Below are positions 1-64,000 of a stretch of 64,000 nucleotides of DNA, in pieces (the first letter of the stretch is position 1; every line of letters starts with the position of its first letter). The notes beneath the pieces are model-generated. The model did not search any database. It was not told the DNA's origin and saw nothing but the letters and a program-made list of their open reading frames with translations. Position numbers and translations under genes: made by a program. The stretch is from Legionella drozanskii LLAP-1 (GTDB taxonomy: Bacteria > Pseudomonadota > Gammaproteobacteria > Legionellales > Legionellaceae): assembly GCF_001467585.1 (NCBI RefSeq), contig NZ_LNXY01000003.1:248001-312000 (forward strand). Reading direction: 5' to 3'.

Positions 1-1277
1 TTCATGTCTATACTGTTGATCAGCACACTCTATTTGTTATTCGCAATCTGGCTCGTTTTTTAAAACCAAAGTATGCAAAACAATTTTCTTTAGCTGCTAA
101 ATTAATGCCAAAAATCGAGAATCCTGCCATTTTATATTTAGCAGCTCTCTTTCATGATATCGCCAAAGGGCGTGGAGGCGATCACTCGGAGTTAGGTGCA
201 GAAGAAGCGCGACAATTTGCGTTGCGTCATAAGCTTAGTGAGGATGAGTCGAAATTATTAATATGGCTTGTGCGCAACCATTTACTCATGTCGCAAACCG
301 CTCAACGACAAGATATTTATGATCCTAAAACAGTACAACAATTTTGTAGCCAGTTGCCACAAGCGGATTATCTTGAGTATCTTTATTTACTGACTGTTGG
401 AGATATTTGTGCAACCAATCATACCCTTTGGAATGCTTGGAAAGATTCTTTGTTAAAAGAATTATATCGCGCAGCTCACCAATGGATGCAACAAGAGAAA
501 ATATCCCTTAATGAGACTGAGTTGCTTCATTCCCGGCAACAACAGGCACTCGATATATTGGTTAGCGAGGGTCTTTCTAGCCCAACCATTCAAAGTTTAT
601 GGACAAATTTTAAGGAAAAGTATTTTATTCATCAGCCAGCTGAAGTGATAGCTAGGCATACTAAAGCAATTATTAACTGTAAAAACTATCCTTTGGTTTT
701 GATCATGCCCCACCACAGTGGAGGTGGGATTGAAGTGTTTATTTATATGCCGCATCGGGATGAGCGCTTTATTATCACTACAACCGTCCTCAGCAATCAT
801 TATGCAACTATCCAAGAAGCAGCCATTCTCACCTGCGATAATAATTATGATTTAGATAGTTACATCATTCTGGACGAGCAGCAGCAAGTTTTTTTTGATG
901 AGCAGCGTACTGCGAATATCCAACATGCGCTCGAAAAACAATTAGCCGAGACAGCGCAAATACCCGCTATTACTCTACGTAGATTGTCGCGTACCCAGGC
1001 CCATTTTAAATTGAAACCGCAAATTACTTTTAGTGAAGAGGATGATCAAATTAGCCGATTATTTCTTGTAACCCCTGACAGACCAGGTCTATTGGCTAGT
1101 ATTAGCCGTGTTTTTCTGAATCAAAATATTCATCTTCATAATGCAAAAATTGCCACTGCGGGCGAGCGTGCGGAAGATATGTTTTTTATTTCAACTTTAG
1201 AGGGACAAGCTTTGAGTCAAGAGGACAAAGAGAACCTTAAACAAGCGTTGATTACAGAGTTGACGAGATTGGATTGA
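1..1277 (+). CDS. glnD: Bifunctional uridylyltransferase/uridylyl-removing enzyme GlnD, C-terminal part
   Basis: Partial gene; the start lies upstream of the window, and the reading frame is open from base 3 (codons reading YTVDQHTLFVIRNL). GlnD uridylylates and de-uridylylates PII proteins in response to glutamine. What remains is the HD-type uridylyl-removing domain (FHDIAKGRGGDHSELG, the metal-binding His-Asp region) and two C-terminal ACT domains that sense glutamine, one at roughly bases 700-860 (VFIYMPHRDERF) and one at roughly 1050-1270 (LVTPDRPGLLASISRVF). The nucleotidyltransferase domain is outside the window. The frame is intact up to the stop. The next same-strand gene is over 200 bases away. 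Confidence 0.96.
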   Translation, partial: HVYTVDQHTLFVIRNLARFLKPKYAKQFSLAAKLMPKIENPAILYLAALFHDIAKGRGGDHSELGAEEARQFALRHKLSEDESKLLIWLVRNHLLMSQTAQRQDIYDPKTVQQFCSQLPQADYLEYLYLLTVGDICATNHTLWNAWKDSLLKELYRAAHQWMQQEKISLNETELLHSRQQQALDILVSEGLSSPTIQSLWTNFKEKYFIHQPAEVIARHTKAIINCKNYPLVLIMPHHSGGGIEVFIYMPHRDERFIITTTVLSNHYATIQEAAILTCDNNYDLDSYIILDEQQQVFFDEQRTANIQHALEKQLAETAQIPAITLRRLSRTQAHFKLKPQITFSEEDDQISRLFLVTPDRPGLLASISRVFLNQNIHLHNAKIATAGERAEDMFFISTLEGQALSQEDKENLKQALITELTRLD

Positions 1278-1378
1278 TTCGCAGGGATGGAGTGAATGAC
1301 CTCATGGTCAAGCCTTCACTGCCATTAAGTTAAGATCTACCCTTATTTGGTTGAAATATAGTCATCTTTCGGCCTGAC

Positions 1379-1416
1379 GGAAGATTCAGAACTTAGAGAG
1401 TTCTTCTGGATCTTCC
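1379..1416. repeat. Hairpin downstream of glnD
   Basis: Inverted repeat GGAAGATTCAGAACT / AGTTCTTCTGGATCTTCC with a short loop, one wobble-compatible mismatch and a 3-base bulge. No U-tract follows, so it is not a canonical terminator. It may be a 3'-end stabiliser or part of a small transcript. The rest of 1278-1499 shows nothing recognisable. Confidence 0.35.
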
Positions 1417-1499
1417 CTCAAGCTGGAGGATGAGGAAAGAAGTGTAGAAAACAATTATCAGGGCAGTTTTGGAAAACAGCTCTCATTGAGGAATTTGGA

Positions 1500-1685
1500 A
1501 TGTCCATATTTTTATTAGTACAAATTTTTTGCATAATCATTGGCGCCGTCTTTCTTTTTATCGCCTTTAGGATGCTGCGTCCAAAAGCAAAAGAGCAACG
1601 GCTTATTCAGGATCAGTTTTTATTTTATTTGATGCTGGGACTATTTTTTATTTTCTTCACTTTTTTGCTCGAATATCTTGGATAG
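1500..1685 (+). CDS. Small two-helix membrane protein, unknown function
   Basis: A 61-residue protein that I do not recognise. It has an N-terminal hydrophobic helix (about residues 3-24), a short basic and polar loop (RPKAKEQRLIQDQ), and a second hydrophobic helix (about 41-59). A good ribosome-binding site, GAGGAA at 1488-1493, sits 6 bases before the ATG, supporting a real gene. It stands alone between glnD and a convergent small gene. Likely an inner-membrane protein with both ends on the same side. Confidence 0.6.
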   Translation: MSIFLLVQIFCIIIGAVFLFIAFRMLRPKAKEQRLIQDQFLFYLMLGLFFIFFTFLLEYLG

Positions 1686-1717
1686 CAAAAGTATTATCCC
1701 GGTTGCAAGTAAAAGGG

Positions 1718-2026
1718 CTACCTATAAGCAAAACCATAAGAACTAACCTCTCCTGATTCTTCTAACTGAGAGGGACGATCCACAAAGGCAGTTTCTAATT
1801 CATGCAAACCATATTGCTTAACTTTATAGGCGATAATTCTTTCTTCATTGTTCTCTGAATGAAAAGATAAATTTTTAGGTTTTATAATAACTTGTGAAAT
1901 TTCGTCAACGGCTTGTAGAATATCTGGATGAAGAGTTCTATTTTTATCTTGATTATTAGGCTCAACTTCCTTGTGAATATATTCTAAAATTTTTTCAATA
2001 ATCTGTTCTCTTGTTAGAGTTTTCAT
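1718..2026 (-). CDS. Hypothetical 102-residue soluble protein
   Basis: Not recognised. The N-terminal half is helical and charged (TREQIIEKILEYIHKEVEP); the C-terminal half is mixed (YKVKQYGLHELETAF). No signal peptide or membrane segment. It is convergent with the small membrane protein at 1500-1685 and transcribed away from the tadA-guaA-guaB block. Plausible as a small cytoplasmic protein. Confidence 0.5.
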   Translation of the reverse strand: MKTLTREQIIEKILEYIHKEVEPNNQDKNRTLHPDILQAVDEISQVIIKPKNLSFHSENNEERIIAYKVKQYGLHELETAFVDRPSQLEESGEVSSYGFAYR

Positions 2027-2170
2027 AATAAGTCCAATTAAACAATGAAAGAGGTAGATAATAACAAAAAGCTAAATTGATAAATAGCCGATCTGGGGAG
2101 AATAAACCACTTCCTTCTAAATCATAGAAGCCTTAATAGTTAATAGACGAAAGGAAGTCCAAGCTAGCAG

Positions 2171-2623
2171 CTAACTCCTTCTCGCTTTAAAAAAATCACC
2201 CAATAAATCCGCACATTCTTGCTGCATAATCCCTTCATCAATCTGCACTTGATGATTCAAAGGATAGCCGCGTAACAAATTATAAACAGAACCTGCAGCT
2301 CCAGCTTTAAAATCTCGAGTGGCAAAAACTAGACGTTCAATACGTGCATGAATTAACGCTCCTGCGCACATGGAACAGGGTTCTAAAGTCACATAGAGCG
2401 TGGTATTAATTAACCGATGATTATCAAGTTTGGCCGCAGCAGCCCGAATCGCGAGAAGTTCAGCATGGGCACAGGGATCATTTGTTTGCAATACTTGATT
2501 CCAACCGCATCCAAGTATTTGTTCGTCTTGAGAAATAAGAACAGCACCGACAGGGACCTCGCCGTGCTCCTTTGCTTTTAAGGCAAGCTCGAAAGCTTGC
2601 CTCATCCAAAACTGATGACTCAT
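2171..2623 (-). CDS. tadA: tRNA-specific adenosine deaminase TadA
   Basis: Converts adenosine-34 to inosine in the wobble position of tRNA-Arg(ACG). The zinc deaminase signature is complete: His-Ala-Glu (CAHAELLA, near residue 54) and PCSMC (near residue 83). The preferred start is the ATG at 2623, which overlaps the guaA stop as ATGA; another ATG two codons upstream (2629) is also possible. Length of about 150 residues is normal. Translationally coupled to guaA, so it is the last gene of a guaB-guaA-tadA unit. Confidence 0.95.
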
Positions 2624-4197
2624 TCCCATTCAATAGTTGCTGGCGGTTTTCCTGAAATATCGTAAGTGACCCGAGATACACTAGCCACCTCATTGATAAT
2701 ACGGTTGGATACTTGAGCAAGAAAATCCCATGGAAGGTGAGCCCAATGAGCGGTCATAAAGTCAATTGTTTCTACGGCACGCAGACAAATCACATAATCA
2801 TAGCGTCGTCCATCACCCATTACACCTACACTTTTTACGGGTAAGAAAACTGCAAATGCTTGGCTGACTTTTTGGTATAAATCGGCTTTATGCAGTTCTT
2901 CAATAAAAATAGCATCCGCTTGACGTAAAATATTTGCATATTCTTTTTTAATTTCGCCGAGAATACGCACACCCAAACCCGGGCCAGGAAAAGGATGACG
3001 ATAAACCATGGTATAAGGTAAACCCAGCTCCAAACCAATCTTACGAACCTCATCCTTAAACAGTTCACGAATCGGTTCTAATAATTTTAAATTCAATGTT
3101 TCAGGTAAACCACCCACATTATGATGGGATTTAATCACTACTGCTGCACCATTCGTTTTTGTCGCTGCCGACTCGATGACATCAGGATAAATGGTACCTT
3201 GAGCTAACCATTTCACATTCGGAATGTGCTGGGCTTCTTCGTCAAAAACCTCTATAAACGTTCGGCCTATGATTTTACGTTTTTTCTCTGGGCAATCAAC
3301 GCCTTCCAATGCGTTTAAAAATTTTTCTTCTGCATTAACAGCAATAATGCGTATACCCATGTGTTGACCAAACATAGCCATCACTTGCTCGGCTTCGTTT
3401 AAACGCAATAAACCTGTGTCCACAAAGACGCAAACTAATTGATCTCCAATTGCTCGGTGTAATAAGGCAGCAACGACTGAAGAATCCACGCCTCCGGACA
3501 AGCCGAGAAGCACCTGTTGGTTCCCCACTTGTTCTCGGATAGTGGTAATTGCCTGTTCGATAATATTATCCGCAGTCCAGGTCGTTTCCGCTTTACAAAT
3601 ATCAACGACAAAACGCTCTAGAATTCGTAATCCTTGTAAGGTATGAGTTACTTCAGGATGAAACTGCAAGCCATACCAATGACGAGCTTCATTAGCCATG
3701 CCTGCGATGGGTGCATTGCGTGTTTCGCAAATGATTTTAAAATCAGGAGGAAGAACGGTTACCTTATCACCATGACTCATCCATACATCTAATAAAGCCT
3801 CACCTTCAGGCGTTGTTCTATCTTCAATATTGTCTAATAATTGACTATGACCATGTAAGCGTAATTCTGCGTAGCCGTACTCGCGTAGCGTTGAAGATTG
3901 TACTTCGCCACCAAGCTGCATTGCCATCGTTTGCATGCCATAACAGATTCCAAGTATAGGCAATCCGGATTCAAATAACCATTCTGCCGCGCGTGGGTTA
4001 GAGGCTTCGGTTACGGTGGATGGTCCTCCCGACAAAATGATGCCGCAGGGAGCAAGTGCTTTTAAGCTTCTCACTTCGATATCATAAGGATGTATTTCGC
4101 AATACACTCCCATTTCACGAACACGTCTAGCAATGAGCTGCGAATATTGGGAACCGAAATCAAGAATAATAATAGGTTTTTGAGTAATATCTCTCAT
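2620..4197 (-). CDS. guaA: GMP synthase (glutamine-hydrolysing) GuaA
   Basis: Converts XMP to GMP using ATP and glutamine. An N-terminal class I glutamine amidotransferase ([18 protein letters not shown]; nucleophile in [16 protein letters not shown]) is followed by the ATP-pyrophosphatase domain (P-loop [10 protein letters not shown]) and the C-terminal dimerisation domain ending PPATIEWE. The ATG at 4197 lies one base after the guaB stop and matches the family start (MRDITQ...); in-frame ATG (4206) and TTG (4209) codons upstream would overlap guaB. Operon with guaB. Confidence 0.97.
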
Positions 4198-4198
4198 G

Positions 4199-5671
4199 TT
4201 ATTCATCAACCTGATAATTAGGCGCTTGTTTAGTAATACTTACATCATGAACATGCGATTCACGCATCCCCGCATTAGTAACTTGAACAAACTCTGCCTT
4301 TGCATGAAGGTCTGCAATGGTATTACAACCGGTATAGCCCATACAAGAACGAAGTCCGCCCATCATCTGGTGGATAATGGTCTGTACCGGACCTTTGTAA
4401 GGTACCCGGCCTTCTATTCCTTCAGGGACTAATTTTTCAGTACCTTGACTGGTATCCTGGAAATAGCGATCACTGGAGCCTTGAGCTTGTGACATAGCAC
4501 CGATAGACCCCATACCGCGATAGCTTTTATAGGTACGACCTTGGTATAACTCTATTTCACCGGGAGATTCCTCTGTTCCTGCAAACATTCCGCCTAACAT
4601 CACGGTATTTGCACCAGCAGCTAAAGCTTTACAAACATCACCAGAAAAACGAATGCCGCCATCAGCAATCACAGGAACTCTGCCTTTAAGACCGTTTGCC
4701 ACATTAGCAATCGCAGAAATTTGAGGAACACCAACACCAGTAACAATTCGGGTTGTACAGATGGAACCAGGACCTATTCCTACTTTCACCGCATCTGCTC
4801 CTGCCTCAACTAAATCTAAAGCAGCCTTAGCAGTAGCAATATTACCGCCTATCACTTGAATATTAGGGAAGTTTTGCTTTATCCATTTCACTCGATTTAA
4901 CACACCTTGTGAATGGCCATGAGCAGTGTCAACCACTATGACATCTACCCCAGCTTCAATCAAAGCGATGACTCGTTCATCAGTACCTTCACCTACACCA
5001 ACCGCAGCACCAACTCTTAATTGTTCTGCACTGTCTTTACAAGCAAAGGGATTTTCTTTCGCTTTTTGGATATCCTTTACTGTGATCAAACCTCGGAGGT
5101 TAAACTCCTCGTTGACCACTAGTAATTTTTCAATACGATGTTTATGAAGAAGACTACGGATCTCTTCTCGGTTTGCCCCTTCTCTGACAGTCACTAAACG
5201 CTCTTTAGGGGTCATTACTGCAGAAACAGGTAAGGATAAATTAGTTTCAAATCGAATATCTCGACTAGTCACAATGCCTACGAGAAGTTCTCCGTCAACC
5301 ACTGGAACCCCGGAAAAATTGTGTTTAGCCATGACTGCCAATAACTCTTTGACATTCATGGAAGGGGTAACGGATATTGGATCTTTTACCATTCCGCTTT
5401 CAAATTTCTTTACCTTCCTTACTTCATCGGACTGAGCAGAAATACTCATATTTTTATGAATAATCCCGATTCCTCCTTCTTGTGCCATAGCAATTGCCAA
5501 TCGCGCTTCGGTCACTGTATCCATCGCAGCTGAGATCAAAGGGATGTTTAATTCAATTTCACGAGTAAGATAGGTTTTTAGTGAAACCTCTTTAGGTAGG
5601 ACAGTCGAGTGGGCGGGGACTAACAACACATCATCAAAAGTCAGTGCTTGTTGCACAATTGAAAGTGACAT
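4199..5671 (-). CDS. guaB: Inosine-5'-monophosphate dehydrogenase GuaB
   Basis: Oxidises IMP to XMP with NAD, the committed step to GMP. A (beta/alpha)8 barrel is interrupted by a CBS-domain pair (roughly residues 95-205). The catalytic Cys loop reads [13 protein letters not shown] (near residue 305), with the flap region [10 protein letters not shown] further on. 490 residues is the normal length. The start is supported by GGAG seven bases upstream. First gene of guaB-guaA-tadA; a probable promoter lies at about 5702-5730. Confidence 0.97.
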
Positions 5672-5701
5672 ACCACGCTCCTACAATTAGATTAACCGAA
5701 C

Positions 5702-5730
5702 ATTATACAACTATTATAGGAAATAGGAAA
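5702..5730 (-). promoter_or_regulatory. Probable promoter of guaB-guaA-tadA
   Basis: On the minus strand there is a perfect -10 hexamer TATAAT (5707-5702), and a second TATAAT 11 bases upstream (5718-5713). The -35 is weak (TTTCCT). The inferred start would give a leader of roughly 25 bases before guaB. Confidence 0.35.
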
Positions 5731-5772
5731 TATCCGACTTCTAAATCCGTAAAGATTTACCTCTTATTGACC

Positions 5773-6387
5773 CTAAACATAAGGGGTAATTGGCGCCGCA
5801 TTCCACAAGGCACATTGTGGTGCAGGGATTGTATAGGCGGTCACAACATTATCAATGATACTGCTTAAAAATGCTTTCCTCCCAGTTTCTCCTTTTTGCA
5901 CGGTGCAAATAACATCCTTTTGCGACAGATACACTGTGCATCCCCCTTCAGCGACGGCATCTCGAGTAAACTCCATATCTCGAGTTGTCATACTATAAAC
6001 ATGACCCTGGTCAGTATTTGGAAGTCTTTTTACGCTAAAGGGAGAAGTTATATGGTGTTCGCCAAAATTCTCAATACCGAATGCTGCTGTATTTGCTAAA
6101 TCAGCAATACCATCCACTATGATAGAAATTGTGCTTGTAAAATCGGGGGGAACTGGAAGCTTCTGAACCTCAAAATGAATATCTGAAGTCACTGCTTTGG
6201 TAAATTCGGTGATAAGTTGTGGCAGCTGCTCAGCAGGATCCTCTTTTAGATTGGATTTTAGCGTTTCAAATGAAAACCAAACATGATTGTAAGCATTGGT
6301 ACAGAGTTGGACTTCTTTGTAAGAAAGCGAATCAGCAAAGCTGGAACTACTCAGCAAAACTCCCAAAGCTATCAATGAATGTTTCAT
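5773..6387 (-). CDS. Secreted or periplasmic protein of unknown function
   Basis: About 204 residues. A clear Sec signal peptide (MKHSLIALGVLLSSSSFADS, likely cleaved after Ala) is followed by a mature domain with no motif I recognise. Four Cys residues in the mature part (in VQLCTNAY, GGCTVYL, DVICTV and PQCALW) suggest disulphides. The start at 6387 is preferred over an in-frame TTG nine bases upstream because AAGGAT is correctly spaced. Monocistronic, downstream of the lone response regulator. Confidence 0.75.
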   Translation of the reverse strand: MKHSLIALGVLLSSSSFADSLSYKEVQLCTNAYNHVWFSFETLKSNLKEDPAEQLPQLITEFTKAVTSDIHFEVQKLPVPPDFTSTISIIVDGIADLANTAAFGIENFGEHHITSPFSVKRLPNTDQGHVYSMTTRDMEFTRDAVAEGGCTVYLSQKDVICTVQKGETGRKAFLSSIIDNVVTAYTIPAPQCALWNAAPITPYV

Positions 6388-6488
6388 TCTTTGCAAATCC
6401 TTTCTTATTTGGAAATTATGAGTATAAAACTTTAGTTATAATTTTCAATAAATAAAAAAATATTTCCATATAAATATTAGATAATGAG

Positions 6489-6899
6489 TTATCTCATGTG
6501 ATTTATGATGTGAGCTAATTGATTATTTTTGACAAAACCAATGATTTTTTCAGCGTGTTTTTGCGTAAAAGGTTTATTAAAATACCCTACCATACCCACC
6601 GCTTTTGCTTTATCTCGGTATTCGGGTTCAGCATGGGAAGACACGGCGGCAATCGACGTTTGTTTATTTAAAGTACTGTGCGCTTTTATTTGCGCTGCGA
6701 TATCAAATCCGTCAGGCCCGCTTCCAAGACTTATATCCATTAAAATCACATCATAATGATGATCATGTGCTTTTTCTAGAGCACCTTGAGCATCCGCTGC
6801 AATATCGACGATACATCCACATTGGGTTAGATTTGTTTCAATGACCATTTGCGCTATCTTAGAATCTTCGACTACGAGAATGTGTATTGAATTTTTCAT
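6489..6899 (-). CDS. Single-domain response regulator (receiver only)
   Basis: A 136-residue CheY-like receiver. Acidic pocket Glu11-Asp12 (VVEDSK), phosphoacceptor Asp55 (VILMDISLG), switch Ser in AAVSSHAEP, conserved Lys109 (GYFNKPF). There is no output domain, so it probably passes phosphate or interacts with a partner protein. No histidine kinase lies next to it. The IMDISLGSGPDG-type loop resembles receivers cut from hybrid kinases. RBS AAGGA is present. The partner cannot be deduced here. Confidence 0.88.
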   Translation of the reverse strand: MKNSIHILVVEDSKIAQMVIETNLTQCGCIVDIAADAQGALEKAHDHHYDVILMDISLGSGPDGFDIAAQIKAHSTLNKQTSIAAVSSHAEPEYRDKAKAVGMVGYFNKPFTQKHAEKIIGFVKNNQLAHIINHMR

Positions 6900-7236
6900 C
6901 TAGACTATCCTTTTTTATAGTATGCATAGTGAAGCATTAAAGTTGTAGTATCAAGTTTCGGAAAAACTATTTTTGCAGATCCTCCTTTATTGACTTTGAT
7001 ACAACTCGTCGTAATAATTGCGAGTTTCTGTCAGCATCTCTGCCCTATCCTTGCTTTCTGCAACTACTCCACATTTTTCGCTAATACATCATTTACTAAT
7101 GAGAACTGCTAAAACTTTTGTTACCTATATGATACAGAATGTTTTTATTTTAGTCACTAAGATTTTTCAAATATCAAAAGAGAAAGGCGTTGAATAAGTC
7201 GTTAGAAGCTGATTAAAAAATTTTTTATTTATTTTT
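6900..7236. other. Gene-free stretch with possible gene remnant
   Basis: Between divergently transcribed genes. On the minus strand, 7088-6987 is open in one frame without a good start (only an ATG at 7037, 16 codons). A perfect AGGAGG follows its stop at about 6986-6981 with no standard start codon behind it. A second open stretch then runs to just before the response-regulator start. This looks like decayed coding sequence rather than functional genes. Confidence 0.3.
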
Positions 7237-7265
7237 TTGTTTATTTTGTGGTCTTTGTGTATAAT
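7237..7265 (+). promoter_or_regulatory. Promoter of the small Cys-rich lipoprotein gene
   Basis: Perfect -10 TATAAT at 7260-7265 with a weak -35 (TTGTTT, 7237-7242) at 17-base spacing, in a T-rich tract. It gives a leader of about 26 bases before the ATG at 7298. Confidence 0.5.
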
Positions 7266-7297
7266 TATTGATAATAACTAAAAGCAAGGACGCCGTC

Positions 7298-7444
7298 ATG
7301 AAAAAAATACTAATAATTGCAGTGCTCGTTGCCTCAGCAGCTTTAACTGGCTGTGGATTCTCTAATTGCGGTTACTCATCCTGTACTTCCTGTTGTAGCA
7401 CTAGCTATTATGGTGGTTGCTGTGGCTCTAATGGTTGGTATTAA
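7298..7444 (+). CDS. Small cysteine-rich lipoprotein (48 residues)
   Basis: Short gene read directly from the sequence. The protein starts MKKILIIAVLVASAALTGCG: basic n-region, hydrophobic core and lipobox LTGC with lipidated Cys19. The mature part is only about 30 residues and rich in Cys, Gly, Ser and Tyr (SCTSCCSTSYYGGCCGSN), with six further Cys residues. RBS AAGGA seven bases upstream, a TATAAT promoter and a strong terminator make it a complete transcription unit. The Cys cluster could bind metal or form disulphides; function unknown. Convergent with the His-tailed Spy-like gene. Confidence 0.8.
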   Translation: MKKILIIAVLVASAALTGCGFSNCGYSSCTSCCSTSYYGGCCGSNGWY

Positions 7445-7463
7445 GATCTTTTTGGTAAACAGC

Positions 7464-7505
7464 CAATGTAACAACCATCTGAAAGGATAGTTGTTACATT
7501 GTTTT
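7464..7505 (+). terminator. Rho-independent terminator after the Cys-rich lipoprotein
   Basis: Perfect 12-bp stem (CAATGTAACAAC / GTTGTTACATTG), 14-base loop, followed by TTTT at 7502-7505. Confidence 0.8.
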
Positions 7506-7523
7506 AACTGCCTAAGGTTAAAA

Positions 7524-7979
7524 TTACCTCCAACTTTTAAATCCATGATGATGATGATGATGATGATGGAAATGATGAGGTTGCAAAGGAAGTAACACAC
7601 CAAATTTTTGAAAGGTTGAGAGTTGAGTACGAACTACTAAGCTCGTAATTTTTGCATTATTTTCATTAAGTTGATCAACTAGTTTGCTAATATCAGCCCA
7701 CTGAGTTTGCGGACTAGCCATTTTGCCCTTTAATTGCAATTTAAGAGCCATTTTCTCTTTGAATAATGGAACTAATTGCTCATGCAAATTTTTCTTAATT
7801 ACTTTTAAATCATCACGCTGCTCTATGGTTAATATACCCATAAATCCGCGCTGCTGATGAATTTGTTTTATTGGGGCGCTATTAACAATATCGCTAGGCG
7901 ATGAATTCGCTGATACTACCGAAGCTCCCAGCACTAACGTGCCAAGTACTGTTGTCATAATAAGTTTTCTTAGGTACAT
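7524..7979 (-). CDS. Spy/CpxP-like periplasmic protein with His-rich C-terminus
   Basis: 151 residues. An N-terminal signal peptide (MTTVLGTLVLGASVVSANS region) precedes a helical domain with an LTxxQ-type motif (LTIEQRDDLK) typical of the Spy/CpxP/zinc-resistance family of periplasmic chaperones. The C-terminus carries a run of His (HHFHHHHHHHHGFK), a likely metal-binding tail. RBS AAGGAG seven bases upstream fixes the start. By family it would act in envelope or metal stress; the chaperone assignment is inference from a short motif and helical pattern. Confidence 0.7.
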   Translation of the reverse strand: MYLRKLIMTTVLGTLVLGASVVSANSSPSDIVNSAPIKQIHQQRGFMGILTIEQRDDLKVIKKNLHEQLVPLFKEKMALKLQLKGKMASPQTQWADISKLVDQLNENNAKITSLVVRTQLSTFQKFGVLLPLQPHHFHHHHHHHHGFKSWR

Positions 7980-8095
7980 GGTTAATCTCCTTTAGTGGAT
8001 ACAAGCTAAGATTAGCCATACTATGTAATACGCTTATGACAATTATAAAAAACTTCGTAACAAATTTGTCACAATAATCCCTTCAGTTATCTATA

Positions 8096-8207
8096 CTGAA
8101 ATGCTTGATTTCAGGCGACTTGATTTTAATGAGCACGACGTTAAAAAAAAGCATTTAATCATTTCCAAATAACTTTGATTTCAGACTATCAATACACGCT
8201 GAAATCA
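8096..8207. promoter_or_regulatory. Cluster of four ATTTCAG half-sites upstream of minD
   Basis: In the 373-base gene-free stretch before minD, the heptamer ATTTCAG or its complement occurs four times as two inverted pairs: CTGAAAT-N5-ATTTCAG (8096-8114) and ATTTCAG-N14-CTGAAAT (8178-8205; the second extends to nine paired bases). These could be protein-binding sites or RNA hairpins. No gene of useful length lies here. Confidence 0.35.
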
Positions 8208-8280
8208 ATCAGTTATGAGTAATAATCAGTATTTTAATTCCTATTCGATAAAATTAATTTCTTAAGGACATTCTTTGAGC

Positions 8281-8310
8281 TTGAACTGTGCAAACAATAC
8301 CGTGTAAACT
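8281..8310 (+). promoter_or_regulatory. Probable promoter of minD-minE
   Basis: TTGAAC (-35, 8281-8286) and TAAACT (-10, 8305-8310) with 18-base spacing, about 42 bases before the TTG start of minD. Confidence 0.4.
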
Positions 8311-8352
8311 GGGTAAAATTTTTAATCTGGCGATTAACGGAAGGGTTCAGCA

Positions 8353-9183
8353 TTGGCTAAAATTATTGTTGTAACATCTGGTAAAGGTGGCGTGGGCAAA
8401 ACCACAACTTCTGCAGCATTTTCCTCAGGTCTTGCTTTGCAAGGTCACAAAACAGTGGTCATTGATTTTGATATCGGTCTTAGGAATCTTGATATTATAA
8501 TGGGATGCGAGCGCAGAGTGGTTTATGATTTTGTCAATGTAATTAACGAGGAAGCAAGTTTAAATCAAGCTTTAATTAAAGATAAACGTATTCCAAATCT
8601 GTTTATATTACCTGCATCACAAACCCGTGATAAAGATGCATTGACTTTAGCGGGGGTAGAAAAGGTTTTATCCGATTTGGCAAAAGAATTCGATTATATT
8701 ATTTGCGACTCACCTGCCGGCATCGAAACGGGTGCGCATATGGCGATGTATTTTGCGGATCATGCTGTTGTTGTTACTAACCCTGAAGTTTCGTCCGTGC
8801 GAGACTCTGATCGCATCTTAGGAATATTAGCCTCTAAGACTAAGCGGGCAGTTGATAATGTAGCGCCCGTACAAGAACATCTTTTATTGACTCGCTATGA
8901 TCCAGAGCGTGTAGAAAAAGGGGATATGCTTTCTGTTGAAGATGTTAAAGAAATTCTTGCAATTCCTCTAATTGGGGTGATTCCTGAGTCAAAGGCTGTT
9001 CTTAAAGCCTCCAATACCGGAACACCGGTTATTCTTGATGAAGCCAGTGACGCAGGTATTGCTTATCAAGATGCTATTGCTCGTTTTCTGGGCGAAAACA
9101 GACCAATGCGATTTATTACCAGCGAGCGTAAAGGATTACTACGCCGTCTGTTCGGTAAAAACAAGGAGGAAGCACCAGCATGA
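8353..9183 (+). CDS. minD: Septum-site determining protein MinD
   Basis: Membrane-cycling ATPase that positions the division septum at mid-cell. Deviant Walker A motif ([10 protein letters not shown], residues 9-18), switch and Walker B region ([15 protein letters not shown]), and a C-terminal amphipathic membrane-targeting segment ([13 protein letters not shown]). 276 residues. The start is a TTG (8353), fixed by the family N-terminus [13 protein letters not shown] and GGAAGGG seven bases upstream. It overlaps minE by four bases. minC is not next to it; the upstream region is non-coding. Confidence 0.96.
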
Positions 9184-9443
9184 GCATATTTAATTATTTG
9201 AGAAAGCGTAATAATACTGCCTCAGTGGCAAAAGAACGTCTCCAAATTATTATTTCGCATGAACGTTCACAACGTAATACTCCGGATTATCTCCCCAAGC
9301 TGCAAGAAGAAATTCTGGCGGTCATTGCGAAATACATTCGCATTAACCGAGACCAAGTCAGCGTGAATCTTGAGCGCATGGGCGATAGTGCAGTACTTGA
9401 ACTTAATGTCACAATGCCTGATGAAGTGCTAGAAGATAAATAA
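9180..9443 (+). CDS. minE: Cell division topological specificity factor MinE
   Basis: Stimulates MinD ATPase and drives pole-to-pole oscillation. 87 residues, the normal size. N-terminal membrane-binding/anti-MinCD region ([20 protein letters not shown]) and a C-terminal topological domain ([19 protein letters not shown]). Start ATG overlaps the minD stop (ATGA), so the two are translationally coupled; AAGGAGG precedes it. Confidence 0.96.
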
Positions 9444-9497
9444 GCTTTTCGTTCTAGTTTTTCAATCTGACGTATACCTTGTTTTTGAAACACCAGT

Positions 9498-9529
9498 GTT
9501 GTTATCCCTGCCTTCGCAGGGATAACAAC
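9498..9529. repeat. REP-like palindrome after minE
   Basis: Perfect 14-bp stem GTTGTTATCCCTGC / GCAGGGATAACAAC around the loop CTTC. Both flanks lack the U-tract of a terminator (A-rich on the 3' side of the plus strand). The TCCCTGC-CTTC-GCAGGGA core has the look of a dispersed palindromic element. It sits between convergent minE and fadE. Confidence 0.6.
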
Positions 9530-9552
9530 AAAAACTCCAAGCCCCCACTGTA

Positions 9553-12030
9553 TTAAACGGTTTCAGTTAAATCATCATATCCATATTTGCTGGATTTTTT
9601 CGTTTTACTATGAGCTGATTGTCTTCGCAATTCTTCATCAGCAAAATCATCGACAGCAATAACTTCTTGCCTTGCATATTCTGCGTCTTTCAATTGTTGG
9701 GCTTGTTTAGCATCCAAAATGCCTGCCTGCTCAGCCTCATCAATTTGCTCAAGCAAGGTTAATGATTGTAATTGGCCCTTTTTGACCGCACGACTCACTT
9801 TCTTTTCCAGCTCTTCTACCGCATATAGTTTATGAAAAGTTTCCTCGAGTCGTCCAAGTGGGCAGTTGGCAAGTGGTTCTGAAAATACAAAACGCGTTAG
9901 CCGTTTGCGAGTGTCATTAGGTTCAGTGAGTATGTGAGCTAGTTTTTTACTTAATTGGTCTGAAGGCTCCGGTCGTTGGCTGCCAAAAGGTTGTAAAAAT
10001 AATTTCAGCACCACACGTGCCCAACGTGATGGGAAATTCGCGATCACCCCACGAATCGCCAATTCACACTCATGCATCAACTGCTGGCAACACCACTCAA
10101 CTAAGGGCAAATCAGCAAGAGGTTCACCGTCGTCATGGAAGCGTTTTAAAACTGCGGAAGTGAGATACAGCTTACTTAGTACATCACCTAAGCGAGCCGA
10201 AATCATCTCTTTTCGTTTCAATTCTCCACCCAAAACTGCCATGGAGAAGTCAGCAAGAAAAGCAAGGTTGGTGCTATATCGATGGATCAGCTGATAATAG
10301 CGCTTCGCGGCACTTGTCGGAGTACCTGTAAAATGTCCATCAGTGAATGCAAAGATAAACGACTTGGTTAAATTCGCAAACACAAACCCTGCATGCCCCC
10401 AAAAGGCGTCGTCGAAATGATTAAGATTCTTTTCTCTTACACTTTCTAGCTCTTTAAATACATAAGGATGACAACGAATGGCACCTTGTCCGAAGATAAT
10501 CAAATTCCGCGTTAAAATATTAGCCCCTTCAACGGTAATACCAATGGGCGCATTTTGATAACCACGTCCTAGATAATTGTTGGGTCCCAAACAAATTCCT
10601 TTACCACCGTGAATATCCATTGCATCCATAACAAGTTGACGAGCACGCTCAGTACTGTGGAATTTCAATATAGCTCCAGCCACGGAAGGTTTTGCTCCAT
10701 GATCGATTGCAGCAGCGGTCATTGTTAAACCTGCATCAATCATATAAGTATTCGCAGCAATACGAGCCAACGGTTCTTCTATTCCTTCAAAATTAGCGAT
10801 GGCTTGATTAAATTGTTTACGTACTCTGGCATAAGCTCCACTTGCAAGAGCACCCGCTTGCGAACCACCTGCGGAACTAGAAGGTAAAGAAATAGCCCGG
10901 CCCGCACTTAAACACTCCATTAACATGCGCCAACCATGTCCCGCCATGTCGGCGCCACCAATTAAATAATCCATTGGAATAAACACATCTTTGCCTTGAG
11001 TCGGACCATTTAGAAAAGCAGTATTCAATGGGAAATGGCGTCTGCCTTTAATGACACCCGGTGTATTAGCAGGAATTAAAGCACAACTAATTCCCACATC
11101 ATTTCCTTTGCCTAAGAGATTGTCAGGATCAAATAATCGGAAAGCCAAGCCTATTACGGTTGCTACTGGGCAAAGCGTAATATAACGTTTATTCCAGTTT
11201 AAACGGATTCCCAAGACTGCCTGACCATTAACCGTTTGACGACATACAACGCCTTTGTCAGGAATTGATGCAGCATCAGAACCGGCATTAGGTCCTGTTA
11301 AAGCAAAGCAGGGAATTTCTCGTCCATCGGCTAAGCGTGGTAAATAATAATCCTTTTGTTCCTTTGTTCCATATTTTAATAGTAATTCACCTGGACCTAA
11401 GGAATTAGGAACGGATACCGTGCTGCCGACAGTCACTGAACGCCCATATAACTTCGCTAAAATGGACATTTGCGCCGTTGCAGAAAAATCATGTCCGCCA
11501 TACTCTTTAGGAATGATCATGCCGAAAAAGCCTTTCTCTTTGAGAAACTGCCACATCTCAGGAGGCATATCAGTGCGCACATGAGTAATATCCCAATCGT
11601 CAATCATGCGACATAATTCATTGACTGGACCGTCTATAAATGCTTGTTCGTCAGGGGTTAATTTCACCACTGGCGCATTAAGTAGAACATTGAAATCTGG
11701 CGCGCCACTGAATAAATCACCTTCCCAACTTACGGTTCCAGCCTCTAAAGCCTCCCTTTCGGTTGCAGACATCGCGGGCATGCTTTTGCTGATGATGGGA
11801 AAGAGATGACGAGATAACAAATTTCGACGTAGCGGTTTTATGGAGCATAAAACAAGAACTGCGAATAGAGCCCACAAGAAAATTTGTGCAAGAATACCTG
11901 GCGAGGCATAACGTTCAACCAATAAGGCAAAAACTGCATAACTAATAGCCCAAACCACAATAGATGCTTGACGCGAAAATAATACAAGGGCTACCGACAA
12001 AACTGCTAAAATAATTAGACTAGGCAACAC
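9553..12030 (-). CDS. fadE: Acyl-CoA dehydrogenase FadE
   Basis: First step of fatty-acid beta-oxidation. 825 residues, matching the long E. coli-type FadE (ordinary acyl-CoA dehydrogenases are about 380). Two or three N-terminal membrane helices (residues 1-65), acyl-CoA dehydrogenase N-domain (GMIIPKEYGGHDFSATAQ), FAD-binding middle domain (FALTGPNAGSDAAS), C-domain (DAMDIHGGKGICLG) and the FadE-specific C-terminal extension ending in a Lys-rich tail. Start is GTG at 12030 with AAGGAG six bases upstream. It follows the hydrolase gene by 51 bases in the same direction. Confidence 0.94.
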   Translation of the reverse strand: MLPSLIILAVLSVALVLFSRQASIVVWAISYAVFALLVERYASPGILAQIFLWALFAVLVLCSIKPLRRNLLSRHLFPIISKSMPAMSATEREALEAGTVSWEGDLFSGAPDFNVLLNAPVVKLTPDEQAFIDGPVNELCRMIDDWDITHVRTDMPPEMWQFLKEKGFFGMIIPKEYGGHDFSATAQMSILAKLYGRSVTVGSTVSVPNSLGPGELLLKYGTKEQKDYYLPRLADGREIPCFALTGPNAGSDAASIPDKGVVCRQTVNGQAVLGIRLNWNKRYITLCPVATVIGLAFRLFDPDNLLGKGNDVGISCALIPANTPGVIKGRRHFPLNTAFLNGPTQGKDVFIPMDYLIGGADMAGHGWRMLMECLSAGRAISLPSSSAGGSQAGALASGAYARVRKQFNQAIANFEGIEEPLARIAANTYMIDAGLTMTAAAIDHGAKPSVAGAILKFHSTERARQLVMDAMDIHGGKGICLGPNNYLGRGYQNAPIGITVEGANILTRNLIIFGQGAIRCHPYVFKELESVREKNLNHFDDAFWGHAGFVFANLTKSFIFAFTDGHFTGTPTSAAKRYYQLIHRYSTNLAFLADFSMAVLGGELKRKEMISARLGDVLSKLYLTSAVLKRFHDDGEPLADLPLVEWCCQQLMHECELAIRGVIANFPSRWARVVLKLFLQPFGSQRPEPSDQLSKKLAHILTEPNDTRKRLTRFVFSEPLANCPLGRLEETFHKLYAVEELEKKVSRAVKKGQLQSLTLLEQIDEAEQAGILDAKQAQQLKDAEYARQEVIAVDDFADEELRRQSAHSKTKKSSKYGYDDLTETV

Positions 12031-12081
12031 GGTTTTCTCCTTATTAAAAAACGGTCCTTTGTATTGAACAATACCATCAAC

Positions 12082-12873
12082 TCATTTTTTTAGTATAGCA
12101 TCCAAGAGGTAGAAAATTTGTTTCACCACCTCAGCGGGATGCTCCATTGGAAACATATGAGTTCCCTGCGTTTTAAAGCTCACTATATTATAATTCTTTT
12201 TCATGTGGCGAAGATCTAGTCGGTCCACAACACTCGATTGATCACCATAAATCAATGCGGCTGGAGTCTTTAATTTTCCTTCATACTCTGCTAAACGATG
12301 AGGGATCGTGCGATAGATTAAATACTCAATATGCCGATTAAAACGGAGCGCGTAACCTTCGTCCGTTTTTTCTAAACCATAATCGATATAATCTTGTAAA
12401 CATTCATCGGTAAATGTTTTAAACAACTCCCTCTTTCGCAGATAAGTCACGAGTTGTTCTCTATTTTGCCAATGCTCTCTTCGCTCACGCGTACGAAGAG
12501 CAGGCGTCACTCGATCAATCACACCTAAAGCTTTAGCCAATCGCACCATACTCGATTTAAAGCGTCCAATTAGGGGCGAATCGAGCATAATGACTGACTT
12601 GAATAAAGACGGCTGCTCTATTGCTGCTAGTAAACTTAAAACCCCACCAAAGGAGTGACCGACAGCGATAACAGGTTGCTCAGCTTGTCGTTTAATGCTG
12701 TCGATAATTTCGTCAACTAGAAAATGCCAATTCTCCGTCACTGGAAACTTAGGATTGTGGCCAATTCTATCGATATAACAACAATTATAACGCTCTTCTA
12801 ATCCATTAAGTAATTGCTTATAGCATGGAGATGGAAATCCATTACCATGGGCAAAATGGATCAGCTCCCTCAC
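12082..12873 (-). CDS. Alpha/beta-fold hydrolase
   Basis: About 263 residues. Nucleophile elbow GHSFGG with preceding beta-strand VIAVGHS, oxyanion-type HGNGFP near the N-terminus, and a C-terminal catalytic His in GTHMFPMEHP; the acid is probably the Asp in IYGDQSSVVDR. Substrate unknown; an esterase or lipase activity is possible given linkage to fadE. The GTG start at 12873 overlaps the TGA stop of the DUF1189 gene; a longer reading frame would run deep into that gene and is unlikely. Confidence 0.85.
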   Translation of the reverse strand: MRELIHFAHGNGFPSPCYKQLLNGLEERYNCCYIDRIGHNPKFPVTENWHFLVDEIIDSIKRQAEQPVIAVGHSFGGVLSLLAAIEQPSLFKSVIMLDSPLIGRFKSSMVRLAKALGVIDRVTPALRTRERREHWQNREQLVTYLRKRELFKTFTDECLQDYIDYGLEKTDEGYALRFNRHIEYLIYRTIPHRLAEYEGKLKTPAALIYGDQSSVVDRLDLRHMKKNYNIVSFKTQGTHMFPMEHPAEVVKQIFYLLDAILKK

Positions 12874-13745
12874 GAAACCACCAGCTTTTGGCTCTCTCTT
12901 CTTAGTGATATTACAGCATAACAAAAATAGAGGATGAAAAGCAGAGGCATGAAAAAGCCGGCGCGATTAGAAAACAATCCACAGGTTAAAAGGAACCATA
13001 AGACCACCATAAAAGGAGTTATACTCACCATGGTTAAACGACAGGATTGTTTATAACTAATTGAAAATTTTAATAATTTTGCAATAAATTGTCCCATCAA
13101 TGCAAAGGCAAGTAGAATAATTGTAAACATTGCAAAAAATACAAGGGCAACGGTTGGGTAAATCAAAAACCCAAAAAAGGTTTTTAAATGTAATATTCCA
13201 GACGATTTAACCCATTCCTTCCCATCAAATACCGCATTACTATTCTTACTAAAAGGATAAACATAAACTGGACTTACTGGATTCTGAACATGATCCACAT
13301 TAAAAAAGAATTGCGGTGAGGGAAAGCGATAAAACAACTTATCCTTGGTGATTAATATATTCAAAAAAGGATAAGTTTGATCCATAGTGTTGACTTTACC
13401 CGTCGTATCAACGATGGCGACCGCCTGATTTTGTTTATTTTTTATCACATAGGGCATAGGCTTATCGAGTGATACGAGACCATTTTGTATATATAGCTTT
13501 GGTAATTGTTCCATAGGCTGAATTAAATCTTGCATAAAAAATTGACGAAAATCCATAGTTACTCGCCAAGAAAACGGCAGCGTCACGACAAACATTAAGA
13601 GGAGTAAATAACCAAGGCCCAACCCTCTCCAACGTTTTCCCACATCAACATATAATTCATTATTAAAAAATGAATGGTATAAAGCTTGCCAATATCGGTA
13701 GAAGGGTTTATCAATCTCGCGTAACGCTTTATTGTCCTCAATCAT
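12870..13745 (-). CDS. DUF1189 family membrane protein
   Basis: 291 residues. One transmembrane helix near residues 45-65 (LGLGYLLLLMFVVTLPFSW), a large extracytoplasmic domain (roughly 70-190), and three to four C-terminal helices (GFLIYPTVALVFFAMF; FMVVLWFLLTCGLF; MPLLFILYFCYAVISL). The pattern fits DUF1189, a family of unknown function. It overlaps the ugpC end by eight bases and the following hydrolase by four, so it belongs to the transporter operon and may assist substrate capture or regulation. Confidence 0.82.
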   Translation of the reverse strand: MIEDNKALREIDKPFYRYWQALYHSFFNNELYVDVGKRWRGLGLGYLLLLMFVVTLPFSWRVTMDFRQFFMQDLIQPMEQLPKLYIQNGLVSLDKPMPYVIKNKQNQAVAIVDTTGKVNTMDQTYPFLNILITKDKLFYRFPSPQFFFNVDHVQNPVSPVYVYPFSKNSNAVFDGKEWVKSSGILHLKTFFGFLIYPTVALVFFAMFTIILLAFALMGQFIAKLLKFSISYKQSCRLTMVSITPFMVVLWFLLTCGLFSNRAGFFMPLLFILYFCYAVISLRRESQKLVVS

Positions 13746-14829
13746 GCCATCCTCCTAAACGCAACCCTGTTTTTTGATGAAATAAATTTGCTTTATTAAC
13801 CACTAAATCTAAAGCAAATAAATTATCGATCACTTCAGTATCTGCTGATGTCCTTATAGAAAAGCGAGCTTTACCACATAAACTCGAGGCCTGAATCAAT
13901 TTATCTGCACCCATATCATCAATATATTCTACTTTTACTGAAATTGCCCCAGGTTTATTGGTGGATACGATATTTAGATGCTCAGGCCTAATGCCCAGAA
14001 TCACCTCTTCTCCACATGAAAGTGATTCATTGAGTTTAGGTAAATCTAACTCAAAGCCAAAATCAGAGACAACTTTTTGGGAACTCAGATTAATTTTTGC
14101 AGGAAAAAAATTAATAGGATAATGACCAGTAAAACCGGCAACAAAAAGAGAAGCGGGTTGTTGATACAAATTCTGCGGAGAACCTATTTGCTCTACCCTT
14201 CCTTTATTTAAAACAAGAACTCTAGAAGCCATGGTCATTGCTTCTGTCTGATCATGGGTGACATACAGAGAAGTTGTTTTTAATTGCTGATGTAATTTTT
14301 TGATTTCTTGACGCATTTCATTGCGTAATTTTGCATCCAGATTTGACAAAGGTTCATCAAATAAAAAAACCGCAGGTGAGCGAACAATTGCTCTGCCCAT
14401 CGCCACGCGTTGGCGTTGTCCACCTGAAAGCGCCGAGGGTTTGCGCGTTAAGTAATCACTTAAATGCAATAAAGCGGCAACTTCAGCGACTTTTTGTCGA
14501 ATCAGATCTTTTTTCATACCGCGCATTTTTAAACCATAGGCCATGTTCTCAAAAACGGTCATATGGGGATAAAGTGCATAATTTTGAAATACCATCGCCA
14601 TGTCTCGTTTTGCAGGGGGTATTTGATTAACGCATTGATTATTAATCAAAATCCTACCGGAGCTAACAGTATCTAGTCCAGCAACCAAACGAAGCAGGGT
14701 CGATTTACCACAGCCGGAAGGCCCGACAACAGCTACAAATTCACCTTTATCAATAGTTAAGTTGAGCTGATCAAGGATAAGCTGTTGACCATGATATTTA
14801 CTGACTTCAACTAAATTTACCATTGCCAT
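13738..14829 (-). CDS. ugpC: ABC importer ATP-binding protein, UgpC/MalK type
   Basis: 363 residues. Walker A (GPSGCGKSTLLR), Q-loop (MVFQNYALYPHM), signature LSGGQRQRVAMGRA, Walker B (VFLFDEPLSNLD), switch His (YVTHDQTEAM), then a MalK-type C-terminal regulatory/TOBE domain (GIRPEHLNIV). It energises uptake by UgpA/UgpE just upstream. The likely substrate class is sn-glycerol-3-phosphate or a sugar, judged by similarity of the permeases. A second in-frame ATG lies two codons in. Confidence 0.9.
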   Translation of the reverse strand: MAMVNLVEVSKYHGQQLILDQLNLTIDKGEFVAVVGPSGCGKSTLLRLVAGLDTVSSGRILINNQCVNQIPPAKRDMAMVFQNYALYPHMTVFENMAYGLKMRGMKKDLIRQKVAEVAALLHLSDYLTRKPSALSGGQRQRVAMGRAIVRSPAVFLFDEPLSNLDAKLRNEMRQEIKKLHQQLKTTSLYVTHDQTEAMTMASRVLVLNKGRVEQIGSPQNLYQQPASLFVAGFTGHYPINFFPAKINLSSQKVVSDFGFELDLPKLNESLSCGEEVILGIRPEHLNIVSTNKPGAISVKVEYIDDMGADKLIQASSLCGKARFSIRTSADTEVIDNLFALDLVVNKANLFHQKTGLRLGGWHD

Positions 14830-15660
14830 TTAATGTGTTAACCCCTTTTCAAACCAACGTTGCATCGTTACTACGACTAGACAGGGTGGTAATAAAGCAA
14901 TTAGCGCAACAGTCATGATGTAATGCCACTGAGGAATTTGATCCGCAACACCGGCTAAATAACGAATACCCATCACGATGGTCGCCATATTACCATCCGT
15001 GGTAATGACCAAAGGCCATAAATACTGATTCCAACCATAGACAAAAAGAATAATAAATAAGGCAGCAATTTGTGTTTTCGATAAAGGAAGCAGAATATCA
15101 AGGAAAAATCGGACCGGGCCGGCCCCATCTAATTTCGCAGCATCCACAAGTTCGGGCGGAATTGTTTTAAAAAATTGTCTAAATAAAAAAGTAGCCGTTG
15201 CCGAAGCCATCAAGGGCAAGGTTAGCCCGGCAAAGGTATTTAACCAAGCAAAGGAAGCAACAACTTGGAACGTGGGCACAATACGCACTTCAACAGGCAG
15301 CATCATTGTCGAAAAAATAAGCGCAAAGAAAACTCGTTTTAATGGTAGCTCAAAATAAACAAGCGCAAACGCCGAGAATAAGGCTAGTATGATCTTACCT
15401 ATCGCAATTAACACGGCCATCAATAAACTATTCAGTAACAGCTGCCCTACTGGCTGCCCTCCAGTCGCTACTAATCCTTCAGTGAGGACAGTCTTTACAT
15501 TATGAAATAAAGCCGCACCCGGCCATACAGGTAAAGGGGCATGCATCATTGCAGCGCCTTCATGACTAGCAGCAACCAATGCTAAGTAAAGCGGTAGAAA
15601 CAGAAAAGCAATAAATCCAATTAATACGCTATGAGCTAATATTCTTCTTATTATTTTCAT
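14830..15660 (-). CDS. ugpE: ABC importer permease, UgpE type
   Basis: 276 residues, six predicted membrane helices. The EAA loop that contacts the ATPase reads DAAKLDGAGPVRFFLDILLP. It belongs to the carbohydrate uptake 1 (CUT1) family. Four-base overlap with ugpA upstream; the stop abuts the ATG of ugpC. Together they form the translocation pore. Substrate assignment is by family only. Confidence 0.88.
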   Translation of the reverse strand: MKIIRRILAHSVLIGFIAFLFLPLYLALVAASHEGAAMMHAPLPVWPGAALFHNVKTVLTEGLVATGGQPVGQLLLNSLLMAVLIAIGKIILALFSAFALVYFELPLKRVFFALIFSTMMLPVEVRIVPTFQVVASFAWLNTFAGLTLPLMASATATFLFRQFFKTIPPELVDAAKLDGAGPVRFFLDILLPLSKTQIAALFIILFVYGWNQYLWPLVITTDGNMATIVMGIRYLAGVADQIPQWHYIMTVALIALLPPCLVVVTMQRWFEKGLTH

Positions 15661-16535
15661 TCGTAATGCACCTTTTTTTCAAGGTAACGAAATTGGATTA
15701 GCGTGAGGCTTATCACAATCAGCATTAACAACACTGACTGTGCAGAGGAACTTCCCGGATCCATTCCCACAAAACCATCTTTATAAACTTTATAAATTAA
15801 GGTTGTCGTGCTATTACCCGGTCCTCCATGCGTCAGTACATCAATAATACCGAAGGTGTCAAAAAAAGCATAAATTAAATTCATGACTAATAAAAAGAAG
15901 GTGATGGGCGATAGAAGAGGAAAGATAATTTGCCAAAAACGTCGCCAGGGAGATGCGCCATCAATAATCGCTGCTTCAATAAGTGAGTTAGGTATTGCCT
16001 CCAACGCGGCAAAGAAAAATAGAAAATTATAACTAAATTGCTGCCAACTGGCCGTCAGAATAACAACGAGCAAGGCTTGATTAGCATGAGTAAGATAATT
16101 AAAGTTAACCCCAAGCAGCTCTAAATCATAGGCCAACCACCCTATTGTCGGTTGACATAAAAAGCGCCATAAAATTGCAGCCACTGCTGGGGCAACAGCA
16201 TAAGGCCACAGAAGCAAGGATTTATAAATTTTTTTACTTTTTTTCCGGTTTTGCAAAAGTACAGCAAATAACAAACCCAAGCACATGGTTATTAAGGTGA
16301 CAGAAAAAGCGATGAGTAAGGTAATTAGCAAGGCTTTCCCATAATCCGGATCGCGCAATAAATCGATAAAATTAGTCAGAGAAGCAAAGCGATCATGCAA
16401 ACCAAAAGAATCGCTAAAAAATACCGATTGGATTAGTGCAGAACAGGCTGGCCAAATAAAAAATAAAAGAGTTACCAATAATTGGAAGAAAATAAAAAAT
16501 AACGCTATTTTTTTATGCTTAGTGTATTTTGCCAT
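15657..16535 (-). CDS. ugpA: ABC importer permease, UgpA type
   Basis: About 292 residues, six helices, EAA loop EAAIIDGASPWRRFWQIIFP. First gene of the ugpA-ugpE-ugpC-DUF1189-hydrolase block. The ATG at 16535 is preferred over the TTG one codon upstream. There is no gene for the periplasmic substrate-binding protein (UgpB) before it; the upstream gene is divergent. Confidence 0.88.
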   Translation of the reverse strand: MAKYTKHKKIALFFIFFQLLVTLLFFIWPACSALIQSVFFSDSFGLHDRFASLTNFIDLLRDPDYGKALLITLLIAFSVTLITMCLGLLFAVLLQNRKKSKKIYKSLLLWPYAVAPAVAAILWRFLCQPTIGWLAYDLELLGVNFNYLTHANQALLVVILTASWQQFSYNFLFFFAALEAIPNSLIEAAIIDGASPWRRFWQIIFPLLSPITFFLLVMNLIYAFFDTFGIIDVLTHGGPGNSTTTLIYKVYKDGFVGMDPGSSSAQSVLLMLIVISLTLIQFRYLEKKVHYE

Positions 16536-16710
16536 CAAACAACCAGGTTGCTAGCAATGTGCAAAAGTATAACGAAGTTTTGTCATTAAGCGAGCTTTTT
16601 TAAATTGCAGGCATGAGGTTGTTTTAAATCACACCATTTTAAGTCCGATATATTGTTCAAGATTAATAAATGAGTTATCAATAGTAGCTAAATATGTCAT
16701 GAGGATTTTT

Positions 16711-17679
16711 ATGCGCTATGTAGCAATTGACGCTCCTGGGCCAGAAAGCCGTATCATTGTAAAAGAACAGGCAAAACCCCAATATAATAAAGATCAACTT
16801 CTTGTTCGCGTGAAAGCAGCAGGATTAAATCGCGCTGATTTGATGCAGCGACAAGGGAAATATCCTCCTCCTCCGGGTGAATCCAATATTCCAGGATTAG
16901 AAATTGCTGGTGAGGTTGTAGAAATCGGTACTCACGTCAAACAATTTAAGGTTGGTGATCGTGTTTACGGACTAGTTGGCAGTGGAGGCTATGCTGAATA
17001 TTGCTGTCTGAATCAGTCACTTGCAGCACCCATCCCAAAGGGCTGGGGATTCAGCTATGCAGCAGCCATTCCTGAAGCATTAGTCACCGCTCATGCTACG
17101 GTCTTTCTACTTGGTCATTTAAATCAAAGTCAAACCTTACTTATTCATGCTGCAGGCAGCGGTATTTCATCTTTTGCGATTCAAATGGCAAGACACATCG
17201 GTGCCAAAGTCATTACTACTGCAGGTAATCAGGAAAAAGTTGATAAAGCCCTGCAATTGGGTGCAACAAGGGCTATTAACTATAAAACAGAAGATTTTTA
17301 CAATCTAATTGATGAGGGTTCAATTAATTTAATCGTTGATTTTATAGGCGGCGGTTATTTTGCTAAGCACTTAGAGCTGTTACAAACAAAGGGCAGATTA
17401 GTACAGATTTCTTGCATGCAAGGCGCGAAAGTTGACTTCAATCTAGTCACGATGATAAGAAAACGCCTGCAGCTAATTGGCTTTGTTTTACGAGCTCAAT
17501 CACTTAGTGAAAAAACAGCCTTATGGAAATCTGCCCAGGCGCATTGGGCAACCTCTTTACTCAACAAACATATCGTTCCCATTATTGATTCCGAATTTAG
17601 TTTTTCTAATATCGAACAAGCTCATGCTCGTATGCTAAGTCGTGAACATTTTGGGAAGATTGTGATCCGCATGGATTAA
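16711..17679 (+). CDS. NAD(P)H quinone oxidoreductase (zinc-independent MDR, PIG3-like)
   Basis: 322 residues. GroES-like N-domain (AAGLNRADLMQRQGKYPPPP), Rossmann fold with HAAGSGISSFAIQMARHIG, and no zinc-binding Cys/His set, typical of quinone oxidoreductases of the TP53I3/PIG3 group. It probably reduces quinones or related enones with NADPH. The ATG at 16711 is chosen over 16699 because AGGA (16702-16705) is then well placed. Monocistronic, divergent from ugpA. Confidence 0.9.
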   Translation: MRYVAIDAPGPESRIIVKEQAKPQYNKDQLLVRVKAAGLNRADLMQRQGKYPPPPGESNIPGLEIAGEVVEIGTHVKQFKVGDRVYGLVGSGGYAEYCCLNQSLAAPIPKGWGFSYAAAIPEALVTAHATVFLLGHLNQSQTLLIHAAGSGISSFAIQMARHIGAKVITTAGNQEKVDKALQLGATRAINYKTEDFYNLIDEGSINLIVDFIGGGYFAKHLELLQTKGRLVQISCMQGAKVDFNLVTMIRKRLQLIGFVLRAQSLSEKTALWKSAQAHWATSLLNKHIVPIIDSEFSFSNIEQAHARMLSREHFGKIVIRMD

Positions 17680-17796
17680 AAAAGCCGCACTATTTTATCG
17701 GACTAATGACCAAAATAAGAACAGATTTATCATTTATATTACCGCCAAGATTGGTTTTATGTTAAAATCGACGTTTTTCCAGTTGAGCTTATGGTT

Positions 17797-19290
17797 ATGC
17801 TAAATAAAAAAGAAATCCTCTTCTCAATTAGTTTAATGCTCTCAAGCACTGTCTCTTTCGCAATTGAGGTACCCATTTTTGACTTTCCTCTAAACACCTA
17901 CAGTCAAAATAGTAATGACTATTTGCCGAAAGACAGCAGTGATTATTCCACTCCTCTATTAAGCGAACAATATCAAAAAACTCAATTACAGCAATTTTAT
18001 AATCATTATTATGCGAGCGATGCACAAGGACTCTCTCCTTGGAGTGAGCAAATGGTTAGGTCAGTTTTGCCGATTGTGAGAACAGTTGAGCTAGAAGTAT
18101 TGGAAGATTTTAATAACCAAAATAAAGCACCTAATGAGCTTCATTATTCAGAAAATTTTAAAGAACAAAATTTCATTTGGTGGGATAAAATAAAACGGAA
18201 CATGGCCTTGGAGACACTGCAGGCTAGTTCTTTCAAAGAGGAAAATAAAGCAATCGCAGTGAACAATACTTTCGCACGTGCCTTACCGAATTTTGCACCT
18301 GATTTCTTTCATATAAGTCTTCCAGGACAAGGTTTTCCATTCGATAATTTACAAGAATCGGCAATTTGGGCAGGTACCCCCCTCTATGTTTTCACTCAAT
18401 CTCGAGATAAAGCCTGGTCGCTAGTTCTGACCCCGGATGCCTATTTTGCTTGGATCAAAACAAGTGATCTAGCCTATGCCACTCCTCAATTTATCAATCA
18501 ATGGCAACAAGCTGCCAAAAAAAACCTAGCCGCCATCACTAAAACAGAAACATCTATTGTCGACACCAACAATAATTTTCGTTTTACCGGTTATATTGGA
18601 GCCGTATTTCCTCTTGTTCAACAAGAGGGGCAAACAATATCCCTACTCATCCCCGTTAAAAATGAGCAAAATCAAGCCGTCATTAAAACCGCTTTAACTT
18701 CGGCTCAAGCGGCGACTCTAATGCCTTTAGTCGCTTCTAAAGAAAACTTGGTGAAGATTCTCAAACAATTAAAAAATCGACCCTATGGTTGGGGTAGTAC
18801 TTTCTTTTTTAATGATTGCTCACAAGAAATGAAAAGTATTTTTGCCCCTTTCGGTATTTGGCTACCCAGAAATTCGGGAGCACAAGGGAAATTAAATTCT
18901 GCTATCGATTTATCGCAAATGAATGTTGATGAGCGTTTAAAGACACTTAAATCCCAAGGCCATCCTTTAATGACACTGATTTATATTGGCGGCCATGTGA
19001 TGTTGTATGTCGGTAATAAACAACTTGGCAATCAAGAAGTTGAAGCGATTAGTTATCAAAATGTTTGGGGCCTTGCACCTAAAAGCAGAGATAAGCGCTA
19101 TGTCATAGGCCAGTCGGCTTTTCTTCCGCTTCTTAAGTATTTCCCTGAGAATCCAGATATTAATTCTCAGGCGAATGCGAGCTATTTTAAACTCGTTTAT
19201 CTGGATAATTTGCAACCCAAGGCAGAGTCGCCACAAGCGTTTTCAAAGAAATTCATGTCAACAAACATTGAAAAACCAATGGATTTATAG
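17797..19290 (+). CDS. Exported SH3-domain NlpC/P60 peptidase
   Basis: About 497 residues. Signal peptide (LFSISLMLSSTVSFA), an N-terminal NlpC/P60-associated region, SH3-like segments (ESAIWAGTPLYVFTQSRDKAWS), then a C40 cysteine-peptidase domain: catalytic Cys near residue 341 (FNDCSQEMKS), preceded by RPYGWGS, and catalytic His near residue 400 (GGHVMLYVG). By family it cleaves peptidoglycan stem peptides (gamma-D-Glu-DAP type bonds) in the periplasm. The start at the second ATG fits GAG spacing better. Monocistronic. Confidence 0.88.
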   Translation: MLNKKEILFSISLMLSSTVSFAIEVPIFDFPLNTYSQNSNDYLPKDSSDYSTPLLSEQYQKTQLQQFYNHYYASDAQGLSPWSEQMVRSVLPIVRTVELEVLEDFNNQNKAPNELHYSENFKEQNFIWWDKIKRNMALETLQASSFKEENKAIAVNNTFARALPNFAPDFFHISLPGQGFPFDNLQESAIWAGTPLYVFTQSRDKAWSLVLTPDAYFAWIKTSDLAYATPQFINQWQQAAKKNLAAITKTETSIVDTNNNFRFTGYIGAVFPLVQQEGQTISLLIPVKNEQNQAVIKTALTSAQAATLMPLVASKENLVKILKQLKNRPYGWGSTFFFNDCSQEMKSIFAPFGIWLPRNSGAQGKLNSAIDLSQMNVDERLKTLKSQGHPLMTLIYIGGHVMLYVGNKQLGNQEVEAISYQNVWGLAPKSRDKRYVIGQSAFLPLLKYFPENPDINSQANASYFKLVYLDNLQPKAESPQAFSKKFMSTNIEKPMDL

Positions 19291-19306
19291 TTTTGTAACA
19301 TGAGTC

Positions 19307-19334
19307 TAGCAACTGTTTTTCAAGACAGTTGCTA
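19307..19334. terminator. Hairpin between convergent NlpC/P60 and clcA genes
   Basis: Perfect 10-bp stem TAGCAACTGT / ACAGTTGCTA, 8-base loop. Only weak T-runs follow on either strand. Probably a bidirectional terminator. Confidence 0.5.
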
Positions 19335-19346
19335 ACTCTTAATACA

Positions 19347-20642
19347 CTATTTCGCAGCCTCTAAACGTTCTTTCCTTAGTGCTCTACGCAATAGCTGCGT
19401 ATAAATAGGTTCATTGCGCGCTAATTGCATAACGGTAGTAGAAGTCAAACAAGACACCATTAATGGCAAAATCAAAGAATAGTTTTGGGTCATCTCAACC
19501 ACCAAAACAATACCCGTAATCGGTGCTCGCACCGCTGCGGCAAATAAAGCGCCCATACTTGCCACTGCAAACATACCAGGATGAAGCGTTACATCTGGCA
19601 TTAAATCTTGTAATAAATGCGACACGGCCGTACCAAATAAGGCTCCTAAGGCCAACATCGGGGCAAAAATACCACCGGGAACATTGGTTGAATAACAGAT
19701 CATAGTCGTAAAAAAACGAACCACTAAAATAAGAGTGAGTATTGATACACTCGGGGTAAGCGTTAGAGCTTGGTTGATAATATGATAGCCACCGCCGACG
19801 AAATCAGGTTGAAGATAAGCAAGAAGTCCTACTCCAGCACCCACAATTAATATGTAGGTCATCCGTAATCCGTAGGTCATTTTATCAGTGAGTTTTAAAC
19901 TCAGCATCAAGGTATGATTGAATAACAAACCAACAAAACCCACCATAATTCCCAAAATAAAAAAGAGCCATAAGGATCTAAGGCTCGGCAACTCAAAAAC
20001 ATTCATCTGAATGTCTGCTTGTGCCCCGATAAAATAATTCAAGGTAATCGTAGCCATCACACAAGAAATGGCCACCATTTTAAAGTTAGTGAAGGTGAAG
20101 TTAAATTCATTGCGCAGCTCTTCAACTACGAAAAGCACTCCTGCTAAAGGCGCATTGAATGCCGTAGCAAGACCGGCGGCCGCACCTGCCATGATTAGGG
20201 TGTCTCGTCTTTCTTGGGAAAAATGAAGCAACTCTCCAAACATATCGCCAAGATTACCACCCATTTGAATCGTCGGACCCTCTCGACCAAGCACTAATTT
20301 TCCTGAGATTGCCAGAATACCTGCAATAAATTTAACTGGTATTAAACGCCGCCAAAAAATAGGTCTTTCATGCAATAAAGCTCCTTCAATTTCTTGTACC
20401 CCGCTTCCTGAGGCTTCAGGGGAAATATGTCGCACCATGAGCCAAGCAATAAAAACAAAAATCATAGAAATTAAAACAGAAGCTAATACAACAGAACCAC
20501 CTTTGGTTTGAACAAAAGTAAGCACTTGCTGAATGAACTCATCTAAATGTAAAATGGCAATTTGAAAAAAAGAGCCCACTATCCCTGTGGTTATACCTAA
20601 GAGAATTGATACTCCATAGACCATCAATAATTTATCGCGCAT
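19347..20642 (-). CDS. clcA: ClC-family chloride channel/H+-Cl- exchanger
   Basis: 431 residues with about ten hydrophobic helices. Ion-binding motifs present: GSGVQEIEGA, GREGPTIQMGG (gating glutamate) and GGIFAPMLALGALFG; the proton-path glutamate appears in VVEELRNEF. By family it exchanges chloride for protons, for example in acid resistance. It begins four bases after the trpE(G) stop and is probably co-transcribed with it. Confidence 0.92.
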   Translation of the reverse strand: MRDKLLMVYGVSILLGITTGIVGSFFQIAILHLDEFIQQVLTFVQTKGGSVVLASVLISMIFVFIAWLMVRHISPEASGSGVQEIEGALLHERPIFWRRLIPVKFIAGILAISGKLVLGREGPTIQMGGNLGDMFGELLHFSQERRDTLIMAGAAAGLATAFNAPLAGVLFVVEELRNEFNFTFTNFKMVAISCVMATITLNYFIGAQADIQMNVFELPSLRSLWLFFILGIMVGFVGLLFNHTLMLSLKLTDKMTYGLRMTYILIVGAGVGLLAYLQPDFVGGGYHIINQALTLTPSVSILTLILVVRFFTTMICYSTNVPGGIFAPMLALGALFGTAVSHLLQDLMPDVTLHPGMFAVASMGALFAAAVRAPITGIVLVVEMTQNYSLILPLMVSCLTSTTVMQLARNEPIYTQLLRRALRKERLEAAK

Positions 20643-20646
20643 TTAC

Positions 20647-22776
20647 TCAAATCATTCCCATTAAATTAGAAATAATCCGCAATCCTGCTTGGTTAGGCAG
20701 CGAAAGAATTGTTTCAGGATGAAATTGTACTGCATAAACCGGTAGGGTCTTATGTTCTACAGCCATTACAATACCATCTTGGCTTAAAGCCGTCACTTTT
20801 AACTCCTCCGGCACTTCTGCTGTACGCGCATAGAGCGAATGATAGCGGCCTGCTGTAAATGATTGCCCCAGACCAGCAAACAAACCGGACTCCTCGTTAA
20901 CCTCAATTTCGGAAGCCTTACCATGCATCGGGTAAGTTAATATATCCAAGACACCGCCAAAATATTCCACAATACCTTGCAAGCCAAGGCATACACCAAA
21001 TAGAGGAATCTTCTTCTTCAGAACCGCTTCAATCGTTTTTGCAAGCTTAAAATCAACTGGCCGCCCAGGCCCCGGTGAAAGCAGGACTAAGTCAAAGGAT
21101 TGCTCTTGTAAATAATCCAGGGCATATTCGCTACGAATAGTGACTACCTGGGCTCCTGTTTGTCGCACATAATTGGCTAAGGTATGGACAAATGAATCTT
21201 GATGATCAACCAGGAGTACTTTTTTACCTGCACCTTGTTGCGGTAGGGAATTTATTAAACCAGGTTTCAAATTTGGTTTTTGCAAAATATCCAAAAATGC
21301 CGAGGCTTTCAAACGGGTTTCCTGTTCTTCAGCTTGCGGCTGAGAATCAAAAAGTAAGGTTGCGCCCACGCGTATTTCAGCTATGCCCTGTTGAATACGT
21401 ATCGTTCTCAAAACAAGTCCAGTGTTTAAGTTGCCGTTGAAACCAAACCAACCGACTGCACCGGCGTACCATTTCCGCGGTGATTTCTCATGTTTTTCAA
21501 TAAAATTCATGGCCCATAATTTCGGTGCACCTGTGACTGTCACAACCCACATATGTGTTAAAAACGCATCGACAGCATCAAACTCCTCCCGCAAAGTCCC
21601 CTCAACATGGTCGACGGTATGAATCAAGCGTGAATACATTTCAATTTGGCGACGCCCAACCACTCGCACAGACCCTGCTTCACAAATGCGGGATTTATCG
21701 TTGCGATCTACGTCCGTACACATCGTTAATTCCGATGCTTCTTTTTCAGAATCCAATAAAAGCTGAATATTATGCGCATCTTCAATGGCATCAGTTCCGC
21801 GTTTAATCGTCCCTGAAATAGGACAGGTCTCCACCCGCTTACCTTGCACACGAACATACATTTCTGGTGACGCACCAACAAGATATTCATCTTCCCCAAG
21901 GTTAATGAAAAATCCATAGGGCGAAGGGTTGACTTCCCTCATTCGGCGAAAAATTGCCGAAGGCTGTTCTGAGCATGCTGCATAAAATGTTTGGCTAGGT
22001 ACTACCTCAAATAAATCGCCGCAGGCAAAACGCTGTTTAGCTAAATCAACGAGGGCTGCGTATTCCCCTGGTTCATGATCGCAAGATTTTGTCGGTTTAT
22101 GCGTGGGTTTATAGGTATTAAATTCGCCATCTCGCGGCAGAGATTGAGTTGATTTACCTTGGAATTGAAAATTATAACGTCTAATAAAAGCAACTTCTTT
22201 GCGATGGTTTACCACATAGATTTCATCGGGAAGGTATAAAACCATTTCGCGCTGCTCTAATGAACGTTCTTTGTGCCGGGTTAAACTCTCAAACTGAAAA
22301 ATTAAATCGTAACCAAAGGCGCCATAAAAACCCAAATAAGATTCATCTGATTTAAAAAAACCAAGTAAAGAGCGCAAAAGAGTGAAAACCGAAGGCTGGC
22401 GACTGCGTTCTTCTTCACTAAAAATCTGTTGCGCGGGCTTTACTTCGATCTGACACAAGCGATCCGATTGTTCTTTTATAATTAAATCACTAGATCCTTG
22501 CAATAAGGGAAAAATAATTGCTAATAAAACTTCCCCGCGCTGATTTAATGCTTGAATATGAATTTCTTTAGCTTTGCAAACCAAAGCCAAAGGGGGATTA
22601 TAAAAACCAATATCCCAGCAAGTATAACGTCCGGGGTATTCAAAACTTGAAGCGAATAATGCTCCTCGATGAGTATCGAGTCGTTCAAGTAGCGGCTCAA
22701 TAGCATTCTCATAGACCAAATCATGTTGCACATATTCAATATGAACGCCACCCGAGGTTTTAACCTGCTGTAACAT
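20647..22776 (-). CDS. trpE(G): Fused anthranilate synthase TrpE(G)
   Basis: About 709 residues. TrpE-type chorismate-binding domain (CPISGTIKRG, TMCTDVDRNDKSRICE, GAVGWFGFNGN) fused through a short linker to a TrpG glutamine amidotransferase (LLVDHQDSFVHTLANY, nucleophile in FGVCLGLQGI, catalytic His-Glu in VQFHPETI). It makes anthranilate from chorismate and glutamine, the first step to tryptophan. The fusion resembles the rhizobial TrpE(G) type, not separate subunits. ATG at 22776 (a GTG lies three codons upstream). No trp leader peptide or attenuator is visible in the 170 bases upstream. Confidence 0.93.
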   Translation of the reverse strand: MLQQVKTSGGVHIEYVQHDLVYENAIEPLLERLDTHRGALFASSFEYPGRYTCWDIGFYNPPLALVCKAKEIHIQALNQRGEVLLAIIFPLLQGSSDLIIKEQSDRLCQIEVKPAQQIFSEEERSRQPSVFTLLRSLLGFFKSDESYLGFYGAFGYDLIFQFESLTRHKERSLEQREMVLYLPDEIYVVNHRKEVAFIRRYNFQFQGKSTQSLPRDGEFNTYKPTHKPTKSCDHEPGEYAALVDLAKQRFACGDLFEVVPSQTFYAACSEQPSAIFRRMREVNPSPYGFFINLGEDEYLVGASPEMYVRVQGKRVETCPISGTIKRGTDAIEDAHNIQLLLDSEKEASELTMCTDVDRNDKSRICEAGSVRVVGRRQIEMYSRLIHTVDHVEGTLREEFDAVDAFLTHMWVVTVTGAPKLWAMNFIEKHEKSPRKWYAGAVGWFGFNGNLNTGLVLRTIRIQQGIAEIRVGATLLFDSQPQAEEQETRLKASAFLDILQKPNLKPGLINSLPQQGAGKKVLLVDHQDSFVHTLANYVRQTGAQVVTIRSEYALDYLQEQSFDLVLLSPGPGRPVDFKLAKTIEAVLKKKIPLFGVCLGLQGIVEYFGGVLDILTYPMHGKASEIEVNEESGLFAGLGQSFTAGRYHSLYARTAEVPEELKVTALSQDGIVMAVEHKTLPVYAVQFHPETILSLPNQAGLRIISNLMGMI

Positions 22777-22862
22777 CAATAACACTCAAGAAAAAAGGAC
22801 ATTTATTCATTCTACTTTAAAACTAATGCACTGCAAGCGGCTTTCTTTTCAAATTCCAAGCG

Positions 22863-22904
22863 CTTAAGTTTTCCTTAAGAAACCTCTAAGTTTCCCTTAA
22901 GAAT
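22863..22904 (+). promoter_or_regulatory. Tandem PmrA-box-like repeats before the ankyrin gene
   Basis: CTTAAGTTT-N2-CTTAAGAAA (22863-22882) resembles the Legionella PmrA box (cTTAATatT-N2-cTTAATatT, recalled from the literature). A second, degenerate copy, TCTAAGTTT-N2-CTTAAGAAT, ends at 22904. A possible -10 (TAAGAT, 22912-22917) follows. PmrA control is inference. Confidence 0.45.
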
Positions 22905-22944
22905 CCTTTGCTAAGATGTAGTTTTATTTGATAAAGAAATCGTT

Positions 22945-24666
22945 ATGGTTCAGTCACTTGATAACTTAGAGAAGAAAATTGATGCTCGACTAGAACGCTT
23001 GCATAAAACTCGCGCCGCGAACGGGCTTTTTGAAAATCAAGCTGAATCCATTGTATTCCATTATTATCTCAAGCAACTAGCCGAGCATCAAATCAGCATT
23101 AAACAACATGATTTGGTTCATCGAATAGAACTATCAGGTCTAGTTGCGATAAAAGTAGCGATAAGATTGGATGAATTAGAGCCTGTTCTCAAAATTGCAA
23201 TTCGTGAAAATGATAAGGAGCTTTTAGAAGCACTCACGGAAAGAGTGCCTAATATTGTTGACCTTGAATTTAAGCAAAGCAAAAAAACTGCGCTAATTAT
23301 AGCCGCAGAACAAAATAAATCGGCTCTTGTTGAACTACTTATTGCTGCCAAAAATTTCGACCCCCACTCTGCTTCTGCTCGAAAAGCATTCACTGCGGCT
23401 GTTATTAGCGGTAGTTTTGATACTATTAAACTATTACTACAGGCAGGAGTAGTTCCCTCTCAGGCTGACTTCCAGAAAGCTTGTTCTCAAGGAAAGTTAG
23501 ATATTGCCAAAGAGTTAATTGCAGCAAGCGAGAAAGCCTTTGATTACGATACCGCCTTACTATTTGCCGTCTCAGCGGGAAATTTGCCAGCCGTAGAATT
23601 TCTAGTGAATGAAAAAGGAGCTGACGTAAATTACGTTGAACCTCCTATCTCAGCTAAAGCAACTTTAATGACTCCTCTTATACTAGCAATTGACTATAAG
23701 CATCCCCAAATAGCCCGATTTTTAATCGAAAAGGGCGCTATAAGGCAGCAAGCAGTGGATGCCTTAAGCATAAGTGAACTGAGTTTTGCAGCTTTCATTG
23801 GTGACCCAGTCGAAGCATTTATACCAGTGAAATATAATGCAGAAGAAATTGAAACGTTTAGAGCTAAATTTGGTTTAACTACAGCCCTTAAATCATCCTC
23901 AAAAAGAAAAAACATTGAACCACATCCAGATTTAAATGTTCAAGACCGACTGGGTTATACCCCACTCCTACGTGCTGTTCAAAATGGCGACCTACAAAAT
24001 ATCACCCAATTAATACAAGCTGGTGCTGATGTTAATGTTCGATCTAATGATGGTCACGTCGCTCTTATCGATGCCGTCATTCAAAATAATGCAGACGCAG
24101 TAGAAGCTTTACTGCAAGTATCTGGCATCGATATTAATGTTTGCGAAAAACAGGGGGCCTACCGCTCTGCCAGAGAAATTGCCGTTCAAAATACTAATCA
24201 GGCGATAGTTCAAGCACTTGACCAGTTTGTAGTTGAGCGCAGCGTAGAATTTTTAAAAGAGAACAGATTGTATGAGTTAAATAGCATCATGGATAATTAT
24301 CACCATACACGCAGGGAACAAAAAGATGAATATGGTGACACTAAAGAATATTTGTATCTCAATGTCTTAGGTCTATTTCAAAAAAGCTATAAGCAAAAAA
24401 TGACAGCACTTGCGGATTTAAAGAGAGTATTAAGAGGAGAATATTTTGATGCAGAGGGAAAACCCATCGATTTAATCGCTCATTTATCGACTCTAAGAAA
24501 CGGACGCTTAGGAAACGACTTGAGATCATTTATCAAACAAGGCCATGCCGATTGTATCGTTGATCAACCGGTTACTACAGTTACCGAATTTGTTTATGCC
24601 TTACAAGCAAAAATCCAAGCAGCTTGTATTTCGGGCCAGAAATTCGATAGAGTCGCAACAGTCTAG
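22945..24666 (+). CDS. Ankyrin-repeat protein, candidate Dot/Icm effector
   Basis: 573 residues. No signal peptide; mostly alpha-helical. Ankyrin repeats run from about residue 80 to 430, clearest as KTALIIAAEQNKSALVELLI, TPLILAIDYKHPQIARFLIE, TPLLRAVQNGDLQNITQLIQ and VALIDAVIQNNADAVEALLQ with GADVNVRSN turns. The C-terminal 140 residues are helical and unassigned. Ankyrin proteins are a common class of Legionella translocated effectors, and the upstream PmrA-like repeats support this. No clear acidic E-block at the C-terminus. Host target unknown. Confidence 0.82.
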   Translation: MVQSLDNLEKKIDARLERLHKTRAANGLFENQAESIVFHYYLKQLAEHQISIKQHDLVHRIELSGLVAIKVAIRLDELEPVLKIAIRENDKELLEALTERVPNIVDLEFKQSKKTALIIAAEQNKSALVELLIAAKNFDPHSASARKAFTAAVISGSFDTIKLLLQAGVVPSQADFQKACSQGKLDIAKELIAASEKAFDYDTALLFAVSAGNLPAVEFLVNEKGADVNYVEPPISAKATLMTPLILAIDYKHPQIARFLIEKGAIRQQAVDALSISELSFAAFIGDPVEAFIPVKYNAEEIETFRAKFGLTTALKSSSKRKNIEPHPDLNVQDRLGYTPLLRAVQNGDLQNITQLIQAGADVNVRSNDGHVALIDAVIQNNADAVEALLQVSGIDINVCEKQGAYRSAREIAVQNTNQAIVQALDQFVVERSVEFLKENRLYELNSIMDNYHHTRREQKDEYGDTKEYLYLNVLGLFQKSYKQKMTALADLKRVLRGEYFDAEGKPIDLIAHLSTLRNGRLGNDLRSFIKQGHADCIVDQPVTTVTEFVYALQAKIQAACISGQKFDRVATV

Positions 24667-24683
24667 TTTTTTATTTAGAATGC

Positions 24684-24705
24684 CCCCTGTGGTCAAGCCA
24701 CGGGG
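24684..24705. repeat. Small palindromic repeat
   Basis: CCCC-T-GTGG-TCAAG-CCAC-GGGG: eight paired bases with one bulge around TCAAG, in the ankyrin-gatC spacer. It looks like a dispersed REP-type unit; no T-tract follows. Confidence 0.4.
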
Positions 24706-24795
24706 ATTCGCCAAACCTTAGATAAATATCGGAAAATAATTCCCCAGGTATACAATGCAAGGTATACTTTTTCCTTAATTATTTTGGAATTCATT

Positions 24796-25098
24796 ATGTC
24801 ATTCAACGAACAAGACTTAAAAAAGATAGAACAATTAGCCTACCTAGATAGCGAATCCGATGAGCATAGCCAATTAGCAGAAGAAGTTCATGCAATCATG
24901 GATTTTGTGGAGCAATTACGTAAAGTAGACACCAGCAAGACTACGCCCCTGTTTCACCCCTCTGAGCTGCAGCAGCGTTTCAGAGCGGACGAAGTAACTG
25001 AAGAAAATTGTCAAGCACAGTTGGCAGCTCTTGCTCCGCTTTTCGAAAACGAACTCTATCAAGTTCCCAAGGTTATCGATTCTGATTCAGGACAATAA
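24796..25098 (+). CDS. gatC: Asp-tRNA(Asn)/Glu-tRNA(Gln) amidotransferase subunit C
   Basis: 100 residues from the ATG at 24796. GatC signature: [16 protein letters not shown] near the N-terminus, then [19 protein letters not shown] and FRADEV. It stabilises GatA-GatB. First gene of gatC-gatA-gatB. An in-frame TTG four codons earlier is unlikely to be used. Confidence 0.94.
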
Positions 25099-25102
25099 AC
25101 CT

Positions 25103-26557
25103 ATGCACAAGCTCTCTTTATCTGAATTACTCCATTCGCTGCGGCAGCGGGAATTTTCAAGTATAGAATTAACTAAACACTACCTTAATCGTATTCAACA
25201 ACATCAGACACTGAATGCGTTTATTAGTGTAATCGATGAAGAACAGGCATTCAGCGCCGCTAAAGAAGCGGATAAATTGCTCCAAACAGGGCAAGCAAAA
25301 TCTTTAACGGGCCTACCGATGGCCCATAAAGATATTTTTTGCACCAAAGAGTTAGCCACCACTTGCGGCTCAAAAATGCTTGAAAATTATTATTCTCCTT
25401 ATCAAGCAACAGCCGTTACTCGTTTAGCAGAACAAGGAGTAATCTTATTGGGTAAAACCAATATGGATGAATTTGCGATGGGCTCAGCTAATGAAAACAG
25501 TTATTTTGGGCCTGTCAAAAATCCCTGGGATGAAAAACGAGTTTCCGGCGGATCTTCTGGTGGTTCTGCTGCGGCAGTAGCGGCTGGTCTAGTTCCTTTT
25601 GCAACCGGTACCGATACCGGAGGCTCTATAAGACAACCCGCCGCATTTTGTGGAATTTCAGGGATAAAACCCACCTATGGCTTGGTGTCTCGCTTTGGTA
25701 TGATTGCCTTTGCTTCGAGCCTTGATCAAGGTGGTCCCTTGGCTAGATCTGCAGAAGATTTAGCTCTGATCTTACAAGCCATGATAGGATTTGATCCCAA
25801 GGATTCGACTTCAGTTGATCAGCCTATTCCTAATTATTCAGCCTCTTTAAATCGCTCAATTAAAGGTTTACGTATTGGCTTGCCTTCTTGTTTTTTTCAA
25901 AAAGAAGTGGATAACGATATTCAACAAGCCCTTTATGCAGCTGTAAAAATTTTCCAGCAGGAAGGTGCTGAAATAATCGAACTTGACTTAAAACTGCAAG
26001 CTCTATGGGTACCCTGCTACTATGTCATTGCTTGTGCGGAGGCTTCATCAAATTTATCGCGTTATGACGGCGTACGTTTTGGTTATCGCAGTACAAAAGG
26101 GAGCAGCTTACACGAACAAATTATCAATACACGCACCGAAGGATTTGGCCTCGAAGTCAAACGTCGTATCCTAACCGGCACACATGTGCTTTCCGCTGGT
26201 TATTTTGACGATTACTACCTACAAGCGTTAAAAATTCGACGGTTAATCCAAAATGAACTGCAAGACTACTTAAACCAAGTGGATATTATTTTAGGTCCCA
26301 CTACCCCGACTTGCGCGTTCAAACTAGGGGAGAAAATAGCGGACCCAATCCAAAATTATTTAGCCGATGTATTTACCGTGGCTGCAAACTTGGCGGGAAT
26401 ACCTGCACTGTCTATTCCTGCAGGATTTAGTCAAGGATTGCCTATTGGCATGCAGTTAATTGGCAAACATTTCAGCGAAGCACTATTGCTTAATTGTGCT
26501 CACCATTATCAACAATGTACTGACTGGCACCAAGCCAGACCGACCTTCGAAAGGTGA
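25103..26557 (+). CDS. gatA: Asp-tRNA(Asn)/Glu-tRNA(Gln) amidotransferase subunit A
   Basis: 484 residues. Amidase-signature enzyme that releases ammonia from glutamine. Catalytic Ser-cisSer-Lys: Lys in [10 protein letters not shown], and the Gly/Ser-rich stretch [16 protein letters not shown] followed by [13 protein letters not shown]. The ATG at 25103, four bases after the gatC stop, matches the family N-terminus; a longer frame would start inside gatC. AGGAC lies upstream. Confidence 0.97.
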
Positions 26558-26560
26558 TTT

Positions 26561-27988
26561 ATGGCATGGGATACTGTTATTGGTCTTGAAGTTCACGCCC
26601 AATTACGAACAAAATCGAAATTGTTCTCTGGCGCTGCTACTGCTTTCGGCGCAGCACCCAACACACAAACCTGTTTTATTGATGCAGGTCTTCCAGGTGT
26701 TTTACCTGTCCTCAATCAACAAGCAGTACATATGGCCATTCAATTTGGTTTAGCCATTAATGCTACGATCAATAACTATTCCTATTTTGAACGCAAAAAT
26801 TATTTTTATCCCGATTTACCGAAAGGTTATCAAATTAGTCAATTCCAGCGACCTATTGTTGCCAATGGTTATTTGAACATTGAGGTTGAAGGTTCTGAAA
26901 AGCGAGTTGAGATTGTAAGAGCTCATTTAGAAGAAGATGCAGGTAAATCCTTACACGAAGCTCATTCGCAATATACAGGCATTGACCTGAATCGAGCAGG
27001 CACGCCGCTACTTGAGATTGTGACGGCGCCTTGTTTAACTTCAGCAGAAGAAGCAGTCAGTTATCTCAAAGCACTACATCTTTTAGTGCGATTTTTAGGG
27101 ATCTGCGATGGAAATATGCAAGAAGGTTCTTTTCGTTGCGATGTGAATATTTCCCTTAAGCCGCAAGGCTCAGAGAAATTAGGGACTCGCAGTGAAATAA
27201 AAAATCTTAATTCTTTTCGCTTCATTGAGAAAGCGATTCGTTATGAACAAATGAGACATCAGGACCTACTTGAAACCGGACAACCAATTTATCAAGAAAC
27301 ACGATTGTATTGTCCTAACACTAATATGACTCAGCTTCTACGCTCGAAAGAAAATGAAAATGATTACCGCTATTTTCCTGATCCTGATTTATTGCCTATC
27401 CAAATTCACTCGCAGGATTTAGAACAAATTAAACAAGCAATGCCGCCCTTGCCCGAGGCACTCAGAATAACTCTCAGAAAGAATGAAAATTTAAATGAAG
27501 AAGATATCCATTTTATTCTTTCAGCACCCGCAATTTATCAATTTTTTAGCGAGTTAAAACAGCTCACTCAAGCTGACGACAAAATGATTGTGAACTGGCT
27601 TAAAGGAAGTTTTGCCGCAGCGCTCAATGAAGTAAATCTCAGCTTTGAAAATACTCCTGTTTCACCATCAGCATTCGCACCCTTATTAACCCAGCTTGCA
27701 GAACAAAAATTTTCAATGCAAATCGCTAAACAAATTTTTGCCAAGCTATGGGCTGGAGAAGGAACAGTCGATGAAATTATTCAAAAAGAAGGATACCTGC
27801 AAGCGAGCAACAATGTCTTGCTCGAGGGAATCGTACAAGCAATTGTTAATCAATACCCTGAGCAAGCCGCTGATTACCGCGCAGGTAAAGAAAAATTAAT
27901 TGGTTTTTTTGTAGGCCAAGTGATGAAAGAAACTAAAGGGCAGGCTAATCCGGCCCAGATTAATTCTTTATTAAAAAAATATTTATAA
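26561..27988 (+). CDS. gatB: Asp-tRNA(Asn)/Glu-tRNA(Gln) amidotransferase subunit B
   Basis: 475 residues. N-terminal catalytic cradle (VIGLEVHAQLRTKSKLFSG, YPDLPKGYQISQF, HLEEDAGKSLH) and C-terminal helical/YqeY tail (NSLLKKYL). It phosphorylates and amidates misacylated tRNA. Three bases after gatA. The gat operon indicates that Gln-tRNA and/or Asn-tRNA are made by transamidation. Confidence 0.97.
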   Translation: MAWDTVIGLEVHAQLRTKSKLFSGAATAFGAAPNTQTCFIDAGLPGVLPVLNQQAVHMAIQFGLAINATINNYSYFERKNYFYPDLPKGYQISQFQRPIVANGYLNIEVEGSEKRVEIVRAHLEEDAGKSLHEAHSQYTGIDLNRAGTPLLEIVTAPCLTSAEEAVSYLKALHLLVRFLGICDGNMQEGSFRCDVNISLKPQGSEKLGTRSEIKNLNSFRFIEKAIRYEQMRHQDLLETGQPIYQETRLYCPNTNMTQLLRSKENENDYRYFPDPDLLPIQIHSQDLEQIKQAMPPLPEALRITLRKNENLNEEDIHFILSAPAIYQFFSELKQLTQADDKMIVNWLKGSFAAALNEVNLSFENTPVSPSAFAPLLTQLAEQKFSMQIAKQIFAKLWAGEGTVDEIIQKEGYLQASNNVLLEGIVQAIVNQYPEQAADYRAGKEKLIGFFVGQVMKETKGQANPAQINSLLKKYL

Positions 27989-27996
27989 GCGAAAAC

Positions 27997-28040
27997 AAAC
28001 CTGGTGTCGCAAAGCGACAACCAGGTTTCGTCTTTCTTAT
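27997..28040. terminator. Strong terminator between gatB and the L,D-transpeptidase
   Basis: Stem AAACCTGGTGTCGC / GCGACAACCAGGTTT (one bulge) with a 3-base loop, followed by a T-rich run (CTTTCTTATTTTTCTT) on the plus strand. It may serve both convergent genes. Confidence 0.75.
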
Positions 28041-28048
28041 TTTTCTTA

Positions 28049-28606
28049 TTAGTAGGATTTAACAATTACTGTAGAACCTACATTCAAGAAGTCTTGGTTT
28101 AACCATTTTGCAGCACTTGGTAAAACTCGAATGCAACCATGGCTAGCATTATAGTTAGGTACTTCGTAGGCAGCATGGATAGAATAGCCTCCGCTGAAGT
28201 GCATACAGTATGGCATACGTGCACCACCACCTGTTTCAATAGGATAAAGACTTGAAGTACATTCCTCCCCTTTCTTAGAATAAACATGGTAAGTTCCAGT
28301 GACTGTACGACAGCCCCTACCAATATCTTCGCAGAAGTCTTTACCTCCTGATGCACTTCCGGTTTTAACGCGGTTACCTTGTGCATCATAAGCTGCCCAA
28401 GCGGCGGCTTTAGGGTCAAAAATAAATACTTTATTCCCTGTGGCCTCACGCTGTGCTGGGAAACTACCTACGCCCCTATGATCTGAATCAACGCTCATTG
28501 TATAATGCGTATGTCCCGCATCATCTACTATGGGCACTGATCGATCCATTGACGCACAAGATGCTGCTAACACTGACAACGAGCCAATGACTAGTTGCTT
28601 TTTCAT
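28049..28606 (-). CDS. L,D-transpeptidase (YkuD domain) lipoprotein
   Basis: 185 residues. Lipobox-like LAASC at the end of the signal peptide (MKKQLVIGSLSVLAASC). YkuD catalytic motif HAAYEVPNYNASHGCIRV (His...SHGCxR). It forms 3-3 cross-links in peptidoglycan or anchors proteins. RBS GGAGG eight bases upstream. Four further Cys residues sit in the domain (FCEDIGRGCR, ECTSS, PYCMH). Monocistronic. Confidence 0.92.
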   Translation of the reverse strand: MKKQLVIGSLSVLAASCASMDRSVPIVDDAGHTHYTMSVDSDHRGVGSFPAQREATGNKVFIFDPKAAAWAAYDAQGNRVKTGSASGGKDFCEDIGRGCRTVTGTYHVYSKKGEECTSSLYPIETGGGARMPYCMHFSGGYSIHAAYEVPNYNASHGCIRVLPSAAKWLNQDFLNVGSTVIVKSY

Positions 28607-28692
28607 GGGTGTTACCTCCCTCTTTTTTTTTATATTATCGGAAGGTTTTTGAATAAATTTAGGTCTTTTTATAAATTATTTTTACTTTGTGT

Positions 28693-29082
28693 TTATTTTT
28701 TGTCTTTTTCATCGCTTAAAACTTCTTTTTTAAGAGGCTCGGGAAGCATAGCTATTAAGGCTAAAACCAACTGCTCATCGCTACATTCAAAGCATCCGCC
28801 ACGTGCTGGCATTGCATTAAATCCTTCTTCCGTATGCTTAAACAGGCTCTTAATCCCATTTTTGACTCTTGGGGTCCAATCATTTTCATTTCCAACTCTC
28901 GGTGCACCAAGTGGTATTAAAGGTTTCTCTGCATGACAGCTAGAACAGAAATGCTTCACAATTTGCGCTCCTTCATCCTTAGTCCCTTTTATCGATTGAA
29001 GGAACTCTTGCGGATGATGATTAGCAGCTAGAGCAAAAGTAAAAGGCAAAAAACAAACAACAATAAATCCAAGTTTCAGCAT
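28693..29082 (-). CDS. Cytochrome c5-family protein
   Basis: 129 residues. Signal peptide (MLKLGFIVVCFLPFTFALA), one haem site CSSCH, distal Met in NAMPARGGC, and the c5-typical disulphide pair GGCFEC. Small periplasmic electron carrier. RBS AAGGA seven bases upstream. The C-terminal tail is Lys-rich (LSDEKDKK). Confidence 0.92.
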   Translation of the reverse strand: MLKLGFIVVCFLPFTFALAANHHPQEFLQSIKGTKDEGAQIVKHFCSSCHAEKPLIPLGAPRVGNENDWTPRVKNGIKSLFKHTEEGFNAMPARGGCFECSDEQLVLALIAMLPEPLKKEVLSDEKDKK

Positions 29083-29250
29083 ACATTGATCCTTTACATC
29101 TCAGTTTGGTGGGCAATTATAAATTTTATTTCCATTTTTAGAAAATGCGTAATTACGGCTAAACCGAAACTTGACGATAGTTCTTAATCAATTTACTCTG
29201 TTCCAAAATCAGCAAGATTATCAAAAGGAGAATAGATTGAGGTTTAGTCT

Positions 29251-29955
29251 ATGTTGAAATCTGTCTTTCTGGGTTTAATGTTTATTCTTGCATCAAGCCT
29301 ACTACAAGCTGCGCCTAAGCAATCATTAGAGCTACTTCAACAAAAAGTAGAGCGCTTTGCTTTAAGTGAATTATCAACTCAAAATCATGACGAAATCGAA
29401 GTATCTGCCGAAAAAATAGATCCTCGATTAAACTTGAAAGCTTGTAAAGAGAGTGAGTTGGAAATATTTAATCCTTATAAAACACCTATTTTACATACTA
29501 CAACCATTGGTGTTAGATGCCGTGAACCAGACACGCATTGGACTCTCTATATACCCCTCAAAATTTCTCTAAAAAAATGGGTCCTGGTAACTAACCGTCC
29601 AATACCCAAGGGAACACAACTTTCTGACAATGATTTTGATAAATTAAAAATCGATGTAAGCCAATTAAAACATGGATATTTCTCGGATGTTCAAGAGATT
29701 AGAGATCAAGTTTGTAAACAAAACTTGGCTGAAGGTGCCATCGTGACCCCTTTTAATCTAGAAACTCCTTTGCTTATTCATCGCGGTGAGCAAGTCAGTA
29801 TTCAGGCAGTCAACGAGATGATTAATGTAAGCATGAATGGAATCGCTTTAAATGATGGTGCACTCGGAGATACCATTAAAGTACAAAATTTATCTTCTAA
29901 GCGAATCATAGAAGCAAGAATTAGTGCAAATAAACAAGTGAAAGTGACTATTTAA
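29251..29955 (+). CDS. flgA: Flagellar P-ring assembly chaperone FlgA
   Basis: 234 residues with a signal peptide (FLGLMFILASSLLQAAP). SAF-domain region (VLVTNRPIPKGTQLSDNDFD) and a C-terminal domain ending KQVKVTI, as in FlgA. It acts in the periplasm to assemble FlgI. RBS GAGG. First gene of flgA-flgM-flgN. Confidence 0.93.
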   Translation: MLKSVFLGLMFILASSLLQAAPKQSLELLQQKVERFALSELSTQNHDEIEVSAEKIDPRLNLKACKESELEIFNPYKTPILHTTTIGVRCREPDTHWTLYIPLKISLKKWVLVTNRPIPKGTQLSDNDFDKLKIDVSQLKHGYFSDVQEIRDQVCKQNLAEGAIVTPFNLETPLLIHRGEQVSIQAVNEMINVSMNGIALNDGALGDTIKVQNLSSKRIIEARISANKQVKVTI

Positions 29956-30025
29956 AAAATTATTTAAAATCATGATGACATGACTTTATAAATATGTTAT
30001 AGCTTGGATATTGAACGATATTTTC

Positions 30026-30052
30026 TAAAGATTTCATGATAGGAGCCGATAA
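30026..30052 (+). promoter_or_regulatory. Sigma-28 (FliA) promoter in front of flgM
   Basis: TAAAGATT (30026-30033), 11 bases, GCCGATAA (30045-30052): fifteen of sixteen positions match the enterobacterial FliA consensus TAAAGTTT-N11-GCCGATAA. It lies two bases before the first flgM ATG, so transcripts from it would start at or inside that codon. Confidence 0.75.
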
Positions 30053-30054
30053 CC

Positions 30055-30378
30055 ATGATGAGTGCAATTGAGAGCAATGTTATGGTAAATCCACTTAATG
30101 ATATGAATAACGTCAAGCGCGTAGAGACAGAAAATCGTGTTCAGCAACAGCGCACACAAGTTACTGCTTCTGACGATCTACCTGCTGATGATGCTAATCA
30201 TGTAAGTATTAGTAGTACTTCAAAACATCTCTCAGCCTTAAAAGAAGTTATTCTCAAAGCACCAGAAGTTAACCATACAAGAATAAAATTTCTTAAAGAA
30301 GAGCTGGCTAGCGGACGCTATCGCATTCTAAGTGATCAAATTGCAGCAAAAATGCTTGATGATATCGAATTAGCCTAA
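30055..30378 (+). CDS. flgM: Anti-sigma-28 factor FlgM
   Basis: 107 residues from the first ATG, or 98 from the ATG at 30082. FlgM binds and holds FliA until the hook is complete, then is exported. The C-terminal helices (LKEVILKAPEVNHTRIKFL, GRYRILSDQIAAKMLDDIEL) are the sigma-binding part; the N-terminus is disordered. AGGAG precedes 30055, but the sigma-28 promoter overlaps this site, so the short form is likely the product of that promoter. Both lengths are in family range. Confidence 0.92.
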   Translation: MMSAIESNVMVNPLNDMNNVKRVETENRVQQQRTQVTASDDLPADDANHVSISSTSKHLSALKEVILKAPEVNHTRIKFLKEELASGRYRILSDQIAAKMLDDIELA

Positions 30379-30385
30379 AAACAAG

Positions 30386-30416
30386 TACCTGTATGGAGCC
30401 CAGCGAAGTACAGGTA
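30386..30416. repeat. Hairpin between flgM and flgN
   Basis: Perfect 8-bp inverted repeat TACCTGTA / TACAGGTA with a 15-base loop and no T-tract. It may trim or attenuate flgN relative to flgM. Confidence 0.35.
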
Positions 30417-30465
30417 ATTCAAGAAAGATTATTCGTTTTTTATCTTTATATCTCAAGGGACTTCC

Positions 30466-30960
30466 ATGACTAATAGCAAGATTACCCTGCTAATCACCCA
30501 GCTAAAACAAGAAATCAATTGGATTGACGAATTGATTAAACGGCTGTCTGAAGAAAAAAAAGCACTCGCCGAACGCCAATTTACGACACTGGAAACGATC
30601 GCAAATCAAAAAGAAACGCTTTCTAGTCAGCTAGAAGAAAGTGCCAATAATCGCCTTCAACTCCTCGAGCTACCAGCCTATAACAATGATACCAAGCTCG
30701 CACTGCAAGCTTTTTTAAAACCCTGTTCCCTAGAAGAAGCCAATCAAGTTAATCAATTAAATAATCAGCTAGCAGAAAAAATTGCTGAGTGTAGAGAGTT
30801 GAACTCAATCAATGGTCAAGTCATTTCATCTAATATCAACAGCCGCCAAGACCTTATTAGTATACTAACCGGTCAAAATCCTTCTAATGCCATTAATATT
30901 TACACTGCGACTGGCGATGTAAAAACTTCGACAGCATCCAGTTGTCATGAGAAAGCTTGA
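30466..30960 (+). CDS. flgN: Flagellar export chaperone FlgN
   Basis: 164 residues, almost wholly alpha-helical coiled coil (LLITQLKQEINWIDELIKRL; LAERQFTTLETIANQKETL). It chaperones the hook-filament junction proteins FlgK and FlgL. Position after flgM matches the usual flgMN pair. AAGGGA is upstream. Confidence 0.88.
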   Translation: MTNSKITLLITQLKQEINWIDELIKRLSEEKKALAERQFTTLETIANQKETLSSQLEESANNRLQLLELPAYNNDTKLALQAFLKPCSLEEANQVNQLNNQLAEKIAECRELNSINGQVISSNINSRQDLISILTGQNPSNAINIYTATGDVKTSTASSCHEKA

Positions 30961-31027
30961 TTTCTTTACAAATGCATCATTGGAAAAGAATTTTATAATC
31001 GCTAATTCTATGATCTTGTCAGGAAGA

Positions 31028-31094
31028 TTTCCCTCTCCCCTCAACTTCTCGCGCAAGAAGTTCAATTCGATGACTTCCTTCGCGGGAGAGGAAA
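31028..31094. repeat. Nested palindromic element after flgN
   Basis: Outer arms TTTCCCTCTCCC and GGGAGAGG-AAA are complementary with one base missing; inside is a second hairpin ACTTCT-N6-AGAAGT. The CCTCTCCC-type arms recur in the palindrome after hisI (39865-39890). Confidence 0.5.
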
Positions 31095-31097
31095 CTG

Positions 31098-31853
31098 TTA
31101 ACGCGCCTGCATACGCAAAGCCCCGTCCAAGCGAATCACTTCGCCATTAATCATACTATTTTCAATAATATGCAAAACAAGCGCTGCAAATTCTTCAGGT
31201 TTTCCTAAACGCTTAGGAAAGGTGACTGTTGCCGCTAGGTTATCCTGTACTTCTTGTGGCATATTCAACAGTAAAGGCGTAGCAATTAAACCAGGAGCAA
31301 CTGTATTCACTCGAATTGCATGCTGAGCAAGCTCACGTGCGGCAGGTAAAGTCATCGCTACTACTCCGCCTTTCGAAGCACTATACGCCATTTGCCCGAT
31401 TTGCCCTTCAAAAGCAGCAACTGATGCGGTATTGATGATCACTCCCCGCTCTTGAGAATTTATTTCAAGTTCAAGTTTGGACATCGCGTCGGCGACAACT
31501 CGCATCACGTTAAATGTTCCGACTAAATTAATATCAATAACCTGTTTAAATGCAGCAAGAGGCATAATGCCCTCTTTGCCAAACATCCGCTTAGCAGGAG
31601 CAATTCCAGCACAGTTAATACAAATTCTGGGAGTGCCAACTTGCGCAATTGTTTTTTCTATCGCGCGCTCAACTTCTTCAGCAGAACTGACATCACAAGC
31701 AATAGCGAGGGCCAACTTGAGCTGGCTGTCTTTTTCAATTTGTTGATCCCAAACAACGACTCTCACGCCCCGCTCACTTAACATCTGTGCACAAGCTCTA
31801 CCCATTCCCGAGGAACCACCGGTGATAATGGCGATTTGATTATCTAAATTCAT
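31098..31853 (-). CDS. SDR-family 3-hydroxyacyl-CoA dehydrogenase-like oxidoreductase
   Basis: 251 residues. Cofactor motif TGGSSGMGRA, NAG motif variant NCAGIAPA, catalytic YSASKGG and preceding Ser in NTASVAAFEG. The overall layout, including the insertion after NCAG and the ending GEVIRLDGALRM, resembles type 2 (HSD17B10-like) 3-hydroxyacyl-CoA dehydrogenases. It likely uses NAD on short or branched acyl-CoAs. GGAG is upstream. It follows the isochorismatase-family gene by about 20 bases. Confidence 0.85.
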   Translation of the reverse strand: MNLDNQIAIITGGSSGMGRACAQMLSERGVRVVVWDQQIEKDSQLKLALAIACDVSSAEEVERAIEKTIAQVGTPRICINCAGIAPAKRMFGKEGIMPLAAFKQVIDINLVGTFNVMRVVADAMSKLELEINSQERGVIINTASVAAFEGQIGQMAYSASKGGVVAMTLPAARELAQHAIRVNTVAPGLIATPLLLNMPQEVQDNLAATVTFPKRLGKPEEFAALVLHIIENSMINGEVIRLDGALRMQAR

Positions 31854-31873
31854 CCCTGCTCCGAATCATTATA

Positions 31874-32419
31874 TTATTGTAAGTAAGCTTTACTTAATGC
31901 TTTGAATTGAGTCGTCCCAGCTTGGCCAACCCACTCAAAAAACACCATTTCTGAGGTAACTAAATGAACGCCCACTTGCTTCATGCGCTTAAGTCCATAT
32001 CGATAGTCCAGTTCAAATCGACTACTTACTGCATCAACCACGACAAATACGTCATAACCTACTTTCTGCAAATCCAAGGCAGTCTGCAAGACACAAACAT
32101 GAGCTTCGATGCCAATTAACACCATCTGCTTTCTATTGAGAGACTGGAGCTTCGGCTTAAAATCGGGGGCACGAAAACAAGAAAACTGCACTTTCTCGAT
32201 AAATCTATCTTGAGGTACCAGGCTGCGTAAAGACTCAACTGTTGCGCCTAAGCCTTTGGGATATTGCTCGCTTACTAGTACGGGCACATCAAATTCTGTA
32301 GCTAATTGCATCAGCCATTGGCAGCGCTCTACTATCGCTTCTGCATGCAGTACGTGGGGGGTTAATTTATCTTGCACATCAATAAGCAATAAACAGGACT
32401 TATCTTTTTCCAGCAGCAT
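31874..32419 (-). CDS. Isochorismatase-family cysteine hydrolase
   Basis: 181 residues from the ATG at 32419 (GGAG upstream; a TTG four codons earlier is less likely). Catalytic Asp in LLIDVQDKL, Lys in FIEKVQFSCF, nucleophile Cys in EAHVCVLQTA. Close in plan to the ISOC1/YcaC-like hydrolases, not true isochorismatases. Substrate unknown. Probably co-transcribed with the SDR gene. Confidence 0.85.
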   Translation of the reverse strand: MLLEKDKSCLLLIDVQDKLTPHVLHAEAIVERCQWLMQLATEFDVPVLVSEQYPKGLGATVESLRSLVPQDRFIEKVQFSCFRAPDFKPKLQSLNRKQMVLIGIEAHVCVLQTALDLQKVGYDVFVVVDAVSSRFELDYRYGLKRMKQVGVHLVTSEMVFFEWVGQAGTTQFKALSKAYLQ

Positions 32420-32493
32420 TCCCTTCTCCAACAGAAAAGGACAATATCAACGTAAAGCGAAGATACTGTCAAGAAAAAAATAGAGATCTAAGG

Positions 32494-32523
32494 TTGACGG
32501 AGCAGGTAAAATCACGCTAGACT
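32494..32523 (+). promoter_or_regulatory. Promoter of the histidine operon
   Basis: TTGACG (-35) and TAGACT (-10) with 18-base spacing. The predicted start, about 32530, falls inside the quasi-palindrome at 32528-32545. Confidence 0.55.
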
Positions 32524-32527
32524 GAGT

Positions 32528-32545
32528 TAATGTTATATTACGTTA
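32528..32545 (+). promoter_or_regulatory. Possible operator of the his operon regulator
   Basis: Eighteen-base quasi-palindrome of form TAAyGTnATATnACrTTA (14 of 18 symmetric), centred on ATAT and overlapping the expected transcription start. A natural site for the TrpR-like protein encoded directly downstream. Confidence 0.45.
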
Positions 32546-32555
32546 ATACATTATC

Positions 32556-32849
32556 ATGAAACAACATCCTCATAAACATCAATCAGTTCATCAACTCATG
32601 CATGCCATCAGCTTGCTTGAAAATACAGAAGAAGCTTTAGCTTTCTTTACAGATCTCTGTACACCTGCTGAGCTTGAAGCAATGGCCGATCGCTGGGAAG
32701 TAATTCCCTTGCTTCGCGAAGGGCTCCCTTATCGGACCATTCATGAGCAAACTGGAGTAAGTGTAACAACGATTACTCGCGTCGCACGTTGTCTTAGCTT
32801 TGGTAGCGGAGGTTATAACTTAATTGCAGATCGTTTGGAGCAACCGTGA
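32556..32849 (+). CDS. TrpR-like (YerC/YecD family) transcriptional regulator
   Basis: 97 residues, all helical. Trp-repressor-like fold: CTPAELEAMADRWEVIPLLR, then helix-turn-helix LPYRTIHEQTGVSVTTITRV, then ARCLSFGSGGYNLI. The family is often linked to amino-acid genes. Its stop overlaps the GTG start of hisG, so it is the first gene of the his operon and probably autoregulates it. No clear Shine-Dalgarno precedes its ATG. Confidence 0.88.
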   Translation: MKQHPHKHQSVHQLMHAISLLENTEEALAFFTDLCTPAELEAMADRWEVIPLLREGLPYRTIHEQTGVSVTTITRVARCLSFGSGGYNLIADRLEQP

Positions 32850-33727
32850 AAACACGTCTTCGTTTGGCTTTACAAAAAAAAGGTCGTTTAGCACAAGAAT
32901 CGCTTAATTTATTACAACGCTGTGGTCTAAAATTTCGTATTAAAGATAACGCATTACTGACTCATGTCGACAATCTTCCTATTGACTTGCTCTTCGTTCG
33001 CGATGACGATATCCCTACCTTGGTTTTTGATGGTTTATGTGACGGCGGTATTGTCGGTGAAAATGTTCTATTAGAAGCAGCCCTCGGAGCACCGGATAAA
33101 CGTTATAACAGCCTTTTAAATCTCGGAACCTGTCGCTGTCGCCTTGCAATTGCAGTTCCTGAGGATTTTGATTATCGTGGTCCAGGCTCGTTAGATGGCA
33201 AACGAATCGCGACCAGTTATCCTCTTTTGCTTGCTCAATACCTCGCTGCTCAACAAATTTGTGCGGAAAGCTTGGTGCTCTCCGGTTCAGTTGAAGTTGC
33301 CCCTCGTATGGGCATGGCAGATGCCATTTGCGACCTTGTTTCCACTGGCCAAACGCTGGAAGATAATAAGTTGATAGAAGTAGATACTGTTTTAACGAGT
33401 CAGGCGGTTTTCATCCAAGCGACTCAACCTATTAGCACGGCGATACAAGAACTGTTTACTATGTTGCAAAGACGCATTCAAGCTGTACAACAAGCAGCTG
33501 AGCGCAAGTACATTCTCTTTCATGCTCCTAAAACCGCTTTAGACCGAATTTGTGAACGCTTACCCGGTGCCGAATCACCAACCATTTTGCCTTTGCCTGC
33601 CCATCCCGACAAAGTGGCCGTGCATGTAGTATCCAGTGAAGGAATTTTTTGGAACACCTTAGAAACTATCCAATCTTTAGGGGCAAGTTCCATTTTGGTG
33701 TTACCGATTGAAAAAATGCTGGAGTAA
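32846..33727 (+). CDS. hisG: ATP phosphoribosyltransferase HisG (long form)
   Basis: 293 residues, the hexameric long form with a C-terminal ACT-like domain (PDKVAVHVVSSEGIFWNTLE) that binds histidine for feedback inhibition; no HisZ is needed. First step of histidine synthesis (ATP + PRPP). Motifs: LALQKKGRLAQESLNLL, DGLCDGGIVGENVLLE, VEVAPRMGMADAICDLVSTG. GTG start in a GTGA overlap with the regulator. Confidence 0.97.
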   Translation: MKTRLRLALQKKGRLAQESLNLLQRCGLKFRIKDNALLTHVDNLPIDLLFVRDDDIPTLVFDGLCDGGIVGENVLLEAALGAPDKRYNSLLNLGTCRCRLAIAVPEDFDYRGPGSLDGKRIATSYPLLLAQYLAAQQICAESLVLSGSVEVAPRMGMADAICDLVSTGQTLEDNKLIEVDTVLTSQAVFIQATQPISTAIQELFTMLQRRIQAVQQAAERKYILFHAPKTALDRICERLPGAESPTILPLPAHPDKVAVHVVSSEGIFWNTLETIQSLGASSILVLPIEKMLE

Positions 33728-33731
33728 TTCG

Positions 33732-35036
33732 ATGTTAACCATTAATGATTGGCAAAATTTATCCCTAGAAGAAAAAAAGCAAAAACTGTCTAGGCCCAAA
33801 CAAAGGAATTCGTTTAAACCACAAGTTCAAGCGATTATTGAAGCAGTTAAAACACGCGGAGATGAGGCTTTATTTGCCTTCACGCGCGAATTTGACGCCG
33901 TTGATTTGGTTGAATTAAGGGTATCTGTTGACAGAATTCTGAAAGCCGAAATTAGTGCCCAGGCCAATTGGGCTATCAATCAGGCAATAGAAACGATTCG
34001 CGCTTATCATCAAGCAATTCTTCCTCAGCCAAAACAAATCATCACGGCCAGAGGAATTAGCATTGAACGAATTTATAGACCCATCAATCGAGTCGGCTTG
34101 TACGTTCCTGGTGGCAATAATACGCCCTTGGTTTCCTCGTTGCTCATGCAGGCTATTCCTGCTCAAGTTGCTGGTTGCCCTTTAAAAATATTATGTACCC
34201 CCCCTAATTCAGAAGGAGAAATTGATCCTCATCTTTTAGTCGCAGCCCGTCTTTGTGGCATTGAAACTATTTATCAAATTGGCGGTGCACAAGCCATCGC
34301 CGCAATGGCTTATGGGACAGAAACGATTTCCAAGGTGGATAAATTATTTGGACCCGGCAATAGTTTTGTCACCGAAGCGAAAACTCTGGTAGCTGCGGAT
34401 CCAGCAGGTGCCGCAATAGACATGCCGGCAGGCCCTTCTGAAGTGATGGTTTTTGCAGATAATCAAGCAAATCCAGCCTTTGTTGCTGCTGATCTGCTTG
34501 CTCAAGCAGAACATGGGATGGATTCTCAAGTTATTTTAATTGCTGAAAGTCTTGAGTTTGCTCTTAAAGTGAATCAAGCCCTCAAACAGCAATTAATGTC
34601 GCTTTCGCGACAGACAATTCTCAAGCAGGCATTGCAAAATAGCCTTATTTTAATTTGCAGCAATCCGATTGAACAACTTGAGATCATCAACTGTTATGCC
34701 CCTGAACATTTAATTATCAATCGTAGCGATGCCAATACTTGGGTCGCTTCTATCACCGCTGCAGGGACAGTATTTTTAGGACCCTGGGCTGCTGAAACAA
34801 TGGGGGATTATGTCACAGGCAGCAACCACGTCTTGCCCACTAATGGTTACGCGCGTAATCACAGCGGCCTGAGTACTATGGATTTTTTAAAGACATTAAC
34901 AGTACAGTCAGTCTCTGCAGAAGGTCTTAATTCTTTAGGCGAAGCAGCGCAAACCCTAGCGCTTATTGAAGGCTTAGATGCGCATGCGAATGCAGTGACC
35001 TTACGTTTAAATACATTAAAAGCACTGGAGTATTAA
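33732..35036 (+). CDS. hisD: Histidinol dehydrogenase HisD
   Basis: 434 residues from the ATG at 33732 (GGAG before it), four bases after the hisG stop. NAD-dependent, zinc-containing; catalyses the last two oxidations to histidine. Motifs: YVPGGNNTPLVSSLLMQAIP, DKLFGPGNSFVTEAK, MPAGPSEVMV, LAQAEHGMDSQ, and YAPEHL. Complete. Confidence 0.97.
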   Translation: MLTINDWQNLSLEEKKQKLSRPKQRNSFKPQVQAIIEAVKTRGDEALFAFTREFDAVDLVELRVSVDRILKAEISAQANWAINQAIETIRAYHQAILPQPKQIITARGISIERIYRPINRVGLYVPGGNNTPLVSSLLMQAIPAQVAGCPLKILCTPPNSEGEIDPHLLVAARLCGIETIYQIGGAQAIAAMAYGTETISKVDKLFGPGNSFVTEAKTLVAADPAGAAIDMPAGPSEVMVFADNQANPAFVAADLLAQAEHGMDSQVILIAESLEFALKVNQALKQQLMSLSRQTILKQALQNSLILICSNPIEQLEIINCYAPEHLIINRSDANTWVASITAAGTVFLGPWAAETMGDYVTGSNHVLPTNGYARNHSGLSTMDFLKTLTVQSVSAEGLNSLGEAAQTLALIEGLDAHANAVTLRLNTLKALEY

Positions 35037-35037
35037 C

Positions 35038-36096
35038 ATGTCAGTATTAGAATTAATTCGCCCCGATTTAAAATCTCTTCAAGGTTATGCTCCTGGAGGT
35101 GATGAATTAAGCTGTCGCTTGCACGCTAATGAATTGCCTTGGTCACCGGCTTCGTTGAGGCAAGTACCGCTTAATCATTATCCTGATGCTAGAGAAGTTC
35201 AACGATTGCAACAACAAATTGCTACTTATTATCAAGTAAGCGATGAGGAACTTGTCTTAACTCGTGGTAGCGATGATGGAATCGATTTATTGATGCGGCT
35301 TTTTCTATGCGCAGGTCGAGACAGCTTCATGCAATGCTCACCCACATTTCCTATGTATGCCTTTTATGCCCGTTTACAACAAGCAGAGATAATTAATTGC
35401 CCGCTGGAGGCTAACAATAATTTTAATTGGTCGATTGAAAAAATGTTTTCACTGTGGCAACCCAATTGCAAGCTCATTATGATTTGTCGCCCCAATAATC
35501 CGACAGGTAATTTGCTCGATTTAGCCAGTATCGCCGATCTTTGCCTCTATTTTAGGTCTAAGGCGGTCGTAGTTGTGGATGAAGCGTATATTGAATTCGC
35601 CCAAACATCCAGTGCAACCACGCTTCTTGCCTCGTTTGATAATTTAATTGTCTTACGCACTTTATCTAAAGCCTATGGTTTGGCTGGTTTAAGGCTAGGG
35701 GCAATCATTGCCCAACCGCAACTGATTAAAGCAATCCAAAACGTTCTTCCACCCTACACCTTATCCAGTGCTGTCATTGAACTAGCTCAACATGCCTTAA
35801 CAGATAAAACCTGGTTTACTCACAATATTACTTATATTTTAAATGAGCGCGAAAAACTCGCTTCTCAGTTGCAAGAATCTCCTTGGATAGAAAAAATCTA
35901 TTCGAGTACGACCAATTTTATTTTGATGATATCGTCATACGCACAGCAACTTAACGCCTGGTTTGCCGAGTTGGGCATTGCTGTACGCCATTTTACAGCG
36001 GACCCTTTGCAAAATATGTTGCGCATTACCGTCGGTACTCAAGAGCAGAACCAACGGTTATTAACCGCATTAAATAATTTTCAGCCGGAGAGATAA
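35038..36096 (+). CDS. hisC: Histidinol-phosphate aminotransferase HisC
   Basis: 352 residues, PLP enzyme of fold type I. PLP-binding Lys in LSKAYGLAGLRLG; substrate region RPNNPTGNLLD; VVVDEAYIEFA. Converts imidazole-acetol phosphate to histidinol phosphate. Starts one base after hisD. Confidence 0.96.
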   Translation: MSVLELIRPDLKSLQGYAPGGDELSCRLHANELPWSPASLRQVPLNHYPDAREVQRLQQQIATYYQVSDEELVLTRGSDDGIDLLMRLFLCAGRDSFMQCSPTFPMYAFYARLQQAEIINCPLEANNNFNWSIEKMFSLWQPNCKLIMICRPNNPTGNLLDLASIADLCLYFRSKAVVVVDEAYIEFAQTSSATTLLASFDNLIVLRTLSKAYGLAGLRLGAIIAQPQLIKAIQNVLPPYTLSSAVIELAQHALTDKTWFTHNITYILNEREKLASQLQESPWIEKIYSSTTNFILMISSYAQQLNAWFAELGIAVRHFTADPLQNMLRITVGTQEQNQRLLTALNNFQPER

Positions 36097-37149
36097 ATGC
36101 AAAAACTGTTATTCATTGATAGAGACGGTACTCTGGTTGAAGAGCCTAGTGATTTTCAAGTCGATACGCTTGGCAAAATTCGCTTATGTCGGGGAGTTAT
36201 TCCTGCTCTGTTAGCCTTAGTAAAATCAGGTTTTAAATTGGTGATGGTTTCCAATCAAGACGGATTAGGGACCGATAGTTTCCCACAAACCTCTTTTCAA
36301 AATTGCCATGATTTCATTCTTGATTTGTTTTCTTCCCAGGGCATTTGTTTCAGCGAAATTTTTATTTGCCCTCACAAAGAACAAGACAATTGCAGCTGTC
36401 GCAAACCGAAGACAGGCTTGCTGGATACTTTTTTAATGCAAAATAAGTTTGACCGTCAGCGATCGTGGGTTATCGGCGATCGAGAAACTGATAGAGAGTT
36501 AGCTAATAATATTGGCGTTTCTTTTCTTCCCATTTCCCAAGAACAGGGCTGGCAAGGTATTGCTGAAACTATTTTAGAACGCACAGCTTCTATTAAACGA
36601 CAAACTAAAGAAACCAGCATAGAGGTTGCAGTGAATCTCGATAGTGAAACAGCGAGTCGCATTAATACACCCATCGGTTTTTTCAGCCACATGCTAGAAC
36701 AAATAGCTAAACACGGAGGATTTAGCTTGCAAATGAATGCGCAAGGCGATACCGAGGTCGATGAACATCATCTCGTTGAAGATACCGCACTCGCTCTTGG
36801 CGAAGCTTTAAAAAAAGCCCTGGGCGACAAGTGGGGGCTTGCGCGTTATGGCTTTACCCTCCCCATGGATGAGTCGCTTGCTTCGGTAACTATCGATCTA
36901 GGTGGACGCAGTTACTGTGCCTTTGAAGGGCAATTTACGCGTGAATTTGTTGGTGGCATGGCGACTGAAATGATTCCACATTTTTTTAACTCATTTGCCA
37001 GCAGTCTTGGGGCCACTTTACACATCTCTGTGAAAGGCCAAAATCACCATCATATGATTGAAGCCTGTTTTAAAGCCTTGGGTCGTGCATTACGTCAAGC
37101 TTGTGCGCGTTGTGATAGTAGCTTACCGTCAACAAAGGGGGTTTTATGA
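36097..37149 (+). CDS. hisB: Bifunctional histidinol-phosphatase/imidazoleglycerol-phosphate dehydratase HisB
   Basis: 350 residues, the enterobacterial-type fusion. N-terminal HAD phosphatase ([12 protein letters not shown], zinc-binding Cys set [17 protein letters not shown]) and C-terminal dehydratase with two metal-binding motifs ([33 protein letters not shown]). Directly abuts hisC; overlaps hisH by four bases. Confidence 0.97.
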
Positions 37150-37742
37150 TCGCTGTAATTGATGTGAGCGGTAATAATTTAACCTCGCTCACCAACGCGC
37201 TTAAACGATTGGGATGCGATTATAAGTTAACACATGAAGCCCAAGATCTTCTCGCCGCCAGTCATGTGATTTTACCCGGAGTGGGCGCGGCAGCTGCGGG
37301 TATGGAGGCACTCAAACATTATCGCTTAGTTGATGTGCTTAAGCAGTTAACACAACCCTTATTAGGCATTTGTCTAGGGATGCAATTATTGCTTGAATAT
37401 AGTGAAGAAGGTCAAGTCAATTGCCTAAATCGGATACCCGGCCAGGTTAAACGCCTACCTGCACTTTCCAACTATCCTGTGCCACATATGGGCTGGTCAA
37501 AATTGCAGTGGACAAAAATTACATCGTTATCGGAGGGTTTAAGTGCTGAGGATTATGTGTATTTTGTACATAGCTATGCTTTATTAAATGATGAAAACGC
37601 TCTGGCCAAATGCCAATATAGTGAACAATTCACCGCTATAGTTCAGTATGAAAATGTTTATGGCATGCAATTTCATCCAGAAAAATCAGCAGAACCCGGA
37701 CTTAAATTACTCAATAATTTTTTACTATTGGAGGCATCGTGA
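37146..37742 (+). CDS. hisH: Imidazole glycerol phosphate synthase glutaminase HisH
   Basis: 198 residues. Class I amidotransferase: nucleophile in [18 protein letters not shown], catalytic His-Glu in QFHPEKS. Supplies ammonia to HisF. ATGA overlap with hisB, GTGA with hisA. Confidence 0.97.
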
Positions 37743-38476
37743 TCATTATTCCAGCGATTGATTTGCACCAAGGTCAATGTGTACGGCTGCGCAAGGGTCA
37801 ATTTGATCAAGTATCTGTTTATGACTATTCCCCTATTACTCTGGCACAGGGCTATGCTTTACAAGGCGCACAACGCCTACATATTGTTGATCTTGATGGT
37901 GCCAAGTCAGGACGAATCGCACAACTGGCCTTGATTCAAGCGATGCATGCACCTGGTTTATGTTTGCAAGTAGGTGGTGGAATTCGCAGTCTTGACGCCG
38001 CTGAAAATTGTTTGCAAGCCGGTATTGATAAATTAGTCATTGGTAGCCTAGCCGTCACCAATCCAGAGCTCACGTTTAAGATCATTGAACTCGCTAAACC
38101 AGAAAATATTGTTTTGGCCTTGGATGTGCAAATCGACAACAAACTACCCAAACCAGCCATTCATGGTTGGCAAACAACTACCGAGCGCAGTCTATGGGAA
38201 TTAGTAGATGATTATCAACAATTAGGCCTTACCCAGGTTCTATGCACCGATATTAATTGTGATGGCATGATGAATGGTCCTAATTTTGATCTTTATCAAG
38301 AAGCCATCACCCGTTTTCCACAAATTGATTGGCAGGCTTCAGGCGGAATTCGAGATGTCGCCGATTTGGAACAATTAGCGACTCTTGGGATAGCGGCAGC
38401 AATTTTAGGCCGCATGCTGTACGAGAGTGACTTTGATATTTCTTCTTATTTAACGAGGCAAGCAAATGGTAGCTAA
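37739..38476 (+). CDS. hisA: ProFAR isomerase HisA
   Basis: 245 residues, (beta/alpha)8 barrel. General base Asp in [14 protein letters not shown], acid Asp in [14 protein letters not shown], phosphate-binding GGGIRS and SGGIRD. Starts with GTG overlapping the hisH stop. Confidence 0.97.
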
Positions 38477-39233
38477 ACGTATTATTCCATGCCTTGATGT
38501 ACGCGATAATCAAGTTGTGAAAGGTCTGAAATTCCGTAACCATCGTGTAGTGGGAGATATTTTATCTCTTGCTAGTCAATATTCTGCTGAGGGCGCGGAT
38601 GAACTCGTTTTTTATGATATTACCGCAAGCTCCGACCAACGCTCAGTTAGTCCCCAATGGGTAAATCAGGTTGCTGCTGCAATTAATATCCCTTTCACCG
38701 TCGCTGGTGGTATTCGGAATCTTGCTACCGCTAGAGCCTTACTTAATGCGGGGGCCGATAAATTGTCGCTCAATAGTCCCGCTTTAGAAAATCCCAACTT
38801 AATTAATCATCTCAGCCAAGAATTTGGTAATCAATGCATCGTCATTGGCATTGATAGTCAATGGATAGCCAATGATTTTTACGTTTACCAATACACTGGG
38901 GATGAAACTAAATCAATCAACTCAAGACGCAAAACGCTGGATTGGATTTCTGAGGTACAAGACCGAGGTGCCGGAGAAATCGTTCTCAACTGCATGCAAG
39001 CGGATGGAGTCCGTCAGGGCTACGATCTCATGCAATTGCAACTCGTTCGCGATCACATTCAAGTCCCATTAATTGCTTCGGGGGGAGCGGGAAATGCCGA
39101 TGATTTCGTGAATGTATTCCAACAAGCACGAGTCGATGGTGCTTTAGCTGCTTCAGTTTTTCATGAAGGGGTTTTATCGATCAACGAAGTGAAACAGAAA
39201 CTTAAAGCCAATAATATTGAGGTTAGATTATGA
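38466..39233 (+). CDS. hisF: Imidazole glycerol phosphate synthase cyclase HisF
   Basis: 255 residues. Catalytic Asp in [14 protein letters not shown] and Asp in [12 protein letters not shown]; phosphate loops VAGGIRN and SGGAGN. It overlaps hisA by 11 bases and hisI by four. The middle segment ([16 protein letters not shown]) diverges from the usual GG-type stretch here, but the catalytic residues are present. Confidence 0.96.
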
Positions 39234-39844
39234 ATAGCGTACAGATCAATCAATTAGCTTGGCAAAAAATGGATGGCCTCATACCGGCCGTCATCCAAAA
39301 TGCCAACAATGGTGAAGTATTAATGCTTGGCTACATGAATCAAGAGGCCTTAGCTCTCACTTTGGAAAAAGGCCAAATCACTTTTTATAGTCGCAGTAAA
39401 CAACGCTTGTGGACTAAAGGCGAATCCTCGGGGCATTCGATGCAACTCAAAGCGATTGCTCCGGATTGTGATGGCGATAGTTTACTTATTCAAGTTATAC
39501 CCAATGGCCCTGCTTGCCATCTCGGCTTTGCCAGTTGTTTTCAACCACCAATAAACACAAAGCTCGGCTTTTTAGATCGCTTGATTCAACTCATCGAACA
39601 TCGCGCAAAAGAAAGCTCCGCCGAGAGTTATACCGCTCAATTACTCGCATCAGGTATCAACCGTTGCGCGCAAAAAGTAGGCGAAGAAGCAGTTGAAACT
39701 GCCATTGCAGCAGTGACTAATCAGCGCGATGAATTGGTCAATGAAGCGTCTGATTTGATTTTTCATTTGCTCGTGATGTTACAAGCCTGTGAACTTAGTT
39801 TTTATGAGTTGTTGGACTGTTTGCAGGCAAGGCATAAATCATAG
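39230..39844 (+). CDS. hisI: Bifunctional phosphoribosyl-AMP cyclohydrolase/phosphoribosyl-ATP pyrophosphatase HisI(E)
   Basis: 204 residues. N-terminal cyclohydrolase ([26 protein letters not shown]) fused to C-terminal pyrophosphohydrolase ([16 protein letters not shown]). Steps two and three of the pathway. Last gene of the operon. Confidence 0.96.
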
Positions 39845-39864
39845 TTGGAATAAGGATTTTCCAC

Positions 39865-39890
39865 GCCCTCTCCCGCTTGCGGGAGAGGGC
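39865..39890. repeat. Perfect palindrome after the his operon
   Basis: GCCCTCTCCCG-CTTG-CGGGAGAGGGC: 11-bp perfect stem, no T-tract. Related to the arms of the element at 31028-31094. It may stop transcription poorly or stabilise the his mRNA 3' end. Confidence 0.6.
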
Positions 39891-39927
39891 AGAAAAGTGA
39901 CAATTTTTAAGAGTCTCACCTACCCAC

Positions 39928-41100
39928 TCAAACCACCGCCAACAATACCGCAGTCAAATAATTACCCTCAGGAAAAGTCGCCAAGGTTGGATGGCAGCTT
40001 GCTGGTCCAAAAGTACCCAATAATCGTGCTTGTTTTCCTGCCGCTGCAGCTTGGCTACTTACTAATAGACAAAATTCTTGTGCGCTTAAAGCAGATGAGC
40101 AATTACAAGTCATCAATAAACTACCAGGCTCCATCGCTTTAAACACTTCCCGATGTAAAAAACGATAATAATTTTTAGCGCGCTCTAAATGTTGCTGAGA
40201 CGGAACTAATTTAGGCGGATCGAGAATAACCAAATCATAATCACCGGCCTGAGTTAAATAATCGCGTGCATCTGCCTCAATAAATTCGATATTTTTGAGC
40301 TGATTTAATTGAGCATTTTCCTTGGCCTGTGCAATTGCATGCGCTGAGCTATCGACTGCAGTAATTTTACTCGCCCCTGCTTTAGCCGCATGTAAGGCAA
40401 AACCGCCGGTATAGGAATAAAGGTCCAATACTCGTTTCCCTTTCGCGAGGGCAGCAATGCGTTGATGATTTTCGCGCTGATCAAGAAATAATCCCGTTTT
40501 CTGAGCCTGGGAGAAATCAACTTGATATATAATCCCTGCTTCGCATACTTGCGCATTCCTGGCGGCAACAGGCTCTGCCTCTTTTTTCCAACCATCCTGG
40601 GCAAGCGGCTTCACTTGCGGTAACCAAATAATTTCTTCGTGGGGTAATAGATCCTGAACAGCTTGCTGAATCATCGTCTTGTTTGCTTCTACCCAATAGG
40701 CAGAACTCGCAACCACTGAAAACTGATTAAAGCGATCGATAGTTAAGCCAGATAAACCATCGGCTTCACTATTAAACAAACGATAAGCAGTCGTGCTTTC
40801 ATTAGGAAGGTTCAAAGCCTGTCTAATCCTTAAAGCTTGATTTAAGCGGTGAGCAACAATGGTTGAGAGCGGCTTACTAACCATTGTTTCATGCTGTAAA
40901 GCTAAAACACGAACACGATAAAGCGAATGCTCATTAAAAACTCCAACTCCAAGTAGCGTTCCTTCGGCATCAAAAATATCCACTAATGCACCGGTCACCA
41001 ATTTCCCGGAGGTTTTAGTAATTGCTTTTGGAAAAATCCAAGGATGCCCTCGTCGGACAGCATTCTGTTTGGTTTTATGTAAATAGACAGCGGCCTTCAT
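39928..41100 (-). CDS. rlmI: 23S rRNA m5C methyltransferase, RlmI-like
   Basis: About 390 residues from the ATG at 41100. N-terminal PUA domain (RRGHPWIFPKAITKTSGKL), middle EEHEE-type domain, and SAM-dependent methyltransferase fold (VLDLYSYTGGFALHAAKAGA, DLVILDPPKLVPSQ) with the catalytic Cys region MTCNCSSALS. Methylates cytosine in 23S rRNA (C1962 in E. coli). Convergent with the his operon. RBS weak. Confidence 0.9.
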   Translation of the reverse strand: MKAAVYLHKTKQNAVRRGHPWIFPKAITKTSGKLVTGALVDIFDAEGTLLGVGVFNEHSLYRVRVLALQHETMVSKPLSTIVAHRLNQALRIRQALNLPNESTTAYRLFNSEADGLSGLTIDRFNQFSVVASSAYWVEANKTMIQQAVQDLLPHEEIIWLPQVKPLAQDGWKKEAEPVAARNAQVCEAGIIYQVDFSQAQKTGLFLDQRENHQRIAALAKGKRVLDLYSYTGGFALHAAKAGASKITAVDSSAHAIAQAKENAQLNQLKNIEFIEADARDYLTQAGDYDLVILDPPKLVPSQQHLERAKNYYRFLHREVFKAMEPGSLLMTCNCSSALSAQEFCLLVSSQAAAAGKQARLLGTFGPASCHPTLATFPEGNYLTAVLLAVV

Positions 41101-41228
41101 AATTTTAGTTTTTCTCAAGCACAAAGTTGGCTAATCTACACCAGAACGCAAAAATATTCATCTTTCTTAAGCAATCGCAACCCTATAAGAAACATGTTAG
41201 CATCTGTTTTTTAAAAAAAGGATGAAAC

Positions 41229-42161
41229 ATGTGGTTTAACAATGCACTTATTTATCAATATGAACTCAACGAATCGGTCGATTTTAGTCAATTACTCGCC
41301 GAAGAAAAACTCAAACCCTGCCCGCCTCATGCAAGATTCATTTACGGCTGGCTGCCTGCTTATGCGGATGAGTTAATACAAGAAGTCGCCGGTTGTTCTT
41401 TAATTTGCCTTGGAAAAGAAGAGAAAATTCTACCAAGCGGGGTTATCAAACGCTTGCTTGCCGAACGTATCCAAACTATTGAAGCACAACAAGGAAGAAC
41501 CGTTAAACGAGCCGAGAAAGCTCAAATGGCCGAAGATCTAGAGTTTGAACTTTTACCAAAATCGTTTTGTGTACAAAAACGATTACCTGCTTTATTAGAT
41601 AGTATGACCAAGCGCTTAATCGTTAACGCTTCCAGTAATAATCAAGCATCGCAGCTTACCTCTTTATTGCGAAAATCAATTCCTGGAATCCAAATCGAGC
41701 CTCTTGCCTGCAATGAGAATCTAGCTCTGAGATTTGCACAATGGCTGAGTGATCCCTCCCTTCTGCCACCCAATTTTCAACTCGCCTCCGATTGCCTATT
41801 GTTTTCTCTCGATGACGATAAGAAAAGAGTCAATTGTAAAGGTTATGAGCTCCCTGCCGAAGAGATATTAACTCTTTTATCCCAAGGTCTAGCCGCAGCC
41901 GAAGTTTCACTCATTTGGAATGAGCGTATTCAATTTACTCTCACTCACGATCTGACTTTCAAGCGCTTAAAAAGCCTCGAGTATTTAATCGATGAATTTA
42001 ATGAAATTCGTGAACTCGAAGAAGAATATCAGCAACGAGATGCCGAACTTACTCTGCTATGCGGAGAGTTGCGTGGTCTAACCAATGATTTACTCGCCGG
42101 CTTGAGTGCAGAGCAGAAAGAGACGAAAGTACTGGAGGAAGAAGCGCTTTCTCCCGCTTAG
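41229..42161 (+). CDS. rdgC: Recombination-associated protein RdgC
   Basis: 310 residues, ring-forming DNA-binding protein that modulates RecA. Family start MWFNNALIYQYEL; middle LLPKSFCVQKRLPALLD and C-terminal LTHDLTFKRLKSLEYLIDEF. RBS AAGGA eight bases upstream. Monocistronic, divergent from rlmI. Confidence 0.95.
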   Translation: MWFNNALIYQYELNESVDFSQLLAEEKLKPCPPHARFIYGWLPAYADELIQEVAGCSLICLGKEEKILPSGVIKRLLAERIQTIEAQQGRTVKRAEKAQMAEDLEFELLPKSFCVQKRLPALLDSMTKRLIVNASSNNQASQLTSLLRKSIPGIQIEPLACNENLALRFAQWLSDPSLLPPNFQLASDCLLFSLDDDKKRVNCKGYELPAEEILTLLSQGLAAAEVSLIWNERIQFTLTHDLTFKRLKSLEYLIDEFNEIRELEEEYQQRDAELTLLCGELRGLTNDLLAGLSAEQKETKVLEEEALSPA

Positions 42162-42185
42162 AAGAAGGCATTAAAACGTTATGAG

Positions 42186-42265
42186 CCTTGGCCCAACAAA
42201 TTTGTTGGCCTCAAACCAAAAAATCCTTAGTTCACTTCAGTGGGAATGTTGGGCCTTGGCCCAAC
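42186..42265. repeat. Pair of TTGGCCCAAC palindromic repeats
   Basis: GGC-C-CAACAAATTTGTTG-GCC near 42190-42210 and the perfect palindrome GTTGGGCC-TT-GGCCCAAC at 42248-42265. The second shares its core with the ends of the element at 43514-43772. The 205-base spacer after rdgC holds nothing else. Confidence 0.6.
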
Positions 42266-42366
42266 CTACACCCGAGCACCAACTCTACGTCAGTCAATCG
42301 ACGAAAAGCCCTTTACTAATACAACGAATTAATTTTCGTTGCTGGTTCAACACCACTATTAATCCT

Positions 42367-43143
42367 TTATGACACAGAGACACTAGGTGGATAACTATGA
42401 TAAGTGGCTTGATAAACTTTTAAAGCGTCGTCAGCGGCTTTTTTCAACCCTAGAATATTGTTGGCGCTGTATAGAATTGCTAACGCTTCTCGAGCACTTG
42501 GAGCCTGTGGGTAATTCTCAATCAAGAAACTTGCCCGTTCGACTGCAGCCACATACATTTTACGATCATAATAATATTTAGAAGTATTAAGTTCACGCTT
42601 AGCAAACATGTTGCGTAAGTAAATCATACGCTGTAATGCATTGGGCTTATATCGACTATCTGGGAATTTTTGCACTAGCGTGGCGAAATCAGAATAAGCC
42701 TGCGATTGCGAACCTGGATCACGCCAAGACTCATCGATAGGTAAACTACTTGCCATGGTACCCCGAGTTTGTTGGAAATTTGCTAACCCTTTCATGTAAT
42801 AAGCATAATCTACATTCTTAGCTCGCGGATAAAGATGGATAAATCGCTCCGCTGTTGCCGCTGACGAAGGGTAATCACCTTTTTTGTAATAAGCATAAAT
42901 TAAATCCATTTGTGCCTTCTCAGCAAAATCACTGAAAGGATACAAAGACTCCAAAGCTTCTAAGCGCTTTGCTGCACTATCATATTGTCCTTTTGACATA
43001 GACTGCTCTGCTTCAGTAAATAACTGCTTAGCAGGTACCCCCTGGTATGGGCTGTTATCATCATCATTTTTACTCCACCAACTATTGCATGCCGTTAGAG
43101 AAAGCAAAAAACCCGATAGGACTAGCATTTGAATTCGTTTCAT
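42367..43143 (-). CDS. bamD: Outer-membrane assembly lipoprotein BamD
   Basis: About 258 residues. Lipobox LTAC (LSGFLLSLTACNSWW) and TPR-type repeats (AKQLFTEAEQSMSKGQYDSA, AKRLEALESLYPFSDFAEKA, DYPSSAATAERFIHLYPRAK). Essential subunit of the BAM complex at the inner face of the outer membrane. ATG at 43143 preferred over an in-frame TTG six codons upstream. Confidence 0.95.
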   Translation of the reverse strand: MKRIQMLVLSGFLLSLTACNSWWSKNDDDNSPYQGVPAKQLFTEAEQSMSKGQYDSAAKRLEALESLYPFSDFAEKAQMDLIYAYYKKGDYPSSAATAERFIHLYPRAKNVDYAYYMKGLANFQQTRGTMASSLPIDESWRDPGSQSQAYSDFATLVQKFPDSRYKPNALQRMIYLRNMFAKRELNTSKYYYDRKMYVAAVERASFLIENYPQAPSAREALAILYSANNILGLKKAADDALKVYQATYHSYPPSVSVS

Positions 43144-43288
43144 ATCAACACCCATGGCCAAACAACTATTTGCAAATGCCGCTCATTATACTCATCCGTT
43201 AAAATTTTGCTAATAAAAAGCTAAGGATAAATTTCTAATAAAAATTATTTGCAAAGAATGAAACCTTGAGATAGTATTCAGCTCTGTC

Positions 43289-43376
43289 GGAGAGGTGGCT
43301 GAGCGGTCGAAAGCGGCGGTCTTGAAAACCGTTGAAGGGCAACCTTCCCAGGGTTCGAATCCCTGCCTCTCCGCCA
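43289..43376 (+). tRNA. tRNA-Ser (anticodon UGA)
   Basis: 88 bases including encoded CCA. Acceptor stem GGAGAGG / CCTCTCC with discriminator G; D-arm GTGGCTGAGCGG; anticodon loop CTTGAAA (TGA); long class II variable arm typical of serine tRNAs; T-arm GGTTCGAATCC. Confidence 0.96.
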
Positions 43377-43513
43377 AAAAATCTTTTCCTCAATCTTCCA
43401 TTCATCAAGTATTACCTAATCTTTCTAGAATAAATTCATTGGCTCAAGCTGATTGATATTAATTCACATTAATGTGGGTTGGGTCTTAGTCGAATTTAGG
43501 ACGTAAAGGAATG

Positions 43514-43772
43514 TTGGCCAAGGCCCTGGGGTATCATCACTTTTTTTTGAACAAAAATAGGTGTTGCTCCAATCAGTAGCTACGTTCGGGCTGAGGAAGC
43601 GCGTAGCGCTGTCTCGAAGCCTTGGTGCAAAGCCGCACCCTTCGAGTGCCTCAGGACAGGCCTTCGAGACGTCGCTGGCGCTCCTCCTCAGGCTGAACGG
43701 TTCAGTAAAACACTGGATTTGGCTCGAAATATTATTCAAAAAAAAGTGACGATACCTCAGGCCAAGGCCCAA
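43514..43772. mobile_element. MITE-like element with nested inverted repeats
   Basis: About 259 bases with terminal inverted repeats of 38 bases (43514-43551 and 43735-43772): 24 of the inner 26 positions match. A second inverted repeat lies inside (outer parts CGTTC..GCTGAGGA at 43583 onward and its complement ending 43699), and within that GTCTCGAAGCC pairs with GGCCTTCGAGAC. No transposase. Located between tRNA-Ser and kdsA. Confidence 0.65.
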
Positions 43773-43794
43773 CCTACAAGGCTCAATAAGCTGC

Positions 43795-46271
<2,477 letters not shown>

Positions 46272-46374
46272 CTAAACCGCCGCCAAGCGGTAAAAAAAAA
46301 GCAACGCATGTGAACGGGATTTAATTTTAACAAAATTGGAGGAAAATTAATACTTAAATTGTTGAGTATTGTAA

Positions 46375-46446
46375 GAACCTCTAGGTTCCACGGAATCGAG
46401 CAGCGTACATCGTAGCCTTAATGTAGCGAAGCGAAATCAAGGATTT
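46375..46446. repeat. Dispersed repeat in the pyrG upstream region
   Basis: A small hairpin GAACCT-CT-AGGTTC (46375-46388), then GTAGCCTTAATGTAGCGAAG (from 46412) running into CGAAATCAAGGATTT, the type of GTAGCC...GCGAAGCG...repeat found between genes in many gammaproteobacteria (from memory). The rest of the 470-base gap (46251-46721) is very AT-rich with no gene. Confidence 0.45.
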
Positions 46447-46721
46447 CACTCCGTTGACTCATAATAATGTTCGTTCAATGGTATTTTGTAAAATGAGCGA
46501 GTTCAGAGCTCGTTTTATCTAATTCGTTTTTCATGTCTGGATAATACCAATCAATGAATTTATTTATTTTTTCTTCATAATTTTTACTTATCAATAGTGT
46601 AAAATTTATACTATAGATATATATAAACAACCCATGCAGTTAACTTATTAAAAATATGAAAAGTAAAAATAAAGATTTAATGAAAATTCAAATCCACGGG
46701 TAGGATCAAGTTGGAGAATAT

Positions 46722-48011
46722 ATGAAAAAATTTACCTGTGATTGCTTAATTATTGGTGGTGGAGTCCAAGGTTTTGTTCTTTTTTATCTTCTCAAACAAA
46801 TAGGTGTTCAATCGCTTGCTTTGGTTACTGATAAACAATTGGGTGAAGGTGAAACAACACACAGTCATGGCTACTACAACAGAGGCTGTTTTAATAGCCT
46901 TGATGCGACAATTGAAAGTAATGGATGGTGGGATAAATTTTTCAAACTTCATGGCAGAGAATGCGGATCAATTGATCAAACCTATGCACTTGCCAATGAA
47001 TCAGATGCGCAATTATTACTCCAATCCTGGCAATTAAGAGACTTAGCCTATCAGGAGGTAAAAGAACCACCTTCTGATTTAGTGCGTCTAGGCTATAGAC
47101 TCAGGGCAAATGAAAAATTATTCACTGTTACTGAAGGTCATATTAATGGGCATGGGATTATCACAGCACTCGCTAAAAATAATTACAATCAATTAATTCA
47201 CGGTTCCTTGCGCAAATTAATTTGTAATGAATCTAACACCGCGATTAAAAAGGTAGAAATAGAGACTCAAGAAGGACCGATTGAATTTACAGCTAAGCAG
47301 TATTTCCTTTGTACCGGCAGAAACACACAAGCTCTTTTAGAAAATCTGTATAAAGATAATCAATTGAAAGGTGTCTGTCCCCAAAATAGTGTCAGACTCA
47401 TTCCAATGTTGGTCTTTAAAGGTAATACGCCTATTCTCACAGGTGCTTACCTACCCTACGATATCACAATGGCTTCAAGAAAGAGTAAGGGAGAGGTCTA
47501 CACTATTATGAGTTATCTCAAAGGGTTAGAAGTAACCCGAAGCTCCGTGCCCTTAGACGAAGAATTAGCTGATGATCCACTCTTAGTCAAACGATGTATT
47601 ACCCAATTGAAAGCTCTATACCCTAAGTTAAAGCTTGAAAGCGGTAATTTTGAATTTGGTTACTATACAGGCCCTAAGATTGATTATCCTATTGATAGTG
47701 AAGAATTTAAAACTATTAATGATTTCAAAAAGTTAAATGATTATTATACCGATAATTTAAATTTTGATAATTTCGATTATATCTGGCCGGGATTATTTTC
47801 TAATAGTTATTATTGTGCTCGCTTACTAATTGAGAAATATCAAAAACAAAAAGCGCAATGGATAGTACATCCCTCACAAACAGCCTTTGATGCAGCCGCT
47901 TTGGGGTTACCAATACAAAAAGAAGTCGCAGATGAACACTGTCTAACAGACAAAATTGAATGGTATAGCTGGAAAGATTTTTGTAAAAAATACCCCCTAC
48001 TTCTAACCTAA
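46722..48011 (+). CDS. FAD-dependent oxidoreductase (DAO-like)
   Basis: 429 residues. N-terminal dinucleotide-binding motif IIGGGVQGFVLFYLL and a DAO-like plan (THSHGYYNRGCF; HGIITALAKNN; FLCTGRNTQALLENL). No signal peptide. Substrate not deducible. RBS GGAG six bases upstream. Codon use and the long AT-rich upstream region suggest a relatively recent acquisition, but this is inference. The last 120 residues do not show a motif I can name. Confidence 0.75.
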   Translation: MKKFTCDCLIIGGGVQGFVLFYLLKQIGVQSLALVTDKQLGEGETTHSHGYYNRGCFNSLDATIESNGWWDKFFKLHGRECGSIDQTYALANESDAQLLLQSWQLRDLAYQEVKEPPSDLVRLGYRLRANEKLFTVTEGHINGHGIITALAKNNYNQLIHGSLRKLICNESNTAIKKVEIETQEGPIEFTAKQYFLCTGRNTQALLENLYKDNQLKGVCPQNSVRLIPMLVFKGNTPILTGAYLPYDITMASRKSKGEVYTIMSYLKGLEVTRSSVPLDEELADDPLLVKRCITQLKALYPKLKLESGNFEFGYYTGPKIDYPIDSEEFKTINDFKKLNDYYTDNLNFDNFDYIWPGLFSNSYYCARLLIEKYQKQKAQWIVHPSQTAFDAAALGLPIQKEVADEHCLTDKIEWYSWKDFCKKYPLLLT

Positions 48012-48031
48012 GCTCACTAATAGTAAACTGT

Positions 48032-48424
48032 CTATCTCGCTAAGGCTGCAATGCAAGTGACTTCAATCAGCAGACCGGGATTTGCTAATGCCGCAACACC
48101 CACGGAGGTGCTTGTATAAGACGAAACCGGCATGCATTGTTTTCGAGTGGTAAAATACGCCAAGCCATTTTTTTCCATATCAACGATATAAGAGGTCATG
48201 GCGAGAACTTGTGATAAATCAGAATTTGCTGCACGGAGCGCATGTTCTATGTTTTTAAATAATTGGCGTGTTTGCGATTCAATATCCTTTCCCACTAAAT
48301 TGCCATTTTTATCTTCGCCAGCTTGCCCTGTGACGAAAATTAAATCGTTATATCGAACGCATTGAGTAAATCCATATTTATCATAGGAAAGCAACTCAGG
48401 CACCTCTATCACTTCTTTGGGCAT
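48032..48424 (-). CDS. Rid-family (YjgF/UK114) protein lacking the RidA arginine
   Basis: 130 residues with the Rid fold: FVTGQAGEDKNGNLVGKDIE, QTRQLFKNIEHALRAAN, VGVAALANPGLLIEVTCIA. True RidA enamine deaminases carry an Arg just before the VxVxxL strand; hand alignment puts Ser or Thr here, so deaminase activity is doubtful. RBS GGAG eight bases upstream. Convergent with the FAD oxidoreductase. Confidence 0.82.
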   Translation of the reverse strand: MPKEVIEVPELLSYDKYGFTQCVRYNDLIFVTGQAGEDKNGNLVGKDIESQTRQLFKNIEHALRAANSDLSQVLAMTSYIVDMEKNGLAYFTTRKQCMPVSSYTSTSVGVAALANPGLLIEVTCIAALAR

Positions 48425-48548
48425 AATAGGTCTCCATGTGGTTTCGTTTCTCTATCGCTTTCATTAATATTAGACTATTTAAATCAACTAAGAACTATAC
48501 TGAATAATAGATTGGCAATAAGCTGTAGTTAATTTGACTGGGAGAGTT

Positions 48549-49094
48549 ATGACAGAATATTGTATTCAAGCAGCAATGTTTAAATTGCCTCTTTTTTTTG
48601 GCCGCTTTACCCATGATTTTTGGGTTTTAAGAGAAATTAAAACGAATAAAATGATAGCGCAATTACATGGGCTTGCGACTTCGAGAAAGAGTGGTCAAGT
48701 TGTACCAATTGGTTATAGAAGCGATCATAGCTTAAGGGCGCATTGCATAGTCTATGATCCCCAGTTTGCTTATCAATATCGCTTACCAGTCGGTACGTAT
48801 GCCTTACCCATCCACGCTTACCACACGGTATATGAGGAAGAAGACTCTGTGCAACAATGGATGCGAGCCATCGAAGCTGTCAAGGCAATCAATCATTTGA
48901 ACCTTGATTATCCCCGAGGCGGATTTAGAGTTCCCTTATTGGCCACAATCAATAGCAACTCCATCTATCACACCTTTGCTCAAGTCATGAATATACCCTT
49001 GCATCTGTTTGATGGATTTTTCCATATCGGGATAAAAGCGTCTCTATACGAGCAAATTAAATCATCAATAAGCAGTCCAGAGAACTGCTCATGA
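48549..49094 (+). CDS. Hypothetical 181-residue protein
   Basis: Not recognised. ATG at 48549 with GGGAG just upstream. No signal peptide or membrane segment. Aromatic- and His-rich (FGRFTHDFWVLREIKTNK, PIHAYHTVYEEED). The phrase HDFWVLRE...AQLHGLA hints at a beta-rich domain. Convergent with ribBA. It could be a small enzyme or a translocated protein; no evidence decides. Confidence 0.6.
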   Translation: MTEYCIQAAMFKLPLFFGRFTHDFWVLREIKTNKMIAQLHGLATSRKSGQVVPIGYRSDHSLRAHCIVYDPQFAYQYRLPVGTYALPIHAYHTVYEEEDSVQQWMRAIEAVKAINHLNLDYPRGGFRVPLLATINSNSIYHTFAQVMNIPLHLFDGFFHIGIKASLYEQIKSSISSPENCS

Positions 49095-49102
49095 CCAATG
49101 CT

Positions 49103-50311
49103 CTATTCTATCGCCAATAAATGCCCAAGTTTTTGCTGCTTGGTTTTTAAATAATCTCTATTTTCAGGGGTAGGATGAACCGACAAGGCTAACCGCTCAG
49201 TGACTTTCAAGCCATATTTTTCAAGAGATTCTACTTTCTTAGGGTTATTCGTCAAAAGTCTTAATGATTCGATCCCCAAATATTTTAAAATTTGAAAAGC
49301 CACAGAGTAATCACGACTATCGGCAGGAAAACCTAATTGCAAATTAGCATCCACCGTATCGTAACCTTTTTCTTGTAAAGCATAAGCCTTTAATTTATTA
49401 GCAAGTCCTATCCCGCGCCCTTCTTGCCGTAGATAAACAAGAATACCCCCTTCTTTGCCAATCTGAGCCAAAGATTGTTGTAATTGCTTGCCGCAATCAC
49501 ATTTACAAGATCCAAAAACATCACCGGTTATGCATTCTGAATGAATGCGAACCATGGGAACTTGATTCTTATACCTTGGTTCTTTAATGAGTGCAAAATG
49601 CTCGGCTGAATCCAGCTTATTGTGGAAAACCGTCATCGTAAAATCACCGTGATCATGCAAAGGAATCCGCGTGGTTGCTACTTCTTCCACTAAATTCTCA
49701 TGTCGAATACGGTATTCGATGAGATCCTTAATGGTAACCATGGGTAAATTATGTTCTTGCGAAAATAGAGCAAGCTCATCGCGTCGACTCATTGTGCCAT
49801 CTTCATTAATGATTTCACAAATTACTGCCGCCGGTTTAAGACCAGCAAGACGTGCTAAATCAACAGAACCCTCTGTTTGGCCTGGTCGCTCGAGTACCCC
49901 TTGATCTCTTGCCCGCAAAGGAAAAACATGTCCGGGAGATATGAGATCATTGGGTTGACTGTCTGCAGAAATCGCTACGGCAATGGTGTGCGCTCGATCT
50001 CGAGCCGAAATCCCCGTTGATACTCCGCTTGCAGCTTCTATTGAAACTGTAAAAGCAGTACCGTAAGGCGAGCGATTGTTTTTTGCCATCATAGGCAAAT
50101 CTAATTTATCAATATATTGGCTTGCCATAGGTAAACAGATTAATCCTCTGCCAAAACGAGCCATAAAATTGATCGCTTCGGGAGTGGTGTATTCTGCAGC
50201 GATGACTAAATCGCCTTCATTTTCGCGTTCTTCATCATCTAATAATATGATCATGCGACCAGCTTTTAATGCTGCAATCGCTTGCTCAATTGTTGCAAAA
50301 GGCTTTGTCAT
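49103..50311 (-). CDS. ribBA: Bifunctional DHBP synthase/GTP cyclohydrolase II RibBA
   Basis: 402 residues. N-terminal 3,4-dihydroxy-2-butanone-4-phosphate synthase (DDEERENEGDLVIAAEY, about residues 1-200) and C-terminal GTP cyclohydrolase II with zinc Cys set (CITGDVFGSCKCDCG) and YLRQEGRGIGLANK. Both branches entering riboflavin synthesis. Third gene of ribD-ribE-ribBA; four-base overlap with ribE. ribH is not in the window. Confidence 0.96.
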   Translation of the reverse strand: MTKPFATIEQAIAALKAGRMIILLDDEERENEGDLVIAAEYTTPEAINFMARFGRGLICLPMASQYIDKLDLPMMAKNNRSPYGTAFTVSIEAASGVSTGISARDRAHTIAVAISADSQPNDLISPGHVFPLRARDQGVLERPGQTEGSVDLARLAGLKPAAVICEIINEDGTMSRRDELALFSQEHNLPMVTIKDLIEYRIRHENLVEEVATTRIPLHDHGDFTMTVFHNKLDSAEHFALIKEPRYKNQVPMVRIHSECITGDVFGSCKCDCGKQLQQSLAQIGKEGGILVYLRQEGRGIGLANKLKAYALQEKGYDTVDANLQLGFPADSRDYSVAFQILKYLGIESLRLLTNNPKKVESLEKYGLKVTERLALSVHPTPENRDYLKTKQQKLGHLLAIE

Positions 50312-50925
50312 GCAATTTCAACCTCATTTTTCAACTGTCCCGCAATCTTGAGCTGATGCGCAACGATTCGGGTCAAATAATCAAACTCTACATTTAAACG
50401 TTGACCAACTGTTAATTGGCCTAATGTTGTCTGCGCCAAAGTGTGCGGAATTAGCATCAGTTTAATATCAGCTTCAGTTACCGCATTAATTGTCAAACTT
50501 ACCCCTTCAAGAGTAATGCTGCCCTTAGGCAAAAGGTACATGCTAGCACATACTGCAAAATCACCAATGATAAGCTCTACAAACTCACCTAATAGGTTCC
50601 TTGCCTTAAGGCAGGCTGTTGTATCGACATGGCCACTGACATAATGACCACCAAAGCGTGCGGTGGCCTGCATGGCACGCTCTAAATTAACTTTATCACC
50701 TACTCTTAATTGACCCAAGGTCGTCAAACTCAAAGTTTCTGGGGAAACATCGAAAACAAGATTTTCACCATGCTCTGGAACTAAGGTTAAACATACGCCA
50801 TTGACAGCAATGCTTTCACCCATAATTAAATCCCGATAAGGCGATTTAATTTCTAAGCGATTCGCCCCCTTACTTGGGCTATTAGCGAGAACTACCGCCT
50901 GCTGTTCTACTATTCCCGTAAACAT
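50308..50925 (-). CDS. ribE: Riboflavin synthase, alpha chain
   Basis: 205 residues starting MFTGIVEQQA at 50925. Two tandem lumazine-binding domains, each with a (V)NGVCLT or GVSLTIN motif and GHVDTT. Dismutates dimethyl-lumazine to riboflavin. The ATG shares one base with the ribD stop (TGATG). Confidence 0.95.
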   Translation of the reverse strand: MFTGIVEQQAVVLANSPSKGANRLEIKSPYRDLIMGESIAVNGVCLTLVPEHGENLVFDVSPETLSLTTLGQLRVGDKVNLERAMQATARFGGHYVSGHVDTTACLKARNLLGEFVELIIGDFAVCASMYLLPKGSITLEGVSLTINAVTEADIKLMLIPHTLAQTTLGQLTVGQRLNVEFDYLTRIVAHQLKIAGQLKNEVEIA

Positions 50926-51983
50926 CAATTCTCCTGCCAATCGAGGCATGCTATTACGTTGTCGGTTTTTATTTGCCAGGTTACTTTCGGTTTATACTTA
51001 AAAATTTCTTCATTTGTAAATGCAGGGATTGCCTCATTACCTAAAAGCGTAGGAACCACATAAAGATAAGTTCTCTTAACTAAATTTTCGCGATGCATCG
51101 CTGAAAAAAGTTGGCCACCTGCCTCAACCCAAACATCATGAAATCCAAGGTAGCCCAGATGATTAATTATCTTTGCTAAATCCAATAAACCATTTTGACT
51201 AGGCACCGCATGATAAGAACAATTTGGATAAGGATTATCTACCTTGTACACTTCATCATGATAGATATGACAATGTTTCGCTGTAGTAAATAGTTTTGCC
51301 TTACTATCGATGGATAAACGACTATCAATAATTGCCAAAAACTTAGCTTCCTCTCTGTCCTTCAAACGCACATTTAATAAGGGATCATCCAGCTTAATTG
51401 TTTGGGCAGTTGTTAAAATCACATCGGCATGCAAGCGATTCAGATGAGTAAACTCAGCACATTCCGCATTCGATAAATAGCAACGCCGCCCATTTATACC
51501 AGCTATTTTACCATCTAAAGATTGCGCCAATTTAGCAGTAACCCAAGGTGTTTTTGTTAAGGTCCAATGGTGATAACTTTGGTAAAAAGCATCTATTTCT
51601 TCCAGTGGATAATACAATACCTCAATTCCTTTTGCTTCCAAAAGCTCAGTCGTGTTATTCGCAGCAACAAGTGGATTAGGATCTTTATAGCCATAAACAA
51701 CTTGAGAAATTCCATATTGGATAATTGCTGTAATACATGGCGGTGTTCTTCCCCAATGATTACAAGGCTCTAAGGTCACATATAGCCTCACATCCTTCAT
51801 ACCGCTTGGAATTTGTTGTAGGACTAATTGTTCCGCATGCGCCGTTCCAGCCCCTTGATGCCAGGCCCGCGCTATAATTTCACCCTTATGAACAGCGATA
51901 GCGCCAACACTTGGATTTGGTGCACAACTACCTCGTCCGAGCCAGGCTTGTTCAAGAGCAGCCAGCATAAAGTATTTGTGCAT
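50925..51983 (-). CDS. ribD: Bifunctional pyrimidine deaminase/reductase RibD
   Basis: 352 residues. N-terminal zinc deaminase (GTAHAEQLVL; EPCNHWGRTPPC) and C-terminal reductase (TAKLAQSLDGKIAGINGRR; VWVEAGGQLFSAM). Second and third steps of riboflavin synthesis. First gene of the rib cluster; RBS weak. No FMN riboswitch visible upstream. Confidence 0.95.
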   Translation of the reverse strand: MHKYFMLAALEQAWLGRGSCAPNPSVGAIAVHKGEIIARAWHQGAGTAHAEQLVLQQIPSGMKDVRLYVTLEPCNHWGRTPPCITAIIQYGISQVVYGYKDPNPLVAANNTTELLEAKGIEVLYYPLEEIDAFYQSYHHWTLTKTPWVTAKLAQSLDGKIAGINGRRCYLSNAECAEFTHLNRLHADVILTTAQTIKLDDPLLNVRLKDREEAKFLAIIDSRLSIDSKAKLFTTAKHCHIYHDEVYKVDNPYPNCSYHAVPSQNGLLDLAKIINHLGYLGFHDVWVEAGGQLFSAMHRENLVKRTYLYVVPTLLGNEAIPAFTNEEIFKYKPKVTWQIKTDNVIACLDWQEN

Positions 51984-52310
51984 AGTTAAATCACTGGTTA
52001 AAATGCAAATATGATAACAAATTATTCAATTTATGAGTAGCCTGTAATCCAAGAATGCTATCTTACTCAACAACTCAAGGTAAATAAAATAATTTTTAGG
52101 CAAACTTTAAATTTTGATAAATCTAGAGGGGCTTTATCAGCGAATGCAACTAATGGACAAGCTAAACTTCGCACCTTGAGCCAACATACCTTAGTTTGCT
52201 TTCAACAAAATATGCGTTACTCTGTTACCTAAGCAATCGGATATATACGAATACGCGTCTATGTTATACTGATAGAGTTTTTACAAAAGATACAACGAAT
52301 TGAGTTAATT
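51984..52310. other. Gene-free divergent region between ribD and bepA
   Basis: 327 bases, no open frame of note and no riboswitch-like conserved helices seen. A possible -10 (TATACT, 52265-52270) for bepA lacks a convincing -35. Confidence 0.3.
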
Positions 52311-53717
52311 ATGAGCCTATTGCCACGCCAATGGTTTCTTAAAAAAAGTATGGGGCTTTTGCTCATTATTTTGCAAATTTTCTCTCCTTATGCGTTTTCA
52401 TTTTCTCCCTATTCGACGCGTGAACTTGAAGAGTTAGAAAAAGAATTTGTTCAACTTATTAATCAATCTGATAGCCTAGAACGTAATCCACTTGCAACTC
52501 AATATATCAACCATTTAGGCAAGCAATTAGCACGTTTCGCTCACATCCCTACTCCTTATTTTTTTATAGTAAAATCGAATGAAATTAATGCCTTTGCGGG
52601 GCCTGGCGGATATATAGGCATTAATACTCGACTTATCCTTGCTACTGAAAACGAAAGCGAACTTGCCGCAGTAATGGCGCATGAAATTGCCCACGTCCGT
52701 CTTCATCATCTCTACAATATGATTGAACACCAAAAGCAGATGCGCATTCCAATGATAGCCTCTATGCTAGCTGCTATTGCTTTAGGTGTTATTAATCCTA
52801 CGCTAGGTTCGGGTGCATTGATGGCTACAATGAGTGGATTTGCTCAGGACAGTATTAATTTCACTCGCGCAAATGAAAAAGAGGCCGATCGCATCGGTAT
52901 AAATATGCTCATTAAGTCGGGTTTAGACCCGCGAGCTATGGCGAGTTTTTTTAGAAAAATGCAGGAAAATTCGCGTTATTATTATACTGCAAATATTCCG
53001 GCAATCTTACGGACACACCCCTTGGATGATGATCGTATTGCCGAGGCAGAGAACCGCAGCGATCGCATTGCTAAAAAGCAGTATCCTGACAATTTAAATT
53101 ATCGTCTGTTTAAAGAGTTGATTCGCGTCTCCGTAACTAATGATAGCAAGCAATTACTTGATTATTATCGATATCAATGCCCAAAGAAAAATGATTCCAT
53201 TTGTGAATACGGATATGCACTTAGTCTCATGAGTATTAATCAATTTCAACAAGCAGAAACGCATTTAAGTCCTTTGCTTAGCCAGGATCATGATAATCTT
53301 TTTTATCAAATTGCTATGGCACTAGCGGAAACAGGCACTAAACAATATAACTCCGCACTCAATAGATTAAGCGCTTTACAGGCAAATTATCCTGAAAACT
53401 ATGCAGCACTTATGGCTTATGCACAAGTATTATTGGCTGCAGGACAGGCAGAACGTGCAGCCTCTGTCTTACTTAAAGGATCTAGAGTATTTAAACGAGA
53501 TTTACCTTTATGTGAAGAACTAGCTCGCGCTCAAGCAGCCTCTCATCGCAAAAGTTATGCTTATTTTACCCAGGCCCAATGTCAATTGTTGCAAGGGCGA
53601 CACCGAGATGCGGTTCGTCAATTAAAACAAGCCAAAACTCTGGCTAAAAATGATGCCTATCTGCAAGCAAGAATTAATGCAATGATTGATGAAATTAAAT
53701 TTTATACGGAAAAGTAA
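52311..53717 (+). CDS. bepA: Periplasmic M48 metalloprotease with TPR repeats, BepA-like
   Basis: 468 residues. Signal peptide (GLLLIILQIFSPYAFSFS), zinc site MAHEIAHVRLHH with third ligand region NEKEADRIG, then C-terminal TPR repeats (from about 300). BepA maintains outer-membrane assembly by degrading stalled LptD and BamA. GAG precedes the ATG. Monocistronic. Confidence 0.92.
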   Translation: MSLLPRQWFLKKSMGLLLIILQIFSPYAFSFSPYSTRELEELEKEFVQLINQSDSLERNPLATQYINHLGKQLARFAHIPTPYFFIVKSNEINAFAGPGGYIGINTRLILATENESELAAVMAHEIAHVRLHHLYNMIEHQKQMRIPMIASMLAAIALGVINPTLGSGALMATMSGFAQDSINFTRANEKEADRIGINMLIKSGLDPRAMASFFRKMQENSRYYYTANIPAILRTHPLDDDRIAEAENRSDRIAKKQYPDNLNYRLFKELIRVSVTNDSKQLLDYYRYQCPKKNDSICEYGYALSLMSINQFQQAETHLSPLLSQDHDNLFYQIAMALAETGTKQYNSALNRLSALQANYPENYAALMAYAQVLLAAGQAERAASVLLKGSRVFKRDLPLCEELARAQAASHRKSYAYFTQAQCQLLQGRHRDAVRQLKQAKTLAKNDAYLQARINAMIDEIKFYTEK

Positions 53718-53731
53718 CACAGTTCCCGTAC

Positions 53732-53776
53732 AGTCTAGATCTAGACTTTTTGATTTTTTTAGTCTATATTTAGATT
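53732..53776 (+). promoter_or_regulatory. Promoter and two-site operator of the RES-Xre module
   Basis: Perfect 16-base palindrome AGTCTAGATCTAGACT (53732-53747) and a degenerate copy AGTCTATATTTAGATT (53761-53776), 29 bases apart centre to centre. The first covers a -35 (TAGACT, 53742-53747), the second the -10 (TATATT, 53765-53770), with 17-base spacing. Confidence 0.75.
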
Positions 53777-53800
53777 ACAGAAAAGAGCGGGAGAACAATA

Positions 53801-54196
53801 ATGATCCACGCTAAAACAACAGAAATCAATACTGACCAAGTTCATGCAGCCTTCAAAGCCGTACTTAATATTTTGCATAAATGGCGTTGCAGCACCGAAG
53901 AAATGCAAACTTTACTTGGACTAAAGCGCTCTACTTTATTTAAATATAAAAGTATGCCTGAGAAAGCTTCTATAAGCCCGGATTTAACTGAAAGATTATC
54001 CTATCTATTAAATATCCATGCTGCACTAAGAATTCTTTTCTCGAATCCAGATTCAGTGTATGGCTGGGTTAGAAAACCTAACTATGCGCCATTTTTTAAT
54101 GGCAAATCGGCGATGGACATTATGTTACAAGGACGAGTTGTGGATCTTTGGGCTGTTGCTAGTCGCCTCAATGCAGAACGAGGCGGCAAATCATAA
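53801..54196 (+). CDS. Xre/MbcA/ParS-type antitoxin
   Basis: 131 residues. Helix-turn-helix N-terminus (CSTEEMQTLLGLKRSTLFKY) and the DUF2384 C-terminal domain (DLTERLSYLLNIHAALRILF; VYGWVRKPNYAPFFNGKSAMDIML) that plugs the toxin active site. RBS GGGAG. Its stop shares one base with the toxin start (TAATG). It probably binds the twin palindromes upstream. Confidence 0.93.
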   Translation: MIHAKTTEINTDQVHAAFKAVLNILHKWRCSTEEMQTLLGLKRSTLFKYKSMPEKASISPDLTERLSYLLNIHAALRILFSNPDSVYGWVRKPNYAPFFNGKSAMDIMLQGRVVDLWAVASRLNAERGGKS

Positions 54197-54906
54197 TGAC
54201 TTCTTGCAATGAATTAGACAAACGAATTTTTACTAACCAACGATGCTATCGCCTCATTCCTTCTAAATTTCCTCCCATTCATTTATTTGAAGACGTGGCG
54301 GACGCAGAAGATTTTGAGCACTTGTATGCAATACAAGTGCTGACCAATCCCAGAATTCAAGATGAAATTGGTGAAATTTCGTTAGTACCTGAGGGGGAGC
54401 GTCTCTATTCAGCACCCGGCTCGGGCTATGTTATGGCAGCTTTTACTCATGTTAACCCGGATGGCAGTCGATTTTCGAATGGGGATTTTGGAGTTTACTA
54501 TGCTTCGGAATCCTTAAATACTGCGATTGCTGAAACAGTTTATCATCGTGAACGATTTCTCAGTTATACCAATGAACCTGCACAAGAAATTGATATGCGA
54601 ACTTTGATCGCAGAGTTCAGTGCTAGTTTATATGATTTATTAGGTTTTAAAAAATCTGAACATCCATTTTACGCATTGACTGATTACAGAGTAAGCCAAG
54701 CTTTGGGAGCTGAAGCCAAACAGCGAGAAACCGAAGGCTTGGTGTACCATTCTGTTCGGGCTGCAGGCGATAATGACAGAAACTTTGCTCTCTTCAAACC
54801 CAAAACCATTCACCGTTGCATTCAAAGTGCTCACTATAGTTATGTTTGGACAGGTGAAAAAATAAGTGCTGTCTATAAAAAAACACCAGCGAAACTACTG
54901 ATCTAA
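54196..54906 (+). CDS. RES-domain toxin (NAD-degrading)
   Basis: 236 residues. RES family: Arg in RCYRLIPSKF, then the core FSNGDFGVYYASESLNTAIAE with conserved Tyr, Ser and Glu, followed by late SVRAAGDNDRNFALF. Family members deplete NAD+ by phosphorolysis or hydrolysis (MbcT type). Full length; all core residues are present, so it should be active. Confidence 0.92.
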   Translation: MTSCNELDKRIFTNQRCYRLIPSKFPPIHLFEDVADAEDFEHLYAIQVLTNPRIQDEIGEISLVPEGERLYSAPGSGYVMAAFTHVNPDGSRFSNGDFGVYYASESLNTAIAETVYHRERFLSYTNEPAQEIDMRTLIAEFSASLYDLLGFKKSEHPFYALTDYRVSQALGAEAKQRETEGLVYHSVRAAGDNDRNFALFKPKTIHRCIQSAHYSYVWTGEKISAVYKKTPAKLLI

Positions 54907-54920
54907 GTTGATTCAAACAA

Positions 54921-55427
54921 CTATTGAATACCAAACCAACCACCCGTATCACCCCCCGCCCAACACTCGATACTTTTACAAGAGTCTAGCTTTTTTGAGC
55001 AAAGTCTCTTAAAAGAATTATCCGCACTGATATCTATGTTTTCGAATCCTTTTGGTTGGCAAATGCGGGCATTATAGGATCCTTCAACGCGAATTTGTCC
55101 CATTACATTGATTGTTGGAGAGACAGCATAAATGCCAGGTTTATGCGAATAGCAAGCAATATAGCATCCCGGGGCTGCTGTATAGCTGTTGTCTGTTGGT
55201 AACATTAACTTGACTGCACCGGGGTAAAAGTGGTTAATAACCCCTCTATTTTCTATCACGTAGACCGGATAAGGTGACGGCAATAAGTTTTTATTTGCCA
55301 TCTGATTTAAAGTGAACGGTTCGCCTTTAAAATATTGTGCACCTTCTACCGAACCTGCTGTTAAGCAAAAAGCTCTGATAGAGAGTCCTAAGAAAAAAAA
55401 GAAGAAGCTCAATCGTTGAATGATCAT
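54921..55427 (-). CDS. Secreted protein of unknown function
   Basis: 168 residues. Signal peptide rich in Phe (LSFFFFFLGLSIRAFCLTAG). Mature domain with six to eight Cys (GCYIACYSH, ARICQPKG, RLCSKKLDSCKSIECWAG), probably disulphide-bonded. Start fixed by AAAGGAA. Family not recognised. Convergent with the toxin gene. Confidence 0.7.
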   Translation of the reverse strand: MIIQRLSFFFFFLGLSIRAFCLTAGSVEGAQYFKGEPFTLNQMANKNLLPSPYPVYVIENRGVINHFYPGAVKLMLPTDNSYTAAPGCYIACYSHKPGIYAVSPTINVMGQIRVEGSYNARICQPKGFENIDISADNSFKRLCSKKLDSCKSIECWAGGDTGGWFGIQ

Positions 55428-55512
55428 TTTGTTCCTTTCTTGATAGGATGCTCTTTTATTATAGTTAAAATGGCCTTAACATAGGCTCCATCTGTCGCCA
55501 ATAAAATTAGTT

Positions 55513-56070
55513 ATGTCTCAGTCCGATAAGTTTATCATTCAACACACGCAAAATTGGATTCACTCTTTTATTATCAAATTAAATATTTGTCCCTTTGCCA
55601 AACGTGAAATCAATAGAGGAGCAGTGAAATTTCAGGTTAGTCATGCAAAAAAAATAGAGTTAGCACTTGAAGAATTCATGGTAGAAATCCATTCCTTAGA
55701 CAATCAACCTAGCGTCGAAACAACTTTTCTCATTTTTCCTTCTTTGTTTAAGGATTTTTTTCATTATTTAGATTTTGTCGATTTAGCAGAGGCGCTCATG
55801 TATGAACAAGGCTACGAAGGAATTTATCAATTGGCGACGTTTCACCCTGATTATTGTTTTGCAGAGGTTGAATTTGAAGATGTTTCGAATTATACCAACC
55901 GTTCGCCCTATCCCATGATTCATCTTTTACGTGAAGACTCTGTCGAAAAAGCCCTTGCTTTTTATGGGGATACGGAAAAAATTCCTACGATTAATATAGA
56001 ATCTATGCGGCAATTAGGATTAGAAGAAATCCAAAAAATAATAACCCAATGCGAACCTAAAGCCCAATGA
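55513..56070 (+). CDS. DUF1415 family protein
   Basis: 185 residues. The opening (HTQNWIHSFIIKLNICPFAK) and later LATFHPDYCFAEVEFED, NRSPYPMIHLLRE match DUF1415, a cytoplasmic family of unknown function. RBS weak. No operon partner. Confidence 0.85.
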   Translation: MSQSDKFIIQHTQNWIHSFIIKLNICPFAKREINRGAVKFQVSHAKKIELALEEFMVEIHSLDNQPSVETTFLIFPSLFKDFFHYLDFVDLAEALMYEQGYEGIYQLATFHPDYCFAEVEFEDVSNYTNRSPYPMIHLLREDSVEKALAFYGDTEKIPTINIESMRQLGLEEIQKIITQCEPKAQ

Positions 56071-56106
56071 GTTATTAATCTCCGTACCTAGATAAACCTT
56101 TTCGAT

Positions 56107-58008
56107 TTATCCAGGCTGGCAGAGTGACTCCATTTCTTCGACAACATCTTCTAAATCATACACTTTTCTCAGCCCATCAGTCCGCCATAAATAAGGCGTC
56201 CTCTTTGAAGTTAAGAGAGTCGCCCCTATGATCAGTCCATAAATAACACCAAGCCCTAAAACTAGGCCCAGAAGAACATTACAAAGGACAATATTGCTTA
56301 GATCACGATGAGTGCTAAGAGAGGATTTATGAGTTTTAATTAAAACATCCGTATCGTACCTGAAATCATTATAGTCATTAAGGTCTTTTGAACTTTGTTT
56401 AAAGGCTTCTAATGCCTTATGAACTCCCTCATGTAACTCTTTTGCATGATTCTCAGCATCTTCATACTTCTCAATATATTCATTGAATTCTTTGTCAGTA
56501 TCAAAGTCTTCTCTTTTAGCCGATTGACGAAAGTTTCTATACTCAGTCTCTTTCTCTTTAAGCGTTTTTAAAACTTGTTCTATCTTTAGGATTTGATTAT
56601 TAATTTGCTTGGTTTTCTCAGGGACTGGTTCATAATCCTCAGTTTCATAGGAATCAACAGGAACGGACGAATTGGAAGAACGGTCGTCACCTGGCACTAA
56701 AGCAGCAGGCTCTGCACTAAGTCTTTGGTTACGCGCCTTGTCTCTTCTTTGGTAACGCAAACTAAAGCTTATCGGTTCTTGACTGTCTGCAGTAGTACCT
56801 AGAAGATCAGGCTGGTCTAAAGGCTCAAATGAGCCTAAAAGATCTGAGCCACCTAAAGTATGAGGCCGCGAAAAACCATTTTCTTCCCAAAATGCTGAAT
56901 CATAAACTCGCTCTTTCTCTTTCTCTTTCTCATTCCTTTTTCCTTTTTCCTTCTCATAGAAGGATCCGTCTTCAGAGAGTCTAAACGATGCTTGACGGCG
57001 GGTAGATGTCGATGTAGAAGCGCTGGGTACGGGAGGTGGAGGGACAATTACTATTTCGACACCTTGTTTAGCTCCCACTTCTCGAAGCATTTCCTCATGA
57101 GATAGCGCAACATAATCATTATTAACCGTTTTTCGCCAATGATTAACGACATGAGTACCACAATCATAAAAAGCGGTCTGCTTTCCGTTCGTATATTCTA
57201 ATTCCTTAAAATTATCGTCATACTTTGTTAATAATATACTGCAATTAATTCGGATAAAATTTTGACGAGCTATTCTGTCGTTAAAGGGCTGTGGATCAAA
57301 AAGAGTCCAAACGCCCTGCTCCCTAACCAGGCTAACCCAATGACCCTGATGTGCAATAGGTAAATAGATATCCTTCTCTTGGTTAATCAGCTCTCTAATT
57401 GATTTTTCAATGCCTTGCGTTAATTCTTTAACTAATTCGCCCATCCCTTCACTCAGGAGTCTAGCCGCTGCTCCTTCATCCTTCAAAAATGCACTAGATA
57501 AATCCGATTCTTCGGCGGAAAAATTAGGCAGCTCGAAAGGGTCGGATTTAAGTATATCAGGAGACATAAAACTATCATCGTTAAAAAGATAGAACATGTC
57601 ATTAAGGGCTAATAAAGTATCGCTGGTGACTTTGCCGGATCTTTCTTGTTGATCTCCCACAGAGAGAAAGGCGCTCGCATGGTTTTCACGGTCGTTTGGG
57701 GCGCGCTGAAGCTCCATTTTAAATTCAGCGTGCCATTTTTTTAAATGGGAAGTCCATATTGCAACTTCATTTTTATGGGCATTTTTTTGCGCTAATAAAA
57801 GACTTGAGATAATTATAATAAATCGACTTAATAAATCTCTGCCAATAAAAGTGGGCAGTGCGCATAAATTAAATAATTCAATATCGTGCTCTATACAACG
57901 CTCAATAATAAATTCACGCGAGCCTTTAAAAGTCTTGGATTCATCTAAATTATCTAACAAAGCATTTATGTTGTCATATTGTTCGGTTAGTGCTGTTTTA
58001 GAGACCAT
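56107..58008 (-). CDS. CE-clan cysteine-protease-like protein, candidate Dot/Icm effector
   Basis: About 633 residues from the ATG at 58008. The catalytic order of Ulp/YopJ-type proteases is visible: His223-Trp (GHWVSLV), Asp238 (WTLFDPQ), Gln277 and Cys283 (QTAFYDCGTHVVNHW). N-terminal helical region, then Pro/Ser linker (PPPPVPSASTSTSTRR), a Lys/Glu stretch, a coiled coil (about residues 465-560), one or two hydrophobic helices (LLGLVLGLGVIYGLIIGATL) and an acidic C-terminus (LEDVVEEMESL) like Dot/Icm E-blocks. It may remove ubiquitin-like proteins or acetylate host targets while anchored in a host membrane. Activity and translocation are inference. Confidence 0.72.
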   Translation of the reverse strand: MVSKTALTEQYDNINALLDNLDESKTFKGSREFIIERCIEHDIELFNLCALPTFIGRDLLSRFIIIISSLLLAQKNAHKNEVAIWTSHLKKWHAEFKMELQRAPNDRENHASAFLSVGDQQERSGKVTSDTLLALNDMFYLFNDDSFMSPDILKSDPFELPNFSAEESDLSSAFLKDEGAAARLLSEGMGELVKELTQGIEKSIRELINQEKDIYLPIAHQGHWVSLVREQGVWTLFDPQPFNDRIARQNFIRINCSILLTKYDDNFKELEYTNGKQTAFYDCGTHVVNHWRKTVNNDYVALSHEEMLREVGAKQGVEIVIVPPPPVPSASTSTSTRRQASFRLSEDGSFYEKEKGKRNEKEKEKERVYDSAFWEENGFSRPHTLGGSDLLGSFEPLDQPDLLGTTADSQEPISFSLRYQRRDKARNQRLSAEPAALVPGDDRSSNSSVPVDSYETEDYEPVPEKTKQINNQILKIEQVLKTLKEKETEYRNFRQSAKREDFDTDKEFNEYIEKYEDAENHAKELHEGVHKALEAFKQSSKDLNDYNDFRYDTDVLIKTHKSSLSTHRDLSNIVLCNVLLGLVLGLGVIYGLIIGATLLTSKRTPYLWRTDGLRKVYDLEDVVEEMESLCQPG

Positions 58009-58437
58009 AATAATTCTCACAGAAAAAGAAGTTTGACCGATACGAGGGAAAAACTGAAGTCCGACTTAGCTTATGATAACAATTTCCCGTTTAATTGACA
58101 AATATACTTACAAAATGCAAAAATAATTTATGCTTTATTTCTATTTATGACAATAATAAAGTCAAATTTAATAGAATAATTTTGATTTACTTCAGAAGCA
58201 TACTCTTTGAGTATTGACATATTTTTACAATGAACATACTATGGTTATTACGCCAATGATTTTTATTCTTTGTGAGAAAACAAAGATGCCTACTCGCGAA
58301 CATTTTATTATGTCACTTCTAAACAATCTTCTCCGCTGAGCGGAGTACTATCTGTCATCCACAATTTAATTCCCTAACTCTTTAAAAAAAACACAGTTTT
58401 AGAGTTAATTTTTAAAAAAAACAGAAAGTGATAACTT
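58009..58437. other. Divergent intergenic region with MFS-gene promoter
   Basis: 429 bases without a gene. A good promoter toward the MFS gene (TTGACA 58214-58219, 17 bases, TACTAT 58237-58242), a perfect 6-bp hairpin CTCCGC-TGA-GCGGAG (58331-58345), and a 27-codon open frame (58256-58339) without a ribosome-binding site. The leader before the MFS ATG would be about 190 bases. Confidence 0.4.
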
Positions 58438-59670
58438 ATGAATAAATCAATTACACGCATTGCGGCATGGGGAATATGGATCATTGCTTCATTATTCTAT
58501 GCTTATCAATACATTTTACGCGTCATGCCTAACATCATGCTAGATAATTTTATTCAGCAATTTCATATCGACACGGCTGTATTTGGTCAATTTTCGGGCA
58601 TTTATTATCTAGGCTATTCTTTAATGCATTTGCCTATCGGTATTATGCTTGATCGTTTTGGTCCCAAAAAAGTAATGACCGGCTGCATTTTGCTGACTGT
58701 CGTTGGTCTTTTACCTATTCTTTTCGCTGAACAATGGGTCTATCCAATGATTGGCCGTGCTTTAATTGGGGTTGGGTCTTCCGCGGCAATTTTAGGTACT
58801 TTCAAAATAATTCGCATGGCATTTAAAGAACAACTTTTTACGCGGATGCTCAGTTTTTCAGTCACTATAGGTTTAATCGGAGCGATCTATGGTGGTGGAC
58901 CAGTTAGCTATCTTTCCAGCACTTTAGGCTATAAGACCGTTGTGCAAATCTTTGCTGTCTTTGGGGTTTTATTAGCGGTTCTCACCTATTTCATCGTGCC
59001 AGAGATAGACAGGTCTAATCAATCTAACTCGATTATGGCGGATATCAAACGCGTACTAACGAATCGGCAAATCATTGCTTTATGCTTTTTATCAGGTCTA
59101 ATGGTTGGACCTTTGGAAGGCTTTGCTGATGTCTGGGGTTCAGCGTTTATTAAACATGTTTATGGTTTTGATCCAACCCTTGCCAGTTATTTACCGTCAA
59201 TGATCTTTATCGGAATGTGTTTTGGTGCACCCGTACTTAGTTTCATTGCAGAAAAAGCGAATAACTATCTTGCGGTTATTATAGGCGCAGGGATAGCTAT
59301 GATGCTTGTATTTCTCGCTTTAATTTCGCAACAATTGACTGTCAATACAATGGCAATTGGTTTTATTTTGGTTGGTGTTTGTTGTGCGTATCAGATTTTG
59401 GCTATTTATAAAGCATCCACCTATTTGCCAGAGAGTGTTGCTGGAATCACCACTGCCATTGCAAATATGATCATCATGAGCTTTGGTTACGCTTTTCACA
59501 CCACAATAGGTCTTTTGATTAATACCTTTGGTGGTCCTAATGTATCAAGTGCTTTCATTTATGGTTTAAGCGTAATTCCATTGACTTTAGCCCTTGCTGT
59601 GATGGGCCTTTTTGTATTTTCTTACCAAGAGCGGGCTAAAATCCCCTTCACTGCAAACAGTGTAATGTGA
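58438..59670 (+). CDS. MFS transporter
   Basis: 410 residues, about 12 hydrophobic helices. MFS motif A between helices 2 and 3 (GIMLDRFGPKKVMTG) and motif C-like GGGPVSYL. Substrate unknown; the family is expanded in Legionella as nutrient and siderophore transporters. Long leader upstream. It precedes the RiPP operon in the same direction with 158 bases between; linkage may be chance. Confidence 0.88.
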   Translation: MNKSITRIAAWGIWIIASLFYAYQYILRVMPNIMLDNFIQQFHIDTAVFGQFSGIYYLGYSLMHLPIGIMLDRFGPKKVMTGCILLTVVGLLPILFAEQWVYPMIGRALIGVGSSAAILGTFKIIRMAFKEQLFTRMLSFSVTIGLIGAIYGGGPVSYLSSTLGYKTVVQIFAVFGVLLAVLTYFIVPEIDRSNQSNSIMADIKRVLTNRQIIALCFLSGLMVGPLEGFADVWGSAFIKHVYGFDPTLASYLPSMIFIGMCFGAPVLSFIAEKANNYLAVIIGAGIAMMLVFLALISQQLTVNTMAIGFILVGVCCAYQILAIYKASTYLPESVAGITTAIANMIIMSFGYAFHTTIGLLINTFGGPNVSSAFIYGLSVIPLTLALAVMGLFVFSYQERAKIPFTANSVM

Positions 59671-59774
59671 AGCACCCAAGACAAATGCGAGGTTTATCAA
59701 GAGGTTCTTACTTGATGGGCTTCGCTCTATTTAAACTTCTAGCAAACACCCAAGCATTTCAAATTTTATACAAC

Positions 59775-59803
59775 TTGAAGATAATTAATCATTCATCTAT
59801 TCT
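59775..59803 (+). promoter_or_regulatory. Promoter of RiPP precursor gene 1
   Basis: TTGAAG (-35, 59775-59780), 17 bases, TATTCT (-10, 59798-59803). The same two boxes and spacing occur before precursor gene 2, so they are conserved through the duplication. Confidence 0.5.
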
Positions 59804-59840
59804 TAATTAAGATTTTCGTCTATTACAAATGGAGATTGAA

Positions 59841-60236
59841 ATGGATAAGAAAAATCGCATCATCGCAACCGCAGCAGCAGCCCTCTTCGCATCTGGTCTT
59901 TATGCCTCAAGTTCTAATTCCGGAAACGGAGGTTCTAACTCTCAAGTAACAAATAGTCCTGGTTCCGATTACGCTAAAAACTCTTGTAAGAGTCAGAATC
60001 AATGCAAAAGCACTAACCATTGCAAGAGTCACAATCAATGCAAAAGCACTAACCATTGCAAGAGTCACAATCAATGCAAAAGCGCCAACCATTGTAAGAG
60101 TCACAATCAATGCAAAAGCGCCAACCATTGTAAGAGTCACAATCAATGCAAAAGCTCTAACCATTGTAAGAGTCACAATAAATGTAAAAGCAGCAACCAT
60201 TGCAAAAGCGCTAGCGGCTGCCATTGCAAGAACTAA
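59841..60236 (+). CDS. CKS-repeat RiPP metallophore precursor 1
   Basis: 131 residues. Start ATG 59841 with GGAG ten bases before it (an in-frame ATG four codons earlier overlaps this site). Sec-type signal (MDKKNRIIATAAAALFASGLY, cut near YA-SSS), a short Ser/Asn/Gly spacer, then thirteen Cys-Lys-Ser units in strict six-residue spacing (CKSTNH CKSHNQ pattern) ending CHCKN; 15 Cys in all. With the DUF692 and DUF2063 genes downstream it is the substrate of a Cys-modifying maturase, like bufferin/HvfA precursors. Copper or other soft-metal binding in the periplasm is the likely role (inference). Confidence 0.78.
   Translation: MDKKNRIIATAAAALFASGLYASSSNSGNGGSNSQVTNSPGSDYAKNSCKSQNQCKSTNHCKSHNQCKSTNHCKSHNQCKSANHCKSHNQCKSANHCKSHNQCKSSNHCKSHNKCKSSNHCKSASGCHCKN
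59985..60213 (+). repeat. 36-base tandem repeats encoding CKS hexads in precursor 1
   Basis: About six copies of a 36-base unit encoding a CKSxNH-CKSHNQ dodecapeptide, with mostly third-position or Thr/Ala/Ser changes. Recent expansion by slippage or recombination. Confidence 0.8.
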
Positions 60237-60304
60237 TAGGATAAAGATACCTCAAATGGGGCATCTGGCTTATAGCACAATTTTCAGGTCAAATTTTGTA
60301 CAAC

Positions 60305-60333
60305 TTGAAGATGGTTAATCCTTAATCTATTCT
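60305..60333 (+). promoter_or_regulatory. Promoter of RiPP precursor gene 2
   Basis: TTGAAG (60305-60310), 17 bases, TATTCT (60328-60333), the duplicated copy of the box pair before precursor gene 1. Confidence 0.5.
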
Positions 60334-60370
60334 TAAATAAGATTTTTGCCTATTACAAATGGAGATTGAA

Positions 60371-60970
60371 ATGGATAAAAAAAGTCGCATCATCGCAACC
60401 GCAGCAGCGGCCCTATTTGCATCCGGTCTTTATGCCTCAAGCTCTAATTCCGGATATGGGGGCTCCAATGATAACTCTGGAGGAAAATCATCAGGTGGAT
60501 GGGGAACAAGCCCTTCAGGTGGTAGTTACGGTGGAACGCCTACCGGCGGAAATTCTGGAGGAAAGTCTAACTCCAACTCCAATAGTGGTTATGGAGGAAA
60601 CTCTAACTCCGATAGTGGTTATGGCGGAAAATCTAACCCCGATAGTGGTTACGGAGGAAACTCTAACTCCGACAGTGGTTACGGAGGTTCCGATTCTGGG
60701 GGCTCTAAAAACTCGTGCAAGAGTCACAGCAAATGCAAGAGCAATCATAGTTGTAAGAGCAATCATAGTTGCAAGAGCAATAATAGTTGTAAGAGCAATC
60801 ATAGTTGCAAGAGTAATCATAGCTGCAAGAGCAAGAGCAACTGCAAAAGTTATAACAATTGCAAGAGCAAGAGCAAAAACAACTGCAAAAGTTATAACAA
60901 CTGCAAGAGTAAGAGCAAAAACAATTGCAAAAGTTATAACAGCTGTAAAAGCTCCAACAGCTCATATTGA
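60371..60970 (+). CDS. CKS-repeat RiPP metallophore precursor 2
   Basis: 199 residues. Nearly identical signal peptide to precursor 1, then an 85-residue Gly/Ser/Asn linker with GYGG repeats (SGYGGNSNSD units), then thirteen CKS units (CKSNHS, CKSYNN) including two eight-residue CKSKSKNN units; 13 Cys. Start ATG 60371 with GGAG. Paralogue from a tandem duplication that included the promoter. It ends just before a strong hairpin. Same expected fate as precursor 1; the linker may extend the Cys region from an anchor or aid secretion. Confidence 0.78.
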   Translation: MDKKSRIIATAAAALFASGLYASSSNSGYGGSNDNSGGKSSGGWGTSPSGGSYGGTPTGGNSGGKSNSNSNSGYGGNSNSDSGYGGKSNPDSGYGGNSNSDSGYGGSDSGGSKNSCKSHSKCKSNHSCKSNHSCKSNNSCKSNHSCKSNHSCKSKSNCKSYNNCKSKSKNNCKSYNNCKSKSKNNCKSYNSCKSSNSSY

Positions 60971-60977
60971 TGTACTG

Positions 60978-61005
60978 CAGATGCCCCAAATGGGGCATCT
61001 GTTTT
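60978..61005 (+). terminator. Hairpin between precursors and maturase genes
   Basis: Perfect 10-bp stem CAGATGCCCC / GGGGCATCTG, loop AAAT, then TTTT. It lies 37 bases before the maturase ATG, so it probably lets only part of transcription through. A decayed version (AGATACCTC / GGGGCATCT) follows precursor gene 1 near 60246-60267. Confidence 0.75.
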
Positions 61006-61041
61006 ATGCTCCCACTTATCCTTTCTAGGAATCAACAATTG

Positions 61042-61917
61042 ATGAAAAACAATTATCAAATTAAAGAAAAAAAATCTTTAGGTATGGGATTAGGTCTACG
61101 GGCAGAGCATTATCAACATATTTTAGAGCACTCTCCAACAATCGATTGGTTTGAAATCCTTACAGAAAATTACCTGGTTGATGGAGGAAATCCACTTTAT
61201 TATCTAAACAAAATTCGTGAGAACTACCCACTTGTCATGCATGGCGTGTCTTTATCGATTGGCAGCACAGATCCGCTCAATGTTGATTATTTAAAACAGG
61301 TCAAACAATTAGCCGATCGTATTCAGCCGCAATGGATTTCTGATCATCTCTGTTGGACTGGGGTTCATCAACGGAATATGCATGACTTGTTACCATTAGC
61401 CTACACCGAAAAAGCAATTGAGCATGTTGTAGAGCGTGTGAAATTCGTACAAGATTTTTATCAACGTCAAATCCTTTTAGAAAATGTATCCAGTTATATT
61501 ACTTATAAAGCCTCGGAGATGACGGAATGGGAATTTCTTAGTGAAATCGCGAATCGTGCTGATTGTTTAATCTTATTAGATATAAATAATATTTATGTCA
61601 GTGCATTCAATCATGGCTTTGATCCACTTGTCTATATTGATTCTATACCTGTCAATCGCGTCCAACAATTTCATTTAGCCGGTCATTTAAATTGTGAAAA
61701 CTACATTATTGATACTCATGACCACCCCATTATCACTGAGGTCTGGGAACTCTATGCTAAGGCGGTCAAACGCTTCGGCAATATATCAACGATGATAGAG
61801 CGGGATGATCACATCCCCGCTTTCGAAGAATTATGGCAAGAATTAGATTATGCAAGAACGATTCAACAAAATTGTTTATCAACCCTGGAAGCGAGCTTAG
61901 AACATGAAACTCAATGA
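61042..61917 (+). CDS. DUF692 (MNIO) RiPP maturase, MbnB/HvfB/BufB-like
   Basis: 291 residues from the ATG at 61042 (AGGA at 61027-61030). TIM-barrel multinuclear non-heme iron oxygenase: GLGLRAEHY, MHGVSLSIGS, SDHLCW, LENVSSY, LLDINNIYVSAFNHGFDP, QFHLAGH, DTHDHPI, TMIERDDHIP carry the His/Asp/Asn/Glu iron ligands. Family enzymes convert Cys to oxazolone/thioamide or thiooxazole groups. It shares 14 bases with the DUF2063 gene. Predicted substrate: the two CKS proteins upstream. Confidence 0.9.
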   Translation: MKNNYQIKEKKSLGMGLGLRAEHYQHILEHSPTIDWFEILTENYLVDGGNPLYYLNKIRENYPLVMHGVSLSIGSTDPLNVDYLKQVKQLADRIQPQWISDHLCWTGVHQRNMHDLLPLAYTEKAIEHVVERVKFVQDFYQRQILLENVSSYITYKASEMTEWEFLSEIANRADCLILLDINNIYVSAFNHGFDPLVYIDSIPVNRVQQFHLAGHLNCENYIIDTHDHPIITEVWELYAKAVKRFGNISTMIERDDHIPAFEELWQELDYARTIQQNCLSTLEASLEHETQ

Positions 61918-62680
61918 ACTACATAGTCTATTACAAAAGTCGATGTTGACTTTGGACCCCATTATTAAGCCTTATCTCTGCCCACCGCCACGCGGATCAA
62001 TAGATGAGCGCGTAGCTATTTATGCTGAAGGATTTTACGGTCGACTTGAGGAAACACTCGCGAATGACTACTCAACCTTGGCTGAAATGTTAGGGGAATC
62101 AAAATTTAATACACTGTGTCGAAAATACATCGACGCTTACCCTTCTTACCACTATTCACTCAATTCATTCGGCCAACATCTCAGCCAATTTCTCTTGGAA
62201 ACAGTAGCTTATAGCAAAAAAACTTATTTAAGTGAAATTGCTGCCTTTGAATGGGCTGAATCCGACGCGATTATTAGCCGTAATGCCGAACTGCTTTCTG
62301 AATCCGATCTACGAGATTTACCTCCAAAAGCATGGCCTAAGCTTAAATTATACCTCCACCCTTCCTGCCAAATTCTTTGCATGCATTGGAACAGCTTGGC
62401 GCTAATTGAAGCTCCGCGACGAGGCCTATCAATACCTCACCCTAGAAAACTTAAGAGCCCGCAATTTGTACTCGTTTGGCGCCGTCAACTTGAAGTGCGC
62501 TATTGTAAACTGGATCACCTAGAGCAAAATTTATTGCAAGCAATCAAGTCTCAAGCGACTTTTATGGAAATTTGTGAGCAACTCAGCCATAAAATGCCCG
62601 AAGCTGAGGTAGCAACATATATAGTAAAAAAATTGCACTCATGGCTAAATGAACAGATTTTTGTGCAAAATCAGCATTAA
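61904..62680 (+). CDS. DUF2063 RiPP partner protein, MbnC/HvfC/BufC-like
   Basis: 258 residues. N-terminal DUF2063 helical domain (RVAIYAEGFYGRLEETLAND; YPSYHYSLNSFGQHLSQFL) and a C-terminal domain that by family helps recognise the precursor and supports the DUF692 enzyme. Overlap with the maturase gene implies a complex. Last gene of the cluster; no DoxX-type (BufD/HvfD) gene follows. Confidence 0.88.
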   Translation: MKLNELHSLLQKSMLTLDPIIKPYLCPPPRGSIDERVAIYAEGFYGRLEETLANDYSTLAEMLGESKFNTLCRKYIDAYPSYHYSLNSFGQHLSQFLLETVAYSKKTYLSEIAAFEWAESDAIISRNAELLSESDLRDLPPKAWPKLKLYLHPSCQILCMHWNSLALIEAPRRGLSIPHPRKLKSPQFVLVWRRQLEVRYCKLDHLEQNLLQAIKSQATFMEICEQLSHKMPEAEVATYIVKKLHSWLNEQIFVQNQH

Positions 62681-62735
62681 TCGATACTTAAACCTGCCCT
62701 TGATTAAGGAATGCGATCAAGGGCATATGCAGAAA

Positions 62736-63599
62736 TTAAATTGACAGACAATCTCTGATTAACGTTTCAATCCCTTCATGCCCCAATGCTTTAAGTAAAT
62801 CTTCAGTTTGCTGTTGCAATTCCTGTTCTGCTGCATTGGGTTTTTTTATCGCAGTTACTCGTTCTTGCACTGAAGAAATAGCTGATTTCAAAGTGCTTTG
62901 AACTACGGGATTATTCATCACTCCCAAAGAAAAATGATCTTGTAGGGGGTGCTCTTCCAATACTTTTAGAACCTTAGATATCTCTTCAGCATCAAATTTT
63001 TGTCTTTTAACTAAAGTTTCAACTGCTAGCCCCATTATTGTAGTAGAAGCAGAATAGCAATTAGAGTTAACCATATTACAAAATTGTGGTTTATTAATCA
63101 GTTTATCCGTTTTATTGAGAAACTCTTCAATTTCTTCCTTAGTAAATAATGCGCCGGTAGGGTGAGCTGTGAAGGGGTAGTTTTTATTAAGATATTTACC
63201 TTCGTTATCCATTTCAGTACGGAAATTAATTCCCTCACGTAGCCAATTGGAAAAATCCCAGGGACTTTGGCGACCATAGACAAAGAAGGTTTCAGTCTCT
63301 GGATCTTTAAATGCAATCGCTGAATGGCTAATAGGAAGCTTTGGAATGGGAAGGCCTGATTTAGTAGCAAACATTAACTCATAATGTTCATTATCTTGCA
63401 TCTCATCTAAGGATTTCATTTTTTCTGGCGGTATTTCTACTGGGTCTGAGCTTAAGGTCTTAGATTCTATACTCGTTGGGTTGGTTGCAAAATATAAAGA
63501 ACGACTAAAAAAAGAGGGTCCAAGTTTAGTAGATAATTTCATCGATTGATTCCCAACTATCCCGACTGCCCTGCGTCCAAAAAATCTTTCTAATGGCAC
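62736..63599 (-). CDS. Hypothetical protein, possible permuted NlpC/P60-like peptidase or effector
   Basis: About 287 residues from the GTG at 63599, which has a strong AAGGAG...AGGAAA site; an ATG at 63542 with GGGA is the alternative. The order His (PISHSAIAF) then Cys (NMVNSNCYSASTTIMG) resembles permuted NlpC/P60 or LRAT-like papain folds. The C-terminus is Gln/Glu-rich (EQELQQQTEDLLKALG). No signal peptide. Effector status is a guess. Convergent with the RiPP operon. Confidence 0.55.
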   Translation of the reverse strand: MPLERFFGRRAVGIVGNQSMKLSTKLGPSFFSRSLYFATNPTSIESKTLSSDPVEIPPEKMKSLDEMQDNEHYELMFATKSGLPIPKLPISHSAIAFKDPETETFFVYGRQSPWDFSNWLREGINFRTEMDNEGKYLNKNYPFTAHPTGALFTKEEIEEFLNKTDKLINKPQFCNMVNSNCYSASTTIMGLAVETLVKRQKFDAEEISKVLKVLEEHPLQDHFSLGVMNNPVVQSTLKSAISSVQERVTAIKKPNAAEQELQQQTEDLLKALGHEGIETLIRDCLSI

Positions 63600-64000
63600 T
63601 TTCCTGCTCCTTAATATAGGTTGTTGCTTGCAGATTCCATATTTCACTGCGTCATAACAACGCCATTTATTAGAATATGGTCTTTTTAAATTAAGCTAAA
63701 GCGGTTTCAAACCTCTTCTTAGCAATTAATAAACTGACCTTAGTGTTCGTTATTTTTACATAAAAGCCGAATTTCATCAACCTCTTTCAGAATACAGAGG
63801 TTGTTAATAGAGAATAGCAGGCGTTAAGCCAAAAAAAAGAGGTTTGTTCCCTCTCTGTTTAGTAATCACTCTAATTCTCGCTTACTAACTGTATTAAATT
63901 AATCCTTTTTCACATGGCCCTTCTTCGTTATTGCATATTCCATTACACAGTTTTTTTCAAGTTTGATGCGCATAATAATGCCTTAATGTTTAAGTTATAT
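63600..64000. other. AT-rich region at the window edge
   Basis: No gene seen. A weak inverted repeat CAACCTCT / AGAGGTTG (63778-63803) without a T-tract. The window may cut a gene beyond 64000. Confidence 0.3.

What the first reader, a model, noticed from the sequence alone, without database searches (positions are those of the whole stretch)
59741..62680. MNIO-type RiPP operon with Cys-Lys-Ser repeat precursors
Seen: two exported proteins with thirteen CKS units each, immediately upstream of overlapping DUF692 and DUF2063 genes. Known: DUF692/DUF2063 pairs modify Cys in methanobactin, bufferin (DUF2282 type) and HvfA (EGKCG repeat) precursors. Inferred: each CKS Cys is a modification site, giving a protein with up to 13-15 modified Cys for copper or other soft-metal sequestration, useful inside metal-stressed phagosomes. 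The strict hexad CKSxNH/CKSHNQ core is not the EGKCG or DUF2282 core I know, so this may be an undescribed subclass.
Basis: partly seen in the sequence, partly recalled or inferred. Interest (0 to 1): 0.9.

Follow-up and report, generated by a model that had tools for sequence, protein, structure and literature searches.

The report
Repeat-expanded Buf2-type copper-bufferin operon
A Legionella-family bacterium carries a small operon whose two exported proteins hold thirteen copies each of a Cys-Lys-Ser unit, next to the enzymes expected to modify those cysteines; it is best read as a repeat-expanded version of a known family of copper-binding peptides (bufferins), not as a new class.

Summary
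In detail: two exported precursors with 13 CKS units each, an MNIO (DUF692) gene and an overlapping DUF2063 gene. It does not lie outside the known classes. The maturase passes the BufB model (386.5 bits, cut-off 310) and has Asp at the site reported for "Cys-Lys" (Buf2) maturases. The same genome holds an ordinary six-Cys Buf2 operon (CKGxxx hexads). In 143 family genomes, 20 intact maturases form one clade beside the canonical Buf2 ones. At 19 of those 20 loci a precursor was seen (21 in all): C-x5-C arrays of 4-24 Cys, CKS type at 7 loci and CKG type at 12. In 139 CKS hexads Lys never changes although its codon does, while positions 4 and 6 vary freely. The CKS array is therefore best read as a tandem expansion of the Buf2 hexad with a Gly-to-Ser switch. 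The window precursors miss the BufA2 cut-off (32.7 and 13.3 bits against 60) and the published 6/12-Cys pattern: new variant of a known kind. Inferred mechanism: cysteines along the array become 5-thiooxazoles, and the exported product sequesters Cu(I). CKS arrays also stand alone in three genomes where only a canonical Buf2 maturase was found.

The parts
59841..60236 (+). Precursor 1: 131 aa, signal-peptide-like leader, 15 Cys, 13 CKS
   Evidence: BufA2 model NF050166 32.7 bits, below its cut-off of 60
59985..60233 (+). Cys array of precursor 1, 36-nt period (CKSHNQ-CKSxNH pairs)
60371..60970 (+). Precursor 2: 199 aa, same leader, Gly/Ser/Asn-rich linker, 13 Cys, 13 CKS
   Evidence: BufA2 13.3 bits, E 0.07
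60716..60952 (+). Cys array of precursor 2, mostly 18-nt period with two 24-nt steps
59759..59938 (+). Upstream region plus leader, copy 1 of a 180-nt duplication
   Evidence: 89% identical to 60289-60468
60289..60468 (+). Upstream region plus leader, copy 2 of the duplication
59775..59803 (+). Promoter-like stretch TTGAAG-17 nt-TATTCT before precursor 1 (a second at 60305-60333 before precursor 2)
   Evidence: read by eye in a stretch conserved in the 12-row upstream alignment; only 8 of 12 consensus matches, so not listed by the promoter scan
60977..61002 (+). Terminator-like hairpin between precursor 2 and the MNIO gene
   Evidence: 11 pairs; 5 terminator-like sites found in the region, 2.6 +- 1.6 in shuffles; an 86% copy at 60245-60273 after precursor 1 was not listed as a terminator
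61042..61917 (+). MNIO maturase, BufB type
   Evidence: NF050167 386.5 bits > 310; PF05114 377.5 > 25; 3BWW E 7e-51
61904..62680 (+). DUF2063 partner protein (PME type 1, carries the recognition domain)
   Evidence: PF09836 55.7 > 27.2 and PF22106 NGO1945_C 30.4 > 27; NF050145 HvfC 76.6, below 142

Best explanation
The operon makes a repeat-expanded Buf2-type ('Cys-Lys' captophorin) bufferin. Two paralogous precursors with a Sec-type leader present a track of C-K-S-x-N-x hexads. The DUF2063 protein is expected to hold the leader, and the MNIO to oxidise cysteines one after another along the track to 5-thiooxazoles, with Asp256 pairing with the Lys that follows each Cys. The product is exported and sequesters Cu(I) (or a similar soft metal) in the periplasm. 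The array arose by tandem duplication of the Buf2 CKGxxx hexad, with Gly replaced by Ser, and its length differs between species. Shown here: genes, family of the maturase, orthologues, array variation, constraint on Lys. Inferred from characterised relatives: modification chemistry, export, copper.
For: Maturase passes BufB. D256 after the catalytic-base Asp in 20 of 20 array-clade and 15 of 16 six-Cys-clade maturases, but K, K and A in three other Legionella-family MNIOs and Phe in 3BWW; PMC13097082 section 14 reports Asp at this site for Cys-Lys maturases (site equivalence is my inference). Canonical Buf2 operon in the same genome, BufA2 90.7 bits. Array-clade maturases group together (95/93; 99/94), next to the canonical ones; 21 precursors at 19 of the 20 loci are hexad arrays (240 of 270 Cys-Cys gaps = 6; 4-24 Cys). 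CKG arrays link the two: G101 52.9 and G078 49.7 bits on a model of 15 canonical precursors, top of 119 decoys 23.1. In 139 CKS hexads, pair comparisons within arrays at the Lys position: 399 synonymous, 0 non-synonymous; position 4: 133 and 630; position 6: 307 and 509. No other array precursor found in the genome. Residues matching HvfB's essential N175/D242/H244 appear conserved (DINN, DTH; mapping inferred).
Against: Neither window precursor passes the BufA2 cut-off. On the canonical-precursor model P0001 (16.3) and P0002 (-2.9) do not beat the decoys; only the leader part does, narrowly (6.9 and 5.3 against a top decoy of 3.3; 17 of 21 arrays exceed it), and on the core part only 4 of 21 arrays exceed the top decoy. 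So the CKS cores are tied to Buf2 by maturase, leader and intermediate orthologues, not by direct core similarity. The Cys count is outside the published 6/12. DUF2063 is below the HvfC cut-off. In CKG arrays the first units often lack the Lys (CNG, CSG, CGG), so Lys is not required in every unit there. The orthologue G091 has only 4 Cys. CKS arrays without an array-clade maturase exist. No DoxX gene beside it (one borderline hit, far away). Cys constancy in the hexad count is partly by construction (hexads were chosen as C-x5-C).
Confidence: 0.74

Rival explanations
1. Metallothionein-like proteins: the arrays work mostly as unmodified thiols (or with only a few modified Cys), and copy number simply adds thiols.
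For: Lys is dispensable in the first units of CKG arrays. Arrays persist away from any adjacent maturase. Modification cannot be seen from sequence.
Against: Operon with BufB and DUF2063 at all 20 array-clade loci or nearly so (DUF2063 checked in the window and six further loci). Lys after Cys invariant in 139 CKS hexads. A bare thiol chain in the oxidising periplasm would form disulphides (inference).
Confidence: 0.13
2. Same chemistry, but the target is not copper homeostasis: another soft metal (gold, mercury, zinc), oxidative stress, or an envelope or extracellular role of the Gly/Ser/Asn-rich, Lys-rich protein.
For: The L. [quoted passage not shown] Some bufferin domains are fused to MerC (PMC12452194 section 14). 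No copper regulator or copper gene was seen beside this operon.
Against: Characterised members bind Cu (PMC13097082 section 11).
Confidence: 0.2
3. A member of the EGKCG/HvfA or DUF2282 (Buf1) class.
For: HvfB and ApyH models also hit the maturase, as relatives.
Against: No EGKCG motif, no DUF2282 hit, HvfB model 275.1 below its cut-off of 360, Asp and not Phe at the specificity site.
Confidence: 0.02
4. A decaying locus with junk repeats.
For: One family genome (G081) has a broken array-clade maturase.
Against: Open frames, and Lys codons that differ only synonymously between repeats; maintained in 19 further maturase loci.
Confidence: 0.02

Closest known systems
Buf2 bufferins (Buf_6/12Cys; NCBIfam BufA2 NF050166; 'Cys-Lys' group of captophorins)
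   Same: Gene order precursor-MNIO-DUF2063; Sec-type leader; CK-x4 hexads (CKGxNx in Legionella canonical precursors); BufB-model maturase with Asp at the specificity site; tandem precursor genes are also reported for bufferins (PMC12452194 section 14)
   Different: 13-15 Cys instead of 6 or 12; Ser instead of Gly after CK; no C-terminal sixth-Cys region (CEKAGGT); below the BufA2 cut-off; two paralogous precursors; no DoxX nearby
L. pneumophila GIG operon lpg2105-2108 (PMC5413113)
   Same: MNIO plus DUF2063 plus small exported precursor in a Legionella; transcription responds to copper and gold
   Different: DUF2282 (Buf1) precursor, DoxX present, on ICE-beta-ox
EGKCG oxazolin / fontiphorin / gonophorin (HvfABC, FonABC, NgoABC)
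   Same: Long Cys-repeat precursors modified many times by an MNIO-PME1 pair; 5-thiooxazole
   Different: Lys before Cys (KCG) in 5-mers, against Cys-Lys in 6-mers here; Phe against Asp at the maturase site. FonBC did not process substrates with a charged residue after Cys (PMC13097082 section 13)
Opitutales (Verrucomicrobiota) CKGKDG arrays, L131 and L142
   Same: Hexad CK arrays of 9-11 Cys directly before an MNIO gene
   Different: Far-off maturase clade, Gly not Ser; looks like an independent expansion

Membership tests
Buf2 / BufA2 bufferin | Precursor over the NCBIfam BufA2 cut-off (60 bits) | tested here: not met
   P0001 32.7, P0002 13.3; nine further array precursors 25.0-52.8; so 0 of the 11 (of 21) arrays whose score I saw. 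Own canonical precursor 90.7
Buf2 / BufA2 bufferin | 6 (or 12) conserved Cys | tested here: not met
   15 and 13 Cys; 4-24 in the orthologues
Buf2 / BufA2 bufferin | Sec signal peptide / leader | tested here: inconclusive
   MDKK-hydrophobic-SGLYA leader by eye; leader model 6.9 and 5.3 bits against top decoy 3.3; no signal-peptide predictor available
Buf2 / BufA2 bufferin | Gene order precursor - MNIO - DUF2063 | tested here: met
Buf2 / BufA2 bufferin | Maturase over the BufB model cut-off | tested here: met
   386.5 > 310
Captophorin (MNIO-PME1), Cys-Lys group | Precursor with multiple Cys-Lys motifs | tested here: met
   14 and 13 CK
Captophorin (MNIO-PME1), Cys-Lys group | Asp at the FonB-Phe250 site of the maturase | tested here: met
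   D256; 20 of 20 array-clade rows; site equivalence inferred from 3BWW and PMC13097082 section 14
Captophorin (MNIO-PME1), Cys-Lys group | PME1 partner (DUF2063 plus recognition domain) | tested here: met
   Pfam DUF2063 and NGO1945_C over cut-off; NCBIfam HvfC 76.6 below 142
Captophorin (MNIO-PME1), Cys-Lys group | 5-thiooxazole installed at Cys | not testable with these tools
   needs mass spectrometry / UV
Captophorin (MNIO-PME1), Cys-Lys group | Cu binding | not testable with these tools
   needs metal-binding assay
EGKCG/HvfA oxazolin | EGKCG repeats and HvfB-model maturase | tested here: not met
   no EGKCG in P0001/P0002; HvfB 275.1 below 360
DUF2282 (Buf1) bufferin | Pfam DUF2282 in the precursor | tested here: not met
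   no hit; the genome's orphan Buf1 gives 77.5 bits
Methanobactin | MbnB-model enzyme | tested here: not met
   64 bits, cut-off 325

The most novel reading that the evidence does not exclude
The hexad array is an evolvable dial for metal capacity: one MNIO complex works along tracks of 4 to 24 Cys-Lys units, array length changes by recombination between repeats and sets how many metal ions one polypeptide buffers, and the same expansion arose separately in Legionellaceae (CKS/CKG) and Opitutales (CKGKDG). Canonical six-Cys maturases could serve stand-alone CKS arrays in trans (G012, G017, G018), so that array length and maturase evolve separately.
Probability: 0.35. Interest if true: 0.62.

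Novelty: new variant of a known kind. Interest (0 to 1): 0.42.

Why it matters
Published Buf2 precursors are described with 6 or 12 Cys, and iterative processing of long precursors is discussed for the EGKCG family as an open question (PMC12452194, Discussion passage). A graded natural series (4, 10-15, 18-24 Cys) with closely related maturases offers a way to ask whether an MNIO complex works along a repeated track and whether repeat number sets metal capacity. It also shows that a curated model (BufA2) misses array-type precursors.

Tried and rejected
EGKCG/HvfA, DUF2282, methanobactin and ApyH/ChrH membership: rejected. Direct similarity of the CKS cores to Buf2: tested with 119 CK-rich decoy frames and not shown for the window precursors; the link goes through maturase, leader and CKG orthologues. 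One or two origins of CKS: unresolved. The count of changes is 2. The AU test rejects one CKS group if G015, whose precursor is cut off by a contig end, is left out (p 0.022), and does not if G015 is included (p 0.295). Maturase residues that follow Ser against Gly: three near-fixed positions (58, 188, 189), confounded with kinship. Phage origin: 0 of the 119 viral stretches that match the hexad pattern hold an MNIO frame; the viral scan was of the pattern only. The promoter scan shows no enrichment (4 found, 8.4 expected). Not run: structure prediction of the maturase with a CKS segment (no complex prediction offered) and any fold job.

Mistakes mended on the way: an MNIO text filter was too strict and found none, and that missed 10 loci; others (by place; by profile) replace them. 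The residue numbering was wrong and is replaced.

Not in print: searches listed no paper describing CKS hexad arrays.
Full report
Observation. Precursor 1 (59841-60236) has 15 Cys and 13 CKS, precursor 2 (60371-60970) 13 Cys and 13 CKS. The MNIO gene (61042-61917) overlaps the DUF2063 gene (61904-62680) by 14 nt. Residue shuffles never gave more than 5 CKS. The two precursor genes share a 180-nt duplication of upstream region plus leader (89%), so they are paralogues. Both are followed by related hairpin-like stretches (86% alike), of which only the second, 60977-61002, was listed as terminator-like. It would let precursors be made in excess over the maturase (inference).

What the enzymes are. 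The MNIO passes NCBIfam BufB (386.5 bits, cut-off 310). It falls below the cut-offs of HvfB (275.1 of 360), ApyH, MbnB and ChrH. The nearest solved structure by sequence is 3BWW (E 7e-51). The DUF2063 protein passes Pfam DUF2063 and NGO1945_C but not NCBIfam HvfC (76.6 of 142), and phmmer finds no solved relative at E 0.001. After the Asp taken as catalytic base (D255) comes D256. In 3BWW, a close relative of the EGKCG-type HvfB, that residue is Phe. PMC13097082 (sections 7 and 11-15 and passages read) reports Phe there for Lys-Cys and Asp for Cys-Lys maturases, with a modelled contact to the substrate Lys. D256 is Asp in 20 of 20 array-clade and 15 of 16 six-Cys-clade rows (the other is Gly), and in five of eight further rows; those that differ are K, K and A.

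Relatives. The window's genome has three MNIO genes. One sits behind a canonical six-Cys Buf2 precursor, CKGVNACKGQGSCKTATNSCKGQNSCKGQG...C, at 90.7 bits on BufA2. Of 143 family genomes, 78 have a match to P0003 at E <= 1e-60. Twenty intact maturases of 74-100% identity, plus a broken one in G081, stand apart from the rest (67% or less). On trees they form one clade (95/93 among 44 rows; 99/94 among 48 rows) beside the canonical clade. Of the 24 other loci examined, 16 have a CKG precursor within the flank held and 8 do not.

The arrays. At 19 of the 20 array-clade loci I found 21 precursors; at the other (G015) the contig ends there. They hold 4 to 24 Cys, and 240 of 270 Cys-Cys gaps are exactly 6. 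CKS arrays: G000 (two), G014 (two), G011, G016, G125, G129, G130. The other 12 are CKG arrays, one of them (G091) down to 4 Cys. Over 139 CKS hexads the Lys is invariant: within-array pair comparisons give 399 synonymous and 0 non-synonymous differences. Ser is replaced in 8 of 139. Positions 4 and 6 differ non-synonymously in 630 and 509 comparisons. Cys itself is fixed partly by how hexads were chosen, pairs within an array are not independent, and in CKG arrays the first units often lack Lys. So the Cys-Lys pair is what selection holds in the CKS arrays, which is what a Cys-Lys maturase would need.

Tie to Buf2, for and against. BufA2 matches 21 of 24 rows of A1 at E <= 0.01 (three of the 24 are canonical). 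None of the 11 arrays whose score I saw (of 21) passes the cut-off of 60 (13.3 to 52.8). A model of 15 canonical Legionella-family precursors was set against 119 CK-rich frames without an MNIO nearby: 10 of 21 arrays beat the best such frame (23.1 bits), best CKG arrays 52.9 and 49.7. The window's own do not (16.3 and -2.9). With the leader part alone 17 of 21 arrays beat the best decoy (3.3), the window's among them (6.9, 5.3); with the core alone 4 of 21 do. Hence: orthology through maturase, leader and CKG intermediates, not direct core similarity.

Other taxa. An MNIO frame lies in 15 of 236, all 15 in the genome set: five Legionella or Tatlockia, seven Opitutae/Verrucomicrobia, one each of Vicinamibacteria, Planctomycetota and an unclassified gammaproteobacterium. 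L131 and L142 (Opitutales) have 9 and 11 Cys in CKGKDG-type arrays, and their maturases lie far from the Legionella clade: a probable second expansion. CKS as the main unit beside an MNIO appeared only in the Legionella family, in this capped scan.

Uncoupled arrays. The precursor alignment A1 finds matches in 39 of 143 family genomes at E <= 1e-10. Five precursors in four genomes stand without an adjacent array-clade maturase: G012, G017 (two), G018, G015. In G012, G017 and G018 the one maturase found at E <= 1e-60 is of the canonical clade. In G017 its operon has no precursor in front, and the two CKS arrays lie about 3.3 kb downstream on the same strand. So canonical maturases may work on CKS arrays in trans, or some arrays may stay unmodified. 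PMC12452194 (abstract, sections 13, 14, 17, 19 and passages read) also reports stand-alone precursors and makes the same reservation.

Place. The operon sits between the same neighbours in G014 and G011 (upstream MFS gene 94% and 87%) but not in the four other loci compared. In G014 one of the two precursors lies after the DUF2063 gene instead.

Mechanism. From characterised members (PMC13097082; PMC13419390, passages): a mixed-valent iron cofactor, a partner protein, a signal peptide that also serves as leader, 5-thiooxazole, Cu binding. L. pneumophila's DUF2282-type GIG operon responds to copper and gold (PMC5413113, passages). For this operon each of these steps is inference. The number of modified Cys (up to 28 over both precursors) is not known.

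Verdict. Real, correctly seen, and a new variant of the Buf2 / Cys-Lys captophorin kind, not a new class.

Noticed in passing
G012:C1:748996, G017:C24:47843 and 48554, G018:C136:1284, G015:C256:5922 (L309, L317, L315, L320): Stand-alone CKS-type array precursors without an adjacent array-clade maturase. The longer one in G017 and that in G018 end in CKWRWTCKNI; G015's has CKQKHSCNYNS units; G012's lies near a transposase-like frame.
   Followed up: partly
L291:1402-1689 (G000:C3:226581), outside the window: Orphan Buf1 (DUF2282) precursor with no MNIO in the 3.2-kb stretch, beside a cyclase-like gene and two YceI-like genes (names recalled); DUF2282 77.5 bits.
   Followed up: partly
L003 (G000:C3:354842): Third MNIO of the genome, with Ala after the ERD motif, no Cys-rich precursor seen, next to a dioxygenase-like gene (name recalled).
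   Followed up: no
L073, L082, L119, L121, L137, L145 (Legionella species): Small exported-looking proteins made of CKGC triplets (GCKGCKGC...), with no MNIO frame in the stretches held.
   Followed up: no
L131, L142 (Opitutales): CKGKDG hexad arrays (9 and 11 Cys) before an MNIO gene: probable independent expansion.
   Followed up: partly
window 56107-58020 (-) and 62736-63647 (-): Flanking long frames without a Pfam hit, in the same order in G014 but only 44% and 74% identical there, against 94% for the MFS gene between: fast-evolving, possibly secreted proteins (inference).
   Followed up: no
G081:C4:121534-122375: Array-clade maturase broken by a stop and split in two frames; an array precursor match lies just upstream. 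Left as it is.
   Followed up: no
window P0003 positions 15, 47, 80, 110, 111, 139, 153, 210, 228, 261: Ten near-fixed differences between array-clade (20) and six-Cys-clade (16) maturases, two of them next to conserved His residues (F210, H228); may reflect the longer substrate or only descent.
   Followed up: no
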